64,000 nucleotides of DNA, from NCBI RefSeq assembly GCF_029962835.1, contig NC_080578.1:105131759-105195758 (forward strand), read 5' to 3'. The first letter of the stretch is position 1; every line of letters begins with the position of its first letter. The DNA is from Magnolia sinica. Lineage: Eukaryota; Streptophyta; Magnoliopsida; Magnoliales; Magnoliaceae. Shown here one piece after another: positions 1 through 64,000 of this stretch. A program made the translations under genes and the position numbers. The notes beneath the pieces were generated by a model. That model saw only the letters and a list, made by a program, of their open reading frames with translations. It made no database searches and had not been told where the DNA came from.

Positions 1-1625
1 TCAGCTTAAGCTTATGTAAGGATAATCTTTCTAAAGCTTGAGAAAAAAAAAAAGAAAAAAAAAAGTGGTAAATGGGTTGCCTACTATTGAAATTCTTCCT
101 TCTTTTCTATCTCTGCTTTTAACAGTTTTTCAGGCTTGGGCTCATGCCTAATAATATCAGGTTGGCAGTGACCAGATGTTGGCAAGGTTAATGGGACTTT
201 AAAAGACTATAGCCCTACTTTGAAATCAGGGGTTTGATTTCAGGCCTATGATACCACCCCTCCCCTCAGACACAATATATGGGCCTTTGTAGAAATTCAT
301 GCCTGTCGCTCGAATCTGAGCCATATGAGCTGGGCCAGAAACCTGCTCAGATGCTCTCATTAGCGCATCTGTGAATTTGTTCGGTTGACCACTGTTTTTG
401 GATTTTCTTACATAATATATGACCCTTCTACCCCATGATATAGTTAGTGCATTCTCCTACAAGACATATGGGGTCCATGTTTGATTGTGGGCCGTTGCTT
501 TCCTTTATTCTCCACTCTCTATTATTGGTTGGCTACCGATAAAATAGGTAGGATCTTCCAGTCTTGGGGTGGCAATTTCAATCTTCAGGTGGGGCCCATT
601 AAAGCGATGGTCTGGATCGTCGAAACATGGCCCCCGTCCTCCACTCTCTTTTTTGTTTGTTTGTTTGTCCTGGGGAGAGAGTGCTTCTGATAAATTAAGA
701 TAATTATTGAGATAAGAAATATGCTTCGGTGCTCTCAGAGCGCCAATTGATTATATGGTGCTACTAGTTGCATCGGTCCACTTGGACAGCCCAATCGGTC
801 GATCTGAACCGTTTATTCAGTCCGGGACACTAGCACCATCCAATGATCCAATCCATCCAAGATTTTGACCTTCATTTCTGTAGCCGTCCCTTTTCCAAGC
901 CATGGATGGAATGGTCGTGATTGCCTAACAAAAGTGATTCGTTATAACCATAAGCAATCCATTATAGGCCGGGCCCTAACAAATGGATGGATCAAATTGT
1001 TGATTGGACCAATTTTTTAATTTTTTTTAATTTTTTATTTGTAAACAATCTTGACCGTCTATCTTAAAGGTCAATAATAAAATGGTAAATGTTTATCAGA
1101 TTGGTGGGATTTTTACATTCCTTGTACGTAATGAAGAGCCTAGATGGATGGATTGGACTTTTATAGCGTCCCAATGCAACTCGAGTGCGATTAGAAAACT
1201 GGAGAATTTTCCAATAATAGCGAGGGCCTGTTTGGATGCCTTTAGATCACATCACCTGTCTGGTATGTCCATTGTATCTAGTCTAATCTTCTTTCATTAC
1301 AAGGCTAAAAATAATAGCAATCAATCGGTTCCACATATTCGTGATTTGACATATCCTTAATGAAAAATCATGTCAATCAAGAGTTTCAACACTGAGACCA
1401 GGGATCTATTGCCCATGTGATGTGGTGTGAGTGGGTGTGCGTGTGTTAATTTTTTTTTTTTTAATAAAATAAAAATAAAAATCACCAGCCTCTAACTGGA
1501 CGATTTGGATCCCATCCAATCAAGAGTATAATTTTACAAGCCAGCTCGCCTATGAAGAGCCTACCGGACGGTTCAGACAGCTGATATTGGATGGCAACGA
1601 TTTCAAATGCAACTATGTACATGGT
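1..1625. other. Gene-free flank left of the LTR retrotransposon
   Basis: I see no gene here. The short open frames lack domain-like sequence. Two faint repeat traces are visible: around 440-660 there are words resembling the foldback family (GGGGTCCATG, GTGGGGCCCATT), and around 1223 there is a GGGCCTGTTTGGATGCC word that matches the end of Harbinger-like MITEs seen elsewhere in the window, with no partner end. A/T-rich runs occur near 40-65, 1013-1040 and 1450-1480. Confidence 0.6.
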
Positions 1626-1630
1626 AAGGT
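1626..1630. repeat. Left target-site duplication AAGGT of the LTR element
   Basis: AAGGT directly precedes the left LTR and recurs at 10603-10607 directly after the right LTR. The exact match fixes both outer ends of the element. Confidence 0.85.
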
Positions 1631-2219
1631 TGTTTCAACAAGAAACTAATGCATTCGATTTGAGATAATTATTTTACTCAATAATAACAAAGAAAGAATG
1701 AAGAGAACAATCACAATATTTTATTTATTCTGAATTCGTTTACATCCTTTATTTCATTTGATTCCAAAGTAAAGTATGTATATGATGCAATACAAATATC
1801 AAATCTTTTAATATTAACTTCTGCAGCATTTCAGATAGCATCATGATCTTCAGTATGGAGATATCGTCGTTGTGCTGGAATAATATTCATCTTGATTAAT
1901 TTCATGCTTCTGAGAAAATACTTTGATTTTTAAACCCAGATTAAGGTCTCTTTCGATCCCTTCAAGATGAATAATCAACACTTGAGCCGACTGTCCACAC
2001 AGTGGACTCATTGTGCGCACGACACTTATTGTACGGATCATGGGTTGTGCGCCCTATCCTTATTGTGCGCCCCACTGGTTGTGCGCCACCGCATTGGTTG
2101 TGCGCCCCACTAGTTGTGCGCTGTACAATGGATACTTCCAGTACCTGAATTCTTCTAAAGCTTGGATCTCTCTACTACTCTGGTATTGCTTGAATCAATG
2201 AACTATGGGGGTAGTGGGG

Positions 2220-2227
2220 TATTTATA
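2220..2227 (-). promoter_or_regulatory. LTR TATA box, left copy
   Basis: On the minus strand the sequence reads TATAAATA followed by CCCC. It sits between the palindromic U3 array and the predicted R region, where an LTR core promoter belongs, and is conserved in the other LTR. Confidence 0.5.
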
Positions 2228-2280
2228 GGCCTTCACACGTGTGAGCCCTCCACAAAACCGGTTGTGCACTAACACCCTTT

Positions 2281-2461
2281 TTGTGCCGCACAACACAACT
2301 TCTGTTTGTGCACTGCACAATGATACTTATGTTGTGCATCGCACAACAATACTTCTGAGGCAACTTCCGTTGTGCGCCGTGCAACGCAATTTCCAAGGTA
2401 GCTTCTGTTGTGCGCTGCACAACCAAACTTCTACAGCTGCTCCCGTTGTGCACCGCACAAC
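2281..2461. repeat. Palindromic minisatellite in U3 of the left LTR
   Basis: Six imperfect palindromes of the form GTTGTGCGC-GCACAAC start near 2281, 2306, 2331, 2369, 2407 and 2445. The first spacings are about 25 bp and the last three are 38 bp, with ACTTCT-type spacer words. The array lies upstream of the LTR TATA box on the transcribed strand, so it could act as a repeated binding site or form hairpins. The repeat is plain in the sequence; a regulatory role is inference. Confidence 0.75.
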
Positions 2462-2533
2462 CAAATGTTGTAGCTTTTATGTCTTCTCCAGAATTTCTCC
2501 TATCTTCTTCTGATTGATTTTTATACCTCAACA

Positions 2534-2553
2534 GATGTCCCCTTGATCCTTAT
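2534..2553 (-). other. Probable polypurine tract
   Basis: Directly inside the left LTR the minus strand is purine-rich (AAGGATCAAGGGGACATC, then the LTR start TGTTGAGG). It is in the right place for plus-strand priming in an element that reads leftward, though it is not a pure purine run. Confidence 0.45.
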
Positions 2554-2616
2554 TTTTTATTTTCTTTCTTCAAGATGAAATGGAGGATCAATCGAATTTT
2601 TTTCTTCATTTCAATC

Positions 2617-2850
2617 TTTGCGCACAACCACTGCTCGTTGTGCGGTCGGGTCCGCACAACAGACCTGAATCCAAAACATTATATAAGCTGGACTCATATT
2701 CATTTCTCTCATTCGGAATCTCCATCCGAACTCTAATGCGCGCCAACCCTGTTCCGCACAACGTGTTCCTGCGCACAATACTTTCCAGCGCACAATAGAT
2801 TTTTGCGCACAACGCCTTCAGCGCGCAACACTTACCTGCGCACAACAGAG
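2617..2850. repeat. GCGCACAAC half-site cluster just inside the left LTR
   Basis: Between the LTR and the PMD frame there are at least eight copies of GCGCACAA or CCGCACAA, nearly all in one orientation, including a run from about 2755 to 2845. They match one half of the palindromes in U3. The cluster lies outside the LTR, so the motif has spread beyond it. Confidence 0.6.
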
Positions 2851-2857
2851 TTGCTTC

Positions 2858-5156
2858 TTGCCTGGAAATTTTTCTAAGTACCCGAACTTTGCTAAATTTT
2901 CTTCTTATATTTGCTCTGATAGCCTTCATCCCTTGAGCATGAAATATTTGAAAAGCTCGTCTTCAAGAAAGAAGCAATATGCATCTTCTTCAGGATCTGG
3001 ACAAGTTTTCCAACATACTTGGAATTATGTAGAGATAAATGAGGAAAACTTAGAACTTCATAACCCTTCTGATAACAAAACAACCGTCATTCCTATCCAT
3101 CTGCGGCGTTACTGGTCAATCTTACACAGTGAACCATTTGATCGATGAAATATCCTTGTTTCCGTGGATAATTGGATCTTAAATGAACCAAGAATTCTGA
3201 CAGGATATCTGAAAGAGAATGGACCCCGCCAAAGAGCTGGTAGGATTCATAAAATGAGATTTTTACGTCCATACTATGATCCTCAACAACCTTTCCCTGC
3301 CCATTATTTCGAAACTGCTCGGCAACTCTTCTTTTCTGAAAGATTACCCTAGAATACAGAAAAAATCCTAACAATAGGTCTTCTGTCTCTTCTCAATTTC
3401 TACAGTGCTTGGGCTCGAGCCGTCGCTCGAAAACACAACGTCATTCTGGAGTAGATTAAACTCTTCGATGCAATTATAGCTACGTCAGAACATTTGCACG
3501 CGAATGCGGCTATCTTTAGAGGCTTTCTCAATCATTGGTCTTTAATTACTAACTCATTCCATCTTCCCTCGGGTGAAATGAGTATTACCTTATGAGATCT
3601 TCTTTGCATAGTAGGTCTTCCCATCATGGGTAATATTTTTGATGCATATATACCTTTTAATGGAGAATTCGTTCTAGCTTCTGCAAAGGACAACAAATTT
3701 GGGATTTCAAAGACCACGCTTGAACTTTTCAACGCGCTGGCCAATTTTCCTCAACCTGATCACATTACATCTCTGGAATGGCTAGCTCATTTTTCTCAAA
3801 AGCTACAGTACACTTTCTTCTTCCTGCCCTCTATTTCCAAAATTTCGATCTTGTATGGTCTTGCTTTAATAATTGTATCTTTGCCTTGACAGATTTGCAG
3901 GCCATAACCATCAAAAACTCAAGACCATTCGCAAGAACATTAAGAATACCACTGAATATAGTTCTTCCTACGAACTAGCCGCTTTTCTAGCTTACTGATT
4001 AAGCTTGGTAATATTTCTAGATTCTGAACCGACAGATAGCATCAGGCCATCTCTCTTTGTAGTCGCGGGTGCAATGGCGAAATGTCAAAAATATTTGCTA
4101 GCTCCTCCGGTTCTGTGCTCCTTGTATCGCGCTTTTAGAGATGTCGTCTCTGGTTCTAAAGATTCTTCCTCTGAATCTTTTCCTGTTTGTGCTCCGTGAC
4201 ACTTCTTCATAGGCTGGCTAGGAGTGTACTTCCCCTGTACATTTGCTGAGTCTAGAAGAGCATATTCGAACCCTGATCGTCTTCCTCTTCAACATTTTCA
4301 ACTAAGAAAGATGATTGAAAAGTCGAATGGTTGGGTCACTAGAAAGATAGAAAGCAATGATCCTATCGACTTTCATCAATTTTCATTTATTAGCTCTCCC
4401 GAAGACATAACAGTTATTGATGATGATTCCATCTCATTTGGCAAACATTCATTTCTTATCTCCATCAAGTCTAGTACTCTTCCTTTAAGGGAAGGTAGTG
4501 TATTCTGGCATGAACCGTACTATCCAAGTAGATTTGCTCGCCAGTTTGGATTTGATCAAACTGTACCGGAGACTTGTGATATCGTCACTAGGGCAATGAG
4601 AAGTTACGGCATCGGGTCATATAACTAGGCTTTGATATGGAAGCAGCTTTTGAATGTTCATAACAGATCGCATTTTATAATTCCTGGCTATAATTATCCA
4701 CTTAGCACCTCTTATTGCTGGATGCGGTGGTGGGTTCATCAGTATTACTTAGTGGTCAATTGTTACCCAATAGATCATGCTATATGAATTCTTCCTTCTC
4801 ACCTAAAAGATTATCAGAAAGACCAACGCATTGGCTACTTTGAAGAAACCGATCGTGCCCCCTCTCCAGGCCAACTTTGCATAAAAATTTCTTCTGCAAA
4901 TAATATTTCTAAAACAAGGCCTGTTGATACTCTTGAGGGATGGATAACCTTTAGTACTCCTTTGAGGAATACACATGAATATCCTCCAGAGAATGATGAT
5001 TCTTTGCAATTCTATTCTCCTCCGCCCTTGCAGATATTATGAGATAACTTTCCTTTACTATCAGAAAGGCGAGAAACAAAAAGGCATCATCATCCTCTCC
5101 AGAAAGATAAACATATTATAATTAAAGATTCGTCTTCTTTAGAAAGATAAACATAT
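2858..5156 (+). pseudogene. Plant mobile domain (aminotransferase-like PMD) pseudogene, antisense inside the LTR element
   Basis: A long decayed coding frame runs on the plus strand, opposite to gag. From 2858 to about 3888 a single frame can be followed through in-frame stops at about 3146, 3350, 3452 and 3593. A frame change follows between 3889 and 4005, then the frame continues to about 4628 and, with more stops, to about 5156. Recognisable PMD-like stretches are FHLPSGEMSITL followed after a stop by DLLCIVGLPIMG (3560-3625), and LAAFLAY (near 3976). PMD proteins (PF10536; MAIN/MAIL1 relatives in plants) occur both as host genes and inside transposons. Position between the gag side and the 3' LTR, in reverse orientation, matches extra antisense ORFs reported for Tat-lineage elements. 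Several stops mean no intact product. The domain call is from motif memory, not a search. Confidence 0.68.
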
Positions 5157-6840
5157 CATCATTGAAGGCCCATAATTGATCTTGGAGCATTTAGACTTTA
5201 GAGTAAAAAGTAACAAACATTTTGATCAAACTTGATATTGTTGTAATCTAAACCTATTTCAGAAGAATTGTATTTTGTATGTTTGTTTAATCTAAACATG
5301 AGATTTTTCATGATTTATTTCATCATATCAGGCAACTGCACAATTGAGCATATTTTAAATAGAACAATCGAACATATGCATTCACAATATTAATGTATTT
5401 TGTAGCATTTTGATGCTACGCATAGTTTAAACTCGAGCTAGTATACTTTTGACTGGACATGTCACACGACTTGACTTGACTAGACTTTACTAGACTTAAC
5501 TAGACTTGACTGGACTTTTTCACACAGTTTTTAAGCTCATGAGTAGTGGAGCTAGCACAATTTTTTAGACTCATGTTGGAGTCGGGTCTTACACGAATGG
5601 TCATTGTAACTCTTATGAGTTCGTTGGACTTATCGCGGCCGGGGAGTTTACAAACCGCGATCCATCAGAGGGGCTCAGTGAAGCTACCGGGGCCGTGAAC
5701 TCGGTGGGATTTACGCACAGGGTTGGATGCGGTAACTTTCTAGAGTTCATAGGGCACGCAAGACTACCTTAGGGTACTAAATCCAAGGTCGTCAGTCCAT
5801 CAATGAGGAGGATAAAAACTCATCCTCATAAGTTACTACTGAAATCAAACCAGGGATCTGGGAGGTCTTACGCATGGTTGGCCTATTTATGGACGAACCA
5901 AAGAGCGCACACTGCAGCCCGCTTTTTCTTCGCCTGTAAGGTCGGACCTATTCATGGGAGGGCATTTTCTCTCACCTTCCCCTATAACACTGTCGGAAGC
6001 TATACATGCGGCATTGGTCTCACGCGTGACTGGTCGTTGTGGACTTTTTAGTCGATTAGGGCTTTTAGTCGTTGGCTCCATCCGCTACCCACATGGGTGC
6101 ATGTGATGGCCTATACGGGTTTTTTTTAAGGATCACTGGCTTCTCACTGCTGCCTGCATAATTATATATATTGCCGATAATGGTAGGTCTTATGCGTAGT
6201 TGCCCATATAGTCTTGGCTATGCCGTAAATGATAAACCGCTATTACTAATGATTTATTTATATATGGTTAACCGTATAAGCTTGTTCTACTGCCATGAAT
6301 GATGAATCAATAATTGATATATCGTCATTGCTGATAATGTTTTGATAATGTTCATAGTGCATCAGCTTGGCGATGATAACAATTTCGATAGGATGACTCT
6401 TGTGTCAGCGATTAATGACGACAAAGACAATTGCTAATTTGGCAATAATCATTGGTGCTTGACAATAATTGATGATAATATCATTTTTGATGTACTTGAT
6501 TTTGACATGCTTGATATGCTTGAGAATTTTCTTTTACTTGAGAATTCGTTTTTTTATTCATTTATACGGAGAAGAATACATGGCTTTGCCTTTTAAAGTT
6601 ATTTAATGTTTCTACTTATCTTACCCCCTTTTGATTAGGAAGTATTGTGCTGATAATCTTCGTAATTAAAAATCACAATGACCCTCAGAGATAATACATC
6701 TTGATGCTGCGAATTTTGACAAATATATTGATGCCTCATCATCGCATACGAATTATCTGAGATTAGAATTGTCCCCAGTTTCGAATCAATCAGGCTTGTG
6801 TACTCTTATTTCCCCTCTTATATCGTACACTTTTCTTATG
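5157..6840. other. LTR-element interior without recognisable coding sequence
   Basis: No protein domain is visible in this 1.7-kb stretch between the PMD frame and the partial gag. From 5465 to 5520 there are short near-repeats of ACTTGACTAGACTT. Open frames around 5803-6081 lie on both strands and show no family resemblance. The pol genes expected in an autonomous gypsy element would be on this side of gag but are not seen. Confidence 0.55.
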
Positions 6841-7500
6841 ATTATTTCGCTACTATCAATCATTTTCTGTAATATATTCTTTAGATTGAAGCAATTCTCA
6901 GTTCGATGTCCGAGGAAACGATGATAATAATAATAGTCACTTTCACTTATTTTCTTTATCTCCTTTGGATGCTTTGGTCATGGCAATTTGATCTTCTCTA
7001 CTGCCAACAATTTGCTTAGCATAGGAAGTATATTAACTTCTTCAAACGAATACTTTCCATAATCCTTCGGCTGTCCGAATTCTTTTAAAAAAAATAAATA
7101 AATTCTTGGCTGTATGTTTATTCGTCTCTTCTATTAGATTTCTTTTATTCACCTTGTTGATTCTTCGTCTTTCTTTCTTCTTCCGTGATACTGATTGAAG
7201 TTCTTTTAAGATTTCAAAATATCCCATTTTTACAAGACTATTTTTACAGTGATCTTTTCTATATGGCTAGCCTTTTTTATTAGATCTTGAAAGGTGTGTA
7301 TATTCAAATCAATAAGACTCAATGCAATATTTGGTCTTATGCATCCTATGCATAGCTTGATTCGTTCTCTTTTTTATTTCACCAACCATAAACTTGGTGC
7401 CCCCAAGATTCTCCATCGACTAATGAATTCTTTGACCGGTTCATCTTCTCTTTGGTGAATAGAAGTTAAGTCATTACTGACTTCTTCAGAAGATGATCCA
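6840..7500 (-). pseudogene. Partial second gag copy (C-terminal half)
   Basis: On the minus strand, 7500 down to 7250 encodes a stretch with DEPVKEFISRWRILGAPS and later NIHTFQDLIKKA. After a gap, 6940 down to 6840 encodes YYYYHRFLGHRTENCF and LKNILQKMI. Each block is homologous to a block of the main gag upstream (DRWKTLGAS and NIKTFQDL around 8110-8260; YCRYHRYVGHPTKNCF around 7690-7770), in the same order. It is therefore a partial duplication of the gag C-terminal half within the same element. Stops and length changes interrupt it. It could also be a remnant of a related element inserted here. Confidence 0.6.
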
Positions 7501-7505
7501 ACAAA

Positions 7506-8928
7506 TCACGAATTGTAACGAGAGTTTATGATGGAATCTATCGCAGGTGGCCATTCTCTTGTCACAACAGTCTTCCCTTTATCTTTCAAGATTTTCAACG
7601 GATCTCTTGAAAATGTTGCGTTCACAGTCACTTTTTTGTCTCGCTTTTGATTCTTTTTCATTACTATCTCTCCTTGTTTTATCATCCTTTGCAACATATC
7701 CTTTAGTGTAAAGCAATTTTTCGTCGGATGCCCGACATAACGATGATAACGGCAATATCTCTTATCCTTAGTCATTTCACAACTTTCTATGGACGCCTAG
7801 GCTGAGGTAATTGAATAGTCCAAGCAGCTAATAATTATTTCATCATTGGTATAACATCTTCTTTTTCAAAATCATATTCTTTATGATAGTCATATGATCG
7901 AGTTCGCTTATCATTTACTCGATCTTTATACCAATCTAAATCTTCTCTCTTCCCTGTTTCTCGCTTATTGTAAAAAGTATTCATTTTCTTTTCTTGATTA
8001 ACAGTATTTACCATTAATCTATTCGATCTTCTTCTTTCTGATCTAATCTGAAATGCTGACATCTTCTTGTCCATCAATTCCAATGCATGCGCTTTCGTTC
8101 AGAGATCTTGAAAAGTCTTTATATTAGCACTTGTGAGCCGGAAGGTAATTCCCGACTCCATAGAATTCAAACACATGTTTACTTGTTCTTTCTCTTCTGG
8201 CAACTGTCTGCATGAAGCCCCCAAAGTCTTCCACCTGTCGATGACCACGGGTTCATTTTCTCTGTCAGACAAAGGCTAATTCTGCAACACTGACGTCACG
8301 TTCTGATGAGAAGAAATTGTATATAAATACGTCTTGCATCTGTTCCCAAGTTCTTATCGACTCTGATGTCAGATTAGAATACCATTGAAACACTTTGCCC
8401 ATCAACGAAGAACCGAACAGCCGTAAACAATATTGTGAAACAGTAGAGAAGTTTCCCGTGGTTTTGATGAAGTGTATGAGATGTTCTTCTGGAGACCAAT
8501 CTCCATTAAATTTCTAAAAGTCTGGTTGTTTGAAGTTTGCGGGGAATGGAACGTCTTCTACCTCTCTTGGATACGGTGTTTAGTATTGAAACCTCCCAGT
8601 ATGTTCACACTCTTTGACAACTTTTGCAATCATTTGTCGCATTTCCTCTAGCAACCGGAGCAGACCCATGTGATCCTACCCTATGTGGCAATGAACCATC
8701 GGGTTGTTGTTCTTGTTCATTCATAGCAGCCATTACTGGCGGGGCTGTCGCTTGAGCCACGTTATGAGCATGAGTAGCCAAAGCTTCTTAGAGGCTTCTA
8801 CACTCCTCCATTAAGATTCTTTGAGCTTCGACCATCTCAGCCATATGTTCATCAACAATTGGCGGGGGACCTTGACTGATTCTTGCCATATGTACAGCAG
8901 CTTCTTTGCTCCGTGATGAAGCCGTCAT
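7506..8928 (-). pseudogene. gag: gag pseudogene of the gypsy-type LTR element
   Basis: Gag forms the virus-like particle of the retrotransposon and packages its RNA. A start at 8928 (MTASSRSKEAAVHMARIS) opens a frame that is broken by several stops. The central retrotransposon-gag domain is clear at about 8560-8290: GDWSPEEHLIHFIKTTGN, CLRLFGSSLMGKVFQWYSN and ESIRTWEQMQDVF. Near the end (7775-7690) is a zinc-knuckle-like CRYHRYVGHPTKNC block followed by LKDMLQRMIKQGEI, a form common in Tat/Ogre-type gags. The last open piece is 7506-7775. Frame breaks around 8530, 8290 and 8100 leave it non-functional. The family (gypsy gag) is secure; the lineage is inferred. Confidence 0.78.
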
Positions 8929-9663
8929 TGGAGTGAATTGAGAATATAACGATATAGTGAGACTTATCGAAAGAGGAATTTCATTCGATTTTCCTGTACT
9001 TCCATAGCACTCGGTTGATTGAGGTGATTCGGGTACCGGCGAGCTTATCCATAGCGACTTACCTTTCTGTCTCTTTATCTACTCAGTTCTTGCAGCAAGC
9101 AAAGCTAGGAAATCGTGCGCTATTAACAAAGGAATAGATTTCCCGGGGTATATTGCCAGAGGAGTGAGCTCAGGGTTCTTTCCGACTGCGTTTCGTGTCA
9201 CTAGCCCCTTGAATATTTGCGCCAATGGATTCGTCCTGGCAGTCGGGGTGTTTCGGGCTTTTGATCTTTGGTGTGACACGATGATCAAATCTTACTCATC
9301 TTCTTGCGCTAACGGTGAGGTGGTTACGATTGCGACAATGGCTTGAGATTCCATGCGTCTAACTAGTGTAGACTCTTTCTCGCGATGCAAAGTTTGTCTG
9401 CCGGCATATTCTATAACAAACTCAGTCGATGTAAAATAAAAGACGGTCTTGTTCATACTGGCTGCCATTAGTTTGTTGTAGTTTTTCCTTTCCTGTTGTT
9501 GAGAAATAATATAAATCAGTATTTAAGTAAAAACATACTTTACTTTGGAGATGAAAGGGAGGATGTTCTTGTTGAGAGTCGTCATTTTGGTGTTTATATG
9601 ATGCCAAACAGTGGTAAAAAATTTATGTATTGTTCCTAAGTTAATATCAAGTAAAATAGCAAA
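8929..9663. other. Untranslated leader of the LTR element
   Basis: This 735-bp stretch lies between the primer-binding site and the gag start. It has no clear coding sequence; the short open frames at 9079-9346 and 9422-9607 show no domain. A leader of this kind before gag is common in plant gypsy elements. Confidence 0.45.
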
Positions 9664-9681
9664 TCCCCAGTGGAGTCACTA
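9664..9681 (-). other. Primer-binding site of the LTR element
   Basis: Three bases from the right LTR the minus strand reads TAGTGACTCCACTGGGGA. This resembles the TGGCGACTCCGCTGGGGA-type site used by many plant gypsy elements, with the first TGG mutated. It fixes the element orientation as minus. The exact priming tRNA is not assigned. Confidence 0.6.
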
Positions 9682-10251
9682 TTTTGTTTCAATAAGAAAC
9701 AAATGCATTTGATTTGGGATAATTATTTTACTCAATAATAACAAAGGAAGAATGAAGAGGACAATCACAATATTTTATATATTCTGAATTCGTTTACATC
9801 ATTTATCTCATTTGATTCCAAAGTAAAATATTTACATAATGCAATACAAATATCAAATGTTTTAATATTAATTTTTGCAGCATTTTAGATAGCATCATGA
9901 TCTTCAGTATGAAGATGTCGTCGTTGTGCTGGAATAATATTCATCTTGATTGATTCCATGCTTTTGAGAAAATACTTTGATTTTCAAACCCAGATTAGGG
10001 TCTCTTTTGGTCTCTTCAAGATCAATAATCAACACTTGAGTCGACTGTCCACACGGTGGACTCATTGTGCGCACAAGACTGTTGTGCGCACCCATTGTGT
10101 GGATCATGGGTTGCGCGCCCCATCCCTGTTGTGCACCCCATTGGTTGTGTGCCGCATAACGGGTACTTCTAGTACCTGAATTCCTCTAAAGTCTGGTTCT
10201 CTCTGCTACTCTGGTATTGCTCGAATCAATGAACTATGAAGGGTAGTAGGG

Positions 10252-10259
10252 TATTTATA
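10252..10259 (-). promoter_or_regulatory. LTR TATA box, right copy (would drive the element)
   Basis: TATAAATA on the minus strand, same context as the copy at 2220-2227. As part of the 5' LTR this is the promoter expected to transcribe gag. Transcription is not shown; this is a motif call. Confidence 0.5.
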
Positions 10260-10310
10260 GGCCTCCACACGTGTAAGCCCTCTATAAAATCGGTTGTGCG
10301 CTAACACCCT

Positions 10311-10533
10311 TTGTGCGCCACACAACACAACTTCTGTTTATGCACTGCACAACGATACTTATGTTGTGCATGGCACAACAATACTTCTAAGACAACTTCC
10401 ATTGTGCACCACAAAATGCTATTTCCAAGGCAGCTTCTGTTGTGCGCCGCACAACCAAACTTACACAGCCAACTTTTGTTGTGCGCCGCACAACCAAACT
10501 TCCACAGCTGCTCTCGTTGTGCACCGCACAACC
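10311..10533. repeat. Palindromic minisatellite in U3 of the right LTR
   Basis: This is the equivalent of the 2281-2461 array, with about seven units because one 40-bp unit carrying GTTGTGCGCCGCACAAC is duplicated (near 10438 and 10479). Several units have lost symmetry by point changes. Unit number therefore changed after or during insertion. Confidence 0.72.
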
Positions 10534-10805
10534 AAATGTTGTAGCTTTTATGTCTTCTCCAAAATTTCTCCTCTTCTTCTTATTGATTTTTATGCCTCAA
10601 CAAAGGTTCTACACAACCCACTATCTACTAATCAAGCTGGCCACACTGTAGAAAACAATATCTGGTCATATACAAGTGTTGTCCACTCGATGAGTGGATA
10701 TGGTTCATTATTGTATAAGGTGATCCTCATGCACTTCTTGATTTTGAGTCATCCGCTCATTAGGAGAGGAGAATTATTTTTTAAAAGTGGTGCACTGAGG
10801 CTGTA

Positions 10806-11252
10806 GGAACCCGGATCGGACTAGGTGCAGCAGCCTCGGCCTCACCCAGTGAGGCCCTTACCATGGGGTCCACCTTTGATGTATTTATTCTATATCCTCG
10901 CTGTCCGTTACACCAGATCATTTTAGGGCATGAACCCAAAGATGAAGATACAAATCTCATGTGGAACATACTATAGGAAACAATGTTGATGAACACCTTA
11001 GGACCCACCGTAATGATTATTTGTCATCCAACCTGTTGATTAAGGTCACGTAAAAGTGGATGAAGGGGAAAAATAAATATCAGCTTGTGGCCCATGAATG
11101 GTCAATCACCACTGTTTCCCATGAAATGGTCCACCTAAGAATTGGGTCTGCTTCATTTTTGAACTCATGCCCTGAAATGATTTGGAAAAACGTAAGTACA
11201 TCAGGGTGGAGCCCACGTTAAGGACCGCACCTAATCCACTCCCCCAGGAACC
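10806..11252. mobile_element. Foldback MITE, GGGCCCACC family
   Basis: The ends are inverted repeats: GGAACCCGGATCGGACTAGG on the left against GGTTCCTGGGGGAGTGGATT (reverse complement of the right end), both leading into AGGTGC. The interior folds on itself: the left-half words for TGATGTATTTATTC, GATCATTTTAGGGCATGA and CACTGTTTCC reappear reversed in the right half. No coding sequence. It belongs to the family with many copies across this window. No target duplication was identified. Confidence 0.65.
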
Positions 11253-11699
11253 AGTCCTATTTTGCCCTGGGAATTTGAACTGCTTATATTTTATTTTTAA
11301 CCATTCATTTAATGACAGCCATCAATTGGATCACATTCCCATGACATGCAATTTAAAAAATAAAACTGGTGATGCCTCTTCAGCCGTACACGTAGCATAG
11401 TTAAATGGCAATCCAAACTGATCAAACCTTTGGCATCGATATGGTTCTATGGTTCCAATGTGATGGGTCTGAAATCCATAGCATGCTATTTAACGGACGG
11501 TTAAAAGTAAAATAGCGGGTGGACAAAATTTGAAGAGAAAAGTCAGAAGGTTGAAATCATCTATCCAGTATAATTAGATTGTGGCCCCCATGCATACAAT
11601 TAGTAAGAACGGGTCCAAATTTTAAACCCATGGTGCAGCTCATGCGCTCTTAAAACTTGTACCATCAAAATTGATAGCTACGTATGAAAAATTCAATCA

Positions 11700-12075
11700 T
11701 AATATCTAGACCAGACCATTAAATGAAGCCCATAGTGTGGGTCCAACAGGAAACGGTGGAATTGAACACCCACCATTAAATACTTGTTGGGGCCATAGAA
11801 GTTTTGGGTCAAGCTGATATTTGTGTTTTCCCTTCATCCAAGTCTGTGTGACCTTCTGTATAGGTTGAATGGCTAATAAACATCACAGTGGGCCCTAGGA
11901 GGGTTTCAACAGTAACGACATTATCCCCATTGTTCCTTGTGGTGTGGTCCACTTGACCTTTGGATCTGCCACATTTTTTGGCTCAAGCACTATACTGAGC
12001 TGGCAAAACAGATGAACAGCATGGATTTAACACACTGTGGTGGGGCCCACATAGCTTGGACCACATCTTGCTCCA
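11700..12075. repeat. Partial GGGCCCACC-family foldback copy
   Basis: Family words appear in the usual order: GGTCAAGCTGATATTTGTG, TTCCCTTCATCCAAG, CATCACAGTGGGCCC, TGGTGTGGTCCACTTGA, then GGTGGGGCCCACATAG. Mostly the right half is preserved. The stretch 11253-11699 beside it has no gene and only weak similarity to known repeats. Confidence 0.55.
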
Positions 12076-12546
12076 CCAGTAACTGCCCAGCAGGCAATAC
12101 AAGTCCTAGCAAAAATGGGTGTAGAATTCAGGTTCATAATCATAGGCGGCAATTTCAGGGCAACTGAATGCAAAAGTTCTATGTCAAGTAGCTCATCAGA
12201 GACTAACAACCTGTTGCCTAAAGCGTTGGGTACCTCATTTTCAGGCCCATGTTACCATTTAGGTTTTCAAACTTCTAGTACCGATTTTACAAGTTTTGGA
12301 TGAGAGCAGTTCTAGCCCAACACATATCTCAAGGGTCTTATTTTCTTGCTCAAGTCAAAACCAGAACCCATGGGTGCAGAGATTGACTAGGTCCCAACAT
12401 ATATATTGTCAGCCTCAGTTTCTTCCTAATGAACTGTAGAATTCCTTGCCAAAAAAAAACATCCCATCCTTCTAGTTTTTGGGGTTGATAGAAGAAGGAA
12501 AAAAAAAAAACCTTCTCAACTACAACACCTTTGACCTAAAAAAAAG

Positions 12547-12552
12547 TTTATT
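12547..12552 (-). terminator. Candidate RPS3A polyadenylation signal
   Basis: AATAAA on the minus strand, about 223 bases after the RPS3A stop codon. It is the best canonical signal downstream of the gene. Plant poly(A) signals are loose, so the true cleavage site may differ. Confidence 0.35.
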
Positions 12553-12774
12553 GCTTGTTTGACTCAAAGGATTGGGTGCCAGCATGTTTCATGCAAAAAG
12601 GGATGTGCCTGGAAAAGTGCAATCAACTAGCGAAAATACTGTATCAAATAAATTCTCATTCTAATCAAGAAACAAGTATTGTCATCTCTCAAAATTCTCC
12701 ATCCACTAAAACAAAATCCTCAAACATTCCATGAAAATTGAAGATAGAAAGGGAAAATGAAAACACTTAAAACC

Positions 12775-15700
12775 TTAAGCGCCAACAACTTCAGCTTCTG
12801 CCTCTGCAATTGGTTCATCTGCTGGCCTCTCCAACTTCACTCCGACATCTTCCGAGTAGTCACCATGAACCTACACAATGCAGAATCAATGTTACATTTA
12901 AAAATACAAACAGATCATTATATAAATATAAATAGATAAAAATGCTTAATTTTTTCATTTCTTTTAATTAGTAAAACTTTATTCAGCAACCTCACTTTTC
13001 ACTTTTAGTTTACAAAAGCAAAAGAAGAGCATTATAAAATGCTTGACCAGAGATTATTGTTCCAGGCTTGGTTTTTAAATTTTTTACTAGAGCATGTGGG
13101 CGTGCATGCCCAATGATTCTAAGGGCCCCATAATGTCAAATGATTAATTTAGAACAGAAAGATATGCCTCACTTGCACAATGAAGTCTTAGCCATTTCTC
13201 CAGAAAATTGGTATCAGCTTTAAAATGGAAAGATTGCCAAGAGTCTGATGATCTGCTTGTCTACCAGATATGATGACCGTAAACCTTCCCCAATTTACCT
13301 GGACTCTGGGACCAGCCATGCTTAGAGGCTTGAGTTAACACCAGTTGCCTGAGAAGGTCCTACCTTGCACCAACCCCCAGCCTACCTATTACATGCACAG
13401 CCCCCTGAAGACATGGAGGATTGCCAAGCATACCATTGAGCACAAAACCTACAGCAAATGGGTATCTCAATTGGATATGCATAAAGTCACATGCCATCAT
13501 TGGCACTATCTTGCAATGCGTTTTCACTTTTATCTTCTTCAGCTTGGTTCTAGAAACTAAATAGTTCCAGCATGTAAAGATTTTGACTTGGACCAGTCAA
13601 GATAATAACTTGGAATTCCATTGAATAGACTAGAAGATTCAATGAAATATTGAGAATAAATACACCAACAATGATGGTTTTTAACTACAATTTTTAAATT
13701 AAATGTATAAATTAATCAAAATTTTAATAGATAAGATGAAAAACAAATCTTGAAATCCTGGGAAACCTAGAAAAACTAGGAAATCTACTCAATGCTGTGG
13801 ACTCAAAACTCAACAAGACCCAAATGGACATTGGAATGACAGATTCGGGTGGAGAATTCAGAATTAAATAATTATTTTTAATACTGAAATATTTTTAAAA
13901 TAAAATATAGAAATATAAGAAAGAAAAAAGTATAGAACGAACCTAGAATTTCTAGAAAAAGAAAGAGAGGGGGGGGAATGGGAGAGAGAGAGAGAGAGAC
14001 TTCAGCAAATTTCAGGAAATCTCAGGCAACACGGTTACGTTTCAAGTGCAACTCAGTCAAAGTTTTAGAGTAGGGTTTTTGTCCAATATCCAATATAGTT
14101 GGTTGAGTTTCAAGTCGGCTGACTGAATTTTTAAATTAGGGTTCCTGCAATAATAAACATAACACTCGAATCCAGAATCCAAACTAAAATGTTATGATAC
14201 TCTGTCATAACTGTCCAGGGGATTTAAATTCTCTCATGGACCAAAGAGTTGATCCGGCTTTTTATCTCATCAGGTCAACTGCGGCTTTTTATCTCATCAG
14301 GTCAACTGTGGCTTATTCCATCTCTAGAAAAGGGGGGAGAGGATAACAGATAGAGAAATGAGGTTTTAGAGGCAAAAGGAAACATGCCTCCATCAGCTTG
14401 CCAAGATCAAATTTTGGGGCCTTGAGGATCTTGACTTTCCGAATGAAGACATTCTGCAGAGGATAGATGCTGGATGTCGCCTTCTCGATCTCCTTTCCAA
14501 TCACCTCAGGGATGAACTTCTGCACCAACTCCTTGAGATCACAGGATGTTGCCTGGTTAACCATGATTTCCCTCATTTTTCTGCGAATCTGACACCACCA
14601 ACAACAGTATATTAATGCTACTTGTACAAGATTTGGACAAATGCACATGTTTTGCAACGGTGATAATGCTATACAGTAAAAACATATCCAATACAAACAA
14701 AAGTTTGTTAGATCTTCACCTGTCTGATTTGGCTTGACTGGGCATAACAGGTTCGCTTAACCTGGTTAGGGCGCCTCTTGGTGAATCCAATGCAAAACAT
14801 TCTCAGGGTGTAGTTGTCTGTCGTCTTCACATCTACATGCGCCTCAATCAAGGTTTGCCACTTACGGACCAGTGATCTTAATTTGTCGGTTGTAAAATCC
14901 ATTCCCTGAAAAATCCCAGTCTGATTAGATTCTTTTTCTCTAAAGAGCATAACAAGTGATGGTGGAAAGAACTTTTCCTACCCAAAAGTTTGTGAGGACA
15001 TTCCTTCCTTGGATATCCTCTGCTCTAAGACGGATCTTCCTGTAGGACTGATCCTCATCAGCCTGGAGGTCAGCCAAGGAACACTCAAACACTCGGTGTT
15101 TGAGACCTTCAGAAGCAATCTGTCATGGGCAAGAAATAAATATGATTTAGAAGCCAGATTGCTATAGACCAGATTCCAAACAATAAAAAAAAACCATGGA
15201 TTCAAAATACAGAAGAAAAGGTGCGACTGTCCAGATAGCATGTTTGCGAGTGTCGCCCACTGCAGACAAGAATGCCCATCAAATGTAATCTATGAAAAAC
15301 TAGATACAATAGCCAGCAAGTTCAAACCAGAAAAAGCCTACAATGATAACACATTGAGCCATGCACAATTTGAGTGGTTTACATTGATGTATATAATAAT
15401 TTGATACAAAGAAAACATAAACTGTGTCCAACCCCATACAGAAAATGGCCAACATGAAAAAACATGAGAAGGGCGTGCAGGAACATAATCTCTTCAAGAG
15501 CTTGTGCCACCAAATCAAATATTAGCTCTTGAAAAAATAGCCGAGAATAAAGTGTACAAAACAATAACAAGAAGGGAAAAAAAGGCTTGAGCCACTGCCA
15601 GAAGTGTAATAATAATAATAATAATAATTCATAAATAAATAAATAACCTGATCCATGACTGGCTAGCCAATCAGCCATCAAATTAACTTCCCTCCCTCTG

Positions 15701-18700
15701 CACGAGGGATCCTCAACATGTCAGTTCATGGAGTTCCCCATCTTGTATGCATAATAGAGGATAGGGCCAGAACAGAATAAGTATGGACAGCAAGCTCAAC
15801 AGCCTGGTCTGACTCAAATTGGATTTGGATCTAGATTATAGGGTTTGTCATATCAAAACCGAGGCAAAGAATAGGAATCTGATTATCACGTGTGTTGGAT
15901 TCAAATCAGGGTTTATCCAAGCCATCACATCCTAACAGAACTAGTTTTAAGGTTAGTGGATGCTTTTGGAAATTGCACTGACGAATTATTTCACATGCTG
16001 AGTATGCACAAAAGTTATATGAATGCATGTACGCATCACATGCATAGCATACAGGTAAGTGAGTTCAACCTAGGGCTGCAACTTGGGTTCAGGTCAACCT
16101 GAAACCAAGCTATTGCCACCCCTACCTAAATGAGATTTGGACCAAGGTTACTTGGATCATGGTGTACTCCAATGCATGGCACCTAGGGATAGGATCATGC
16201 GAGTCACTCTGGTGCATACACTAGTAAGGGGCACCACTTACTCAAAGCTGGGAAGTGTCATGAGGCTATCTGGTATCTCTACACTATAAGGGGCCTCAAA
16301 CATCCAGACACTGATGGGCAGTGGTGGCAATTGATTGGGTTTGAGCTAAGTCGGGTCGGCCCAGGCCCAAACCATTTACTAAGTGGGCAAAGAATTCTCA
16401 ACCCCATTTACCCTATGGCACGACCCGACCAACTTAGAAATAAGCCTGATCCAACCTGACCCAATTAACTGCAAATGGGTCAGGCTCGATTGATCAACTA
16501 ACCCGACACAACCCATCATGACCCAACTCAGGTTTAAGAATAGAATATGACACTAAGCCTATGCACAATCCTGGCCTAAACAATGGATATATATAATACA
16601 TAATATATATATATATATATATATTTATGCTTTCCTTCTTTATTTTGTTTCAGGTTTTGGGTCAGTTCAGGTTATCTATCCTAACCCATTGACAACCTCT
16701 GTGGGTGTGCTGGGTCATTTAGGGTTCATCCCAAGCCCAACCCATTCACTTAAATGGGTCATATTTCTAGCCTGAGACCAATCCACTAGCTACCCATTTA
16801 GCTTGGCCAGAAGCCAACTCAAAAGCAGGTTGGGTCAGTTGAACCGCAGGCTGACCCAACCCATTGCAACCCCTACTAATGGGGAAAAGAAACTCAGCAT
16901 GAAGCATGACGGTCAGCACTATTTTGTTGCGGCCCTTGTGGGTGAATGCAGGAGTATGACTTTGTGATTTGCTCAGGAGATGGGCAATCACCCACGAATG
17001 AGCAAACAAATACCACCTGTTTTGTGCCTTCTGCTGAGTGCACTACATTACATGATGAAGGATGTAATCAATTTGCACCAGAGATAGGCAGATAATCCAC
17101 AGATCATCCACCACTGTGCGATGCACACCATTTGTCTGTGGCTTGCTGCTGAGCATGCCAAGTTACACGAAGTGAAGTAGCCACCGACTGCACTGATCAT
17201 AACTGTTCCAAAAAATGAGTGACTGACAAGTCTCAGCACTCTGAGCATTATGCAGGGATGGAGATTAAAAGTATTTTAACAATGGTGCTGTCTGCTGTGT
17301 GAAAATTGATGAAATTAGCACAGAACCATGCAAAGTACATGGACATTCATAAAGATAATCATCAAATGGAAATTTAGAAAGTTTGTGCAAGATCCAAGCC
17401 ATGGGGGCCAACTGTGTATGTGTTGTGATCAAGAATTAGGATATTGGCCACACGAAAGAGGAATGCTAACTGTACCCCTAAAGTTAGATCAAGGAAACAT
17501 TTTGCATGCACATCAAAACATCGCACTTGTATAGTTTCTAGGACCGTTAATAGGTGTAACCCGTGCTTAACATGCACTGAGTATCACACTGTAGATCGTT
17601 TTGAGGAATCCCACTCACTAGATAGTCACTGATCTCACATCTGTATCACACATTGGCACGTCTGCCCACAAGGTGGTCACTGATCTCACAGCTGTATCAC
17701 ACGTTGGCATGTCTGCCATATAGATAAGAGTACCTTGAGTAGTGCAGTGCATAACCAAAAATAATTTTATCCAAAGTGGTTACTAATATATCTTTGTTAT
17801 TGAAGTTTAAATTAGAGAGAGAGAGGAGACAATGGTTAGAAAAAGGAGATGGCTGCCATGTAGGCAGATTGTCATCATTCATCATTCAAACAAAAAATTT
17901 GTAGGCAGCTTGTCTAAAAACTTCTGTTTTACTTTATCTATAGATGCGTGCAATACCTTCTAAGTCACCACAAGTCCATCACAGGTGATGAAACCAATTA
18001 CTAGTGTCAGTAAGTGCTGTGGTCAAATACCATACTATTTAACAACCTAGCAAGCAATAAGCACTGGCTGAGACCAGGCTAAAATTTTCCAACAATCCAC
18101 AGTCAACATTTTATGGACACTAACACATTCTGGCCAAACATTGATATTATCTATAGATGCATGCATTAGATGCATGCATTAATTTCTAAGTCACCACAAG
18201 TCCACAAGAAGTGAAAGCAACTGCTAGTGCTAGCAAGTGTTGTGGTCAAATACCATACAATCTAACAATCCAGTAACTTACAAGCACCAGTTGAAACCCG
18301 GCTAAATTTTTCCAACACCCACGGTCGACATATTATGGACACAATACCACATTCTGGCCCAACACCAACGATGTTGTGTATACGAAATGGACCTAAAAAG
18401 ATGAGTCAATATGTACATAGCGATGTGACCAAACAAACAAATATAGATCAACATGCATTTTTTTTGTGAGACTATATGTTTCCATTTTTCTTTGTTGTTT
18501 TTTCTTCATATGACCAACTCCTAAGGGCCCGTTTGGATCATAAGTTGCTTAAGGTAAGTTACTTATGCCACAAGTAGCTTATGTTAGTTTCTATTTATTA
18601 AGAAGATAAGTATGTTTGGTAAACAACATACTTATCAGCTTCTCCTCTCTTTCGTCTCTCCTATGCCTCTCTTTAGCAACTTATGAAAAGTAGAAAAGCT

Positions 18701-20755
18701 TTAAAAAATTAACTTAAGTGAAAAAGTTACTTATAACTAATCATAAACTAAATTTACTTATGTGAAATAAGTTGCTTATCTACAGCTGTAAAAATAAAAG
18801 TAACTTATTTGGTGGCATCCAAACGGGCCCTGAGAGATAATTTTCTCAAGTTTTAAACTTATTGTCTGGTACTCTGGATGCTAAATGTTATATGTAATGC
18901 CTTTAAAAATGCTATATCTTATATGGGTTTTACTTTGACAAAAAAAAAAAAAAACTGTTTTTTTATTACAGAAACCTGTTCTACACCATCCCAACAAGAT
19001 TTTGAGAAGCTTATTTGGCAGCATCCAAACAGGCCCTAAGAGATATTTTTCTCGAGTTTTAAACTTATTGTCTGGTACTCTGGATGCTAAATCTTATATG
19101 TAATGCCTTTAAAAAAAGGCTATATCTTATATGGGTTTTACTTTGACCAAAAAAAAAAAACTGTTTTTTTATTACAGAAACCTGCTCTACACCATCCCAA
19201 CAAGATTTTGAGAAGCATACTTTAAGCTACAACAATTTGCGATGGATCAAATGACCATGCATGACCCTTGGAAAATATCTAAGATTCAAATAGGAGAAGT
19301 GCATGCTCATCTGTATGTGGTAGATAAAGCATTGCATATAAAATCAAATATCATCTGTGTGATAGATCAAATGAAAACAATTCTATCAAGCAGACCACAA
19401 TGCTAACCAATGCACAGCAAAGAATATGCAATAGAAAACACCTGCATTTTTTTATGAAAGGTGAGAGCAGCTAGTGATCCTAAATATAGGCAGCAGTAAA
19501 CACTGAAGAAACTCTGTTTCTTTACTAAATTCAAACAGAAATGAAAGCCAATACATCCCTTCAGGCGAATTGAATCTGGTGTAATCCATAAAAATAGATC
19601 TACAATGGTATACACTTTGCTCAATCACAAGAAAAAACCTCTGTTAAGTCAAAAACGCACAAGCAGGGGTAACATCTAATTAATCCAAGCCATTCATCTA
19701 GCAGGCCCTGTCATGAGTTATGACATGCTCATGCCTAGAAATGGATATTACAGCCAGCAATCCACATTTGATAGGATTCCAGTTGGAAGACTGTAATGTT
19801 TATTATTACCCAAATTGCCATTAGACAAAGCAAGTGAATTGAGAGCACAACTTCAAGACCACCCCATCCATTACTAGCAGACAAAAAACATCTGCCATAA
19901 GATTTCAAAGGCAATTCCTTCATTAGGTTCACAGCAGAGACATCAGTTTTACTGTTTTTACACAACAGATCAAATGAAATATCCCATAGATCTAACAGTT
20001 AGAACAAGAGACCGAGCTTCATCATCCATGGGGCATATGTTCGTACGGTTCGCGATTCTGGACGGTCCCAAAGGTGGGCCGTAGCGTGGATGACCCCAGG
20101 AAAATCACTCCAGACACAATCCTAGACACCAATTCATGTTCGTACGGTCCACGATTCTGGACGGTCCCAAAGGTGGGCCCTAGTGTGGATGACCCCAGGA
20201 AAATCACTCCAGACACAACGGAAGGTGAGAATCCACAGCTCCAACAGTCCGGATTCAAAATGAAAAAGAAAATTAAGCAGCTGTTTAATACCACGGGCCA
20301 TCCAGTTTCACGGTCCAGATTGACCGAATGATCGACAACGAACCAGAACTACTATGAAATGGAGAGGTGCAGAGAAGATCGAAGACAAACCTTGGTCCCC
20401 TGCGTACGGGTGACGAGAGTTTTGCCAACATTCCGGACATTGAAGATCGACGGAGCTTTGATATCATACCAATCCTTCTTGGCGAAGGGATCCACCCTGA
20501 AAAAAAAAAAAGTAAGTACAAACATGAAAAATGCAAGAATCAATACATAAGGAAGAAGAAAATTCAAAACCCTAGACTCTTTAGGGTTAGTATGGCTTTA
20601 TACTCACGCCTTCTTCTTTCCTCCCTTCTTTCCCTTGGAAATCCTCTTGTTCTTCCTGAGAAAACAGTGGGGTAGAAGAGATCAGTAGCTGAGGAAAAAT
20701 ACTACTACTACGTAAGAAAGAGGGATAGAGAAAGAGAGATCTACCCGACCGCCAT
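12775..20755 (-). CDS. RPS3A: 40S ribosomal protein S3a (eS1), seven coding exons, 261 aa
   Basis: Component of the small cytosolic ribosomal subunit, near the mRNA exit and the initiation-factor platform. Coding exons in order of translation: 20755-20745, 20655-20608, 20496-20391, 15119-14982, 14905-14720, 14588-14388 and 12870-12775 (TAA at 12775-12777). Joined, they give 261 codons without stop, matching the roughly 262-aa plant family. Diagnostic stretches are [14 protein letters not shown] (residues 1-14), [17 protein letters not shown] (26-42), [17 protein letters not shown] (102-118), [19 protein letters not shown] (138-156) and [15 protein letters not shown] (205-219). The tail is acidic and alanine-rich (EAEAEVVGA). 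Introns are GT-AG except the last, which starts GCATGT at 14387 and is a GC-AG intron; no GT donor keeps frame. Intron 3 is 5.3 kb and intron 6 is 1.5 kb, both filled with repeats. The start is set by the conserved N-terminus. Intact and probably functional. Confidence 0.97.
13976..13998. repeat. GA microsatellite in RPS3A intron 6
   Basis: A short G-run followed by GAGAGAGAGAGAGAGA. No function is suggested. Confidence 0.6.
14255..14308. repeat. 27-bp tandem duplication in RPS3A intron 6
   Basis: CGGCTTTTTATCTCATCAGG plus TCAACTG is present twice head to tail (14255-14281 and 14282-14308) with no difference, so it looks recent. It lies about 80 bases downstream of the exon 6 donor. Confidence 0.7.
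16075..16125. repeat. Tiny hAT-like remnant
   Basis: TAGGGCTGCAACTTGGG at the left and TATTGCCACCCCTA at the right form inverted ends like those of the hAT MITE at 16319-16875, only 50 bp apart. No matching 8-bp flank. Probably an internal-deletion remnant. Confidence 0.35.
16319..16875. mobile_element. hAT-type MITE in RPS3A intron 3
   Basis: Ends are CAGTGGTGGCAATTGATTGG and the inverted ATGGGTTGCAACCCCTA form. The element is flanked by CTGATGGG (16311-16318) and CTAATGGG (16876-16883), an 8-bp target duplication with one mismatch, the hAT hallmark. The interior consists of GGGTTGGGTC/GACCCAACCC words and an AT microsatellite at about 16603-16624. Non-coding. Confidence 0.72.
17620..17712. 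repeat. About 52-bp tandem duplication in RPS3A intron 3
   Basis: GTCACTGATCTCACA followed by TGTATCACAC, TTGGCA and GTCTGCC occurs twice with several base changes. Local duplication, no coding role. Confidence 0.6.
17937..18375. repeat. 213-bp tandem duplication in RPS3A intron 3
   Basis: Unit 1 (17937-18149) and unit 2 (18150 to about 18375) share order and content: TCTATAGATGC, TCTAAGTCACCACAAGTCCA, GTGGTCAAATACCATAC and ACATTCTGGCC. They differ at many positions, so the duplication is old. Unit 2 also has a doubled TAGATGCATGCAT. Confidence 0.72.
18525..18830. mobile_element. PIF/Harbinger-like MITE in RPS3A intron 3
   Basis: Inverted ends GGGCCCGTTTGGATCATAAG and (reversed) GGGCCCGTTTGGATGCCACC bound 306 bp. 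Flanks are TAA (18522-18524) and TGA (18831-18833), close to the 3-bp TAA/TTA duplication of this group. The interior is AT-rich and repeats TAAGTTGCTTA words in both orientations. Confidence 0.65.
18805..19216. repeat. 206-bp tandem duplication spanning a MITE end
   Basis: Unit 1 (18805-19010) and unit 2 (19011-19216) are near-identical and each starts with TTATTTGG and the MITE end CATCCAAAC(A/G)GGCCCT, then TTGTCTGGTACTCTGGATGC and ATTACAGAAACCTG. The break lies inside the right end of the MITE at 18525-18830, so the duplication followed its insertion. Confidence 0.75.
20037..20218. repeat. 99-bp tandem duplication in RPS3A intron 3
   Basis: ATGTTCGTACGGT, GATTCTGGACGGTCCCAAAG and GTGGATGACCCCAGGAAAAT recur at a period of 99 bp (units from 20037 and 20136). 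Only a few differences, so fairly young. It lies about 175 bp downstream of exon 3 in the direction of transcription. Confidence 0.75.
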
Positions 20756-20805
20756 TATCGAAGATGATGAAGGTTTCTATGGGAATTGAAGAGGATGAGA
20801 GCAAG

Positions 20806-20832
20806 AAACCCTATAAATCCTCTCAAACCCTA
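20806..20832 (-). promoter_or_regulatory. Two telo-boxes at the RPS3A 5' end
   Basis: AAACCCTA occurs at 20806-20813 and 20825-20832 on the plus strand (TAGGGTTT on the coding strand), 51-77 bases upstream of the start codon and just downstream of a TATA box. Telo-boxes near the start site are characteristic of plant ribosomal protein genes and are linked to growth-coordinated expression. Motif is seen; function is from the family. Confidence 0.65.
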
Positions 20833-20856
20833 GCTCTGCTGCTTTGCTTACTTTCG

Positions 20857-20864
20857 TTTATATA
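20857..20864 (-). promoter_or_regulatory. RPS3A TATA box
   Basis: The minus strand reads TATATAAA about 102 bases before the start codon. This predicts transcription start near 20830 and a 5' leader of roughly 70-75 bases, overlapping the telo-boxes. Confidence 0.6.
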
Positions 20865-20869
20865 GGTTC

Positions 20870-23747
20870 AAGTGAAGCGATGATGCCCTTGGTTCTGGAG
20901 GAAATTACGAGACGAGCCCTTAAGGACCGGATTTGGCCGGGCCAGGCTAGGCCCGAAGACCCAAAACTTAAGACGCCGGGCCCTCCGTAACGGTCCCGCT
21001 CGAAATTCCCTACTTCCCATTTAAATGGTCCAATGTATTCGTTGATCAAGTAGGCAACGCGTGCATATACATTGGACATTTTAAAGGAATGAAACAAACG
21101 GTCTAGATTCAAGATGGATGGGTTTCTTAATCAACGGTTGGAATGGAATCTTGAACCCAAGCCTAACTCAAAATGGATCAGCCCATGCATGCAAGCTACA
21201 AGCCCTACCATGATGAGTAGGGCTGGTAAGTTGAAGCCCAGCCCGATGCTGAGTTGAGCTACTTGGACTGGCAGGCCACCCACCCCAATACCACCCTGCC
21301 GTCGATGGGTGCTTGGATCTGACTATGTTGACACTGGGTTTGGTTTTGGTCACATGTGGTGTGTGCAACCTGCCAAAGTTAAGTGTGCAGCTTGATTCAA
21401 ACCCAACAACTTTGCCCCAAGCTCCATGATAAGCGGATATATCAAATGTGAGTATTTATGACTCGGATATGAGAAGATCGGCCACCTATTTAGATGATAA
21501 TGTGATATTCAAAGAATGGGGTTCTTTCTCTAATAATGAGTTGAATCCACATTTACATATCACGTAACTCAGCTAACATCATCCAAAGAGGATCCGTCCA
21601 AGATGATAATGCCCTATCCAAGTTTGAAAAATTGGCCGTCAACTTCAGCAATAACTTAGGTATTGGTTGTACCTACACTTGCATTTCCTCCTCCGGTGAG
21701 AGGTTCATTGGTGTCAAAAGCATTACAACCTCTTCAACATATATTGCACCGGTATAAATAATATAATAATCGATCACTAAATATTTATTGTGACCAAATA
21801 ATGTTTAGTTCCACTGAGCATGCCAAAAATTATTGACACTCAATTTGGTATTGGTCATGTGTGGTGTGTGCGGGTGTGCCAGAACCAATTGTGCAGCTTG
21901 ATTTAAACCAAACAACCTAACCCCAAGTGACACGATAGGCAAATACATTAAATATGAACGTATATGATCAAGATATGAGAAAATCGATCGTCTATTTAAC
22001 CACTCGTAATGGAATTATAAGATGATTAGGCAATATTTAGAGTATGAGGTTCATCCTCTTATGATGGGTTGTTTTTTGCATTCCGTACAAAAGGACTTTA
22101 ATATACTAGTACAATTAAACAAAAAAAAAAAATATGTGCAGTCGATCATATAGAGCAATTGCAAAAAGTCTTTCTGAAAGATTAACTCGTATTGAAAATG
22201 AAAATAGTTGAGTGGAAAAGCATAAATTTGAATTATAATTAAAGATTATCGTTACTGGATTATCGCTATTCCTAGGATAGAGCTAAGCTATAATAAGAAA
22301 AGATAAAAGATAACTTAATTGGCTTGTTCTATTAGTATAAGACGAATTGCTTATGTTGAATTTATTGTTATTGGCTGAATAAGTAGAAGTTAAGATAAGC
22401 TACTCATGGCATAAGTTGCTTATCCAAAATAACTTATGATCCAAACGCTCCTTTTAAAAGTTTCAAAAATAGCTTTTGGCAATTGCTCTTGACTACCCTC
22501 AATTATCATACATTGCAGCGTGAGATAATATGCTCCCATGGGTGTTGTCTAAACCAGCTTTGCCTCCACCACGAGATCCAACCTTCGTGAATGTATGGAC
22601 TGTGGAAAAGAAAAAAAGTACTGGTTATCCAATAATGAATCCCCATCAATTCTATTTTGGGGGGTTATTGGAATAAAAAGTTGAATTTCTCATACTCCTA
22701 CTACAATTTTTACCTTGAATTGGACGATGATTATTGTTTCATATCTTAGCATATCCTTTGCCATCCAAACAATAAAAAAGGGTCCAAGCATTCCCTTTGC
22801 ATGGACATCCCCACCCACAACCAAATTCTGAGCGCATCCGGGCCCACGCTAATGCTGTAACTCTCGAACTATAATTTATTTATTTATTTTGCTTAATGCT
22901 AGGATTTTGATGATTAAAAAACCTGTCATTCCTAGTTAGTCAGGTTTGCATAGGCAAGTAAATGAGATATGGTCATTCTGCTCTTGGGGCCTGGATGCCT
23001 TCCATTCTGACAACCACCTGTTGATGGATGGCTTTGATGGGGCCCATGTGGTATAGAGGTCCATGTATTGAAATTGATTTCTCTACCTCCTCCGATATGC
23101 CCATGGCGAAAATGCATTTGGGACCACCATAGGATGCCAACGACATCTTCTTTGAATTTCTGTACAATACCATCAAACATGTGATTTGGACATGAAATGT
23201 ACAGATTTCTACTCCTTTCACTAAATCAAACAACAGAAATGTATCTACCTTGAAATAAATGGTAGAGACAAATACTGATGTAGTTGGCATTACATCTATT
23301 TACTGCAATTTATATTCAATTCACGGCTATCAAATAGGGCCTTAGCAAAATATGAAAGAGGTATAAGGGTAATCAATCACCCAAGTCCATCTCTAGATAG
23401 ATAGGATTCTTTCAATGACCAACTCCTATACGAAGACTCGGATTTTGGGCCGGCAAGGAACTATTCAAAATGGCATTCCAAGGGAAATTCATTTCACTAG
23501 GACATGGTTCTGTAAATATGCAGCAACATACCATCCACCAAATGAGGAGAAACACTAAAACCTAGAGGAATGGGTTTTAGACTTTTTTACCTCCATCTGA
23601 ACATGACAATCACGGCCCCTAACCTACTGTTGTTCTCGTACATTAAAAAAGAGAAGCATGGTGGTTTTGACAATCAAATGTAGTGTGATTAGTCATATGA
23701 ATCACTTGGAAATGGAAAGCCTGTGAACCACGATTGCATCAAAATTA
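20870..23747. other. Intergenic stretch upstream of RPS3A
   Basis: No gene is recognised. A hAT-like end (TAGGGCTGGTAAGTTGAAGC) starts near 21219 without a clear partner. A decayed Harbinger-like MITE end lies around 22330-22455, with TAAGTTGCTTATCC and TGATCCAAACG words related to the 18525 element. A TGTGGTGTGTGCG-type passage near 21355 recurs near 21865. The rest looks like ordinary plant intergenic DNA. Confidence 0.5.
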
Positions 23748-23758
23748 TATTCCATAAA
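23748..23758. repeat. Left 11-bp flank repeat of the giant palindromic element
   Basis: TATTCCATAAA occurs here and again at 30602-30612, immediately outside the two inverted ends (two extra bases, GA, on the left). It looks like a target-site duplication of 9-11 bp, as made by Mutator-like elements. Confidence 0.65.
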
Positions 23759-23760
23759 GA

Positions 23761-23890
23761 GAAATTTATGACTATGGACCCCACCTTTTATCCATTCGAT
23801 ATTCGTGAAACAATACAAACTTAACATACGCACTTAGACCTCCTTGTACGGAGGACAAATTCCAGGACGAAAATACCCCTCCTTTTCACA
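23761..23890. repeat. Terminal inverted repeat, left copy
   Basis: About 130 bp from GAAATTTA to the CCTCCTTTTCACAG region. The same segment occurs inverted at the right end (about 30472-30601) and once more inside the element (28043-28170). Confidence 0.7.
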
Positions 23891-23946
23891 GAAACGGATT
23901 GGCTACTCCGCCTGCCACCCGCCAATGGCGGATCGTCGGTGGTCTA

Positions 23947-24420
23947 TGGGCCCCACCATGATGTATGCTTTTCATCTATGCCGTCTATATATTTTTTTTT
24001 TCCAGATCATTTTATGGTATGAGACAAAAAATGAGGTATATCCAAATCTTAAGTGTACCACATTAAAGGAAACGGTGTTGAATGAGCGTCAACCATTAGA
24101 AATCCTCCCCCATCTAAGTTGGGGCCCACTGTGATGTTTGTGAGAAATCCTCCCCGTCTAAGTTCATTCATAGGGTCACAAAGACCTAGATGAAGAGGAA
24201 AAACAAATTTCATAATGATCCAAAACTTATGCAACCCCTAAAAGGGTTTCAATGGTAGACGTTCAATTCCCCATTGCCTTTTACAGTGTGGTCCATTTGA
24301 TAGCTAGATCTGTCTTATTTTTCATCTCAAGACTTAATACGAGTTCGCCAAATAGATGGACGGTTTAGATATAACACATACCTCATAATGGGACCAACAA
24401 AAAGCGGTGGGGATTACAAC
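23947..24420. repeat. GGGCCCACC-family foldback copy in the left arm
   Basis: Starts GGGCCCCACCATGATGTATG and carries the family order (GATCATTTTATGGTATGAG, AAATGAGGTATATCC, AGTGTGGTCCATTTGA, ATGGGACC). Its mirror copy is at 29960-30425 in the right arm. Confidence 0.65.
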
Positions 24421-24479
24421 AGGGAAAAAAAAAAGCCAGTGAGTTAGGTTCAACCGGGTTGGGACCCGGTCGACCGGGC

Positions 24480-24510
24480 TAGTAGCTACGGATTATAACC
24501 GTAGCAATTT
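24480..24510. repeat. GCTACGG palindrome in the left arm
   Basis: GTAGCTACGG, ATTATAA and CCGTAGC form a palindrome of about 23 bp. Similar words occur in the right arm near 29879-29901 and repeatedly in the CACTA-like candidate at 59843-61971. Confidence 0.5.
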
Positions 24511-24821
24511 TTTCTCTTTTTATTTTTATTTTTTACATGGAGAACATTTTCCCCCTTACATTTTTCTATAATACATAATTATGTAAATATATATATAAGT
24601 ATATAAAATTATTTTTCTATCTTTTAATTCATTTCTTTGTTTATTTATTTAATAAGCATATCTCCTAAACTATAATGATTTACTTAACTTACCACATATG
24701 ATTTTGGGGTATGAGAAGCTAATTTAGCCAACCAACCTAGTTATTTTCTAAGATTCCATTGGGTCAATGGTGGAAAATCCATTTCATTCAGTTCGTGGTC
24801 AATTTCAATCACTTCGCGGTC

Positions 24822-24937
24822 AAATTGGAAATTCAGCGGGGCAAACATGAAACTGAGCGAGGCAAACATGAAATTCAACGGGGCAAACTAGAAATTCAGC
24901 GGGGCAAACATGAAATTGAGCAGGGCAAACATGAAAT
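24822..24937. repeat. 21-bp minisatellite, left arm segment 1
   Basis: Tandem units of AGCGGGGCAAACATGAAATT type, about five copies. Units alternate between an ATGAAATTGAG form and a TAGAAATTCAG form. The hAT MITE at 24938 is inserted at the end of this segment. Confidence 0.8.
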
Positions 24938-25611
24938 TAGGGCTGAAAGTTGGGCGGGTTGGTTTGGGTTGATGCTCAACCCTAACCCAACTCAAGGTTC
25001 CTACACCTAAACCTTGACCCAACCAAACCCAATCTTGGGTTGGAAATTCTCAACCCAAGCGCAACCCAAGGGGGCTCGACGAGTTGATTGGATTGGTCGG
25101 GTGTATACGTGCTAATATTTTTGTTATTACATTCGTTTATTATATTTCAATATAGGACTTATTTTTCATATCTATGATTTTATTAATTATATACGTGATT
25201 ATTCATCATAAAGAACATCATTTTTTTCTTTAAAAAAACAAGCTAAAATATAGGACTACTCCTTTAAAAAGTCATGTAGCATAGCACGCAATTTATTTGG
25301 GAGAGAGAAATCTGGCATATCTTGTTAGCTTGAGTCCTTAGAAATGATGTGGACAAATGAGACCCGACATCACTAGTGTACCTTCTACACAGACAATCCA
25401 CACTCAATTATAATTTATAAGTAACTAATATATTGATCGGGTTCGGGTCGGGCAACCTGAGACCTCAACCCAAGCCCAACCTAAGTTTTATCGAGTTGGT
25501 GTTTGTATAGCCCAAACTCAAGATCGGACCCGATATATCATGCTCGAGCCCAACCCAATGTCAGGTCAGTCACGGGTCGGTCGTGTTGAACCCTCCCAAC
25601 TTTCAGCCGTA
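24938..25611. mobile_element. Nested hAT MITE in the left arm
   Basis: Ends TAGGGCTGAAAGTTGGG and its inverted form ending CCCAACTTTCAGCCGTA. The 8-bp flanks CATGAAAT (24930-24937) and CATGAAAT (25612-25619) are identical, as expected for hAT, although the flanking minisatellite also contains this word. The 674-bp interior is rich in CCCAACCC/GGGTTGGG and has no coding sequence. The mirror copy is at 28768-29465. Confidence 0.78.
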
Positions 25612-26010
25612 CATGAAATTGAGCGGGGTAAACTAGAAATTGAGCGAGGCAAATATGAAATTGAGCGGGGCAAATTAGAAATTCAGCGTGGCAAACATGA
25701 AATTGAATGGGGCAAACTAGAAATTGAACGGGGCAAATGAGAAATTTAGCGGGGCAAACATGAAATTGAGCAGGGCAAACATGAAATTGAGCCGGGCAAA
25801 CTAGAAATTCAGCGGGACAAACTAGGAAATCAGCAGGCAAATATGAAATTGAGCGGGGGAAACTAAGAAATCAGCGGGGCAAACATGAAATTGAGCGAGG
25901 GAAACTAGAAAATTAGCGGGGCAAACTAGGAAATCAGCAGGGCAAACTAGAAAATCAACAGGGCAACACATGAAATTAAGCAAGACAAACATGAAATTCA
26001 ATGGGGCAAA
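25612..26010. repeat. 21-bp minisatellite, left arm segment 2
   Basis: About 19 units of the AGCGGGGCAAAC-(ATGAAATTG or TAGAAATTC) repeat, decaying toward the right end. Because 21 is a multiple of three, both strands show open frames with 7-residue repeats such as EIERGKL and CPAQFHV; these are by-products of the repeat. Confidence 0.82.
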
Positions 26011-26089
26011 CTTAATAGATAATTTCATGGCTTAAGTCGATAAATTTAAACGTATCCAATGTTCAAATGGACCACACCAAATGAAATTT

Positions 26090-26565
26090 TGAATTGAACT
26101 TCTAGTGTTGATCATTTCTTAGGGGCCACAGAAGTTTTGGATCATGCTTATAATTGTGTTTTCTATTAATCCATGTTTGTATGATCTTATGAATAGGTTT
26201 GATAACAAACAAACATCACTGTTAGGCCCACTATGGTTTCAACGGTGGAAATGATTATGCCCACTGTTTCCCTTGGTATGATCCACTTGATCTTTTGATA
26301 TGCTTCAATTTGGGGCTAAACCACTAAAATTAGATGGAAAAACGAATGGGCGGCGTGGATATACTACATACATTCATTGTGGGCCCAACTAAGTTTACTT
26401 AGTACAATGGGAGCGTACTGACTAATTCAGTACGTAATCCGATTACGCTTGCTACGCCCCACAATGATGTTTTATTTGTAATACACCATGTTCAATACCC
26501 CTCCGTTTTCATTGGAATATGTATACACCAAAACCTCATATGTGGGAGAGAACCTAGACATTGAG
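26090..26565. repeat. Partial foldback copy in the spacer
   Basis: 26105-26420 shows family words (GGATCATGCTTATAATTGTG, CATCACTGTTAGGCCCACT, GATCCACTTGATC, TGTGGGCCC). After 26420 the sequence is not recognised. A piece of the same text (GATCCACTTAATCTTTTGAT) recurs at 27043-27110, so this region was partly duplicated around the next minisatellite block. Confidence 0.5.
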
Positions 26566-27042
26566 TGGGACAAACATGAAATTAAACGGGGCAAATATGA
26601 AATTCAATGGGGGAAACATTAAATTCAGCGGGAAAAACATGAAATTCAGCGGGGAACACAAGAAATTGATCGGGGCAAACTTGATTTTCAGCAAGGGAAA
26701 CATGAAATTCAGTAGGGCAAATCATGAAATTCAACGGGGCAAAAATGGAATTGAGTGGGGCAAATTGAAAATTGAGCGGGGCAAACATGAAATTTAGCGG
26801 GGCAAACTAGGAATTCAGCAGGGCAAACTAAAAAATCAGCAGGGCAAACATGAAATTTAGTGGGGCAAACTAGACAATCAACGGGGCAAACATAAAATTG
26901 AGTGGGGCAAGCTAGAAAATCAACGAGGCAAACTAGAAAATCAGCTGGGCAAACATGAAATTGAGCAGGGGAAACATGAAATCAACGGGGCAAACTAGAA
27001 AATCAGCGAGGTAAACTAGAAAATCAGCAGGGCAAACTAGAA
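26566..27042. repeat. 21-bp minisatellite in the spacer
   Basis: More than 20 degenerate units of the GGGGCAAACATGAAATT type in the same orientation as those of the left arm. It has no mirror block inside the spacer, so the spacer itself is not palindromic. Confidence 0.8.
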
Positions 27043-27115
27043 AATCATTATGCTCACTGCTTCCCGTGGTATGATCCACTTAATCTTTTGATATGCGTCA
27101 ATTTGGGGCTCAACC

Positions 27116-27118
<3 letters not shown>

Positions 27119-27170
<52 letters not shown>
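27119..27170. repeat. (TA)26 microsatellite
   Basis: Fifty-two bases of perfect TA repeat near the centre of the palindromic element, followed by short CA/TG-rich steps to 27215. Long TA tracts at palindrome centres can extrude as cruciforms; here that is speculation. Confidence 0.9.
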
Positions 27171-27173
<3 letters not shown>

Positions 27174-27215
27174 GTGCGCATGCACATGTGTTGTGTGTAT
27201 ATATACGTGTGTGTG

Positions 27216-27762
27216 GGAAAAGGTTCTATATGGTCGAGCTCATGTGAACTCCCCATGAGGTCGAGCTGTGTGGGCGCTATCATGAAGTATGTCAAACATC
27301 TACCCCATTAGTCAGATGCACCATTCCATGGTGGGCCTAGAGTTTAAAAATCAAGTTAATCCGTGACTTTTGTAGGCCACACCACGTACAAAACTTGAGA
27401 GGGGTTACCTTACATTAAAACATTCATAATTATTTTTTGGGCCCACCAAGATGTGTTTCACAAATCCAGCCCATCCATAATGTGTGTCCCACTTGGATGA
27501 GGGGTCAGACCAAGTTTCAGACACATCCAAATTTCAGGTGGGCCCCACTAAGTAATTTTATATGTTTTAGGCATGTCTTCACATGATTTTAGATGGTATG
27601 ACCCACTTGAGTTTCGTACACGGCTGATTTTTCTATTATCCCATAATTTAAAGGGGACCCATCAAATTCACGGTGTTGATGTTCGACATACATCATGTTG
27701 GGGCCCACATAGCTCAACCTCATGGGGAGTTCCCATGAGCTCGACCGTATAGAACCTTTTCC
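27216..27762. mobile_element. MITE with about 52-bp inverted ends in the spacer
   Basis: The left end GGAAAAGGTTCTATATGGTC and the reversed right end GGAAAAGGTTCTATACGGTC agree for roughly 52 bp with about three mismatches and one gap. The interior has foldback-like words (GGGCCCACCAAGATGTG, CATGTTGGGGCCCAC) and no gene. No clear target duplication was found, so the superfamily is open. Confidence 0.7.
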
Positions 27763-28042
27763 TCTACTACCCTTGGCCAGTACAAAATAAAAATGAAACT
27801 ACATACATTCAATGTGGGCCCAACTGAGTTTAAAATATACTTGTGTTGCGTGCTTTCTTCACTGGACCGACCATTTTCAGAAGAAGACAAAATGCTGATA
27901 AGGGGGCCCAAAAAAAGGGTTTTTTGGGTCTTTCTACCGGAAACGCAGTGAGGAAAGGGGGTGAAAGCAACGACAGTGAAAGCAGCAGTGGAAAGGGAGA
28001 GGAAAAGCAAACAGTGGAAATGGGAGAGGAAAAGCCACGGCC

Positions 28043-28170
28043 GTGAAAAGGAGGGGTATTTTCATCATGGAATTTGGTGTCCGTACGAGGAGGTCTAAGT
28101 GCGTATGTTAAGTTTTTATTGCTTTAAAAAAATCGCTGGATAAAAGGTGGGGTCCACAGTCGTAAATTTC
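28043..28170. repeat. Third, internal copy of the terminal inverted repeat
   Basis: From GTGAAAAGGAGGGGTATTTT to GTCGTAAATTTC this matches the right-terminal TIR (about 30472-30601) in the same orientation, with several changes. It directly abuts the inner edge of the right arm. It could be the original right end of an element spanning 23761-28170. Confidence 0.65.
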
Positions 28171-28235
28171 ATTTGGTGTGGTCCATTTGAACATTGGATA
28201 CGTTTAGATTTATCAGCTCAAGTCATGAAATTATC

Positions 28236-28767
28236 TGTTAAGTTTGCCCAGCTGAATTTCATATTTGCCCCACTGATTTCCTAGTTTGCCCTGTTGATTT
28301 TCTAGTTTTCCCCGCTCAATTTCATGTTTACCCCGCTGATTTTCTAGTTTGCCTCGCTGATTTTCTAGTTTCCCCCGCTCAATTTCATGTTTGCTCCGCT
28401 GATTTTATAGTTTGCCCCGCTGATTTTCTAGTTTTCCCTGCTCAATTTCATGTTTACTCTGCTCAATTTCATATTTGCCCTGCTGAATTTCTAGTTTGCA
28501 TCGCTCAATTTCATGTTTGCCCCGCTCAATTTCTAGTTTGCCTCGCTCAATTTCATGTTTGCCCCGCTAAATTTCTAGTTTGTCCCGCTCAATTTCTAGT
28601 TTGCCCCACTCAATTTCATGTTTAGCCCGCTCAATTTCTCATTTGCCCCGCTCAATTTCTAGTTTGCCCCATTCAATTTCATGTTTGTCACGCTGAATTT
28701 ATAATTTGCCCATCTCAATTTCATATTTGCCCCACTGAATTTCTAGTTTACCTCACTCAATTTCATA
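28236..28767. repeat. 21-bp minisatellite, right arm segment 2 (mirror)
   Basis: The same 21-bp repeat in reverse orientation (GCTCAATTTCATGTTTGCCC), about 25 units. It mirrors the block at 25612-26010 but has a different unit number. Confidence 0.82.
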
Positions 28768-29465
28768 TACGGCTGAAAGTTGGGCGAGTTCAACCCGACT
28801 GACCCGTGACCGACCCGACATTGGGTTGGGCTCGGGCAGGATATATCGGGTCCGATCTCAAGCTTGGGCTATACAAACACCAACCCGATAAAACTTAGGT
28901 TGGGCTTGGGTTAAGGTCTCAGGTTGCCCGACCCAACCCGAACCCGATCAATATATTAGTTACTTATAAATTATAATTGAGTGTGGATTGTTTGTGTATA
29001 AGGTACACTAGTGATGTTGGGTCTCATTTGTCCACGTCATTTCCAAGGACTCAAGCTAACAAGATATGCAGGATTTCTCTCTCCCAAATAGATTGGGTGC
29101 TATGCTACATGACTTTTTAAAGGAGTAGTCCTATATTTTAGCTTGTTTTTTTAAAGAAAAAAAATGAAGTTCTTTATGATGAATAATCACGTATATAATT
29201 AATAAAATCATAGATACGAAAAATAAGTCCTATATTGAAAAATAAGTCCTATATTGAAATATAATAAACTAATGTAATAAAAAAATATTAGCACGTATAC
29301 ACCCGACCAATCCAATCAACCCATCGAGCCTTCTTAGGTTGAGCTTGGGTTGAGAATTTCAAACCCAAGATTAGGTTGGGTTGGGTCAAGGTTTAGGTAT
29401 AGGAACCTTGGGTTGGGTTAGGGTTGAGCACCAACTCGAATCAACCTGCCTGACTTTTAGCCCTA
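28768..29465. mobile_element. Nested hAT MITE in the right arm (mirror copy)
   Basis: Begins TACGGCTGAAAGTTGGG and ends CTTTTAGCCCTA. Flanks are ATTTCATA (28760-28767) and ATTTCATG (29466-29473), the reverse complement of the left-arm flank with one mismatch. Interior sequence is collinear, inverted, with 24938-25611 and carries a small local duplication near 29225-29265. The shared insertion point shows that the two arms descend from one sequence. Confidence 0.78.
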
Positions 29466-29545
29466 ATTTCATGTTTGCCTTGCTCAATTTCATGTTTGTC
29501 ACGCTCAATTTCATGTTTGCCCCATTGAATTTCCAGTTTGACCGC
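29466..29545. repeat. 21-bp minisatellite, right arm segment 1 (mirror)
   Basis: About four units of the inverted repeat, mirroring 24822-24937. Confidence 0.75.
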
Positions 29546-29959
29546 GAAGTGATTGAAATTGACCACAAACTGAATGAAATGGATTTTCGACCATCGACCT
29601 GATGGAATCTTGAAAAATAACTAGGTTGGTTGGCTAAATTAGCTTCTCCTACCCCAAAATCATATGTGGTAAGTTAAGTAAATCATTCTAGTTTAGGAGA
29701 TATGCTTATTAAATAAATAGACAAAGGAATGAATTAAAAGATAGAAAAATATTTTTATATACTTATATATACATATTTACATAATTATTTATTATAGAAA
29801 AATGTAAAGGGGAAAATTTTCTCCATGTAAAAAATAAAAATAAAAAAAGAGAAAAGAGTGCATATCACTACAGTTATGGCTACGGTTATAATCCGTAGCC
29901 ATAGGCCAAGCTCTGACCCCAGCTTACTGGCTTCTTCTTCTTTTCTTGTTGTAATCCCC

Positions 29960-30425
29960 ACCGATTTTTGTGGGTCCCATTATGAGGTATGTGTTATATC
30001 CAAACCGTCCATCTATTTTACGAACTCATATTAAGGCTTGAGATGAAAAATTAGATAGATCTAGCTATCAAGTGGACCACACTGTAAAACGCAGTGGGGA
30101 GTTGAACGTCTACCATTGAAACCCTTTTAGGGGTTACAGAAGTTTTGGATCATTATGAAATTTGTTTTTCCTCTTCATCCAGGTCTTTGTGACCCTATGA
30201 ATGAACTTAGACAGGGAGGATTTCTCACAAACATCACAGTGGGCCCTGACTTAGATGGGGAGGATTTCTAATGGTTGACGCTCATTCAACACTGTTTCCT
30301 GTAATGTGGTACACTTAAGATTTAGATATACCTCATTTTTTGTCTCATACCATAAAATGATCCGGAAAAATATATGGATGGCATGGATGAAAAGCATACA
30401 TCATGGTGGGGCCCACAGACCACCG
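29960..30425. repeat. GGGCCCACC-family foldback copy in the right arm
   Basis: Inverted counterpart of 23947-24420, ending CATCATGGTGGGGCCCAC. Differences from the left copy are scattered substitutions. Confidence 0.65.
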
Positions 30426-30471
30426 ACGATCCGCCATTGGCAGGTGGCAGGCGGAGTAGCCAATCCGTTTC

Positions 30472-30601
30472 TGTGAAAAGGAGGGGTATTTTCGTCCTGG
30501 AATTTTTCGTCCGTACGAGGAGGTCTAAGTGCGTGTGTTAAGTTTGTATTGCTTCACGAATATCCAATGGATAAAAGGTGGGGTCCACAGTCGTAAATTT
30601 C
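30472..30601. repeat. Terminal inverted repeat, right copy
   Basis: Reverse complement of 23761-23890 and in the same orientation as 28043-28170. Ends GTCGTAAATTTC at 30601, next to the 11-bp flank repeat at 30602-30612. Confidence 0.7.
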
Positions 30602-30710
30602 TATTCCATAAACTGGCTTACATGGCTCATGGCACTATCCTTTTGCTTCTCCTTCATTATATCCCTTCTGTTTTTGTAGGTTTTGTAGACTAGGTCCTAA
30701 ATAATTTTTA

Positions 30711-30967
30711 GGGGCCCATTTGGACGCACTTCCACAATAGGAATTTCTGCTTTTTTTGCTTTTTTTAGGTTGACTCAGCAAAAACCAATATGCATTTTAG
30801 CTGATTGGATTTTGTCGACTGTTGCCTTTTAGAGCCTATTTTGTTGAGCAGGTGATGAGAACAAGGGTTTGCAAAGCAAATTCATATGCACAACATCAAC
30901 TCTTGTTTGGATAAAAATGGCAGTTAGGCTTCAAACACCCCTTTGGAGGGTGCATCCAAACAGGTCC
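30711..30967. mobile_element. PIF/Harbinger-like MITE downstream of EMC2
   Basis: Ends GGGGCCCATTTGGACGCAC and (reversed) GGACCTGTTTGGATGCACC bound 257 bp. Flanked by TTA on both sides (30708-30710 and 30968-30970), the 3-bp duplication of this superfamily. No coding sequence. Confidence 0.72.
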
Positions 30968-31674
30968 TTACACTCTTGCCATTACTGCATTCTGATCAGT
31001 ATCAACCCCTGGAATCTTTTATGAATCATCAGTCACACAAAAGCAAGACTCAAATATTCCATCCCATCTGGTAACCTGCATTGACCAATTGGCTGTAGGA
31101 ACTGCGCTTGTACCCAAAACACACAAACACACGCATATGCACACACAATGGTCAGTTATCACACCTGCCAATTTGGAGGTCCTGAGGATTTCAAATGCTC
31201 GGTATGAGAAAGCAAAACCAAATCAAAGATCCATTAAAACGTTCAATAAGAGAAAGCAAATCCCAAAATCAAAGGTCTACATTCAATGGGCAAAAGTTCA
31301 ACTAGGGGTTGGGATTGCCCAGCCAAAGTGATGTTTGAGGAAGAGCCATCTGAGGAGGGTTCCCCTCGGATGGACAGTCTGGGTCTCATAGTGTCTTCCA
31401 TGTGCAACAATTTCGTGTCAGGTAACCAAGGATGAAAAGTTGCCAACTCCGAATACTCACAATTCATGCCAATAATTCAGGTAAAACCTAATTCAATATT
31501 TTTTGGTTCTTGAGAAATGCTTTGGGGAACAAAAAGCCATACCCGGATTATAGAGAGAAACCCACCAAAACTGTCAAGATTTAGCAGTGGCCTCAGCACC
31601 AAACAAAAATTCTTCTAATTTTTCTTGAAAAAAAAAATAGGTAACCAGATGATGAATAACATGAAAAAGGAGAA
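30968..31674. other. 3' flank and 3' UTR of EMC2
   Basis: No separate gene. The part nearest 31674 is presumably 3' UTR; no AATAAA at a convincing distance was chosen. Open frames at 31089-31467 have no domain. Confidence 0.45.
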
Positions 31675-34600
31675 TCATGAGAGGAGTTTCATGTTCTTTA
31701 GGGTGGCAGTAATTAGAGGGAGTTTGCCAGGAGCCCTTTGCTTGTAGTCTTTCACCAAAGCAGTGGCTGCAAGAGATTGCAGATCCGAGCTCTCTTTCTC
31801 GTCCTTGTTCCGTCCTCTCGACAGCTGATTGATGGCAAAGCTACACTGAACAGATTCAAGGCTTTGTTAGTAGTCTTACCACATAATAAAAAGCAAATCC
31901 GTTAATTGAAGAATGAATCTGAGGGCACTGCTGTGCCCATCTGCAAACGATTTCGGACAACGTTTGGACTTCCCCCCAAGATACAATGATGTCAGTGCTA
32001 CATGAGTTGGAATGAGCTCTAATTTCAAATCTACATCCAATTTTGAGCTCAAATCATGACTTTAGATTGAACCTGACTATCCAATCAGATACCCCAATCC
32101 AAACAGAATTGAATTTGCTACCACCATGTACCCAAGTCTGAACTTGACAGGATCCTAATCCAATTCCCTTGGTCGTATTCTGATCCGAGTATGAATTCAG
32201 ACCCCAATCTGACACATTGACAGCCTCAATTGATGAGGGAATGAAACCAAGTAAATTATGAGAGAATGGAGGAAATAAATGAGGTAGGATATCTCACCAA
32301 GCATATACCAAAAAGAGCTTTGGTGTTCTTGCCGCCACTCAAGTCGATGGTGGATGCATAGTACTTTTTAGCATTCTGAAGATTTTCTAGACCACCAAGA
32401 GTATAGAGTACCTATTGAATCAAAGAAAAGAAAAGGGAGTTCAATACAAGACACAATGCATTAAAAAATACACCCAAGTATCACGGATGTATAGTTTCAG
32501 GTCATGACTTGAGATTTTAGTACGGTTCCCATAATATGACAAGGATACTTTATTTTTCCCTGATTGTCATTGCCAGAAAGAAGTGTTCTCACAGGCACTA
32601 GCTTGGGAATTGGATTGAATCAAATCTATGCACTCATGTTTCATGCATACGGCATACCTGCATACAATGCATGTGTGTTCCTAAATGTAGTTCTCTATGT
32701 TGTCAATTGAGATCGATGAAAATTGGGCATAACGCAATGCATGCAAGATGTTGGAGAGGGGGGGTACCAAAAAAAAATAAAAAATCATCCTCTTGACAGT
32801 CCTATCTCCTATGATAAAAAAGTGTTCTTACCTCGGTTTGGTAGAATGTGGGTCTCCAAAGCTGATATCATAGGTTCAAATCCTAAAGGGCGTAGGTTTC
32901 TTGTTGTCATGTTGAATCACACACACACACGATCTTTGCTAAGCTAATATACATGATCAGTACATGTGAGTTTTAGGGGCATTATTAATGACAACCAAGT
33001 TGCTCTTTTTCCTTCTTCTTTCTTTCTTTCTTTCTTTCTTTATTTTTTGAATCAACACCCGTGTCTTGTCAAAGTGATGCAGGACAACTAATTAGTTGCT
33101 CTAAAAGCTCGAAGATCACATGGGCCGCACACCACGAGTGTGCCCTTGCATCTCACAGGCAACCCCACTTGAGCCCGGTGTGAAAATGTTCATGCATTAA
33201 TCACCCCCGGTGAGGAGTCTCGAACACGAGACCTCCCGCCCTGACACCACTTCGATGCAGGACAACTAACCACTTGCTCTAAAAGCTCAAATTAATAGAG
33301 CATGGTGAATTAATCCCTTTATCTCATAGCATAGGCCCCACATTGCATGGGTTAAGACCTCGTCCGGAACCCCCCTCGTGGGCCCCACTTCACATGGGTT
33401 CCGCTTCACATGAGTCACTTGCTTCATATGGATGGAGCCCGCCTCACACAGGCCGCCCACCCCGAGTGTGCCCTTGCATCCCACAGGCAACCCCACTCAA
33501 GCCCGGTGTGAAAATGCCCTTGGATAACAAAGTCACATCAGAATTTCATATGCAACCAATATGGGATCCAATGCATTCAAGTGGTGTGAAGCAGACATAG
33601 GAATGAACTGTGTAAGGGATTAGGGAAATGATGGGTGTTAAAAATCTAAAAGGATAGCCTAAGAAGGGTCTGCACAAATTGAAAACCACCCAAAAAAATT
33701 ATTTTTAATGTTTAGTTTAATTTAATTTAAGTTTTTTATTGGCAACCAGCCCAAACATTATAGGCCAGCTCTTTCTCAAGTATAGAGTGCAAAAATCATT
33801 AATGTACAACTGAAACTTTCAGGGAAAAGTTTCAACTAGGACATTGAGGCAAAGAAGTAGAACATTACTACGTTTACATGTCATAAGTGTATTAAGAATG
33901 CCTCAAAAGTAGTTTAGAGATGGCCAGACAGAGTAGCCAAAACAACTGTAAACAAGAAAGACACTTGCCTCAGCATAAGCTAGGTGATACAGGGGAACTG
34001 TGGGCTGACATAATAGTAGCTCCTCATAACAAAAAGCTGCTTGCTTATACCTGATTTGAAGAAGAAGAAAGAAAAAAAAAAAGAAAAAAAAAAAAACATA
34101 AAGCTTAATAAAATGCAGGACATTTAAATATGGAATGAAGGGTGATATAATGCTCTCACATTTGTAGGGAAACATATATTTCAGCAAGTTCTCTCCATGC
34201 ATCATGATCTGCCATAAATCTAAAATAAAATTCAAGCAACTTAGAAATGTTTTGTAGGGTACAAACCCTAACAGAAGAACAGAAAATAAAATGTCAAAAC
34301 TTGCTTACATTTCCAGATATTTGTTGAGCGATTCAATGGCACCTGACATATTTCCTTGTGCCTTGGCCATAGCAACCTTCCTCTTGAGGATTACCTAAAA
34401 GAGAAAAGATAGAAGAACTAACATTAACCACATTTCTTGAAATGAGCACATCAAAAGAAAGTTCAGTTGAAGAAAATTCATGTAGAAGCTAATGCAAATT
34501 TGCTTCAAGGCCCTAATGGTATTACTTGATCAAGTGGGTTATCCTCCAGAAGGCGTGTGTAAGCAGCCTCTGCATCTGCCCAAGATCCCTTTGCTTCTAG

Positions 34601-37600
34601 AAACATCCCTTCTAACCTGCCTAAAGATTATTGCCAACAAGAATGGTATGCCACCAGAAACAATCAAGATACACATACATAAAAGTTAACTGGAAATATA
34701 AAAAGAGGTGTGCTTGAGTGGTACCAGTACCACCGTAAGTACACAGGTTCCAGGTGGATGTGGGGCCCATGTGATGTCTGAATGCCATCCAACCCATCCA
34801 TCAGATGTGTTACCTCACAGTGCCCCAAGGACCCAAAAATCATCCTGATCCAAAACTCAGGTGGGCCACAGAAAAAGGAACAATGTAGGATGGAGCACCC
34901 ACCATTTCTTTTCACCAGGGCCCACCTGAGGTGCAAAACCATCTGATTTTTGTCTTGTCCATTCATCCAGTCCAGATGAAGGGTATTAATGGCCTAGATA
35001 TATAAACAGAACACAATGGGCCTCACGCGGAAGTCAACAGTTGGCATTCATGACAATTTTTGTTCAAGAGGCAAAAAGATGCTACACGTCTGATGGACAG
35101 ATTGGATCCTGTGAACACATCATGTGGGCCCCACATCTGCCCAGTACCACCGTAGCTTACAGTGTTACTGGTACAACTAGAGTGCTCCCCTAAAACATAA
35201 GAATAGACTGAACACACACTCATGACAATTTTTTTTCCCTTGTTTTGGAGCATGGCCAGGAATAGAACACACGACCTCAATATGGGCATGCATGCATCTA
35301 AGTTTGAGCAATAAATGGCAAATTGTTAAAGCACACATGCATCTCATATTGAAACAATTGGTTTCATGGAGTCCGGAGTACTCAGTTTGTGAATAAACTC
35401 ACCAACCCTTGTACTATCTGGAAATTTCTTCCGAAGAGTTTTTATGCAATCCTACAGAAAAGTTTCCAAGTTTACGTCAATTTCAGTTTTGAGAATCTTA
35501 TGCAAAGCAGTTCAATAAACATGACAAACCGAAGATATGAGGACTGATGAAATAAACACCACAACATGTTCACCATAACAATCTTACTCCAAATGCATAC
35601 CATTGCTGAAAAGATTCAAAAGAGAGGGGGAAAAAAGATTACCAAAAGCTAATAGTAAGGCATGATGTATGAAAAATCAGAAGTAGGACTTGGATCGAGA
35701 AATCAGTTTGGACAAGATCTGAGCAGTAGCCTCAAAAAATTGGTCAACATTTGGTTGTCACTAGTATGAGAGGTGTGATATGCATCTATTATTGCTACTG
35801 CTATGCCATTTACTATGTGAAATATTGGAGACATTACAACAGATTGAAACACATACAAATCAAATACCACTTTAGCAGATTGTCCATTAGGGAGATGATA
35901 GTAGATCTCATGGCTAGCACACAACATCTTTCCGGCTCTTATCAGGATGTGATTTCATTCCATACGAGTGCTATGCGATTGTTCTATGCAGACTTGATGT
36001 CTTCATGCCTAGTAGCAGTGGGACATATTTACTCATGCAGCCTATTTAGACTCCCATGGATATTCTTTTTTGTGAGTGTGCGCGTGCGCACATGCTTTGG
36101 TTGAATGTTTTGCAACGTTCTATTTATTGCGATGTTGATTACGGTGGTGTTTTCACACAAAACAAACTACACTCATAGGATTCTCCATGATCTGACCAGT
36201 ATTGGGTAAGCCAGTCCAGTCCATTACAGTCTTGACAACCCTCAGCATCTAGGAAGTAGGGGGTGAGACATGGGATGTTCTATGTTAGTCAACTACATTG
36301 CATAAGCAGTCAAAATGAGATCTCCACCTTGGGATCAGCATAGACCAAGTGAGACAGTGTGTGTGGCCTGTTCTTGATGCAACTGAGGATGCTTGAGACA
36401 TCCAGTCAAGCTGACAGGTAGTTACCAAGTGACATGCATAGTGTGGTATTAATAACAATCTCTTGGAACAAAGGTGTGCCGTAACAGCCGTGGCAACCAT
36501 TACACGTTACAGGTTCATAACAGCCGTAATGGCTTATATGGAAAAAATAAATTACAGTCCCTGTAATGGCCCCATAACAGTCCATTACAAGGCTGATACA
36601 GTTTTTTTTTTTCCAGAAAAAAAAGAAGAAGAAGAAGAAAAAAAGAAAAAAAAGAAAAAGAAAAAGAAAAGAAAAGAAAAGAAACAAAAGAAAAAAAGAT
36701 CGTAATGGGTGTTATGGCCTGTATTGTAACAGTAACGGTGGTGACTCTTATGGTCACCGTTACCATTACGGAATAATATGCCTAGAGCTATCACCTGTAA
36801 TTCCCAAAGATCCCACCATGATCTGTAATTCATATCATATATGCCTCTTTTTTCTTTTTTCAGCAGTACTGTATCTTAGAATTTTCATCAGTGCAAAGAG
36901 ATCCAATCTGGCCAACTCTAATGTTGTTGTGAACCTTTCATGGTATCATGTGGAATGTAGTTGCACAAAGCGTGAAGGGAATTGGCAAAAGGCTGGTTTG
37001 CGAAAGCAAGGAAGTGTCTGTTCCAAAACATTAGCAAGTATAAATAGCTAAGAAGCGGATGTGGGAATGAGAGCATGGCTCCCAAGCATGAAAGCGACAC
37101 CTAGGTAGAAGGTTCGTAAAAGTAAACTATGGATAAGATCGAGTTAACCTAATTTGGAATGCAAGGTCAATGCTATGAGGATCCAGTTGGTGACCATTCC
37201 CATGAAAGTGGTTGGGTCAAGGCCAACCAGTGCAAACACAATGAGAATATATTTTGACATCACAGTACAGTGATGGCGATGTTGTGGTACACACTTATAT
37301 TGCTTATTGACTCAGCTAATAGAGTGTCATGTTTTAATCGAGTCATTTTGATTTTTTTTTTCATTTTCGACTCAGCCATTGTAGAGTACAGTGTTTTAAT
37401 CAAGTCATTTTTCATTTGTTATTTGTTTCCTTCATGTGATTCATAATTCACAAACTGTTTTTACAAAATACAAATACATAAATAGTTATCACATTTTAAC
37501 AAAATATATTGTTTGCTGAAAATTAATTTAATAAAAGGATTGGCATGTAAATGGTTGGATGTAACACTGCGCGTAATGCAGATGTGGAAACTCGAAATAG

Positions 37601-40600
37601 AGAACAGTCTCTCTACTGCTTAGTTATTCGGAGTGAGGTGAAGCAGTAACTCACTGAGCAAGAGGTGAAGTGGTACCAAGCAGTCACTCGCTAGTCGCTA
37701 CTGCTTAGTTACATGAGTTGCATGTAACACTAAGCATTTTTCAGATGTCGAATTAGAGAACAGTCACTCCACTGCATAGGTACACAAGTGTGAGGTGAAG
37801 CAGGAGTGAGGATTCGGGTGCAAGAGAAGGGAAGTCTTGTTTCAAAATGTCACCAAGTGGAAACACCTATGAATTGGGAGCGCGAAAGCATGACTCTAGA
37901 TCAGGATGAACACCTCACGCACAGCAAGTTCCAGTCTGGCTATGCAGGTCTAGGGCATGATATATGTGAAGCTGTAAGTAATGGTGTGATAGCTAGCCAG
38001 CCAACGAGAAAAAGAAGTGTTGTAACAAGCCTTCATGAAGGATCCTTCTACCTAGGTGTTACTCCCACTTTTGAATCGTGCTTCTGACTTGCACTCCCCC
38101 TCCTGCTTCCTAGCAGTTTATACTTGCTAGCATTTCAAAACAGATGCTTCCCCACTTCCACACCCAAACTTGTCGCAGCTTAACTTCACACTTTGTGCAA
38201 ATATACACAAGCCTCACACATATTACTCAGGGAGTATAGGCTTTTTTTTTTCTTTCTTTTTTCAAACTAATAGCGATGCTCCAGCCGGTCCAAATCCAGG
38301 TAAAGACATAGGCTTGAACTTCATCTGCATGGTTTGTACCAAAATTGAAGATGAGGCTTCTATACTCTAACTCGATGTGACAGATGATACACAGGAACTG
38401 TTATCAGATTCATGTACACTCTTTTCATGCTCTGCTATCAATTGGTGCTGTTTGTTTCAAACATTCAGCATGAGGATCAGTATCCATTACCCCAATGAAT
38501 TCACTTATTCCTGCATATATTTGCTCAGCTGGGTCCTAATTTGATTATGACGGTGGTCATGATACGTATGGATGGTTATATTCAGCTGTTGACCAATTAG
38601 GAATCACCCAAATCCATTATAATTAGTCGGGGACCTGTGTGAAGCAGTCATGCCACGTGTACAAGAAATAGAAGAACTGTGTATGAAAAATGTAAAGCTG
38701 GAGTATGCAAGAACCAGCCTTAATTTACAATGCACATTATGATAATGTGGTGGATTTGGATTTTTGAAAAACTACTCATTAAGAAGATGGTGAACAGAGA
38801 AATTTGCAACTCAACGAGTAGGCTGTACACCATAAGATTTTTATAGCCCTTTCCATGTTCTTGTTTGGATTGAGGAGGGATAGGAAACTAGCCATTATGT
38901 GTGGATGACCACTTTCCAATGCTGAAACAAACAGCACACCCAAATTTGGAATCTACAGATTTTCACTGCTAGGGAATTCATCATTTGGTAATCATTACAA
39001 ATTTCATACTTTTCCTTTTAAATTCTAGGAATCCAAACATGGCCTTAGTGAAATTTATTTATTTTTAACAAATTGTAGAATGGGTAGTTATGGGAAGAAT
39101 TTTTTTGGTCTGACATAAATAATCTTTTGTAGAGAAAAAATAAACCTAATTCTCTCCACTTTTGAGGCGGTAACTTTTTGCGCCTCACTGCTTCTTCTTC
39201 TTCTTTTTTTTCCAATAAAATTGCCATTACCTTAATAAATAAATAAAAACTCTCAACTTTTGACAAGTGATTTTCCACAAGAGAAAACAGACCTTTTCCC
39301 AAAACACTGTTCCTTTGAGCTAGCCCATAAGACCAAGTCCTAATGAGTCTCAACTTGTCCACTAACAGATTGAAGCAATGTTGCGAAGGCCCAGGACCAG
39401 AAAGGTGGAAATCTGTACAATCTTTCCCGAACCTCGGTTGATTAGATCATCACAGGTGGTTTCCAATTTCTCCTTCAATTGTTGGTGGTTGAATTAAAAA
39501 ACAAAGAGCATGGTGGCAATATAGAGATGATCAAGAAACCGTTAAAAATACCATTATGCTAAGCTAAAGTTATAATGATATAATTTCCAGGACAGGACTT
39601 TGGACCCATGCTAGCCTTTCTCCCAACAATTTGGGTTGTTTTTAAATGATAGATTGACAAAAGTTTTAAGATATTATGCACATGAAACATCAACCTTCCA
39701 TTTTCACCAGGCTCTTAGAACTGACATAGCAATGGCTCACATTTACACTACTCACATGCAAGGTGTCCAGTATCGGTATCGGTTGGCGTAACGGTGTCCT
39801 CTGAAACCGATACGGATACGGGGGCGTAACGGCCTGTAACGGCGCAAAAAAAAATTTTTGCCAAAAAAAATGAAAAAATATGGATTAAATCCAGAATATT
39901 CTAAGCATTCCAAATATGCATTCATTTATAAATTGGAACATGTTTATGGTGGTGTAACGGTCCACTCTTTGGTGAGAAGTTGTATCGGACTGTCTGATTA
40001 ATTTTTGAACCAAGTAACCTGAATTTGACTACAAAATTCATATATTTAATTTTCTAAATATCTAATTTATATACTTAATAACTTGATATCATTTCTCCCA
40101 ATAGTTCTTTTAAAAAAACAAAACTAAATTCAGGTAGATGGCGTTGCCAATTTGGGGCTGACTTGGAGGACCAATCTATGCTCCAAATCAGCCTCAAATT
40201 CATGCAATTTATTGCCATTATCCTACTTATGAATTGGTGGACATTTATTGGATAGTGAATCATGAAAAAAAATAAAATCAAAAGGCCCTATTTTAAAAAA
40301 TAAATGTCCACAAATTAACAATTAAAACTATTCAAACAATTTGATTTTGGCATTGTGAGTTAGCAATTATAGTCCATAATTTAATTGCTAAATTTTAAAT
40401 TAATATGTCTTGTGTACAATCTTTTAAGGCCCGAATTAGGCGGGACTCAGATTGTGAAGTGTAGCACACGTGTCAAAGTTTTTTGGGCCCCACCCGTGAT
40501 GAATGTGTTATATCCACACTGTCCATCCATTTTGCCAAATAATTTTAGGGCATGAGCCCAAAAATGAGGCACATCCAAAGCTCAAGTGGACTGCACCATA

Positions 40601-43600
40601 AGAAACAATAATAATTAAACATTCACCATTAAAAAATTATTGGGGGCTACAAAAGTTTTAGATCAAGCTGACATGTGTGTTTTCCCTTCATCCATGTTAG
40701 TGTGACCCAATTAATAGGTTAGATTGAAAATAAACATTACAGTGGACCTTAAGAAATTTTTAATGGTGAGCATTCTATAACCACTGTTTCCTATGGTGTG
40801 GTCCACCTGAGATTTGGATATTACTAATTTTTTGGATCCTGACCTAAAATGACGTGGCAAAATGGATGGACGACATGGATAAAATATATACATCACGGTG
40901 GGGCCCACTCGGGTCTAATCAAATTGGATGGAAAATAAACGTTACGGTGGGCCGCTGCTATTTGTGGTGTGGTCCAGATGATCTTTGGATATAATTCAAT
41001 TTTTTGGTAGTGCTCTAAAATGATATCTAAAAATAGATGAACGGTGTAGATATAATAAATACATCACTGTGGAGCACATGTAACTTTGATCTCCTTCGAA
41101 CCGTTCGTACAACTCGAAGCTCAAGGAGTGTCAGCGCTCGTCTTAGCGTGACACGTACCTATAGCAGCTGGTGCGTGGTACACCTGCAAATAATAAAAAA
41201 AGGGAGCGAGAGGGAAACCGAAAAGAAAAAAGAGGGAAAGAAGAGAGAAGAAAAAAGAGGGAAAGAGGGAGAGAGAGAGAGAGAAGAAGAAGAAGAAGAA
41301 GACCAAGAAGAAGGCCGCAGCCGAAGCTACGGCTGCCTGAGAAGAAGAAGAAAGAGAAGAAGAAGAAAAGAAAGGAAAAAGGTAAGTTTTTTTTTTTTTT
41401 TTTTAAAGGCCCATAACAGCCATTACGGGTCCGTAACGGCCATTATGGCCCGTTACGGTCACAGAATTCTGTAACGGCCGTTTCGACCCCGTATCACGTA
41501 ACGGTGTCAACCGTTACCGTTACGTATCGACCGATACGGCCATATTGTAACGGATACGGGACACCTTGCTCACATGCCAACATGGTCCCACCCCAGCATC
41601 AACCCCTTGCCCAACTCTCATATAAAAACCTCAACGGACATCATCATCATCATCATCTACCCCCAACTTCACATGCAATAGACTATTACGTTGGTTGATT
41701 ACAATCAACAAGCAAAATAGGGTCATGGTATGGCAGTTGCTAGGAAAACCACTATGCATAATGCACCCGAACACATGAAGGTCATGCTCTGGTAGTTGGC
41801 TGCAAAAAAAGAAAAGAAAAAAGGGAACCCACTATGGTATGTTACCACAGATAGGAACAGATGTATATACTATGTAGTGCTAGACGAGCCTGCTGTTAAC
41901 AAACACCAACATAATAGGACTGAAATGTTGCAATGAGTCATCCCACAAGAATAATTGCAACACTTTGTTTTAATCAGAGTGTTTGATTATCGTTATTTCA
42001 TAAGCAGTGCAGAAATTTTAGGATATACTCCGTTTTTCTTGGAATTTTATGCAAGGACAAATTGACTCGATATACTAATGTTTGACAGTAGGCAAGATTT
42101 CTGTACTGTTAATTGCTCGGGCTTTTATAGGATTTTTTTTTTTATTTTATTTTTTTAAAGAAATGCTTTTGTTAGAACATGCCAACTGAAAACCACAACA
42201 TTTTCCAATAGGCAGGAGGTTGCCAATGGTAATATAAAGATGGACATATCTAAACTCTCTCTTGCCTGATGAAACAAATTTCACCAAATCTGTTTCCTGA
42301 CAACATATTTAGATGAAAAAAATAGAGAAGTCATTTGAAGGAAGAAATCACACAAGAATTTCACCTTTGCCACATCAAGGTGCTGGCAGTCCATAGCTGC
42401 AACTGCCACCTGCTCATAAAGAGTCCATTCTGCATTTAAAAAAAAAAAAAAGAAAAAAACATAAATCCATGAGTTTGTCATCATGCCAAAGAGCTATGGA
42501 ACCACAGATGCATGAAGAAAGAATATCATTTTTAAAAGGAATTAAGATGAAAGTACGATGTCTTTAGCCATAACTGAGCAGATCAGAGAAAAATTAGAAA
42601 GGGAAAAACCTGTTATTTGGATGCGGGTATAGTTGTCGAGTAGGGGGAGGATTGAGTACAGTAATCCTCCAAATTATGAAACCTTGAGATAGATAGAGAA
42701 TCTCTGATGCAAGCAGGCCCCTCACACTCATGCAGTATGCCCCACTCGTGCACACTCTTGACCCACAAAATCACACGTTGGGGACACATCGGCCCAATGT
42801 GTAGTAGTGTTTAGTCAATCTCTTGGTAGATAATTATGCTTTATGATTTAGGCATAAAGGAAATGACCGTAATACCCTCATTTATTTTGCAGGGGTTTTT
42901 GGGCATGCGGAATGTAATACCCCCCTCTTGCGGGCTGTTGGTACATGGTTCCGTACGTGAGTCAAAATGGGCTCCCATTAACATAAATTAGGTTTTGCTT
43001 CTTTTTTCTTTTTTCCGTCTCCAGCCTATAAATCAGCCTCTTTGAGCCCTGATATAAAAAGGCCCCTTCATGTGTGCAATCCCACTAAACTAAGTTTATG
43101 AAAGCCTTCCCCCCCCCCCCCCCCCCCTCACTATCTTTGTTTTTTATGTAGCATGCCCACATGCGTGTTTTTGTGTGTGTGTGTGATTCCAGCTGGCTCT
43201 CTCTTGCACACATGCATGCATACTAGTCGATATGTTCAAACTTTGTCATGCGTGCAACATCCAACCCATCCAATAAGTTTGCCCCACATGAGGATGACCT
43301 TGTGCAAAAATCAGCCCAATCCAATCATCAAGTGGGGTGCATCACCAAAAACAACACACAAAATTGAAAATTGCGTGATCATTGACCTGAAAATGATAGA
43401 TCAGCCTGATTCTTGGGACATCCCATTATTATGGTGTTGCGGCCCTTCTAGATGGGCTGGATGCCATACGCACACCACAGTGGGCCCTGCGGGAATTTCT
43501 ATTTGTTTGTGCAGTTGTCCTTTTCTCAATGGTATGGCCCAGCCAGTGAGTGGCTCAGGCTGATTTTTGCACAAGGTGATCCATATGGTGAGGACTCAAA

Positions 43601-46600
43601 TGTTAGTTGTACAAATATTTGAGAGAAGGTAAGGATCCCCTGCCAAGAACTTGCACACTTTAACAGCAATCAATGTCTCTCTGGGATCTCTGAAATATCG
43701 GAAGATATTATTGTTATGACATGACTTGAAGGGCCCACCCCCCATGCACTTAAATGGATCATCCACCGCCCTGGTATGACCCAAGATATTATGAATAAGT
43801 CAAGAAAGTATTCCGAATATTCCTATCTGTATTTGAATAAAGGAAAAGAGGATCAACCGTCTCTTAATCACTTATGAAGAGAATAAACATATTTGGAAGT
43901 GCCCAATTTTGCTTCTTCAACTATTTGCAGTAAGGATTTTATTTCCCCTCCAACAAAAAAGCTTCGAGTCTTAGAGGAGCAAGCTATCCCCATAGCTTGG
44001 TCAATTTGGCATAGGTGGATAGTTTGGGCAATATGCCTTGAACTCTTGGCAGAGAAAGCCCCATATGGAGACAGCATCCATAAAGATGTAAAATCAAGCC
44101 TATTTCTCAATTCCATTGAAGCCCAAAGAAGCTAAAATGCATTCTAAAACGATTGATATGTAAGAAGTAGGTTCAATCACGTCAATTCCTAACCCTATAT
44201 AGAATGCAACAACATAGGGATCCATATTAAGCAAATTATCTATTTGCATACGCTCAAACAACTGCTTCCCAATATGAGAATGTACAAGTAGTCTAGGGGT
44301 TAGTTGAAATGGGTGTATGAAGATTTTTGGGGGTAGTTAAAAAAATTATAAAATAAGTAGTTAGCAACTTAGCCTTCAGAGTATCAGTATCATTTCATGC
44401 ATTGATGACTGGGATACGAAAACATGAATCAGTATCGTTGATACTCCGAAAACAAAAAATCGCTGTCAAAGGGAAACATTGGGACAAAAGGTGGAAATTT
44501 TCAGTGAAACTTCAGGAGATGTTAAAAGACACGTGTTTACAAATGTAGGAATCAAATTATTGAGAGGAAAAAAAAAAACTATACATGGTTTCCATTTTAC
44601 AGGGGCCTAAACATGTGTTGTTGAAAAAATCAGTATAAAATAAATATACAAAATTTGTAGCAATCAATAGATTAGCCAACACTTACTAATATGTAAAATT
44701 TTCACATTAATTAATAGTGAACAGCACATTTTTTAATATAAAAATGAAAAAAAAAAAAAAAGAAACAAGATTTTACCAATTTCTCCCAATTTTCACTTAA
44801 ATGTTAAATTTTCGCCTCAAATCCATGTCAATGCTTGAAAATCAATAGACATGGATTTCCATTACAACACATGCTAGCATTTAATTTTATTTAAAAAAAA
44901 AAAAAAAGAGAGCGAAGTTTCTGTGGATTTTTTCATCACCTTTGAGCTTTGGCTAGTCTTCGTTTCGAATTGAGATTTCTCCCCAAATCTAAACTTTTAT
45001 GCCGAAGTTTCTATGGATTTTTTCATCACCTTTGAGCTTTGGCTAGTCTTTGTTTCGAATTGAGATTTCTCCCCAAATCTAAACTTTTATGCAATAAAAA
45101 CCAATAGTGATTGAAATCACCTGAGGAACAAAATTCCAAAAAAAAAAAAAACCAAAAAATGAAGATTTTAAGGGCCTTTTGAAAATTTTCCTGATTTTTG
45201 TCAATTTTCAACTATTTACGGATGTTTTTGTTGATGGTATTGCCAATACTAGGGAATTTTTATAAGGAATTATTCTCAAATTATCATTGATATCAATGAT
45301 ATAGCTAAGTATTGCCGATACTAGGGAACTTTTATAAGGAATTCTTCTCAAATTATCATTGATATCGATGATATAGCTAAGTATCGCCGATATTATAAAC
45401 AATGTCGGCAATATTTTTTTTTAAAAAAAAAATTATACTTCTAGCAGTTTCGGCATCACTGACCTGGGGACAGTGTTCGAAATATCGATACTATCAGTCG
45501 ATATTATCAGTATCGCAGTCCAGCGATACGAAACCCTTTGGAAGATACTAAAAAATTGAAAAAATTTACATAATTTTTTGTATCGATCAATATATCGATA
45601 AATATCGCATAATATCGCCAAATATTGTTCGATATCGCTAAATATTGTTCTAAATATCGTGCGATATCAACGATACTATCACTTTTATCAGGATTTTATT
45701 TCTTTTTTCAAGAAATTTGTTATACAACACCTGTCAGGGCTACTGTAGCCAACTCCAGGATGTTGTTGGGAGAGCATCATTATCCAAAAAAAATTTAAAA
45801 AAAAAAAAAAAAAATTTAAAAAGAGAAAAAAGAAAAACTTTCAAGAGTAGATTTCAGTACCTGTAAAGAAGATCGCCCTGATCGGAAGCTGCGTTTGATG
45901 GGCCATTCGAATCCAAGTCTCTGATTTGGAGAGATTTGGGCGCGAAATCCAAAGAAATCCTCGAAGTCCTAGCATTTGGGAGAGATTTTAGGGTTCCGGA
46001 ACGCCAGAACCCTCTCTGCTTCGAAAAAAAGGGCCTTGAGCCCTAATTTACGAGAAGCAAATGGGTTGGTGTACCACACACCACCGACCTGGATGGTATG
46101 TTGATGTCACCAAGTTCTGTGGGTCCCATCATGAGTTATATGTTATATCCAAGCCGTTTGTCCATTTTGCGAGCTCGTATTAAGGCTTTAGCCAAAAAAT
46201 AAGACAAATCCAAAGATCAAGTAGACCACACTGAAAAAAGGTGCGGGATATTGAACGTCTACCATTGAAACCCTTTTGGGATCACAGAAGTTTTGGATCG
46301 ATATGATATTTGTTTTTCCTCTTCATCAAGGTCTTTGTGACCTCATGAACAGATTGGATGGAAAATAAACGTTATAGTGGGCCCTACAAATGTTATAACA
46401 GTGAGAATCATTGCCCTCACTACTATTTGTGGTGGGGTCCACTTGAGCTTTGGATATGACTCATTTTTAGGCTCATGATCTAAAATGATCTCTCCAAATG
46501 GATGAACAGTGTTGATATAATAAATACATTATTGTGGGGCCCAGGTAACTTGATCTCCTTTGAACTGTTTGTACAACTCAGCTCAAGGATTTTCAGCGCT

Positions 46601-49271
46601 CATCTTCACGGACGCGGATTTCTTGCGAAAGTCTTTGCAGGAAGTTCCTGCGTTGGAAACTTAGGCGGGGCCCACCGTGATGTTTGTGAGAAATCCACCC
46701 CGTCCATCCGTTTTTTGAGCTCATTTTAGGACATGGGGCCAAAAATGAGCCGGATCCAAGGCTCAAGTGGGCTGAAAACGTGAGGATTGAACGTCCACAG
46801 TTGAAATAATTGTTGGGCCACAAAAGTTTTGAATCAGTCTAATATTTGTGTTTTCAGTTCATCCTAGTAGAAATGACGTTATGAATAGTACGGATGGAAC
46901 GTAAACATCACTATCGACCCAAGAAGGTTTCAACGGTAGGAATTTCCCTACCCACCTTTTCCTTTAGTGCAGCCCACTTGAATCTTGGATCCGGCTCAAT
47001 GTTTGTCTTAAGTCTTAAAATAAGCTCACAAAACAGATGGACGGGGTAGATTTCTTACAAACATCACGGTGTGCCCCACCATTGAAAACTTCCTAGGGTC
47101 CATTGTGACCATCCAACCTGTTGATAAGTTCACACAGAATTGGATGAAAGGAAAACACAAATATCAGCTTGATCCATAAAATTTTGTGGCCCACAATTTT
47201 TAATGGTCAATAACCACTATTTCGTGTGGAGTGGTCCGCATCTACCTGAAATTTGTAACCGTCTTATTTTTTAGGCTAACCCTTAATATCAGGTTGCAAA
47301 ACCAATGGACGATGCAAATATGCCGTGCATGCATCGAGATGGGCCCTATTATTTTCGACAGTAGCATCAATTCATCAAGGCCTTTTACGGCTCCAAGAAG
47401 TTTTCAACGGTAGCATCAATTCCAATTGTTTTCACTTGCGTGGTCCACATAAGTTTGAGTGAAGGGAAAAAAAAAATTATCGGCTTGATCCAAAACTTTT
47501 GTGGCCACTAACGGTCAATCACCATTGTTTCTTATGGTATAGTCCCCCTGATTATTGGATTTGTTTCATTTTTTGGATAATGTCCTAAAATGACATGGAA
47601 AAACGGATGGACGAGGTGGATATTGAATACACACACCATTGATAGGTTTGTTTTCTAATTTCTAATGAATATTTTGCTTTTGAATGCATTGGTTATGTTT
47701 TCATACACATCTTTATACATTTATAAATGTTATGCACCATATTTGAATATATTTACCTTTGTTCAATCAGATAACGCATAACTTAGGACCTTATACAAAG
47801 GAAATTTATTATGTGCACTTCTTTTTTGAGATTTTATGATTTAAAAGTGTGTATTAAGGTCTTTTTAAATAATCCCTGAAGTTTCATAAAAAAATTCAAC
47901 TATTTTGCCCATGTTTCCCAAAAAGTGCAATAAATTACACGATACAAACGATATATCCCGTGCGATAACCGATACGTATCTGTATCCCAAGGTTGCGATA
48001 CATTGCGCAATACCAATATTTCGAACACTGCCTAGGGGTACCAATAATATCAGCGATATTATTGATAATATCGCACATATTTGGAATACTGGTTAGCATA
48101 GAAATTTGAAAGGCTACTAGGATTGACAGTGATATGTTCTAAAATGATAGACGTGTAAAAAGTATCACGTCTATTCCTAATCCTATATGGAATGTAACGA
48201 CGTAGGGATCCATATGTAAATATATTATCTCTTTACATATGCTCGAACAAACGCTTCCCATTGTAAGGATGCATGACTAGTTGTATGAGTAGTCTGGGGG
48301 TTAGTTGAAATGGGTGTATAAAGATTTTGGGGGTAGTTAAAAAACATTAAAAATGAGTAGTGGTTAGAAAATTTGATTAGCAGTTGAGTTTGAAAGTTAG
48401 ATTAGGGTCTTCAATACTATAATAAATGACATAAGGAGTAAGGAAAAGTGTATTCCTCCTTTTCAATGAATTCTTCTCTCTAAGGAGACATTTTCAGGTT
48501 TATTCCCCACAAAGCTGCCTAACATGTTCTTTCTCCCCTTCTACTGCATGTTGTGGCAAAATATATCTAAGCTTCAATTTCAATAATCCAAGCCTACATA
48601 CTGACGTTCTTCCAGGATTTGTCCCTAGGATTTTTGGGGGCTTATCCTTTTCTAGGAAAGCCTTGCAAAAGGAGATCAATTCAAGATCACAAATCATCCT
48701 ATGCATGAGCTGTAAGTACGAATCCAAGTCCTGATTTTTCTACGTCCGCTCTAGCACATCCGTCTGACTCAATTAGCAATCCATGGATTACACGATGCTC
48801 GAAATCAATAACTAAATTATCAATTACAAACGCCATGACAAAATCATGCAAAGTAACGAAAGAGCACGAAGCATTGAATCCAAGAACTCAATCCAATTAC
48901 AAAATAAACAGATAAAGATTCATATAAACCAAATTCCCAAATCGACTAATAAGAAAGAGAAAAACCCAATTCTTTATTTCCTGAAAGAAAACTAGAAGAA
49001 ACCAATTCCAGAAAAAGGCCTTGAATTCTTCGGAAGATTCCAGAAAAAAAGGGGAAAAAAAAAAAAGGAATATGGAAAGCAAACCTTCGGTGCCGAGCTT
49101 GGATCGGGCCTTGGCGTCTTTCAAGATCGGGAGGCCAAACTTGAGGACCATGTCGGAGCGGCGGGACTTGAGCTTCCTGACGAGGCAGAGATAGTCCCAG
49201 GCCCCTCCCCCGCCATTTTCAACTTCGCTCTCCAACCTCCTCAGTTCCGCTTCCTCTGCTGCCCCCACCAT
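31675..49271 (-). CDS. EMC2: ER membrane protein complex subunit 2 (TPR protein), nine coding exons, 302 aa
   Basis: EMC2 is the cytosolic TPR scaffold of the ER membrane protein complex, which inserts tail-anchored and multipass membrane proteins. Coding exons in translation order: 49271-49085, 42429-42365, 35451-35403, 34620-34526, 34394-34309, 34219-34160, 34050-33969, 32411-32298 and 31845-31675 (TGA 31675-31677). They join in frame to 302 codons. Family blocks: DMVLKFGLPILKDAKARSK (residues 40-58), RLEGMFLEAKGSWADAEAAY (102-121), KRKVAMAKAQGNMSGAIESL (136-155), YKQAAFCYEELLLCQPTVPL (182-201) and LENLQNAKKYYASTIDLSGG (216-235). These form a run of TPR-like helical hairpins from about residue 63 to 245. 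Introns are GT-AG except intron 7, which begins GCAAGT at 33968, a GC-AG intron with textbook donor context. Introns 1 and 2 are 6.7 and 6.9 kb. The start matches the first Met after a CT-rich leader. No membrane segment, as expected. Intact. Confidence 0.95.
32822..32892 (+). pseudogene. Plastid-type tRNA-Trp(CCA) remnant in EMC2 intron 7
   Basis: About 71 bases align with organelle tRNA-Trp: GGTAGAATGTGGGTCTCCAA covers the D-stem end and the CCA anticodon loop, and TAGGTTCAAATCCTA covers the T arm and B box. The 5' part is shortened by about three bases, the anticodon and acceptor stems carry mismatches (start GTGTTCTTA), so it should not fold as a working tRNA. Plastid trnW, which also occurs in plant mitochondrial DNA, is the closest match I recall. 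It is most simply a fossil organelle-to-nucleus transfer; a tRNA-derived SINE is an alternative. Confidence 0.6.
33010..33300 (-). mobile_element. SINE-like tRNA-derived repeat in EMC2 intron 7
   Basis: On the minus strand the order is AGAGCAAGTGGTTAGTTGTC (A-box-like), then GGTCTCGTGTTCGAGACTCC (B-box-like), then a unique tail including GAGCCCGGTGTG-type sequence read in reverse, and a CTTT/AAAG microsatellite at about 33018-33041. A second piece of the non-tRNA part (GAGTGTGCCCTTGCATC, AAGCCCGGTGTGAAAATG) recurs at 33455-33520. This layout fits a Pol III SINE. No target duplication was established. Confidence 0.5.
34708..35195. mobile_element. MITE-like inverted-repeat element in EMC2 intron 3
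   Basis: The left end GAGTGGTACCAGTACCACCG and the right end, read reversed (CTAGTTGTACCAGTAACACT), are imperfect inverted repeats of about 30 bp. Inside, ATGTGGGGCCCATGTGATGT on the left mirrors ATGTGGGCCCCACATC on the right. It sits between exons 4 and 3 and has no gene. Confidence 0.58.
36475..36780. repeat. GTAACGG-type inverted element with purine tract in EMC2 intron 2
   Basis: Left part GTGCCGTAACAGCCGTGGC and right part GGTCACCGTTACCATTACGG are loosely inverted. Between them is a pure GA-rich tract (36616-36698). It resembles the hAT element at 39759-41568, including the purine tract, but its own ends are not certain. The lysine-rich and phenylalanine-rich open frames here are by-products of the tract. 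Confidence 0.45.
37556..37805. repeat. About 153-bp direct duplication in EMC2 intron 2
   Basis: ATGTAACACT, AGAGAACAGTC and GTGAGGTGAAGCAG occur in the same order near 37559-37647 and again near 37711-37803. Local duplication of unknown origin. A similar doubling of GACTCAGC and TGTTTTAATC(A/G)AGTCATTTT lies at 37310-37412. Confidence 0.5.
40440..40920. repeat. GGGCCCACC-family foldback nested in the hAT element
   Basis: TTTGGGCCCCACCCGTGATG on the left mirrors CATCACGGTGGGGCCCACTC on the right. Between them the family order is complete: GGCACATCCAAAGCTCAAG, ATCAAGCTGACATGTGTG, TCCCTTCATCCATG, GGTGTGGTCCACCTGAGA. It was inserted inside the host hAT element. Confidence 0.68.
41197..41382. 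repeat. GA-rich purine tract
   Basis: About 185 bases almost purely of A and G, broken only by a short GCCGCAGCCGAAGCTACGGC segment near 41315-41335. It produces spurious Lys/Glu/Arg-rich open frames. It could form triplex DNA; that is speculation. Confidence 0.7.
43111..43128. repeat. Poly-C run
   Basis: A run of about 17 C in EMC2 intron 1. Assembly length errors are likely in such a run. Confidence 0.7.
43238..43600. mobile_element. Foldback MITE in EMC2 intron 1
   Basis: GCCCCACATGAGGATGACCT followed by TGTGCAAAAATCAGCC on the left mirrors GGCTGATTTTTGCACAAGG and TGATCCATATGGTGAGG on the right. The centre holds ATGGTGTTGCGGCCC and GATGGGCTGGATGCC. It is a hairpin element without genes; its family is related to, but not the same as, the main GGGCCCACC family. 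Confidence 0.58.
44142..44375. repeat. Direct repeat copy A flanking the 45.5-48.0 kb hAT region
   Basis: Shares TAGGGATCCATAT, GCTCAAACAACTGCTTCCCA, GTAGTCTAGGGGTTAGTTGA and GGGGGTAGTTAAAAAA, in the same order and orientation, with 48130-48365. The two copies are about 4 kb apart and differ at many sites. Confidence 0.6.
44914..45092. repeat. 90-bp tandem duplication in EMC2 intron 1
   Basis: GAAGTTTCTGTGGATTTTTT and GAGCTTTGGCTAGTCTT recur at 44914 and 45004, with only about two differences. Recent local duplication. Confidence 0.8.
45239..45382. repeat. 72-bp tandem duplication in EMC2 intron 1
   Basis: ATTGCCAATACTAGGGAATT and TATCATTGATATCAATGATA recur at a period of 72 bp (from 45239 and 45311). 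Each unit carries a GATATC(A/G)ATGATAT palindrome. Confidence 0.75.
45471..48030. mobile_element. hAT-like element (non-autonomous, 2.6 kb) in EMC2 intron 1
   Basis: The ends CAGTGTTCGAAATATCGATA and, reversed, CAGTGTTCGAAATATTGGTA are well matched inverted repeats. The 8-bp flanks are CCTGGGGA (45463-45470) and CCTAGGGG (48031-48038), with two differences. Subterminal zones are dense in CGATA and ATATCG words. At least three foldback copies have been inserted in the middle (46080-46560, 46660-47090, 47090-47640). No transposase was seen. Confidence 0.7.
46080..47640. repeat. Cluster of GGGCCCACC-family foldback copies inside the hAT element
   Basis: Three partial or complete copies lie end to end. 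Boundaries are near 46560-46660 and 47090, judged from repeated GGGCCCACCGTGATG and CATCACGGTG words. Two consecutive copies carry CGTCCATCCGTTTTTTGAGC and GGACGGGGTAGATTTC. No gene. Confidence 0.6.
48130..48365. repeat. Direct repeat copy B flanking the 45.5-48.0 kb hAT region
   Basis: Partner of 44142-44375. The pair may be an old tandem duplication later separated by insertions, or the degenerate LTRs of a lost element. The intervening DNA shows no gag or pol. Confidence 0.6.
48366..49084. other. EMC2 intron 1, part next to exon 1
   Basis: No repeat family or gene recognised apart from an A-rich run near 49050. The frame at 48500-48727 has no domain. Confidence 0.45.
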
Positions 49272-49312
49272 CTTCTCCAAATTACCACAAATACCAGAGA
49301 GAGATTTCAACA

Positions 49313-49317
<5 letters not shown>

Positions 49318-49364
<47 letters not shown>

Positions 49365-49463
49365 CTCCTCTCCTCTGTTGCAAGTGTAGAGAGAGAGCAG
49401 ATTCAGATTGCAGAGGTTCTCTCTCAGATCGGATTCCTCTCTCTCTCTCTCTCTCTCTCTCTC
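49318..49463 (-). promoter_or_regulatory. GA/CT tracts in the EMC2 5' leader
   Basis: Two long CT runs on the plus strand (49318-49362 and 49437-49463) read GA on the coding strand, 47-192 bases upstream of the ATG. GA/CT tracts near start sites are common in plant core promoters and leaders. No TATA box was picked out. Confidence 0.5.
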
Positions 49464-49533
49464 GCCGGCTTTGGATCTTTTGGAAGAGCAATGAGGGGCG
49501 ACTTGACTACCAGCACTAACTTGGAAGAGAGCT

Positions 49534-50341
49534 TTGATACTCTGGCGGAGTGGATGATATGCAGTCACTGAGAAATTTTACCCGTGGCATATGATTAATT
49601 CAAATTAAAATAAATTATTCAAAATAATTATTATCGTTTTAGATATATCTTAACAAAGGAACTGTGCTTAATTTATTTAATGCATATCGGTTGGTGATCA
49701 TTTATGGACGGTGAAAAATGAAAATATCCAATGGTCCCATTTCAAGGAATAAGTGTCCACGAATCAGAGGTTAGCGTTGTTCTTTCAATATGATTTTGAA
49801 TTTTTAATTAAAAACAGTGGGTTAGAAAATTTCGTCGGTATAATTTGAATTAATATATCTCAAGTGTGCAATTTCTTAGTGCCTGCGTATCAAGCGTTGT
49901 ATGCTGCCTGAGCATCATTTAATTCTCACCCGTTTCTACTAGAAAGACTCCTAAGATTGTTTACCACCATTTTAACAGTCGTGATGTGAGTCCTCCTCGC
50001 ATTTGCCGCTCATTTACAGATATCCAGACCATAAAAATTGTGGGAAAAAGTATCTCTAAAGTCACTCTGGTCAATAGATCCTATCCATCCAATTGATGCC
50101 CATCAAATATATATCTAAAAGCAAAATAATGTGTTCCAATTCAGAATGGAAAAATCAGATGGATTCTGTCATCTTCACCCATGTGAGTTTTGGCTTGTGA
50201 CCCATCTGAAATTGATCAGAAATTTGGACGGTCTGGATTCTCCTAAAACTATGCTGTTTCTATAGTTGAGGGAGTCACCACCTCTTTTAGAATCGTACCG
50301 AACTATGGCAGGTGGGATCTATCTTGATACTCTGGCGGAGT
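49534..50341. repeat. About 0.8-kb segment bounded by an 18-bp direct repeat, upstream of EMC2
   Basis: TTGATACTCTGGCGGAGT occurs at 49534-49551 and again at 50324-50341. After the second copy comes GATACACAGGCACTAATTG. A related set of words (TTCGATACTCCATC, GATAAACAGGCACTTATAAA) lies near 56167-56215, so this is probably a dispersed repeat rather than unique promoter DNA. Inside are AATTCAAATTAAAATAAATT-like A/T-rich parts and no gene. Confidence 0.5.
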
Positions 50342-50420
50342 AAGAAGTCTGATACACAGGCACTAATTGATTGTACGCGTGAAAATATTAAATAGGATTC
50401 AACCACCCGGGATGAGGAAA

Positions 50421-50660
50421 CGGATCGGCTACTCACACTGCCACTAGCCACTGGCTAGTGGTCGGTGCAATGTGGTTCCCACCATGATGTGTGTTTCATC
50501 CATGCCGTCTACCCAATCTTCCACATTTTATGGTACAAGCCCAAAAATGAGGTTGATCCAAATCTCAAGTGGACCGCACAGTGTTGATTGAACACCCACT
50601 GTTAAAAAATTCTTTGGGCCCAAAAGTTTTGGATCGAGCTTATATATATATATATATATC

Positions 50661-50714
<54 letters not shown>

Positions 50715-50937
50715 TTCCCTTCATCCAAGTTTCTATGACCTAATCAACATCTTGGACGTCAAATAACCATTACAGTGGGCCATAGGAGGTTTTTAATGGT
50801 GGACATTCGATCACAAAATTTTCCCATGGTGTGGTCCACCTGAGATTTAGATCTACCTCATTTTTGGGATCAAGATACCATTTTAAGGCATGGTCCAAAG
50901 AACAAGTCAGATACAAAGCTTGAGTGGACCCCACTAC
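50421..50937. repeat. Foldback copy, left part, split by two hAT insertions
   Basis: GGTTCCCACCATGATGTGTG and GGTTGATCCAAATCTCAAGT begin the copy; GGTGTGGTCCACCTGAGATT lies near its break. The remainder continues at 57598-57808 and the text after 58495. A TA microsatellite (50641-50711) lies within. Confidence 0.65.
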
Positions 50938-51519
50938 TAGAGTTGGGCATCGGATCGAGTCGGATTGGATTGGGTCCAACTCGATTCAGTCCGAAATCTA
51001 CATGACCTGACCCAAACTCGATTCGATCGGGAACTGAGTTCGGGTCATCTAACTTAAACCGATCCGAACCACTGCTGGCCTGATCCAATTCGAATCCGAA
51101 TCGATCAGAAAAACCAAGTCGGATCGGATTGGGCACAGTTCGGATCGGTCCAGATTTTTTAAAAATAAATAAATAAATAAAAATAACAAAATTCTAAAAA
51201 TAGTAAAAAAAAATAATAGTAACAAAATGGTGGTAATTCTTAAATCATACACTATGTATAGTTTCATGAAAATCTAACATGCACATTTTAACATAAAATG
51301 AAAAAAGAAAATAAAGCATGTCCAGAATCAAAAGTAAATAAACCTAACATGCACATATTGACATATAAATTAGGTAAAACTTTCATACATTCAATACCCT
51401 CTATATGATGAATGCCTTTATGGCATATAACTAAATTAACCTTGTCTATAATAGTAACCCCCTCCTCCACCTCCACATTCGTCGCCAGATTCATCATTCG
51501 GTTCTCTCTTTACTGATTC

Positions 51520-52200
51520 AACTGTAGGAGAACTCTTGGGCGACTCCGAGCTGGATGTGTCCAAAAAAACAGTTATTCACCTCTGCTGAATCGGATGGTA
51601 GGGATGCCTTCCCATCGTTCTCATTCACAAATGCAATAAGTTTTTTCAGACGCTTTTTATGATCCGATTTGTATGAGATTCCCAACCGCCTATAAAATGT
51701 TGCGAAGAAACTTTGATGGTTTACTCATGCTTACTTCAGCATCATGTTGTCTCGGATGTGGATGTTGTTGTCTGGTACTTCTTGATCTGGATGTCATTTG
51801 CAAGCTTTCTTTAACGGCCTCTTTATAATCGCGTTTTTCTTGTTCCCTTAAAATTCTCTCTTGTTCTTATTCTCTACTATTTGTGGAAAGCCTAGAACCA
51901 GAACCAGAGGTAATTCTTCTGTTTAACCATTTTTCATTTATAATAGGCCCACTTCTATATATTCTTTAGTTAGTTGTATTAACTGTAGTTGTAGGGTGAG
52001 GGGTGTAGAAATCTTAGTATTTGAGTCGAGAATTACTCTAAATAAATTTCGGACTTCCGAAAAAGTTTTGCTACATGGTGCGTCGCCTCCTCCTTGATAA
52101 GCCAAATGTAATTTGAACCGATTTGTTTTGTTGACAAATTGCTTTCCACACAACTTACATTTCAACTTTATCTTTCCATCCTGGGAGTAGACTTAGACTC
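51520..52200 (-). pseudogene. BED-type zinc-finger fragment, hAT-related, downstream of the transposase
   Basis: Around 52180-52070 the minus strand encodes DGKIKLKCKLCGKQF and RFKLHLAYQGGG, then CSKTFSEVRNLF. The CxxC...H pattern followed by a later Cys is the BED finger used by DUF659-type hAT proteins for DNA binding. The frame continues with stops to about 51520 (SYKSDHKKRLKKLIAF, FVNENDGKASLPSD). It lies 3' of the main transposase, not at its N-terminus. It may be a second gene of the element or a captured fragment of another hAT. Confidence 0.6.
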
Positions 52201-52483
52201 CATAATTCCAAATATCCGTTGATGCATCATCTTCCAATAACATATCTAGTGTACATCTGGTTAAATTAGGACAAAAAGAAAAAAATAAGTTAAAGTCATG
52301 AATGAACGCAATTACCCAACAATATAATAAGAGATTTAAACAATATTAACTAATTAAATATTACAAATAAAAAAAAAGAAATATTTATCCACCCATAACC
52401 ATAATATTACAATATAACTATTAAAACAAAATTACAAATATCATGATATAATAGAAATAGAAGGCATCAAAATCATATTGCAG

Positions 52484-54545
52484 TTGTAGGTACTGTCTCA
52501 TTTATCTTGTCACTTTCCTCTTCACCGAGCTCCTCATCAACAAAGTTCTCTTTCCCCCATATCAGACTCAGTCAATCCTGAGTACAAATGAGCGATTCAA
52601 CTGATTCAGGTGTAAGTAAGCTTCTATACTTGCTTACGACCTTACTCTCCGTACTAAAAGCAGATTCCGAAGCCACTGTTGAAATTAGAATCGATAACAT
52701 GTCTCGTGCCATTAACGAGAGCACAGGGTAATGTAAATTACCAGATCTCATCCTCCACTAGTCCAAAACATTAAAATAATTGCCTTTGAATTTTACAACT
52801 AGAAGTTCCTCCTTGAGATAGTTTTGAAGGTCTAATCTAGGCGTCTGTATTTGAATCCCTTTCTGTTGTGCCACGTAAGACATGAAATCATCTACCGTTT
52901 CTTCTTGCGGTTCATCAACTGTAGAACTAGAACCCACATGAGAAAATTGTTCTTTTGCAGCGCTCACATATAAATTGTATAATTCATTGACTGCATCAGA
53001 AATCTTTTCGACCTCAACAACACCCATCGCACCATACAACTTACTACATATGAATTCAACCATAATCATCTTATATCGGGAGATCAAGAAGGACCGTAAC
53101 AGGCATTATCAGACTATACTCATACCAATACTTATCAAATTTTACTTGCATACCCATGGTCATTGAGTGTAAAAAGTCTAGTCCATTACTGCTTTTGCAC
53201 AAGGCATCTTTTACCTTCCAAAGTTAGGCATAAATATATTTGTTGTTGGATACTTATTGTCCGAAAATTTCTTCGTACTGTTGTAAAAAACTAAAAGGAA
53301 CTTACGAACTGATTCAGCTCTTGACCAATCTTCTTCAGAAAGCAACCAAACATACGCACTATCACGCTCAACATAGTGAGAGAATGCAGGTCTCAAATCT
53401 ATCGCTGAATCTAACATTTCAAAAGTTGAATTCCAACGTGTCGTGATATCCAACTTCATCGTTCTCTGAGTTGACAAATTCAACAGCTTCACAATCTCAT
53501 TCCATGTATGTAATTGTGAAGGTGACCCCCTTACGTACTTCACATTCTCTCTTATGTTCTCGATCATGGGATCAATTGTTTTAAGGTCATCTTGTATAAT
53601 CAAGTTTAGGATGTTGATACAACACCTAATATGAAATATTTTTCCACCAAAATACAGGTCACCGGTGGCCCTAAACTGGCTGTACAAATTCGCTATCACG
53701 CTATCATTTGCAGAAGCATTGTCTAGAGTTATTGTAGAGATCTTCTTCTTAATTCCCCACTCTATAAGACATTTGTATATGCAGTCCGAAATCATCAAAC
53801 CGCTATAGGGAGGCGCAAGATAACAAAAGTTTATTATTCTCTTGCAAAGTCTCCATTCGGCATCAACGTAGTGAGTAATTAGTGATATATACCCCTTTCG
53901 TTGATTGGATGTCGTCTACAAATCTAATGTTAGGCTAATTCGGAAAATCGTTTCCAACTCTCCTTTCAACTTGACCTTCTCGCTTTCATACATCTTCATA
54001 CACACCTTCTTTATTGTTGTACGAGAGACATTCTCGTATCTGGGCTTAAGGCATCTGGCTAGTTCAACAAAAATAGGACTCTCTACCATCTAAAATGGTC
54101 TTTCATCAGTAATAATTAACTTGGCCGTCAACTCATTCACAGCTCTTTGTTATACTTGTAGATGGACACCGACGGACCCACTACAAATTGCGTAAATGAA
54201 AGTGTTTGTTGCCCTACCGCACTTCTCACTTTTTTTATATGAAATATGTTTCTTCAAAGTTGTGGTCGAATCATCTGATTGCTTAGTATACTAAGTCTTG
54301 CAGTACTTGCATTATATCTTCACGGTGCCGTTCTTCAGGATTACTTCTTCAAAATTGTCTCACACTACCGATCTCTTTTTTATTTTTTCCACAATATATG
54401 ATTGTGTAGTACTAGTATTAACGATGGACACTTCTTCATGTTCAAGACCTAATCCTTCATCTTCAAGGATTATCGGTGATGTAATTGATCGACCGTCCGG
54501 GGTATTGGAAAAACCCTCACTTTTCATCTGATAGTTGAAATACAC
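52484..54545 (-). pseudogene. hAT transposase pseudogene (Ac/RICESLEEPER-like)
   Basis: The product would cut and paste the element by binding its ends. Order along the minus strand: acidic N-terminus (54545, EDEGLGLEHEEVS); BED finger remnant near 54340-54240 (CKYC ... KKHISYKKSEKC); core with ISTITLDNASANDSVIANL and LDITTRWNSTFEML (53750-53380); C-terminal dimerisation block YPVLSLMARDMLSILIST followed by VASESAFSTESKV and KYRSLLTPESVESLICTQD (52710-52570). Open stretches at 53211-53798 and 52758-53087 are in neighbouring frames. Stops near 54360, 54240, 54090, 53920, 53210, 52757 and 52575 and frame changes show loss of function. Family assignment is secure from the dimerisation block; the closest subfamily is inferred. 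Confidence 0.82.
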
Positions 54546-54597
54546 TAAATCATATTAGTATTAGTAATTTAATGCTAGCAGAGTTATACGAAATCCT

Positions 54598-55400
54598 AAA
54601 TTAGTTACTCATTTAAGGTTGGATAGATTATAATACTTTCATATTTTCATTTAAACGTCCACGCCAAAAATCCAGCAGCATCTTCTCATGCCTCTCCAGA
54701 TAAGTTGATCTTACGTTACATTCCGATGCTAAATATCTGAAGCAGTGTGAAGATATTTGGCATTTGATACGAAACGGAAGAAACGTATCCAGAGAGAAAT
54801 GAGGAGATGGACCGCAGATTAGGTATGAACATTTAAATAGATTATATGAAAGCATACTATTCATATAACCTTGAACTGTCCAAAATAGGACAATTTGAGC
54901 GATTTCTATGCCACCAAAAACACACCATATCTATGTATGTCCACATAAAAATTCTCAAACGAGTAACTAATTATCTAACTTATAAGTAACAATTAAATCT
55001 TAAATTAGTTACACATTCAATGTTGGATAGATTGTAATACTTTCATATTCTCATTTAAATGTTCACGCCGAAAATCCGGTAGCATCTCTCCATGCCACTT
55101 CAGATAAGTTGATCTTACGTTATATTCTAATGCCAAATATCTAAAGCACTTTGACATTGGATACGAAACGGAAGAAACATATTTAAAGAGAAATGAAGAG
55201 ATGGACCGCGGATCAGGCATGAATATTAAATGGATTATATGAAATCATACTATCCATCTAACCTTGATCTGTCTAAAATGGGACAATTTGAGCAATTTCT
55301 ATGCCACAAAAAATACACCCTATATATATATATATATATATGGCCACATAGAAATCCTCAAATGGACAACTAATTATCTAACTTACAAATTACAACTCAC
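54598..55400. repeat. About 404-bp tandem duplication inside the hAT element
   Basis: AAATTAGTTAC, GTTGGATAGATT, CCAGATAAGTTGATCTTACG-type text and GAGATGGACCGC occur twice, from 54598 and from 55002. The copies lie just upstream of the transposase start and differ at many places. Confidence 0.7.
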
Positions 55401-57360
55401 AACTAACAAGTCACAATAATAATTTAAGCAAGAAAAAATAATGTAATACATATTAAGCTAACTATATACAATGCACAATAATGAAAAAGCGAAAAAGTAA
55501 TGTAATACAATTAGTTAATTATACAAACATATTAAGCAATAAGCAAATAATCAAATAAAACATCACGGTGAGCCCAGGTAACTATTTGTAGACAAAATTT
55601 ATGCTAAAAAAAAAAAAAAAACTAAAATCTTATTTCATGGTCGAGATGGTTTTCATGCAAAAGGCGGGCCACACATGGAATTGAGGCATCCATTAAAGTG
55701 GGTTTGAGAATCAACCCATTGTGGCCATATAGCCCATATTCAACACATACCACTAGATTGTGCAACCCACGGTTGCCAAATCACAATCCCAATATCAGAT
55801 TGGTTGAGCAATCCTAGCCTCTGATTCATGGACACTTGTTTAGAGAAATAGCACCATTGGATATTTTTGGTTTGTGACCATTTAATTATTGTCCACTAAT
55901 CTAATACTCAAATAATCAAATAAGCTTAATTTTTGGATCATGATACACCTATACTGGACACCATAATTTGGACAGTATGATTCGACTAATGAAATGCCGC
56001 ATGGGCAATTTCAAAGTAATCTATAAGTGCCTGCATATCATCCATCACACTGACAAGGTATCAAAGTTTTTCCACCGGGGCATGCCAAGAACAACCGTTA
56101 AGTGAAAAAGGAAACTAAAAGGATATTTAAGATCCCAAGAAAAAGAAAAACAATATATATAGGGGAGTTATTCGATACTCCATCTATGCATGACACGTGA
56201 TAAACAGGCACTTATAAATTGTAAACATGGCATAAATTAGTTCAAATTAAGGCAACTAAATTGTGTAATCACTTACCACCACTAAGTTGAAGTCACAAAA
56301 TCAGTTTCATTGAACAATCCCAAACTCTGATCCACAAACACTTGTTGAAATAGGTACATCTCATATTTTTAATTTTTAATTGTCCAATAATTGTCCACCA
56401 ATCAGGTAGTCAGATGATCAAATAAGGGCCATTTCTGACAAATATATTAAATCACTCAACAAAATTGAACTAGCAAATAGTCATCGCCAAATAACATTTA
56501 GGGCCCGTTTGGACACCAACAAATAAGTTACTTTTCCTATTTATAGCCACAGATAAATAACTTATTTGAGATAACTAAGTTTGGTTTATGATCAATTATT
56601 AGTAGCTTTTTTATTTAAAGTTATTTAATCACTTCAATTTAACAAGTAAGATGATCAATGCCAGCTGCCACTTCGTTGTAAAAACACTGTTCTTGATTTT
56701 ATTTTATTTTTTTAATGGGAATGTGGGGAATATTAGCATGCATCCAAACAATAAGATTTTGTGGGAATAGTAGCATGCAAATGGGCCCTTTATTTTCATT
56801 TTTTGGGAAGATTAACATGCAAACAAAATAGGCCTGTCTGCTCGAGCATTGGGTCTACCAGCGGGCCACCAGCGGGCGTCGAGCCAGGGTTGGACCACCC
56901 GACCACTGTCGGACCAGCGTCGAGTCAGTGCCACACCACCCAACCACTGTCAGACCTCTGTTGAGCCAGTGCGGTCCACCAGTGAGCTACTGGCTCAAAA
57001 CTACATCCGCATAAAAAAAACACCAAATAACTTACCGAATCGAGCTTGGAGGGCCGGACGAGTTGCTGGTGGGTGGATTTGGAGTTCGGATCGAGCGCGG
57101 CTGTTAGAGAAGAGGAGATGGGTGGTTAAGGTTTGGAATTGTTCGGTTAGGGACTTAGGGTAAAAGAAATAATAATAAAAAACAATGCATACCTGATTCG
57201 AAGAAGACAAGGATGGTCGGACGAGTTGCCAACTTGCCGGGCTGAGTGGTGGTGAACAGGTGGATTCAGATCGAGATTTGAAGAAAAAGAAGAGAGGGTT
57301 CGTTCGTTCAATTTCAGGATGGGTAGGGTAAGAAAGAGGGGTAAAAGTAATATTTTAGGG
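55401..57360. other. Upstream non-coding part of the hAT element
   Basis: No gene. A copy of a dispersed repeat with GATACTCCATC is near 56164-56215. A Harbinger-like MITE end, TTTAGGGCCCGTTTGGAC, begins at about 56500, with a possible partner near 56745. A repetitive GC-rich part with ACCACTGTC(G/A)GACC words spans 56840-56990. Confidence 0.45.
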
Positions 57361-57388
57361 CACACACACACGCACACACACACACATA
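57361..57388. repeat. (CA) microsatellite near the hAT right end
   Basis: CACACACACACGCACACACA-type run within the subterminal region. Confidence 0.8.
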
Positions 57389-57597
57389 TAGAGTACCCGT
57401 TCCAGATCGGATCGGATCGGATTGGATCCATTCGGATTGAGTTTCGGATTGGATCGGTCCGGATTAACCACAATCTGAACTTGATCCGAAAAATGGTCGG
57501 ATTTGATTGGCCCTACTCGATTCTCACCGATCCAGGCCATCGGTTCGGTTCGGATCAGGTTGGATCCACCTGATCGGGTCAGACATGCCCATCTCTA

Positions 57598-57808
57598 CCC
57601 ACTACAGAAAACAGTGGATAGAGTGACGCCCACCATTAAAAACTTCTAAGGGCCACAAAAGCTTTGATAAAGCTTATATTTGTTTCAATTGTGGGTGTTA
57701 CTCTCTCCACTCGAGCTATGGATTTGACTCATGCTTCGGCTCATGCCCTAAAATGGTCTCTACAAACGTATGGACGCTGTGGATACAAAACATACATCAT
57801 GGTGAGAC
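57598..57808. repeat. Foldback copy, middle part, between two hAT insertions
   Basis: Continues the copy broken at 50937: CCCACTACAGAAAACAGTGG, then CGCCCACCATTAAAAACTTC and AAACATACATCATGGTGAGA. Joining across the 8-bp duplication restores family order. Confidence 0.65.
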
Positions 57809-58487
57809 TAGGGGTGTACACGACCCGAGCTAACTCGGTTAGCTCGCTCGACTCGACTCGAAAAAGCTCGATTCGACTCAGTTTGAAGCTGAGTTCGAGT
57901 CGAGTCGAGCTGATTTTTTGAGCACAAAAGTGAGTTTGAGCCGAGTTCAATCAGGCCCCAGCTTGACTCGACTCGGATCAAATCCAGCTCGAATCCAGCT
58001 TGAATCGAACTCAGATCGAGCCAGTTTGGTGACTCGATTACTCTGCCATTGATGTTGCTCACCAACTGTTTGATAAAATGACTCAACGAAATGTGGCTGG
58101 TGGCAAGGAAGGTTTGGCTGGTGGCAAGGAAGGTTTGGCTGGTGGTAAGCAAAGTATGTACATTTTACAAATACCTTTTCTTTTCTTTTTTTTTTGGTTT
58201 TTATGTTACTTAGAAGGTGTTTGATAAAACACTTGTAAAACCATTGCCTCTGTTTGTAAAACAATAGGTTTTTTAAGTCACAGTTCGGGTGTTTGTGGAA
58301 TTGCCTCAATGGCTGACTCGGCTCGATCTTGGCTCGAACTCGGCCCGAGCTGCTGACCGAACTGAGTTGAGCTAGCCAGTCAGCCTCGAGGACTGAGCCG
58401 AGCCAAGTTCGAGTTGAGGTCAACCGGTGTTCGAGCTGAGTCGAGCTGAGGCTAGCTTGACTCGGTTCGACTCGATGTACACCCCCA
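57809..58487. mobile_element. hAT MITE in the same foldback element
   Basis: Ends TAGGGGTGTACACGACCCG and (reversed) TGGGGGTGTACATCGAG. Flanks GGTGAGAC (57801-57808) and GGCGAGAC (58488-58495) are an 8-bp duplication with one mismatch. Interior is dense in GAGTCGAGTCGAGC words. Three tandem copies of a GGTTTGGCTGGTGGCAAGGA unit lie at about 58092-58147. No gene. Confidence 0.8.
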
Positions 58488-58860
58488 GGCGAGACCTGCA
58501 TAACTTGGTGATGTCAATAGCTAATTTGCATCCAATGTGGGTGCTGTCATGGATAGGTCATCCATCACTTTGATTTGAGTGATGGGAAACTCTGATTAAT
58601 GAGTATTTTCTTGATGAATATCAATCGTCCCTTAAACGCCTTCCAATTATCCGCATAGCAAACTAAATTGGTCATTTTTTATCGGTTCAACATCCATCTG
58701 AATTAGGGACCACTATTAGGACGGTTTAATTTGAGTTACTTGCGTCGATGTGTAAATTTTACAGGAGACTCTGAGGGCCATCATCACACTCTGTTGCACC
58801 ATTGATCCAGACCACCAACCGATAGATATTTTATGAGTGCGGACTTCATAAGAAAGGCTT

Positions 58861-59550
58861 GGGATGCTGGGTGGGCCCACAAGATGTTTATGAGAAATTC
58901 ACCATGTCCATCCGTTTTGAGAGCTCATTTTAGAACATGCGACAAAAAAATGAGGTGAATCCAATACTCAAGTGGGCCACAGTAGAAGAAATGGTAGAGA
59001 TTTAGTGTCCACTGTTTTCAAGAGAGAATGACCTTATAATCGGTTTAGATGGCAAATAAACATTAAGGTAAATTTAGAAAGGTTTTTACAGTAGTAAATT
59101 CTTTCGATGTCACATAATAAATATATTCAATGATTATGCATATTTGTACATTAGTTCGGAATTTAATCTTTCGTGCACATATTCTACGTACATTGGCGTA
59201 AAGTAATGGTTTTTTAATCTTATGTAATTCGAATGGATGTGTATAAGCCGAAATGCTGCTGAGATTATTATTAAACTATTCTCAATTACATCGAATATAC
59301 TGTTGAAATTATTATTAAACTATTCTTAATTGCATTAATAAAATTTAAATGATAATGATTATTCATTAATTTTTACTTTATTATTATTGAATATTGATAT
59401 TTTAATTTTCAATGCCTGTTTTTGGTCAAAACAAAATACCACTTGAATTTTGGAATCACCTGATTTTCTGTCTCAAGTCTTAAAATGATCTTAAAAAACG
59501 GATAACATGCGAATTTCTCACTAACATCATAGTGGCCCACCCAGCTTCCC
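58861..59550. mobile_element. Foldback element with GCTGGGTGGGCC ends
   Basis: GGGATGCTGGGTGGGCCCAC on the left mirrors GTGGCCCACCCAGCTTCCC on the right. Family words occur in both halves (CGTTTTGAGAGCTCATTTTA; TCAAGTCTTAAAATGATC). The AT-rich segment 59090-59440 in the middle has no counterpart in other copies and may be an insertion. A partial further copy follows at 59600-59840. Confidence 0.6.
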
Positions 59551-59842
59551 ATGTTGGAACTTATTGTGAAAGCCTTTAGCAGAAAATCTACCTATCAAGT
59601 TGGCCATCATGATTTTTGTGAGAAATACAGTGTCTATCCATTTTCAAAAACTCATTTTATGACATGCGCCCCAAAATGAAGTGGATCCAATACTCAAGTG
59701 GGCCACATGAGAGTAAATGGTGGGGATTCAATGACCACCGTTTGAAACATTCATATGGCCACAAAGTTTAAATTTTTAGTGTTTTACTTCATCTTGTAGG
59801 AATGATCTTATAAACAGCTTGGATGACATATAAACATCAAGG

Positions 59843-61971
59843 CAGTACGACCAAAAAAAGGACGAAAAGCTTCGAACTATGGTAGTTTTTAGTTACGAAT
59901 TTAAAACGTAGCTATAATATGACGGCTTGAATCCGTAGCTAAAAGTTACTACCCCACCTCTCCCGACCTCAATATTTGTTTTTATCTAAGCCGTCTATCT
60001 ATTTTTACAGCGCATTTTAAGGCATGATCCCAAAACTGGAGGTAGATCGAATGCTCAAGTAGATCACATTGTAGGAAACAGTGGAGATTAAGTGTTTACG
60101 GTTAACATGTAGTGTGATCTACTTCGGCATTATATTTGACTCTTTTTTGATATAATGTCCTAAAACTATCTTTTAAAATGAAAGGCCAGAATGGATAGAC
60201 GAAATACATGACGGTGGGCCCCACAGAGCCCGATGTTCCGTCTCTAGCTCCGTGTGGCGCGGCGTGCTTAGGCTAAAAAAACGGACGCCGATTGCATTGT
60301 CCTACCCACGCCGTCTCCAACTGGGAACGTACTGGAGCTTTGAGTGGGCATCGTGATGTATGGGTCTTATCCACACCGTCTATCCATTGTTTCATATCAT
60401 TTCAGCGCATATGCACAGAAATGAGGCAGATCCGAGGCTCAAGTCGACCACACCACAGGAAGCAGCGGTGATAATGATTCTCACCGTTGAAACTTTTGTA
60501 GGGCCCACCGTGATGTTTATTTGACATCCAACCCATTCATAAAGTTACATATATCTGGATGCAGAAGAGAAAACACAAATATCAGCTCCATTAAAAAGTT
60601 TTGTGTCCCTCCATAAGTTTTCAATGGTAAAAGTTTAATTCCGGTTGTGTAGTCCATTCGGCTACGTGGTAAGTGGTCGTGCTATGTGGACCTCACTATA
60701 ATGTATGTATTTTATCCGTGCCGTTCATCCATTTTGAAAGATAATTTTAGAGATTCATCCCAAAAATTAGATAGATCTAAATCTTAGGTGGACCACACCA
60801 TGGGAAAACAATAGTGATTGATTGTCCACCATTAAAGACCTCTTAGGACCCACTGTAATGTTTATTTAACATCTAACCTGTTGATTAGGTCAAGCAGACT
60901 TGGATGAAGGGAAAAAATATATATCAACTTGATCCAAAACTTTCATGGCCCCAATAAGTTTTCAATGGTGGGCGTTCAATCAATACTGTGTGGTCCACTT
61001 GAGATTTGGATCAACCTCATTTTTGGGTTCATAGCATGAATTGATATGAAAGAATGGATGGACGGCATGGATAAAAAACATACATCATGGTGGGGCCCAC
61101 AGGACCACTATCCATTAGTAGAAGGGTCAGGCCCACACGCCCACAAGCGTTTCCCCAAAAAAAGGCATGCCGCGCCCAATTCGGACGCGGGATTTCTGCG
61201 AAAGCCTTTGGCGATGCTGAATGGGGCCCAATGAAATGTATGTGAGACATCTATTCCGTCCATCCGTTTGAAGAGATCATTATAGGACGTGAGCATTGCA
61301 TATTACTTTTCACAAACCATAGATATTTATCTCTTTCAGATTTTCATGTTATCCAATTTTGTTGAATTACCCCATAGCAAGTCATATTAGCCATTCTCTC
61401 TAATAGCATAACGTGAATGTTTTTCCTGATGCACACAGGCCGACTATAGATAAGGGCCCATGGTTTGTTGATCTAGCTGGTTGATCTCATTTACCCCACA
61501 ATTCTTTGCCTTTAAGCTATTATGATCTTATGTTGTGACAGTTCTCAAATGGCTAATTGGTTTCTTTTATTGTTAAATTATTGAATGCTATTATTGAATA
61601 TGGAATTTTTAGATGAGTTGATCTATCAATGATAAGAGACACCGTTTATATTTCTTTCTTTTTTTAAATATAGGTATTAGTTACGAATATTGGCCGTAGC
61701 TTTAGATATTTATACTATAGCTACGGATATAGTTCTACTTTTAGCTACAAATAGTATCCATAACGTATGTAGATATCGCTACGGTAGATATAGCTACTAA
61801 TTTAATCCGTAGCTATTTTATGTAGAGTCACGGATTAAATTCGTAGCAATTGGATTGGATGCTGCGGCTTAACTATGTAGCAGGCCTATAGTACGATTTT
61901 ACTACCGATTAAAACTGTAGTAATACTTACTACGGCTTTTATCCGTAGTAGTTGACTTTTTTTCGATAGTG
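59843..61971. mobile_element. CACTA-like (En/Spm) candidate, non-autonomous
   Basis: The right end, read inward, is CACTATCGAAAAAAAGTC, a CACTA-type terminus; the left end CAGTACGACCAAAAAAAGGA resembles it with changes in the first bases. Both subterminal zones repeat a GTAGCTACGG/CCGTAGCTAA motif, much as CACTA elements carry subterminal repeats; the right zone (61670-61955) is especially dense. The flanking triplets (AGG and TAA) do not match, so the left boundary is not proven. The middle is foldback DNA (60190-61280). No transposase. Confidence 0.45.
60190..61280. repeat. Foldback copies within the CACTA-like candidate
   Basis: At least two copies: one around 60330-60665 with GTAGGGCCCACCGTGATGTT at its centre, and a nearly complete one at 60690-61110 ending CATCATGGTGGGGCCCAC. 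A third partial end lies at 61215-61280. No gene. Confidence 0.6.
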
Positions 61972-62953
61972 TAAATCCCAAGAAAATCTCATCGTTAGGA
62001 AACTTTTTTCATGGCTCTCGCTCGTACGGTTTTCTGGTCATCTGGAAAAACGGACAGGCGGATCAGACGGAAGCGGTTGGCATGCTGAGTAAGTGGCATA
62101 CTTAGTAAACTCTGTGGGGCCACCATCATTCATAAATTTTATCCACACCGTCCATCCATTTTATGAGATAAATTTAGTGCTTTAATGCAAAAAATTAAGC
62201 ATATCCAAAACTCAAGTGGACCACATCACTGAAAACAATGTAAATTAAAGCATATCCAAACCTCTAAGTGGACCTCATTTTAGGGCATGAGCCCAAAATT
62301 AGAGCATATCCAAACCTCAAGTGAACCGTTGGGGTCACCGCCCACTCCTCTGAGTGAGCCTTACGAGAACTCGGAATCGGTAACATTCAATATTTACAAC
62401 GCTACTTCCTCGCCGGACATGGGAGCGGAGTGGACTAGGTGTGAGACCTCGGATCCACCAAGGTGTCTTGGACCGCTGACTGTGAGGCCAACTGTAATGT
62501 ATGTGACTACATCCACGCCGTCCATCTGTATTGAAAGCTTGTTTTAGCACATCTTCTAAAAAATGAAGCAATTTCAAATCTTAGATGGTCCGTAGTACAG
62601 AAAAGAGTGGTGATTAACCATTTTGTAGGCCACAAAAGCTTTGGATCAAGATGATATTTGTGTGGTCTCTTCATCTTAGGTGTTTGTGACCTTATTAATA
62701 GGTTGGATGACAAATAAACATTCGGATGGAATCCATGAAGTTTTCAATGGTGAGGATTCAATCACGACTGTTTCCTATGGTGTGGTCCAACTAAGATTTG
62801 AGTCAGCTTTATTTCTGGGATCATACCCTATTATGAGCTTTCAAAATGGTTGAATGGTATGAATTTAAGATATATACATCACTGTGAGCCCCAGTTAGGG
62901 GTACCACCCACTTAGGTGGATACGGCCGGGGTCTTTACCTAATCCGCTCCCGC
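61972..62953. repeat. Foldback-family DNA, two partial copies
   Basis: Family words occur at 62125-62340 (CTGTGGGGCCACCATCATTC; CATATCCAAAACTCAAGTGG) and 62480-62895 (CCACGCCGTCCATC, TGGTGTGGTCCAACTAAG). The right end reads CCTAATCCGCTCCCGC near 62938-62953, the same end type as at 63486-63498. No gene; the frame at 62287-62547 is spurious. Confidence 0.55.
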
Positions 62954-62963
62954 AGATTAAGTA

Positions 62964-63498
62964 CCCGGGCCTCACCTAAGACATTGCAGTCCTTACTGTA
63001 GGGCCCATCTTGATGTATCTATTCTTAATCCATTCCATCCATCTGTTTTGTCAGATCATTTTAAGACATGATCCAACAAATAAAGAAGATCCAAACTTAG
63101 GTGGACCATACTCTAATGAACAGTGATGACCAAGCATTAATGAGTCACAGGAGTTTTCGATCGATTTCCCTTCACCTAGGCTTATTTGACCTTATGAACG
63201 GATTGGATGATAAATAAACACTTGGGAAACATAAAGGTGAGCCCTAAGAAGTTTTTAATGGTAGGGTGTTCAATCACCACTGGTACCTAGAATATCCCAG
63301 ACTATCGTCCACCTGAGAGTTGGTTCTTGTTCATTTTTTGGGATAAGGTGGTTGACCTGGATACAAAATATATACATCAAGGTAGGCCCCACGGATGGAT
63401 GGCCTGGATACAGAATATATATATATACACATCAAGGCAGGGCCCTCAGTGAGGGCCGCACGTCTTGAGTGAGGCCGGGTTCTCACCTAATCCGCTCT
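62964..63498. mobile_element. Foldback element with CCGGGCCTCACC ends
   Basis: ACCCGGGCCTCACCTAAGAC on the left mirrors GTCTTGAGTGAGGCCGGGT on the right, then TCACCTAATCCGCTCTCGG. The interior runs in full family order (GTAGGGCCCATCTTGATG, GATCATTTTAAGACATGATC, CGATTTCCCTTCACC, CCTTATGAACGGATTGGATG). Related to the element at 10806-11252, which shares the AATCCNCTC end. Confidence 0.62.
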
Positions 63499-64000
63499 CG
63501 GTTTGTACACATGGGGACGGGTTTGTTGCTTGTAGCTCTTAGCCTTTCGTTGTTGAGATTTAACAACTTGATTAGGAAGAGAATTGCCAAAATGTGCTTT
63601 CAATATATATATATATATATAAAAGATTTGACAGCTAGGATTTTCCAATTTGGGAGGTTTGGTGGGTTGTTGCATCCATAATCAAAAGCTCCCTGGGTCG
63701 TCCACAATTCGTGACATCTACTTTCCCAATCGATTTCACCAACTCATGTTAGGACATAGCCTACTCAAATGTGTCAAAAAAAAAAAAAAAAACAGATGAA
63801 AATCCCACCATTGAAATCTTTTTGGGGCCACCAGCAATGTGTATATGCTATCCAACATGTTCATGAGGTGATTTTCACTATTATGAAGAGAATACAAATA
63901 TCAGCCTGATCCAGGTTTCAATGGTGGGTGTTCTATCCCCACTGGCTCTTGTGGTCCTTACTTCATTTCCCACTGGTTCTTATGGTCCAGCCCACTGGAG
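63499..64000. other. Window end, gene-free, partial foldback copy
   Basis: A TA microsatellite lies at 63602-63620. From about 63740 foldback words return (CATGTTAGGACATAGCC, GGGTGTTCTATCCCCACTGG), cut by the window edge. No coding sequence is supported. Confidence 0.5.

What the first reader, a model, noticed from the sequence alone, without database searches (positions are those of the whole stretch)
2858..5156. Plant-mobile-domain reading frame carried antisense in a non-autonomous gypsy element
The plus strand of an LTR element whose gag is on the minus strand holds a long, decayed PMD-like frame. PMD proteins link transposons with host silencing and genome-stability factors (MAIN/MAIL1). 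Antisense extra ORFs are known in some Tat-lineage elements. Here the frame sits in an element with no visible pol. About four in-frame stops in roughly 1 kb with no frameshift suggest it stayed open until fairly recently relative to gag decay.
Basis: partly seen in the sequence, partly recalled or inferred. Interest (0 to 1): 0.7.

Follow-up and report, generated by a model that had tools for sequence, protein, structure and literature searches.

The report
Backwards retrotransposon gene with palindrome arrays
A decayed plant retrotransposon carries, on the opposite strand to its other genes, a probably spliced gene of the plant-mobile-domain family that natural selection kept working while the element spread, next to dense arrays of short palindromes that look like docking sites for a regulatory protein, which suggests (unproven) that the element made its own regulator or anti-silencing factor.

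Summary
1631-10602 is a complete minus-strand LTR element (LTR divergence K2P 0.106, TSD AAGGT) with gag but no detectable pol. Its plus strand carries a plant-mobile-domain (PF10536) gene at about 2939-5150 with nine stops; the frame change at 3808-3892 is best read as an 85-bp GT-AG intron. It is an antisense accessory gene of a Tat-type element: relative L044 has RT, RNase H and a second RNase H on one strand, with PMD on the other. Across 30 copies, variants shared by three or more copies are enriched at third codon positions, singletons are not (N:S 346:350 versus 627:218): selection while copies spread, then decay. Unpredicted: the U3 promoter and antisense leader are packed with palindromes of discrete geometry, TTGTGC-N3-GCACAA here, TTGCGC-N6/N5-GCGCAA in related families. 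Arms are conserved (88%), spacers not (51%); the N6 form occurs 1,245 times genome-wide against 1 reversed control. PMD in Tat elements and antisense ORFs are known; I found the arrays described in none of the open-licence papers searched. Best model: the PMD protein or its complex binds these sites and regulates or de-silences its own family. Binding is inferred, not shown.

The parts
1626..1630 (.). target-site duplication AAGGT (left); right copy at 10603-10607
   Evidence: read directly; printed
1631..2533 (-). 3' LTR of the element (element lies on the minus strand)
   Evidence: LTR pair, 83.4% by BLAST, K2P 0.106
2011..2121 (.). R/U5 part of the motif array: TTGTGC half-sites in 34-bp and 16-bp tandem units (overlapping TRF rows)
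2220..2227 (-). TATA box candidate for the sense (gag) transcript, inside the LTR
   Evidence: sequence; (a minus-strand TATA-like match in 22 of 28 loci with a recognised LTR end; no chance control)
2281..2460 (.). U3 palindrome array: exact TTGTGC-N3-GCACAA at 2306, 2332, 2408, 2446; N1 form at 2281
   Evidence: 12 matches in the window at up to 1 mismatch, 11 of them in the two LTRs, 0.12 expected
2534..2550 (-). polypurine tract next to the 3' LTR
   Evidence: sequence; same position in related loci
2621..2660 (.). motif sites between LTR end and antisense TATA, incl. TTGTGC-N10-GCACAA at 2638
2680..2686 (+). TATA box candidate of the antisense PMD gene, 146 bp from the LTR end
   Evidence: plus-strand TATA-like match in 26 of 28 loci with a recognised LTR end, 23 of the 26 at 113-150 bp (no chance control)
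2755..2847 (+). 17-bp tandem array of GCGCACAA-type half-sites in the 5' leader of the antisense gene
2939..3807 (+). PMD gene exon 1 (ATG at 2939), stops at 3146, 3350, 3452, 3593
3808..3892 (+). 85-bp GT-AG intron (predicted) of the PMD gene
   Evidence: GT 25/30, AG 25/30 copies; phase agrees; shared-variant rate equal to third positions
3893..5150 (+). PMD gene exon 2, stops at 3996, 4197, 4626, 4785, 5040; frame ends at 5148-5150
5530..6199 (-). region shared with the part of L044 that follows its integrase-position frame
   Evidence: 76.5% over 684 columns
6789..7796 (-). partly duplicated gag C-terminal region where pol would be expected
7838..9522 (-). gag (broken by stops and frame changes); PF03732 at 8268-8513
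9664..9681 (-). primer-binding-site-like sequence after the 5' LTR (resembles a tRNA-Arg PBS; recalled, not tested)
9685..10602 (-). 5' LTR with the same palindrome array (exact N3 at 10364, 10440, 10479, 10517)

Best explanation
The window holds an old, decayed copy of a Tat-type (Ogre-like) LTR retrotransposon family that lost pol. It kept gag and an antisense accessory gene with its own TATA promoter, probably one intron, and a plant mobile domain. While the family was spreading, the PMD protein was under selection. The best-supported mechanism is that this protein, probably as a dimer or with a partner, recognises short palindromes clustered in the U3 promoter and around its own promoter, and switches on or de-silences all copies that carry them. 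This would let a pol-less element be transcribed and mobilised by a pol-bearing relative. Shown: anatomy, protein-level selection, discrete palindrome geometry, conserved arms, different motif classes in different families, and a pol-bearing relative with PMD on the opposite strand to pol. Predicted from sequence: intron and promoters. Inferred: that the PMD protein is what binds the palindromes, and that the result is activation or anti-silencing rather than repression.
For: Selection: 30 aligned copies, singletons by codon position 330/300/331, variants in three or more copies 245/188/375 (variants in exactly two copies and columns with under 20 copies left out); N:S 627:218 versus 346:350, Fisher 3e-23; median pairwise dN/dS 0.33 over 435 pairs. 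The intron and third positions show the same shared rate (0.52, 0.53 per column) against 0.35 and 0.26 at positions 1 and 2. Promoter: plus-strand TATA-like match in 26 of 28 loci. Motif: 27 GCACAA in 1,229 bp versus 24 in the 53.4 kb beyond the element; in 30 copies 222 upstream of PMD (44.7 kb), 24 inside it (65.2 kb), 21 downstream (45.0 kb). Exact spacers over 49 regions: TTGCGC arms N6 24, N5 7, other gaps 3; TTGTGC arms N3 22, other gaps 9 (gaps 0-15). Arms 1009/1145 conserved, other LTR and leader bases about 74%, spacers 43/84. Genome-wide N6 sites 1,245 versus 1 reversed control; A-type triple-motif matches 697 (several per cluster) versus 3. Five tandem-repeat rows of different period all contain the motif. 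Precedents: VANC (PMC5735166, passages), the DOWN motif of MAIN/MAIL1-dependent genes (PMC7156037, passages), and the suggestion that TEs use their own PMD proteins against silencing (PMC8616336 and PMC5418596, passages).
Against: No binding data. The structure model failed (pLDDT 34), so no DNA-binding fold was seen. PMD trees do not separate cleanly by motif class: N5 appears in three places and N3 in two, and L023 carries the N3 LTR with a PMD of the sister clade, so co-evolution is suggestive only. 8 of 51 upstream regions (L022, L029, L032, L035, L037, L053, L067, L008) have no relaxed palindrome at N3, N5 or N6; 7 of these 8 also have no recognised LTR end. Upstream LTRs of related loci are partly homologous, so motif sharing is partly descent; unrelated inverted pairs reach 9-10 loci in the same blind scan for that reason. 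Whether motif clusters found without reference to PMD lie beside PMD genes could not be tested. Stop-related variants are as frequent among shared (41 of 737) as among single variants (55 of 900).
Confidence: 0.55

Rival explanations
1. The palindromes are sites for a host transcription factor or chromatin protein that drives the LTR and the antisense promoter; the PMD protein does something else (for example nuclear import or interference with host MAIN/MAIL1).
For: Sites flank both TATA candidates, as promoter elements would. No direct link between PMD and motif is shown.
Against: Spacing and half-site differ between families inside one genome (N3, N5, N6), which is odd for a fixed host factor; presence in tandem units of several different periods resembles element-specific VANC targets.
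Confidence: 0.25
2. The palindromes act as RNA hairpins (packaging, dimerisation or translation control) in the element's transcripts.
For: They can pair as 6-bp stems with 3-6 nt loops (from the sequence; no folding run); arms conserved and spacers variable.
Against: Many single half-sites lie in same-orientation arrays that do not form the hairpin (2755-2847). No clear strand bias of forms tolerating a G-U pair: 9 TTGTGC..GCGCAA versus 13 TTGCGC..GCACAA. Part of the sites lie in U3, upstream of the sense TATA candidate.
Confidence: 0.1
3. The antisense transcript matters, not the protein: it forms double-stranded RNA with the sense transcript, and the PMD frame is a passenger.
For: Antisense transcription of this kind is discussed for plant elements (PMC7264820, parts 1-2 of 3 read).
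Against: Protein-level selection.
Confidence: 0.06
4. The PMD frame is a chance capture of a host gene without function in the element.
For: Plant elements do capture genes; MAIN/MAIL genes are related (established knowledge; PMC5418596, passages).
Against: 44 DNA matches of this gene; PMD next to an LTR end in 28 loci, including families whose PMD is about half identical (window piece 51% to L006); purifying selection.
Confidence: 0.03

Closest known systems
Ogre / Tat-lineage elements with a PMD extra ORF (Neumann et al. 2019, PMC6317226; section 13 and passages read)
   Same: PMD extra ORF (reported in 57% of Ogre elements); second RNase H after the first in the relative L044
   Different: The window copy has no detectable pol; an intron in the PMD gene and palindrome arrays were not mentioned in what I read; RT phylogeny not tested
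Antisense aORF-3R of Grande, RIRE2, Retand (PMC7264820, parts 1-2 of 3; PMC11963269, part 1 of 5 and passages)
   Same: Antisense gene between pol and 3' LTR; own promoter shown for Grande; nuclear role suspected
   Different: Those carry Transposase_28 or SMC-like domains; PF04195 was not hit here. 'PMD' and 'mobile domain' do not occur in the main text of PMC11963269 (term search), which reports Retand only from eudicots and monocots
VANC anti-silencing system of VANDAL elements (Hosaka et al. 2017, PMC5735166, passages)
   Same: Element-encoded protein plus dense short motifs in non-coding parts, associated with tandem repeats and differing between families
   Different: DNA transposon; only PF10536 passed the Pfam cut-off here; VANC21 motifs are arrayed in one orientation, here many are palindromes; binding proven there, not here
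MAIN/MAIL1/PP7L host PMD module (PMC7156037, PMC5418596, passages)
   Same: PMD proteins linked to TE silencing and to a promoter motif
   Different: Host genes, not element genes; I did not compare the DOWN motif letter by letter

Membership tests
Plant mobile domain (PF10536) | match above Pfam gathering score | tested here: met
   42.2 and 62.0 bits with X at stops (cut-off 34.9); single stop-free pieces stay below the cut-off
PMD-A clade (gypsy-encoded PMD, Ikeda 2017) | placement in the PMD-A clade | not tested
   no reference sequences of the clades were compared
LTR retrotransposon | paired LTRs TG..CA, 5-bp TSD, PPT, gag | tested here: met
Ty3/gypsy superfamily | RT and RNase H before integrase | tested here: inconclusive
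   the window element has no pol; in L044 RT and two RNase H frames precede a frame in integrase position that gave only a weak SH3_Tf2-1 hit
Tat lineage (Ogre/Retand) | second RNase H between RNase H and integrase | tested here: inconclusive
   second RNase H found in L044 (PF13456 7.7e-23) before the integrase-position frame (PF24626 E=0.003, below cut-off); no pol in the window element
Tat lineage (Ogre/Retand) | RT phylogeny | not tested
   no reference RT set was used
Ogre | PMD extra ORF | tested here: met
   PMC6317226 gives 57% of Ogre elements, so it is typical, not strictly defining
Ogre | primer-binding site for tRNA-Arg | tested here: inconclusive
   sequence after the 5' LTR looks like it from recall; no tRNA compared
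Retand | antisense Transposase_28 (PF04195) ORF | tested here: not met
   no PF04195 hit at E<=10
VANC-type anti-silencing system | dense short motif arrays in non-coding DNA of the element | tested here: met
VANC-type anti-silencing system | VANC protein family | tested here: not met
   PF10536 was the only Pfam family above its cut-off; no VANC sequence was compared directly
VANC-type anti-silencing system | protein binds the motif and removes DNA methylation | not testable with these tools
   needs binding and methylation data

The most novel reading that the evidence does not exclude
Tat-lineage LTR retrotransposons carry a sequence-specific anti-silencing system of their own: an antisense, spliced PMD protein plus palindromic target arrays in the LTR, with half-site and spacer re-set family by family, evolved independently of VANC. 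Host MAIN/MAIL1 would be the domesticated or ancestral side of the same protein-motif module.
Probability: 0.4. Interest if true: 0.85.

Novelty: new variant of a known kind. Interest (0 to 1): 0.62.

Why it matters
The function of the plant mobile domain is unknown, and it has been suggested in print without a target that elements use PMD proteins against silencing. The palindrome arrays give a concrete, short candidate target with fixed geometry for a direct binding test, and would explain why a PMD gene is kept under selection in elements that have lost pol. If true it would be a second case, besides VANC, of element-encoded, motif-guided self-regulation in plants.

Tried and rejected
Frameshift decay of the frame: I prefer an intron. 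PMD as Transposase_28: no hit. Structure prediction of an open PMD frame from L006 with 11 aligned pieces: failed, pLDDT 34, so no fold search was run. A pol remnant inside the element: none found at E<=1e-3 with L044's pieces. A gag search of the genome (with 30 loci, with 8 loci) did not complete, nor was a PMD protein search. The genome count of TTGTGC-N3-GCACAA was asked, and the N7 spacer control; neither was answered. So no spacer control exists genome-wide; the controls are the tool's reversed pattern and the local spacer histogram. Partial cross-check by eye: of eight PMD places on C1 below 75 Mb, one (C1:56386574) has a listed exact N6 palindrome within 3 kb; the lists are partial and exact arms miss decayed sites, so this says little.

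Full report
WHAT IS THERE. The finding's stretch lies in a complete LTR retrotransposon, 1631-10602, on the minus strand: LTRs 1631-2533 and 9685-10602 (83.4% by BLAST with gaps; K2P 0.106, 72 transitions and 12 transversions in 865 sites), TSD AAGGT on both sides, a polypurine tract at 2534-2550 and gag on the minus strand (PF03732, 4.9e-6). The host genome has 1.84 Gb in 127 contigs; of the contigs seen, those numbered up to C19 are 69-142 Mb and C56 is 0.3 Mb, which would fit Magnoliaceae (inference only). The plus strand at about 2939-5150 encodes a plant mobile domain: 3 of 10 separate pieces hit PF10536, and two exon-length frames with X at stops hit it above the curated cut-off over profile 2-59 and 100-346.

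THE FRAME IS PROBABLY A SPLICED GENE. In 30 aligned copies this interval begins with GT in 25 and ends with AG in 25 and is T-rich (45% versus 31% and 33% in the exons). Removing 3808-3892 (85 bp, not a multiple of three) brings the two frames into phase. Variants shared by three or more copies occur at 0.52 per intron column, as at third codon positions (0.53), against 0.35 and 0.26 at positions 1 and 2, while singletons are even everywhere (0.42-0.48). 0 of 14 indels in the interval are a multiple of three, but this is weak evidence, since only 11 of 59 in exon 1 and 30 of 77 in exon 2 are. L002 and L006 show a GT...AG interval at the same place (sequence), but in both the frame reads through it without a stop, so there it could also be coding. 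An intron in a gene lying antisense to the genomic RNA would not be removed during retrotransposition; this is inference. No transcript was seen.

SELECTION, THEN DECAY. Singletons by codon position are 330/300/331 (uniform, p=0.38); shared variants 245/188/375 (p=1.5e-15; difference p=8e-7). Variants in exactly two copies and columns with fewer than 20 copies were left out. Nonsynonymous to synonymous is 627:218 for singletons and 346:350 for shared variants. Median pairwise dN/dS is 0.33 (435 pairs). Variants private to eight copies of the window's subfamily give 91/72/78 singles and 7/9/20 shared by two or more. Against a simple reading, stop-related variants are not rarer among shared (41 of 737) than single ones (55 of 900). 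Every copy in the alignment has between 3 and 14 stops in the window's codon register, so all 30 are relics.

POL WAS LOST. A second complete copy, L040, matches the window element from LTR to LTR (its own LTRs 88% identical over 813 bp) and only gag pieces of L044 match it, so the layout is not peculiar to the window copy. The relative L044 has, in order on its plus strand, protease (PF13975 E=0.0014, below cut-off), RT (3.1e-26), RNase H (9.5e-25), a second RNase H (PF13456 7.7e-23), then a frame in integrase position with a weak SH3_Tf2-1 hit (E=0.003, below cut-off). PMD is called on the opposite strand just beyond (C15:3864978-3866255, minus; its low end overlaps L044), and L048 on the far side has an LTR end and PPT; the 5' LTR was not seen, so that all this is one element is inferred. 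The two minus-strand pieces of L044 tested alone gave no Pfam hit. L044's gag is 43-52% identical to the window's over the three best pieces and 28% over the duplicated stretch; the part of L044 after the integrase-position frame matches window 5530-6199 at 76.5%; none of its enzyme pieces match the window element. The window's family therefore looks like a pol-deleted derivative of a Tat-type element; where pol should be there is a partial gag duplication.

PALINDROME ARRAYS. The 1,229 bp from 1632 to 2860 contain 27 GCACAA (either strand) against 24 in the 53.4 kb beyond the element, and 15 CGCACAAC against 0. In 30 copies there are 222 GCACAA upstream of PMD in 44.7 kb, 24 inside PMD in 65.2 kb and 21 downstream in 45.0 kb. 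They form palindromes: TTGTGC-N3-GCACAA, 12 with at most one mismatch in the window, 11 of them in the LTRs, 0.12 expected. Five tandem-repeat rows with periods 34, 16, 26, 17 and 39 (the first two overlap, the last is in the other LTR) all contain the motif. Among eight relatives with the same LTR type, half-site bases agree with the window in 1009 of 1145 cases, other LTR and leader bases in about 74%, palindrome spacers in 43 of 84 (sites were chosen because the window has the motif, and alignment in repeats may favour motif on motif). Of the 30 copies, nine have N3 palindromes; of the other 21, fifteen have three or more CpG-decay-tolerant TTGCGC-N6-GCGCAA palindromes, one (L026) has N5 and five have none. 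A blind search for any inverted 6-mer in 51 regions upstream of PMD ranks TTGCGC-N6 first (15 loci, 24 sites), then TTGTGC-N3 (10 loci, 22 sites) and TGTTTC-N5 (10 loci, 10 sites; seen at the LTR terminus); 20 shuffles reach at most 2 loci, but other pairs with about one site per locus reach 9, so homology of the LTRs explains part of the locus counts. What homology does not explain is several sites per locus with one spacer: over 49 regions TTGCGC arms give 24 at N6, 7 at N5 and 3 at other gaps from 0 to 15, and TTGTGC arms 22 at N3 and 9 at other gaps. Of 38 regions with four or more relaxed palindromes, 24 are mainly N6, 10 N3 and 4 N5; in 28 the main spacer makes up at least 70%. Relaxed sites at N3/N5/N6 number 246 in 51 upstream regions against 7 in 35 window tiles. 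Ten further PMD loci, chosen from the upper part for near-complete PMD matches, gave 14, 32, 12, 15, 13, 8, 9, 10, 0 and 10 half-sites in 2.2 kb against a maximum of 5 in 24 background tiles; four more (L065-L068) have 9, 4, 0 and 5 relaxed palindromes. Genome-wide, the exact N6 form occurs 1,245 times against 1 for the reversed pattern, and the three-motif A-type pattern matches 697 times, often several times per cluster, against 3.

PROMOTER LAYOUT. Of 51 upstream regions, 28 had a recognisable LTR end and PPT; 26 of these have a plus-strand TATA-like match within 420 bp, 23 of them 113-150 bp beyond the LTR end, and 22 a minus-strand match before it. The patterns were loose, one minus-strand match (L006) lies only 16 bp from the LTR end, some regions were too short to reach the U3 TATA, and no chance control was run. 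Half-sites lie in U3, between the two TATA candidates and in the leader of the antisense gene.

HOW IT PROBABLY WORKS. The PMD protein is selected, its gene seems to have its own promoter, and it sits next to arrays that look like operator sites whose geometry differs from family to family. The simplest model is self-recognition: the protein or its complex binds the arrays of all family members and raises their transcription or lifts silencing, so pol-less members stay transcribed and are mobilised by pol-bearing relatives. Binding, sign of effect and the partner are inferred.

KNOWN AND NEW. PMD extra ORFs in Ogre (57%) are known (PMC6317226, section 13 read), as are gypsy-only PMD clades (PMC5418596, passages), antisense ORFs near the 3' LTR (PMC7264820, parts 1-2 of 3; PMC11963269, part 1 of 5 and passages) and PMD as the most frequent non-canonical domain of gypsy consensuses (PMC9289625, passages). 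Steinbauerova et al. 2011 was seen only as a citation. The counter-silencing idea is in print (PMC8616336, PMC5418596, passages). I found no report of the palindrome arrays or of a PMD-LTR motif pair in searches; these cover open-licence papers only, and I read only passages or parts of the papers listed. VANC (PMC5735166, passages) is the closest in mode of action.

Noticed in passing
window 6859-6927 and 7681-7749: Part of the gag C-terminal region is duplicated (74% over 69 bp), just where pol is missing; possibly a scar of the pol deletion.
   Followed up: partly
L023: A copy with the N3-type LTR but a PMD gene that groups with copies of another LTR type: looks like recombination between subfamilies.
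   Followed up: no
L056/L046: A PMD family in the other main clade also has TTGTGC with spacer N3 and 32 half-sites: the same half-site and spacer pair may have arisen twice.
   Followed up: partly
L001, L008: PMD loci where no LTR end or PPT was recognised; many of the 120 PMD matches may be of such other kinds.
   Followed up: no
window 52761-53105 minus strand: Weak hAT-like transposase remnant (PF14372, E=0.0076, below cut-off).
   Followed up: no
window 25541-25870 and 28242-28622: Open frames made of repeated CPAQFHV-like units on opposite strands, probably a tandem repeat and not a gene.
   Followed up: no
L039 about 2721-5941: A copy of the element with about 3.2 kb of other DNA in the middle.
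   Followed up: no
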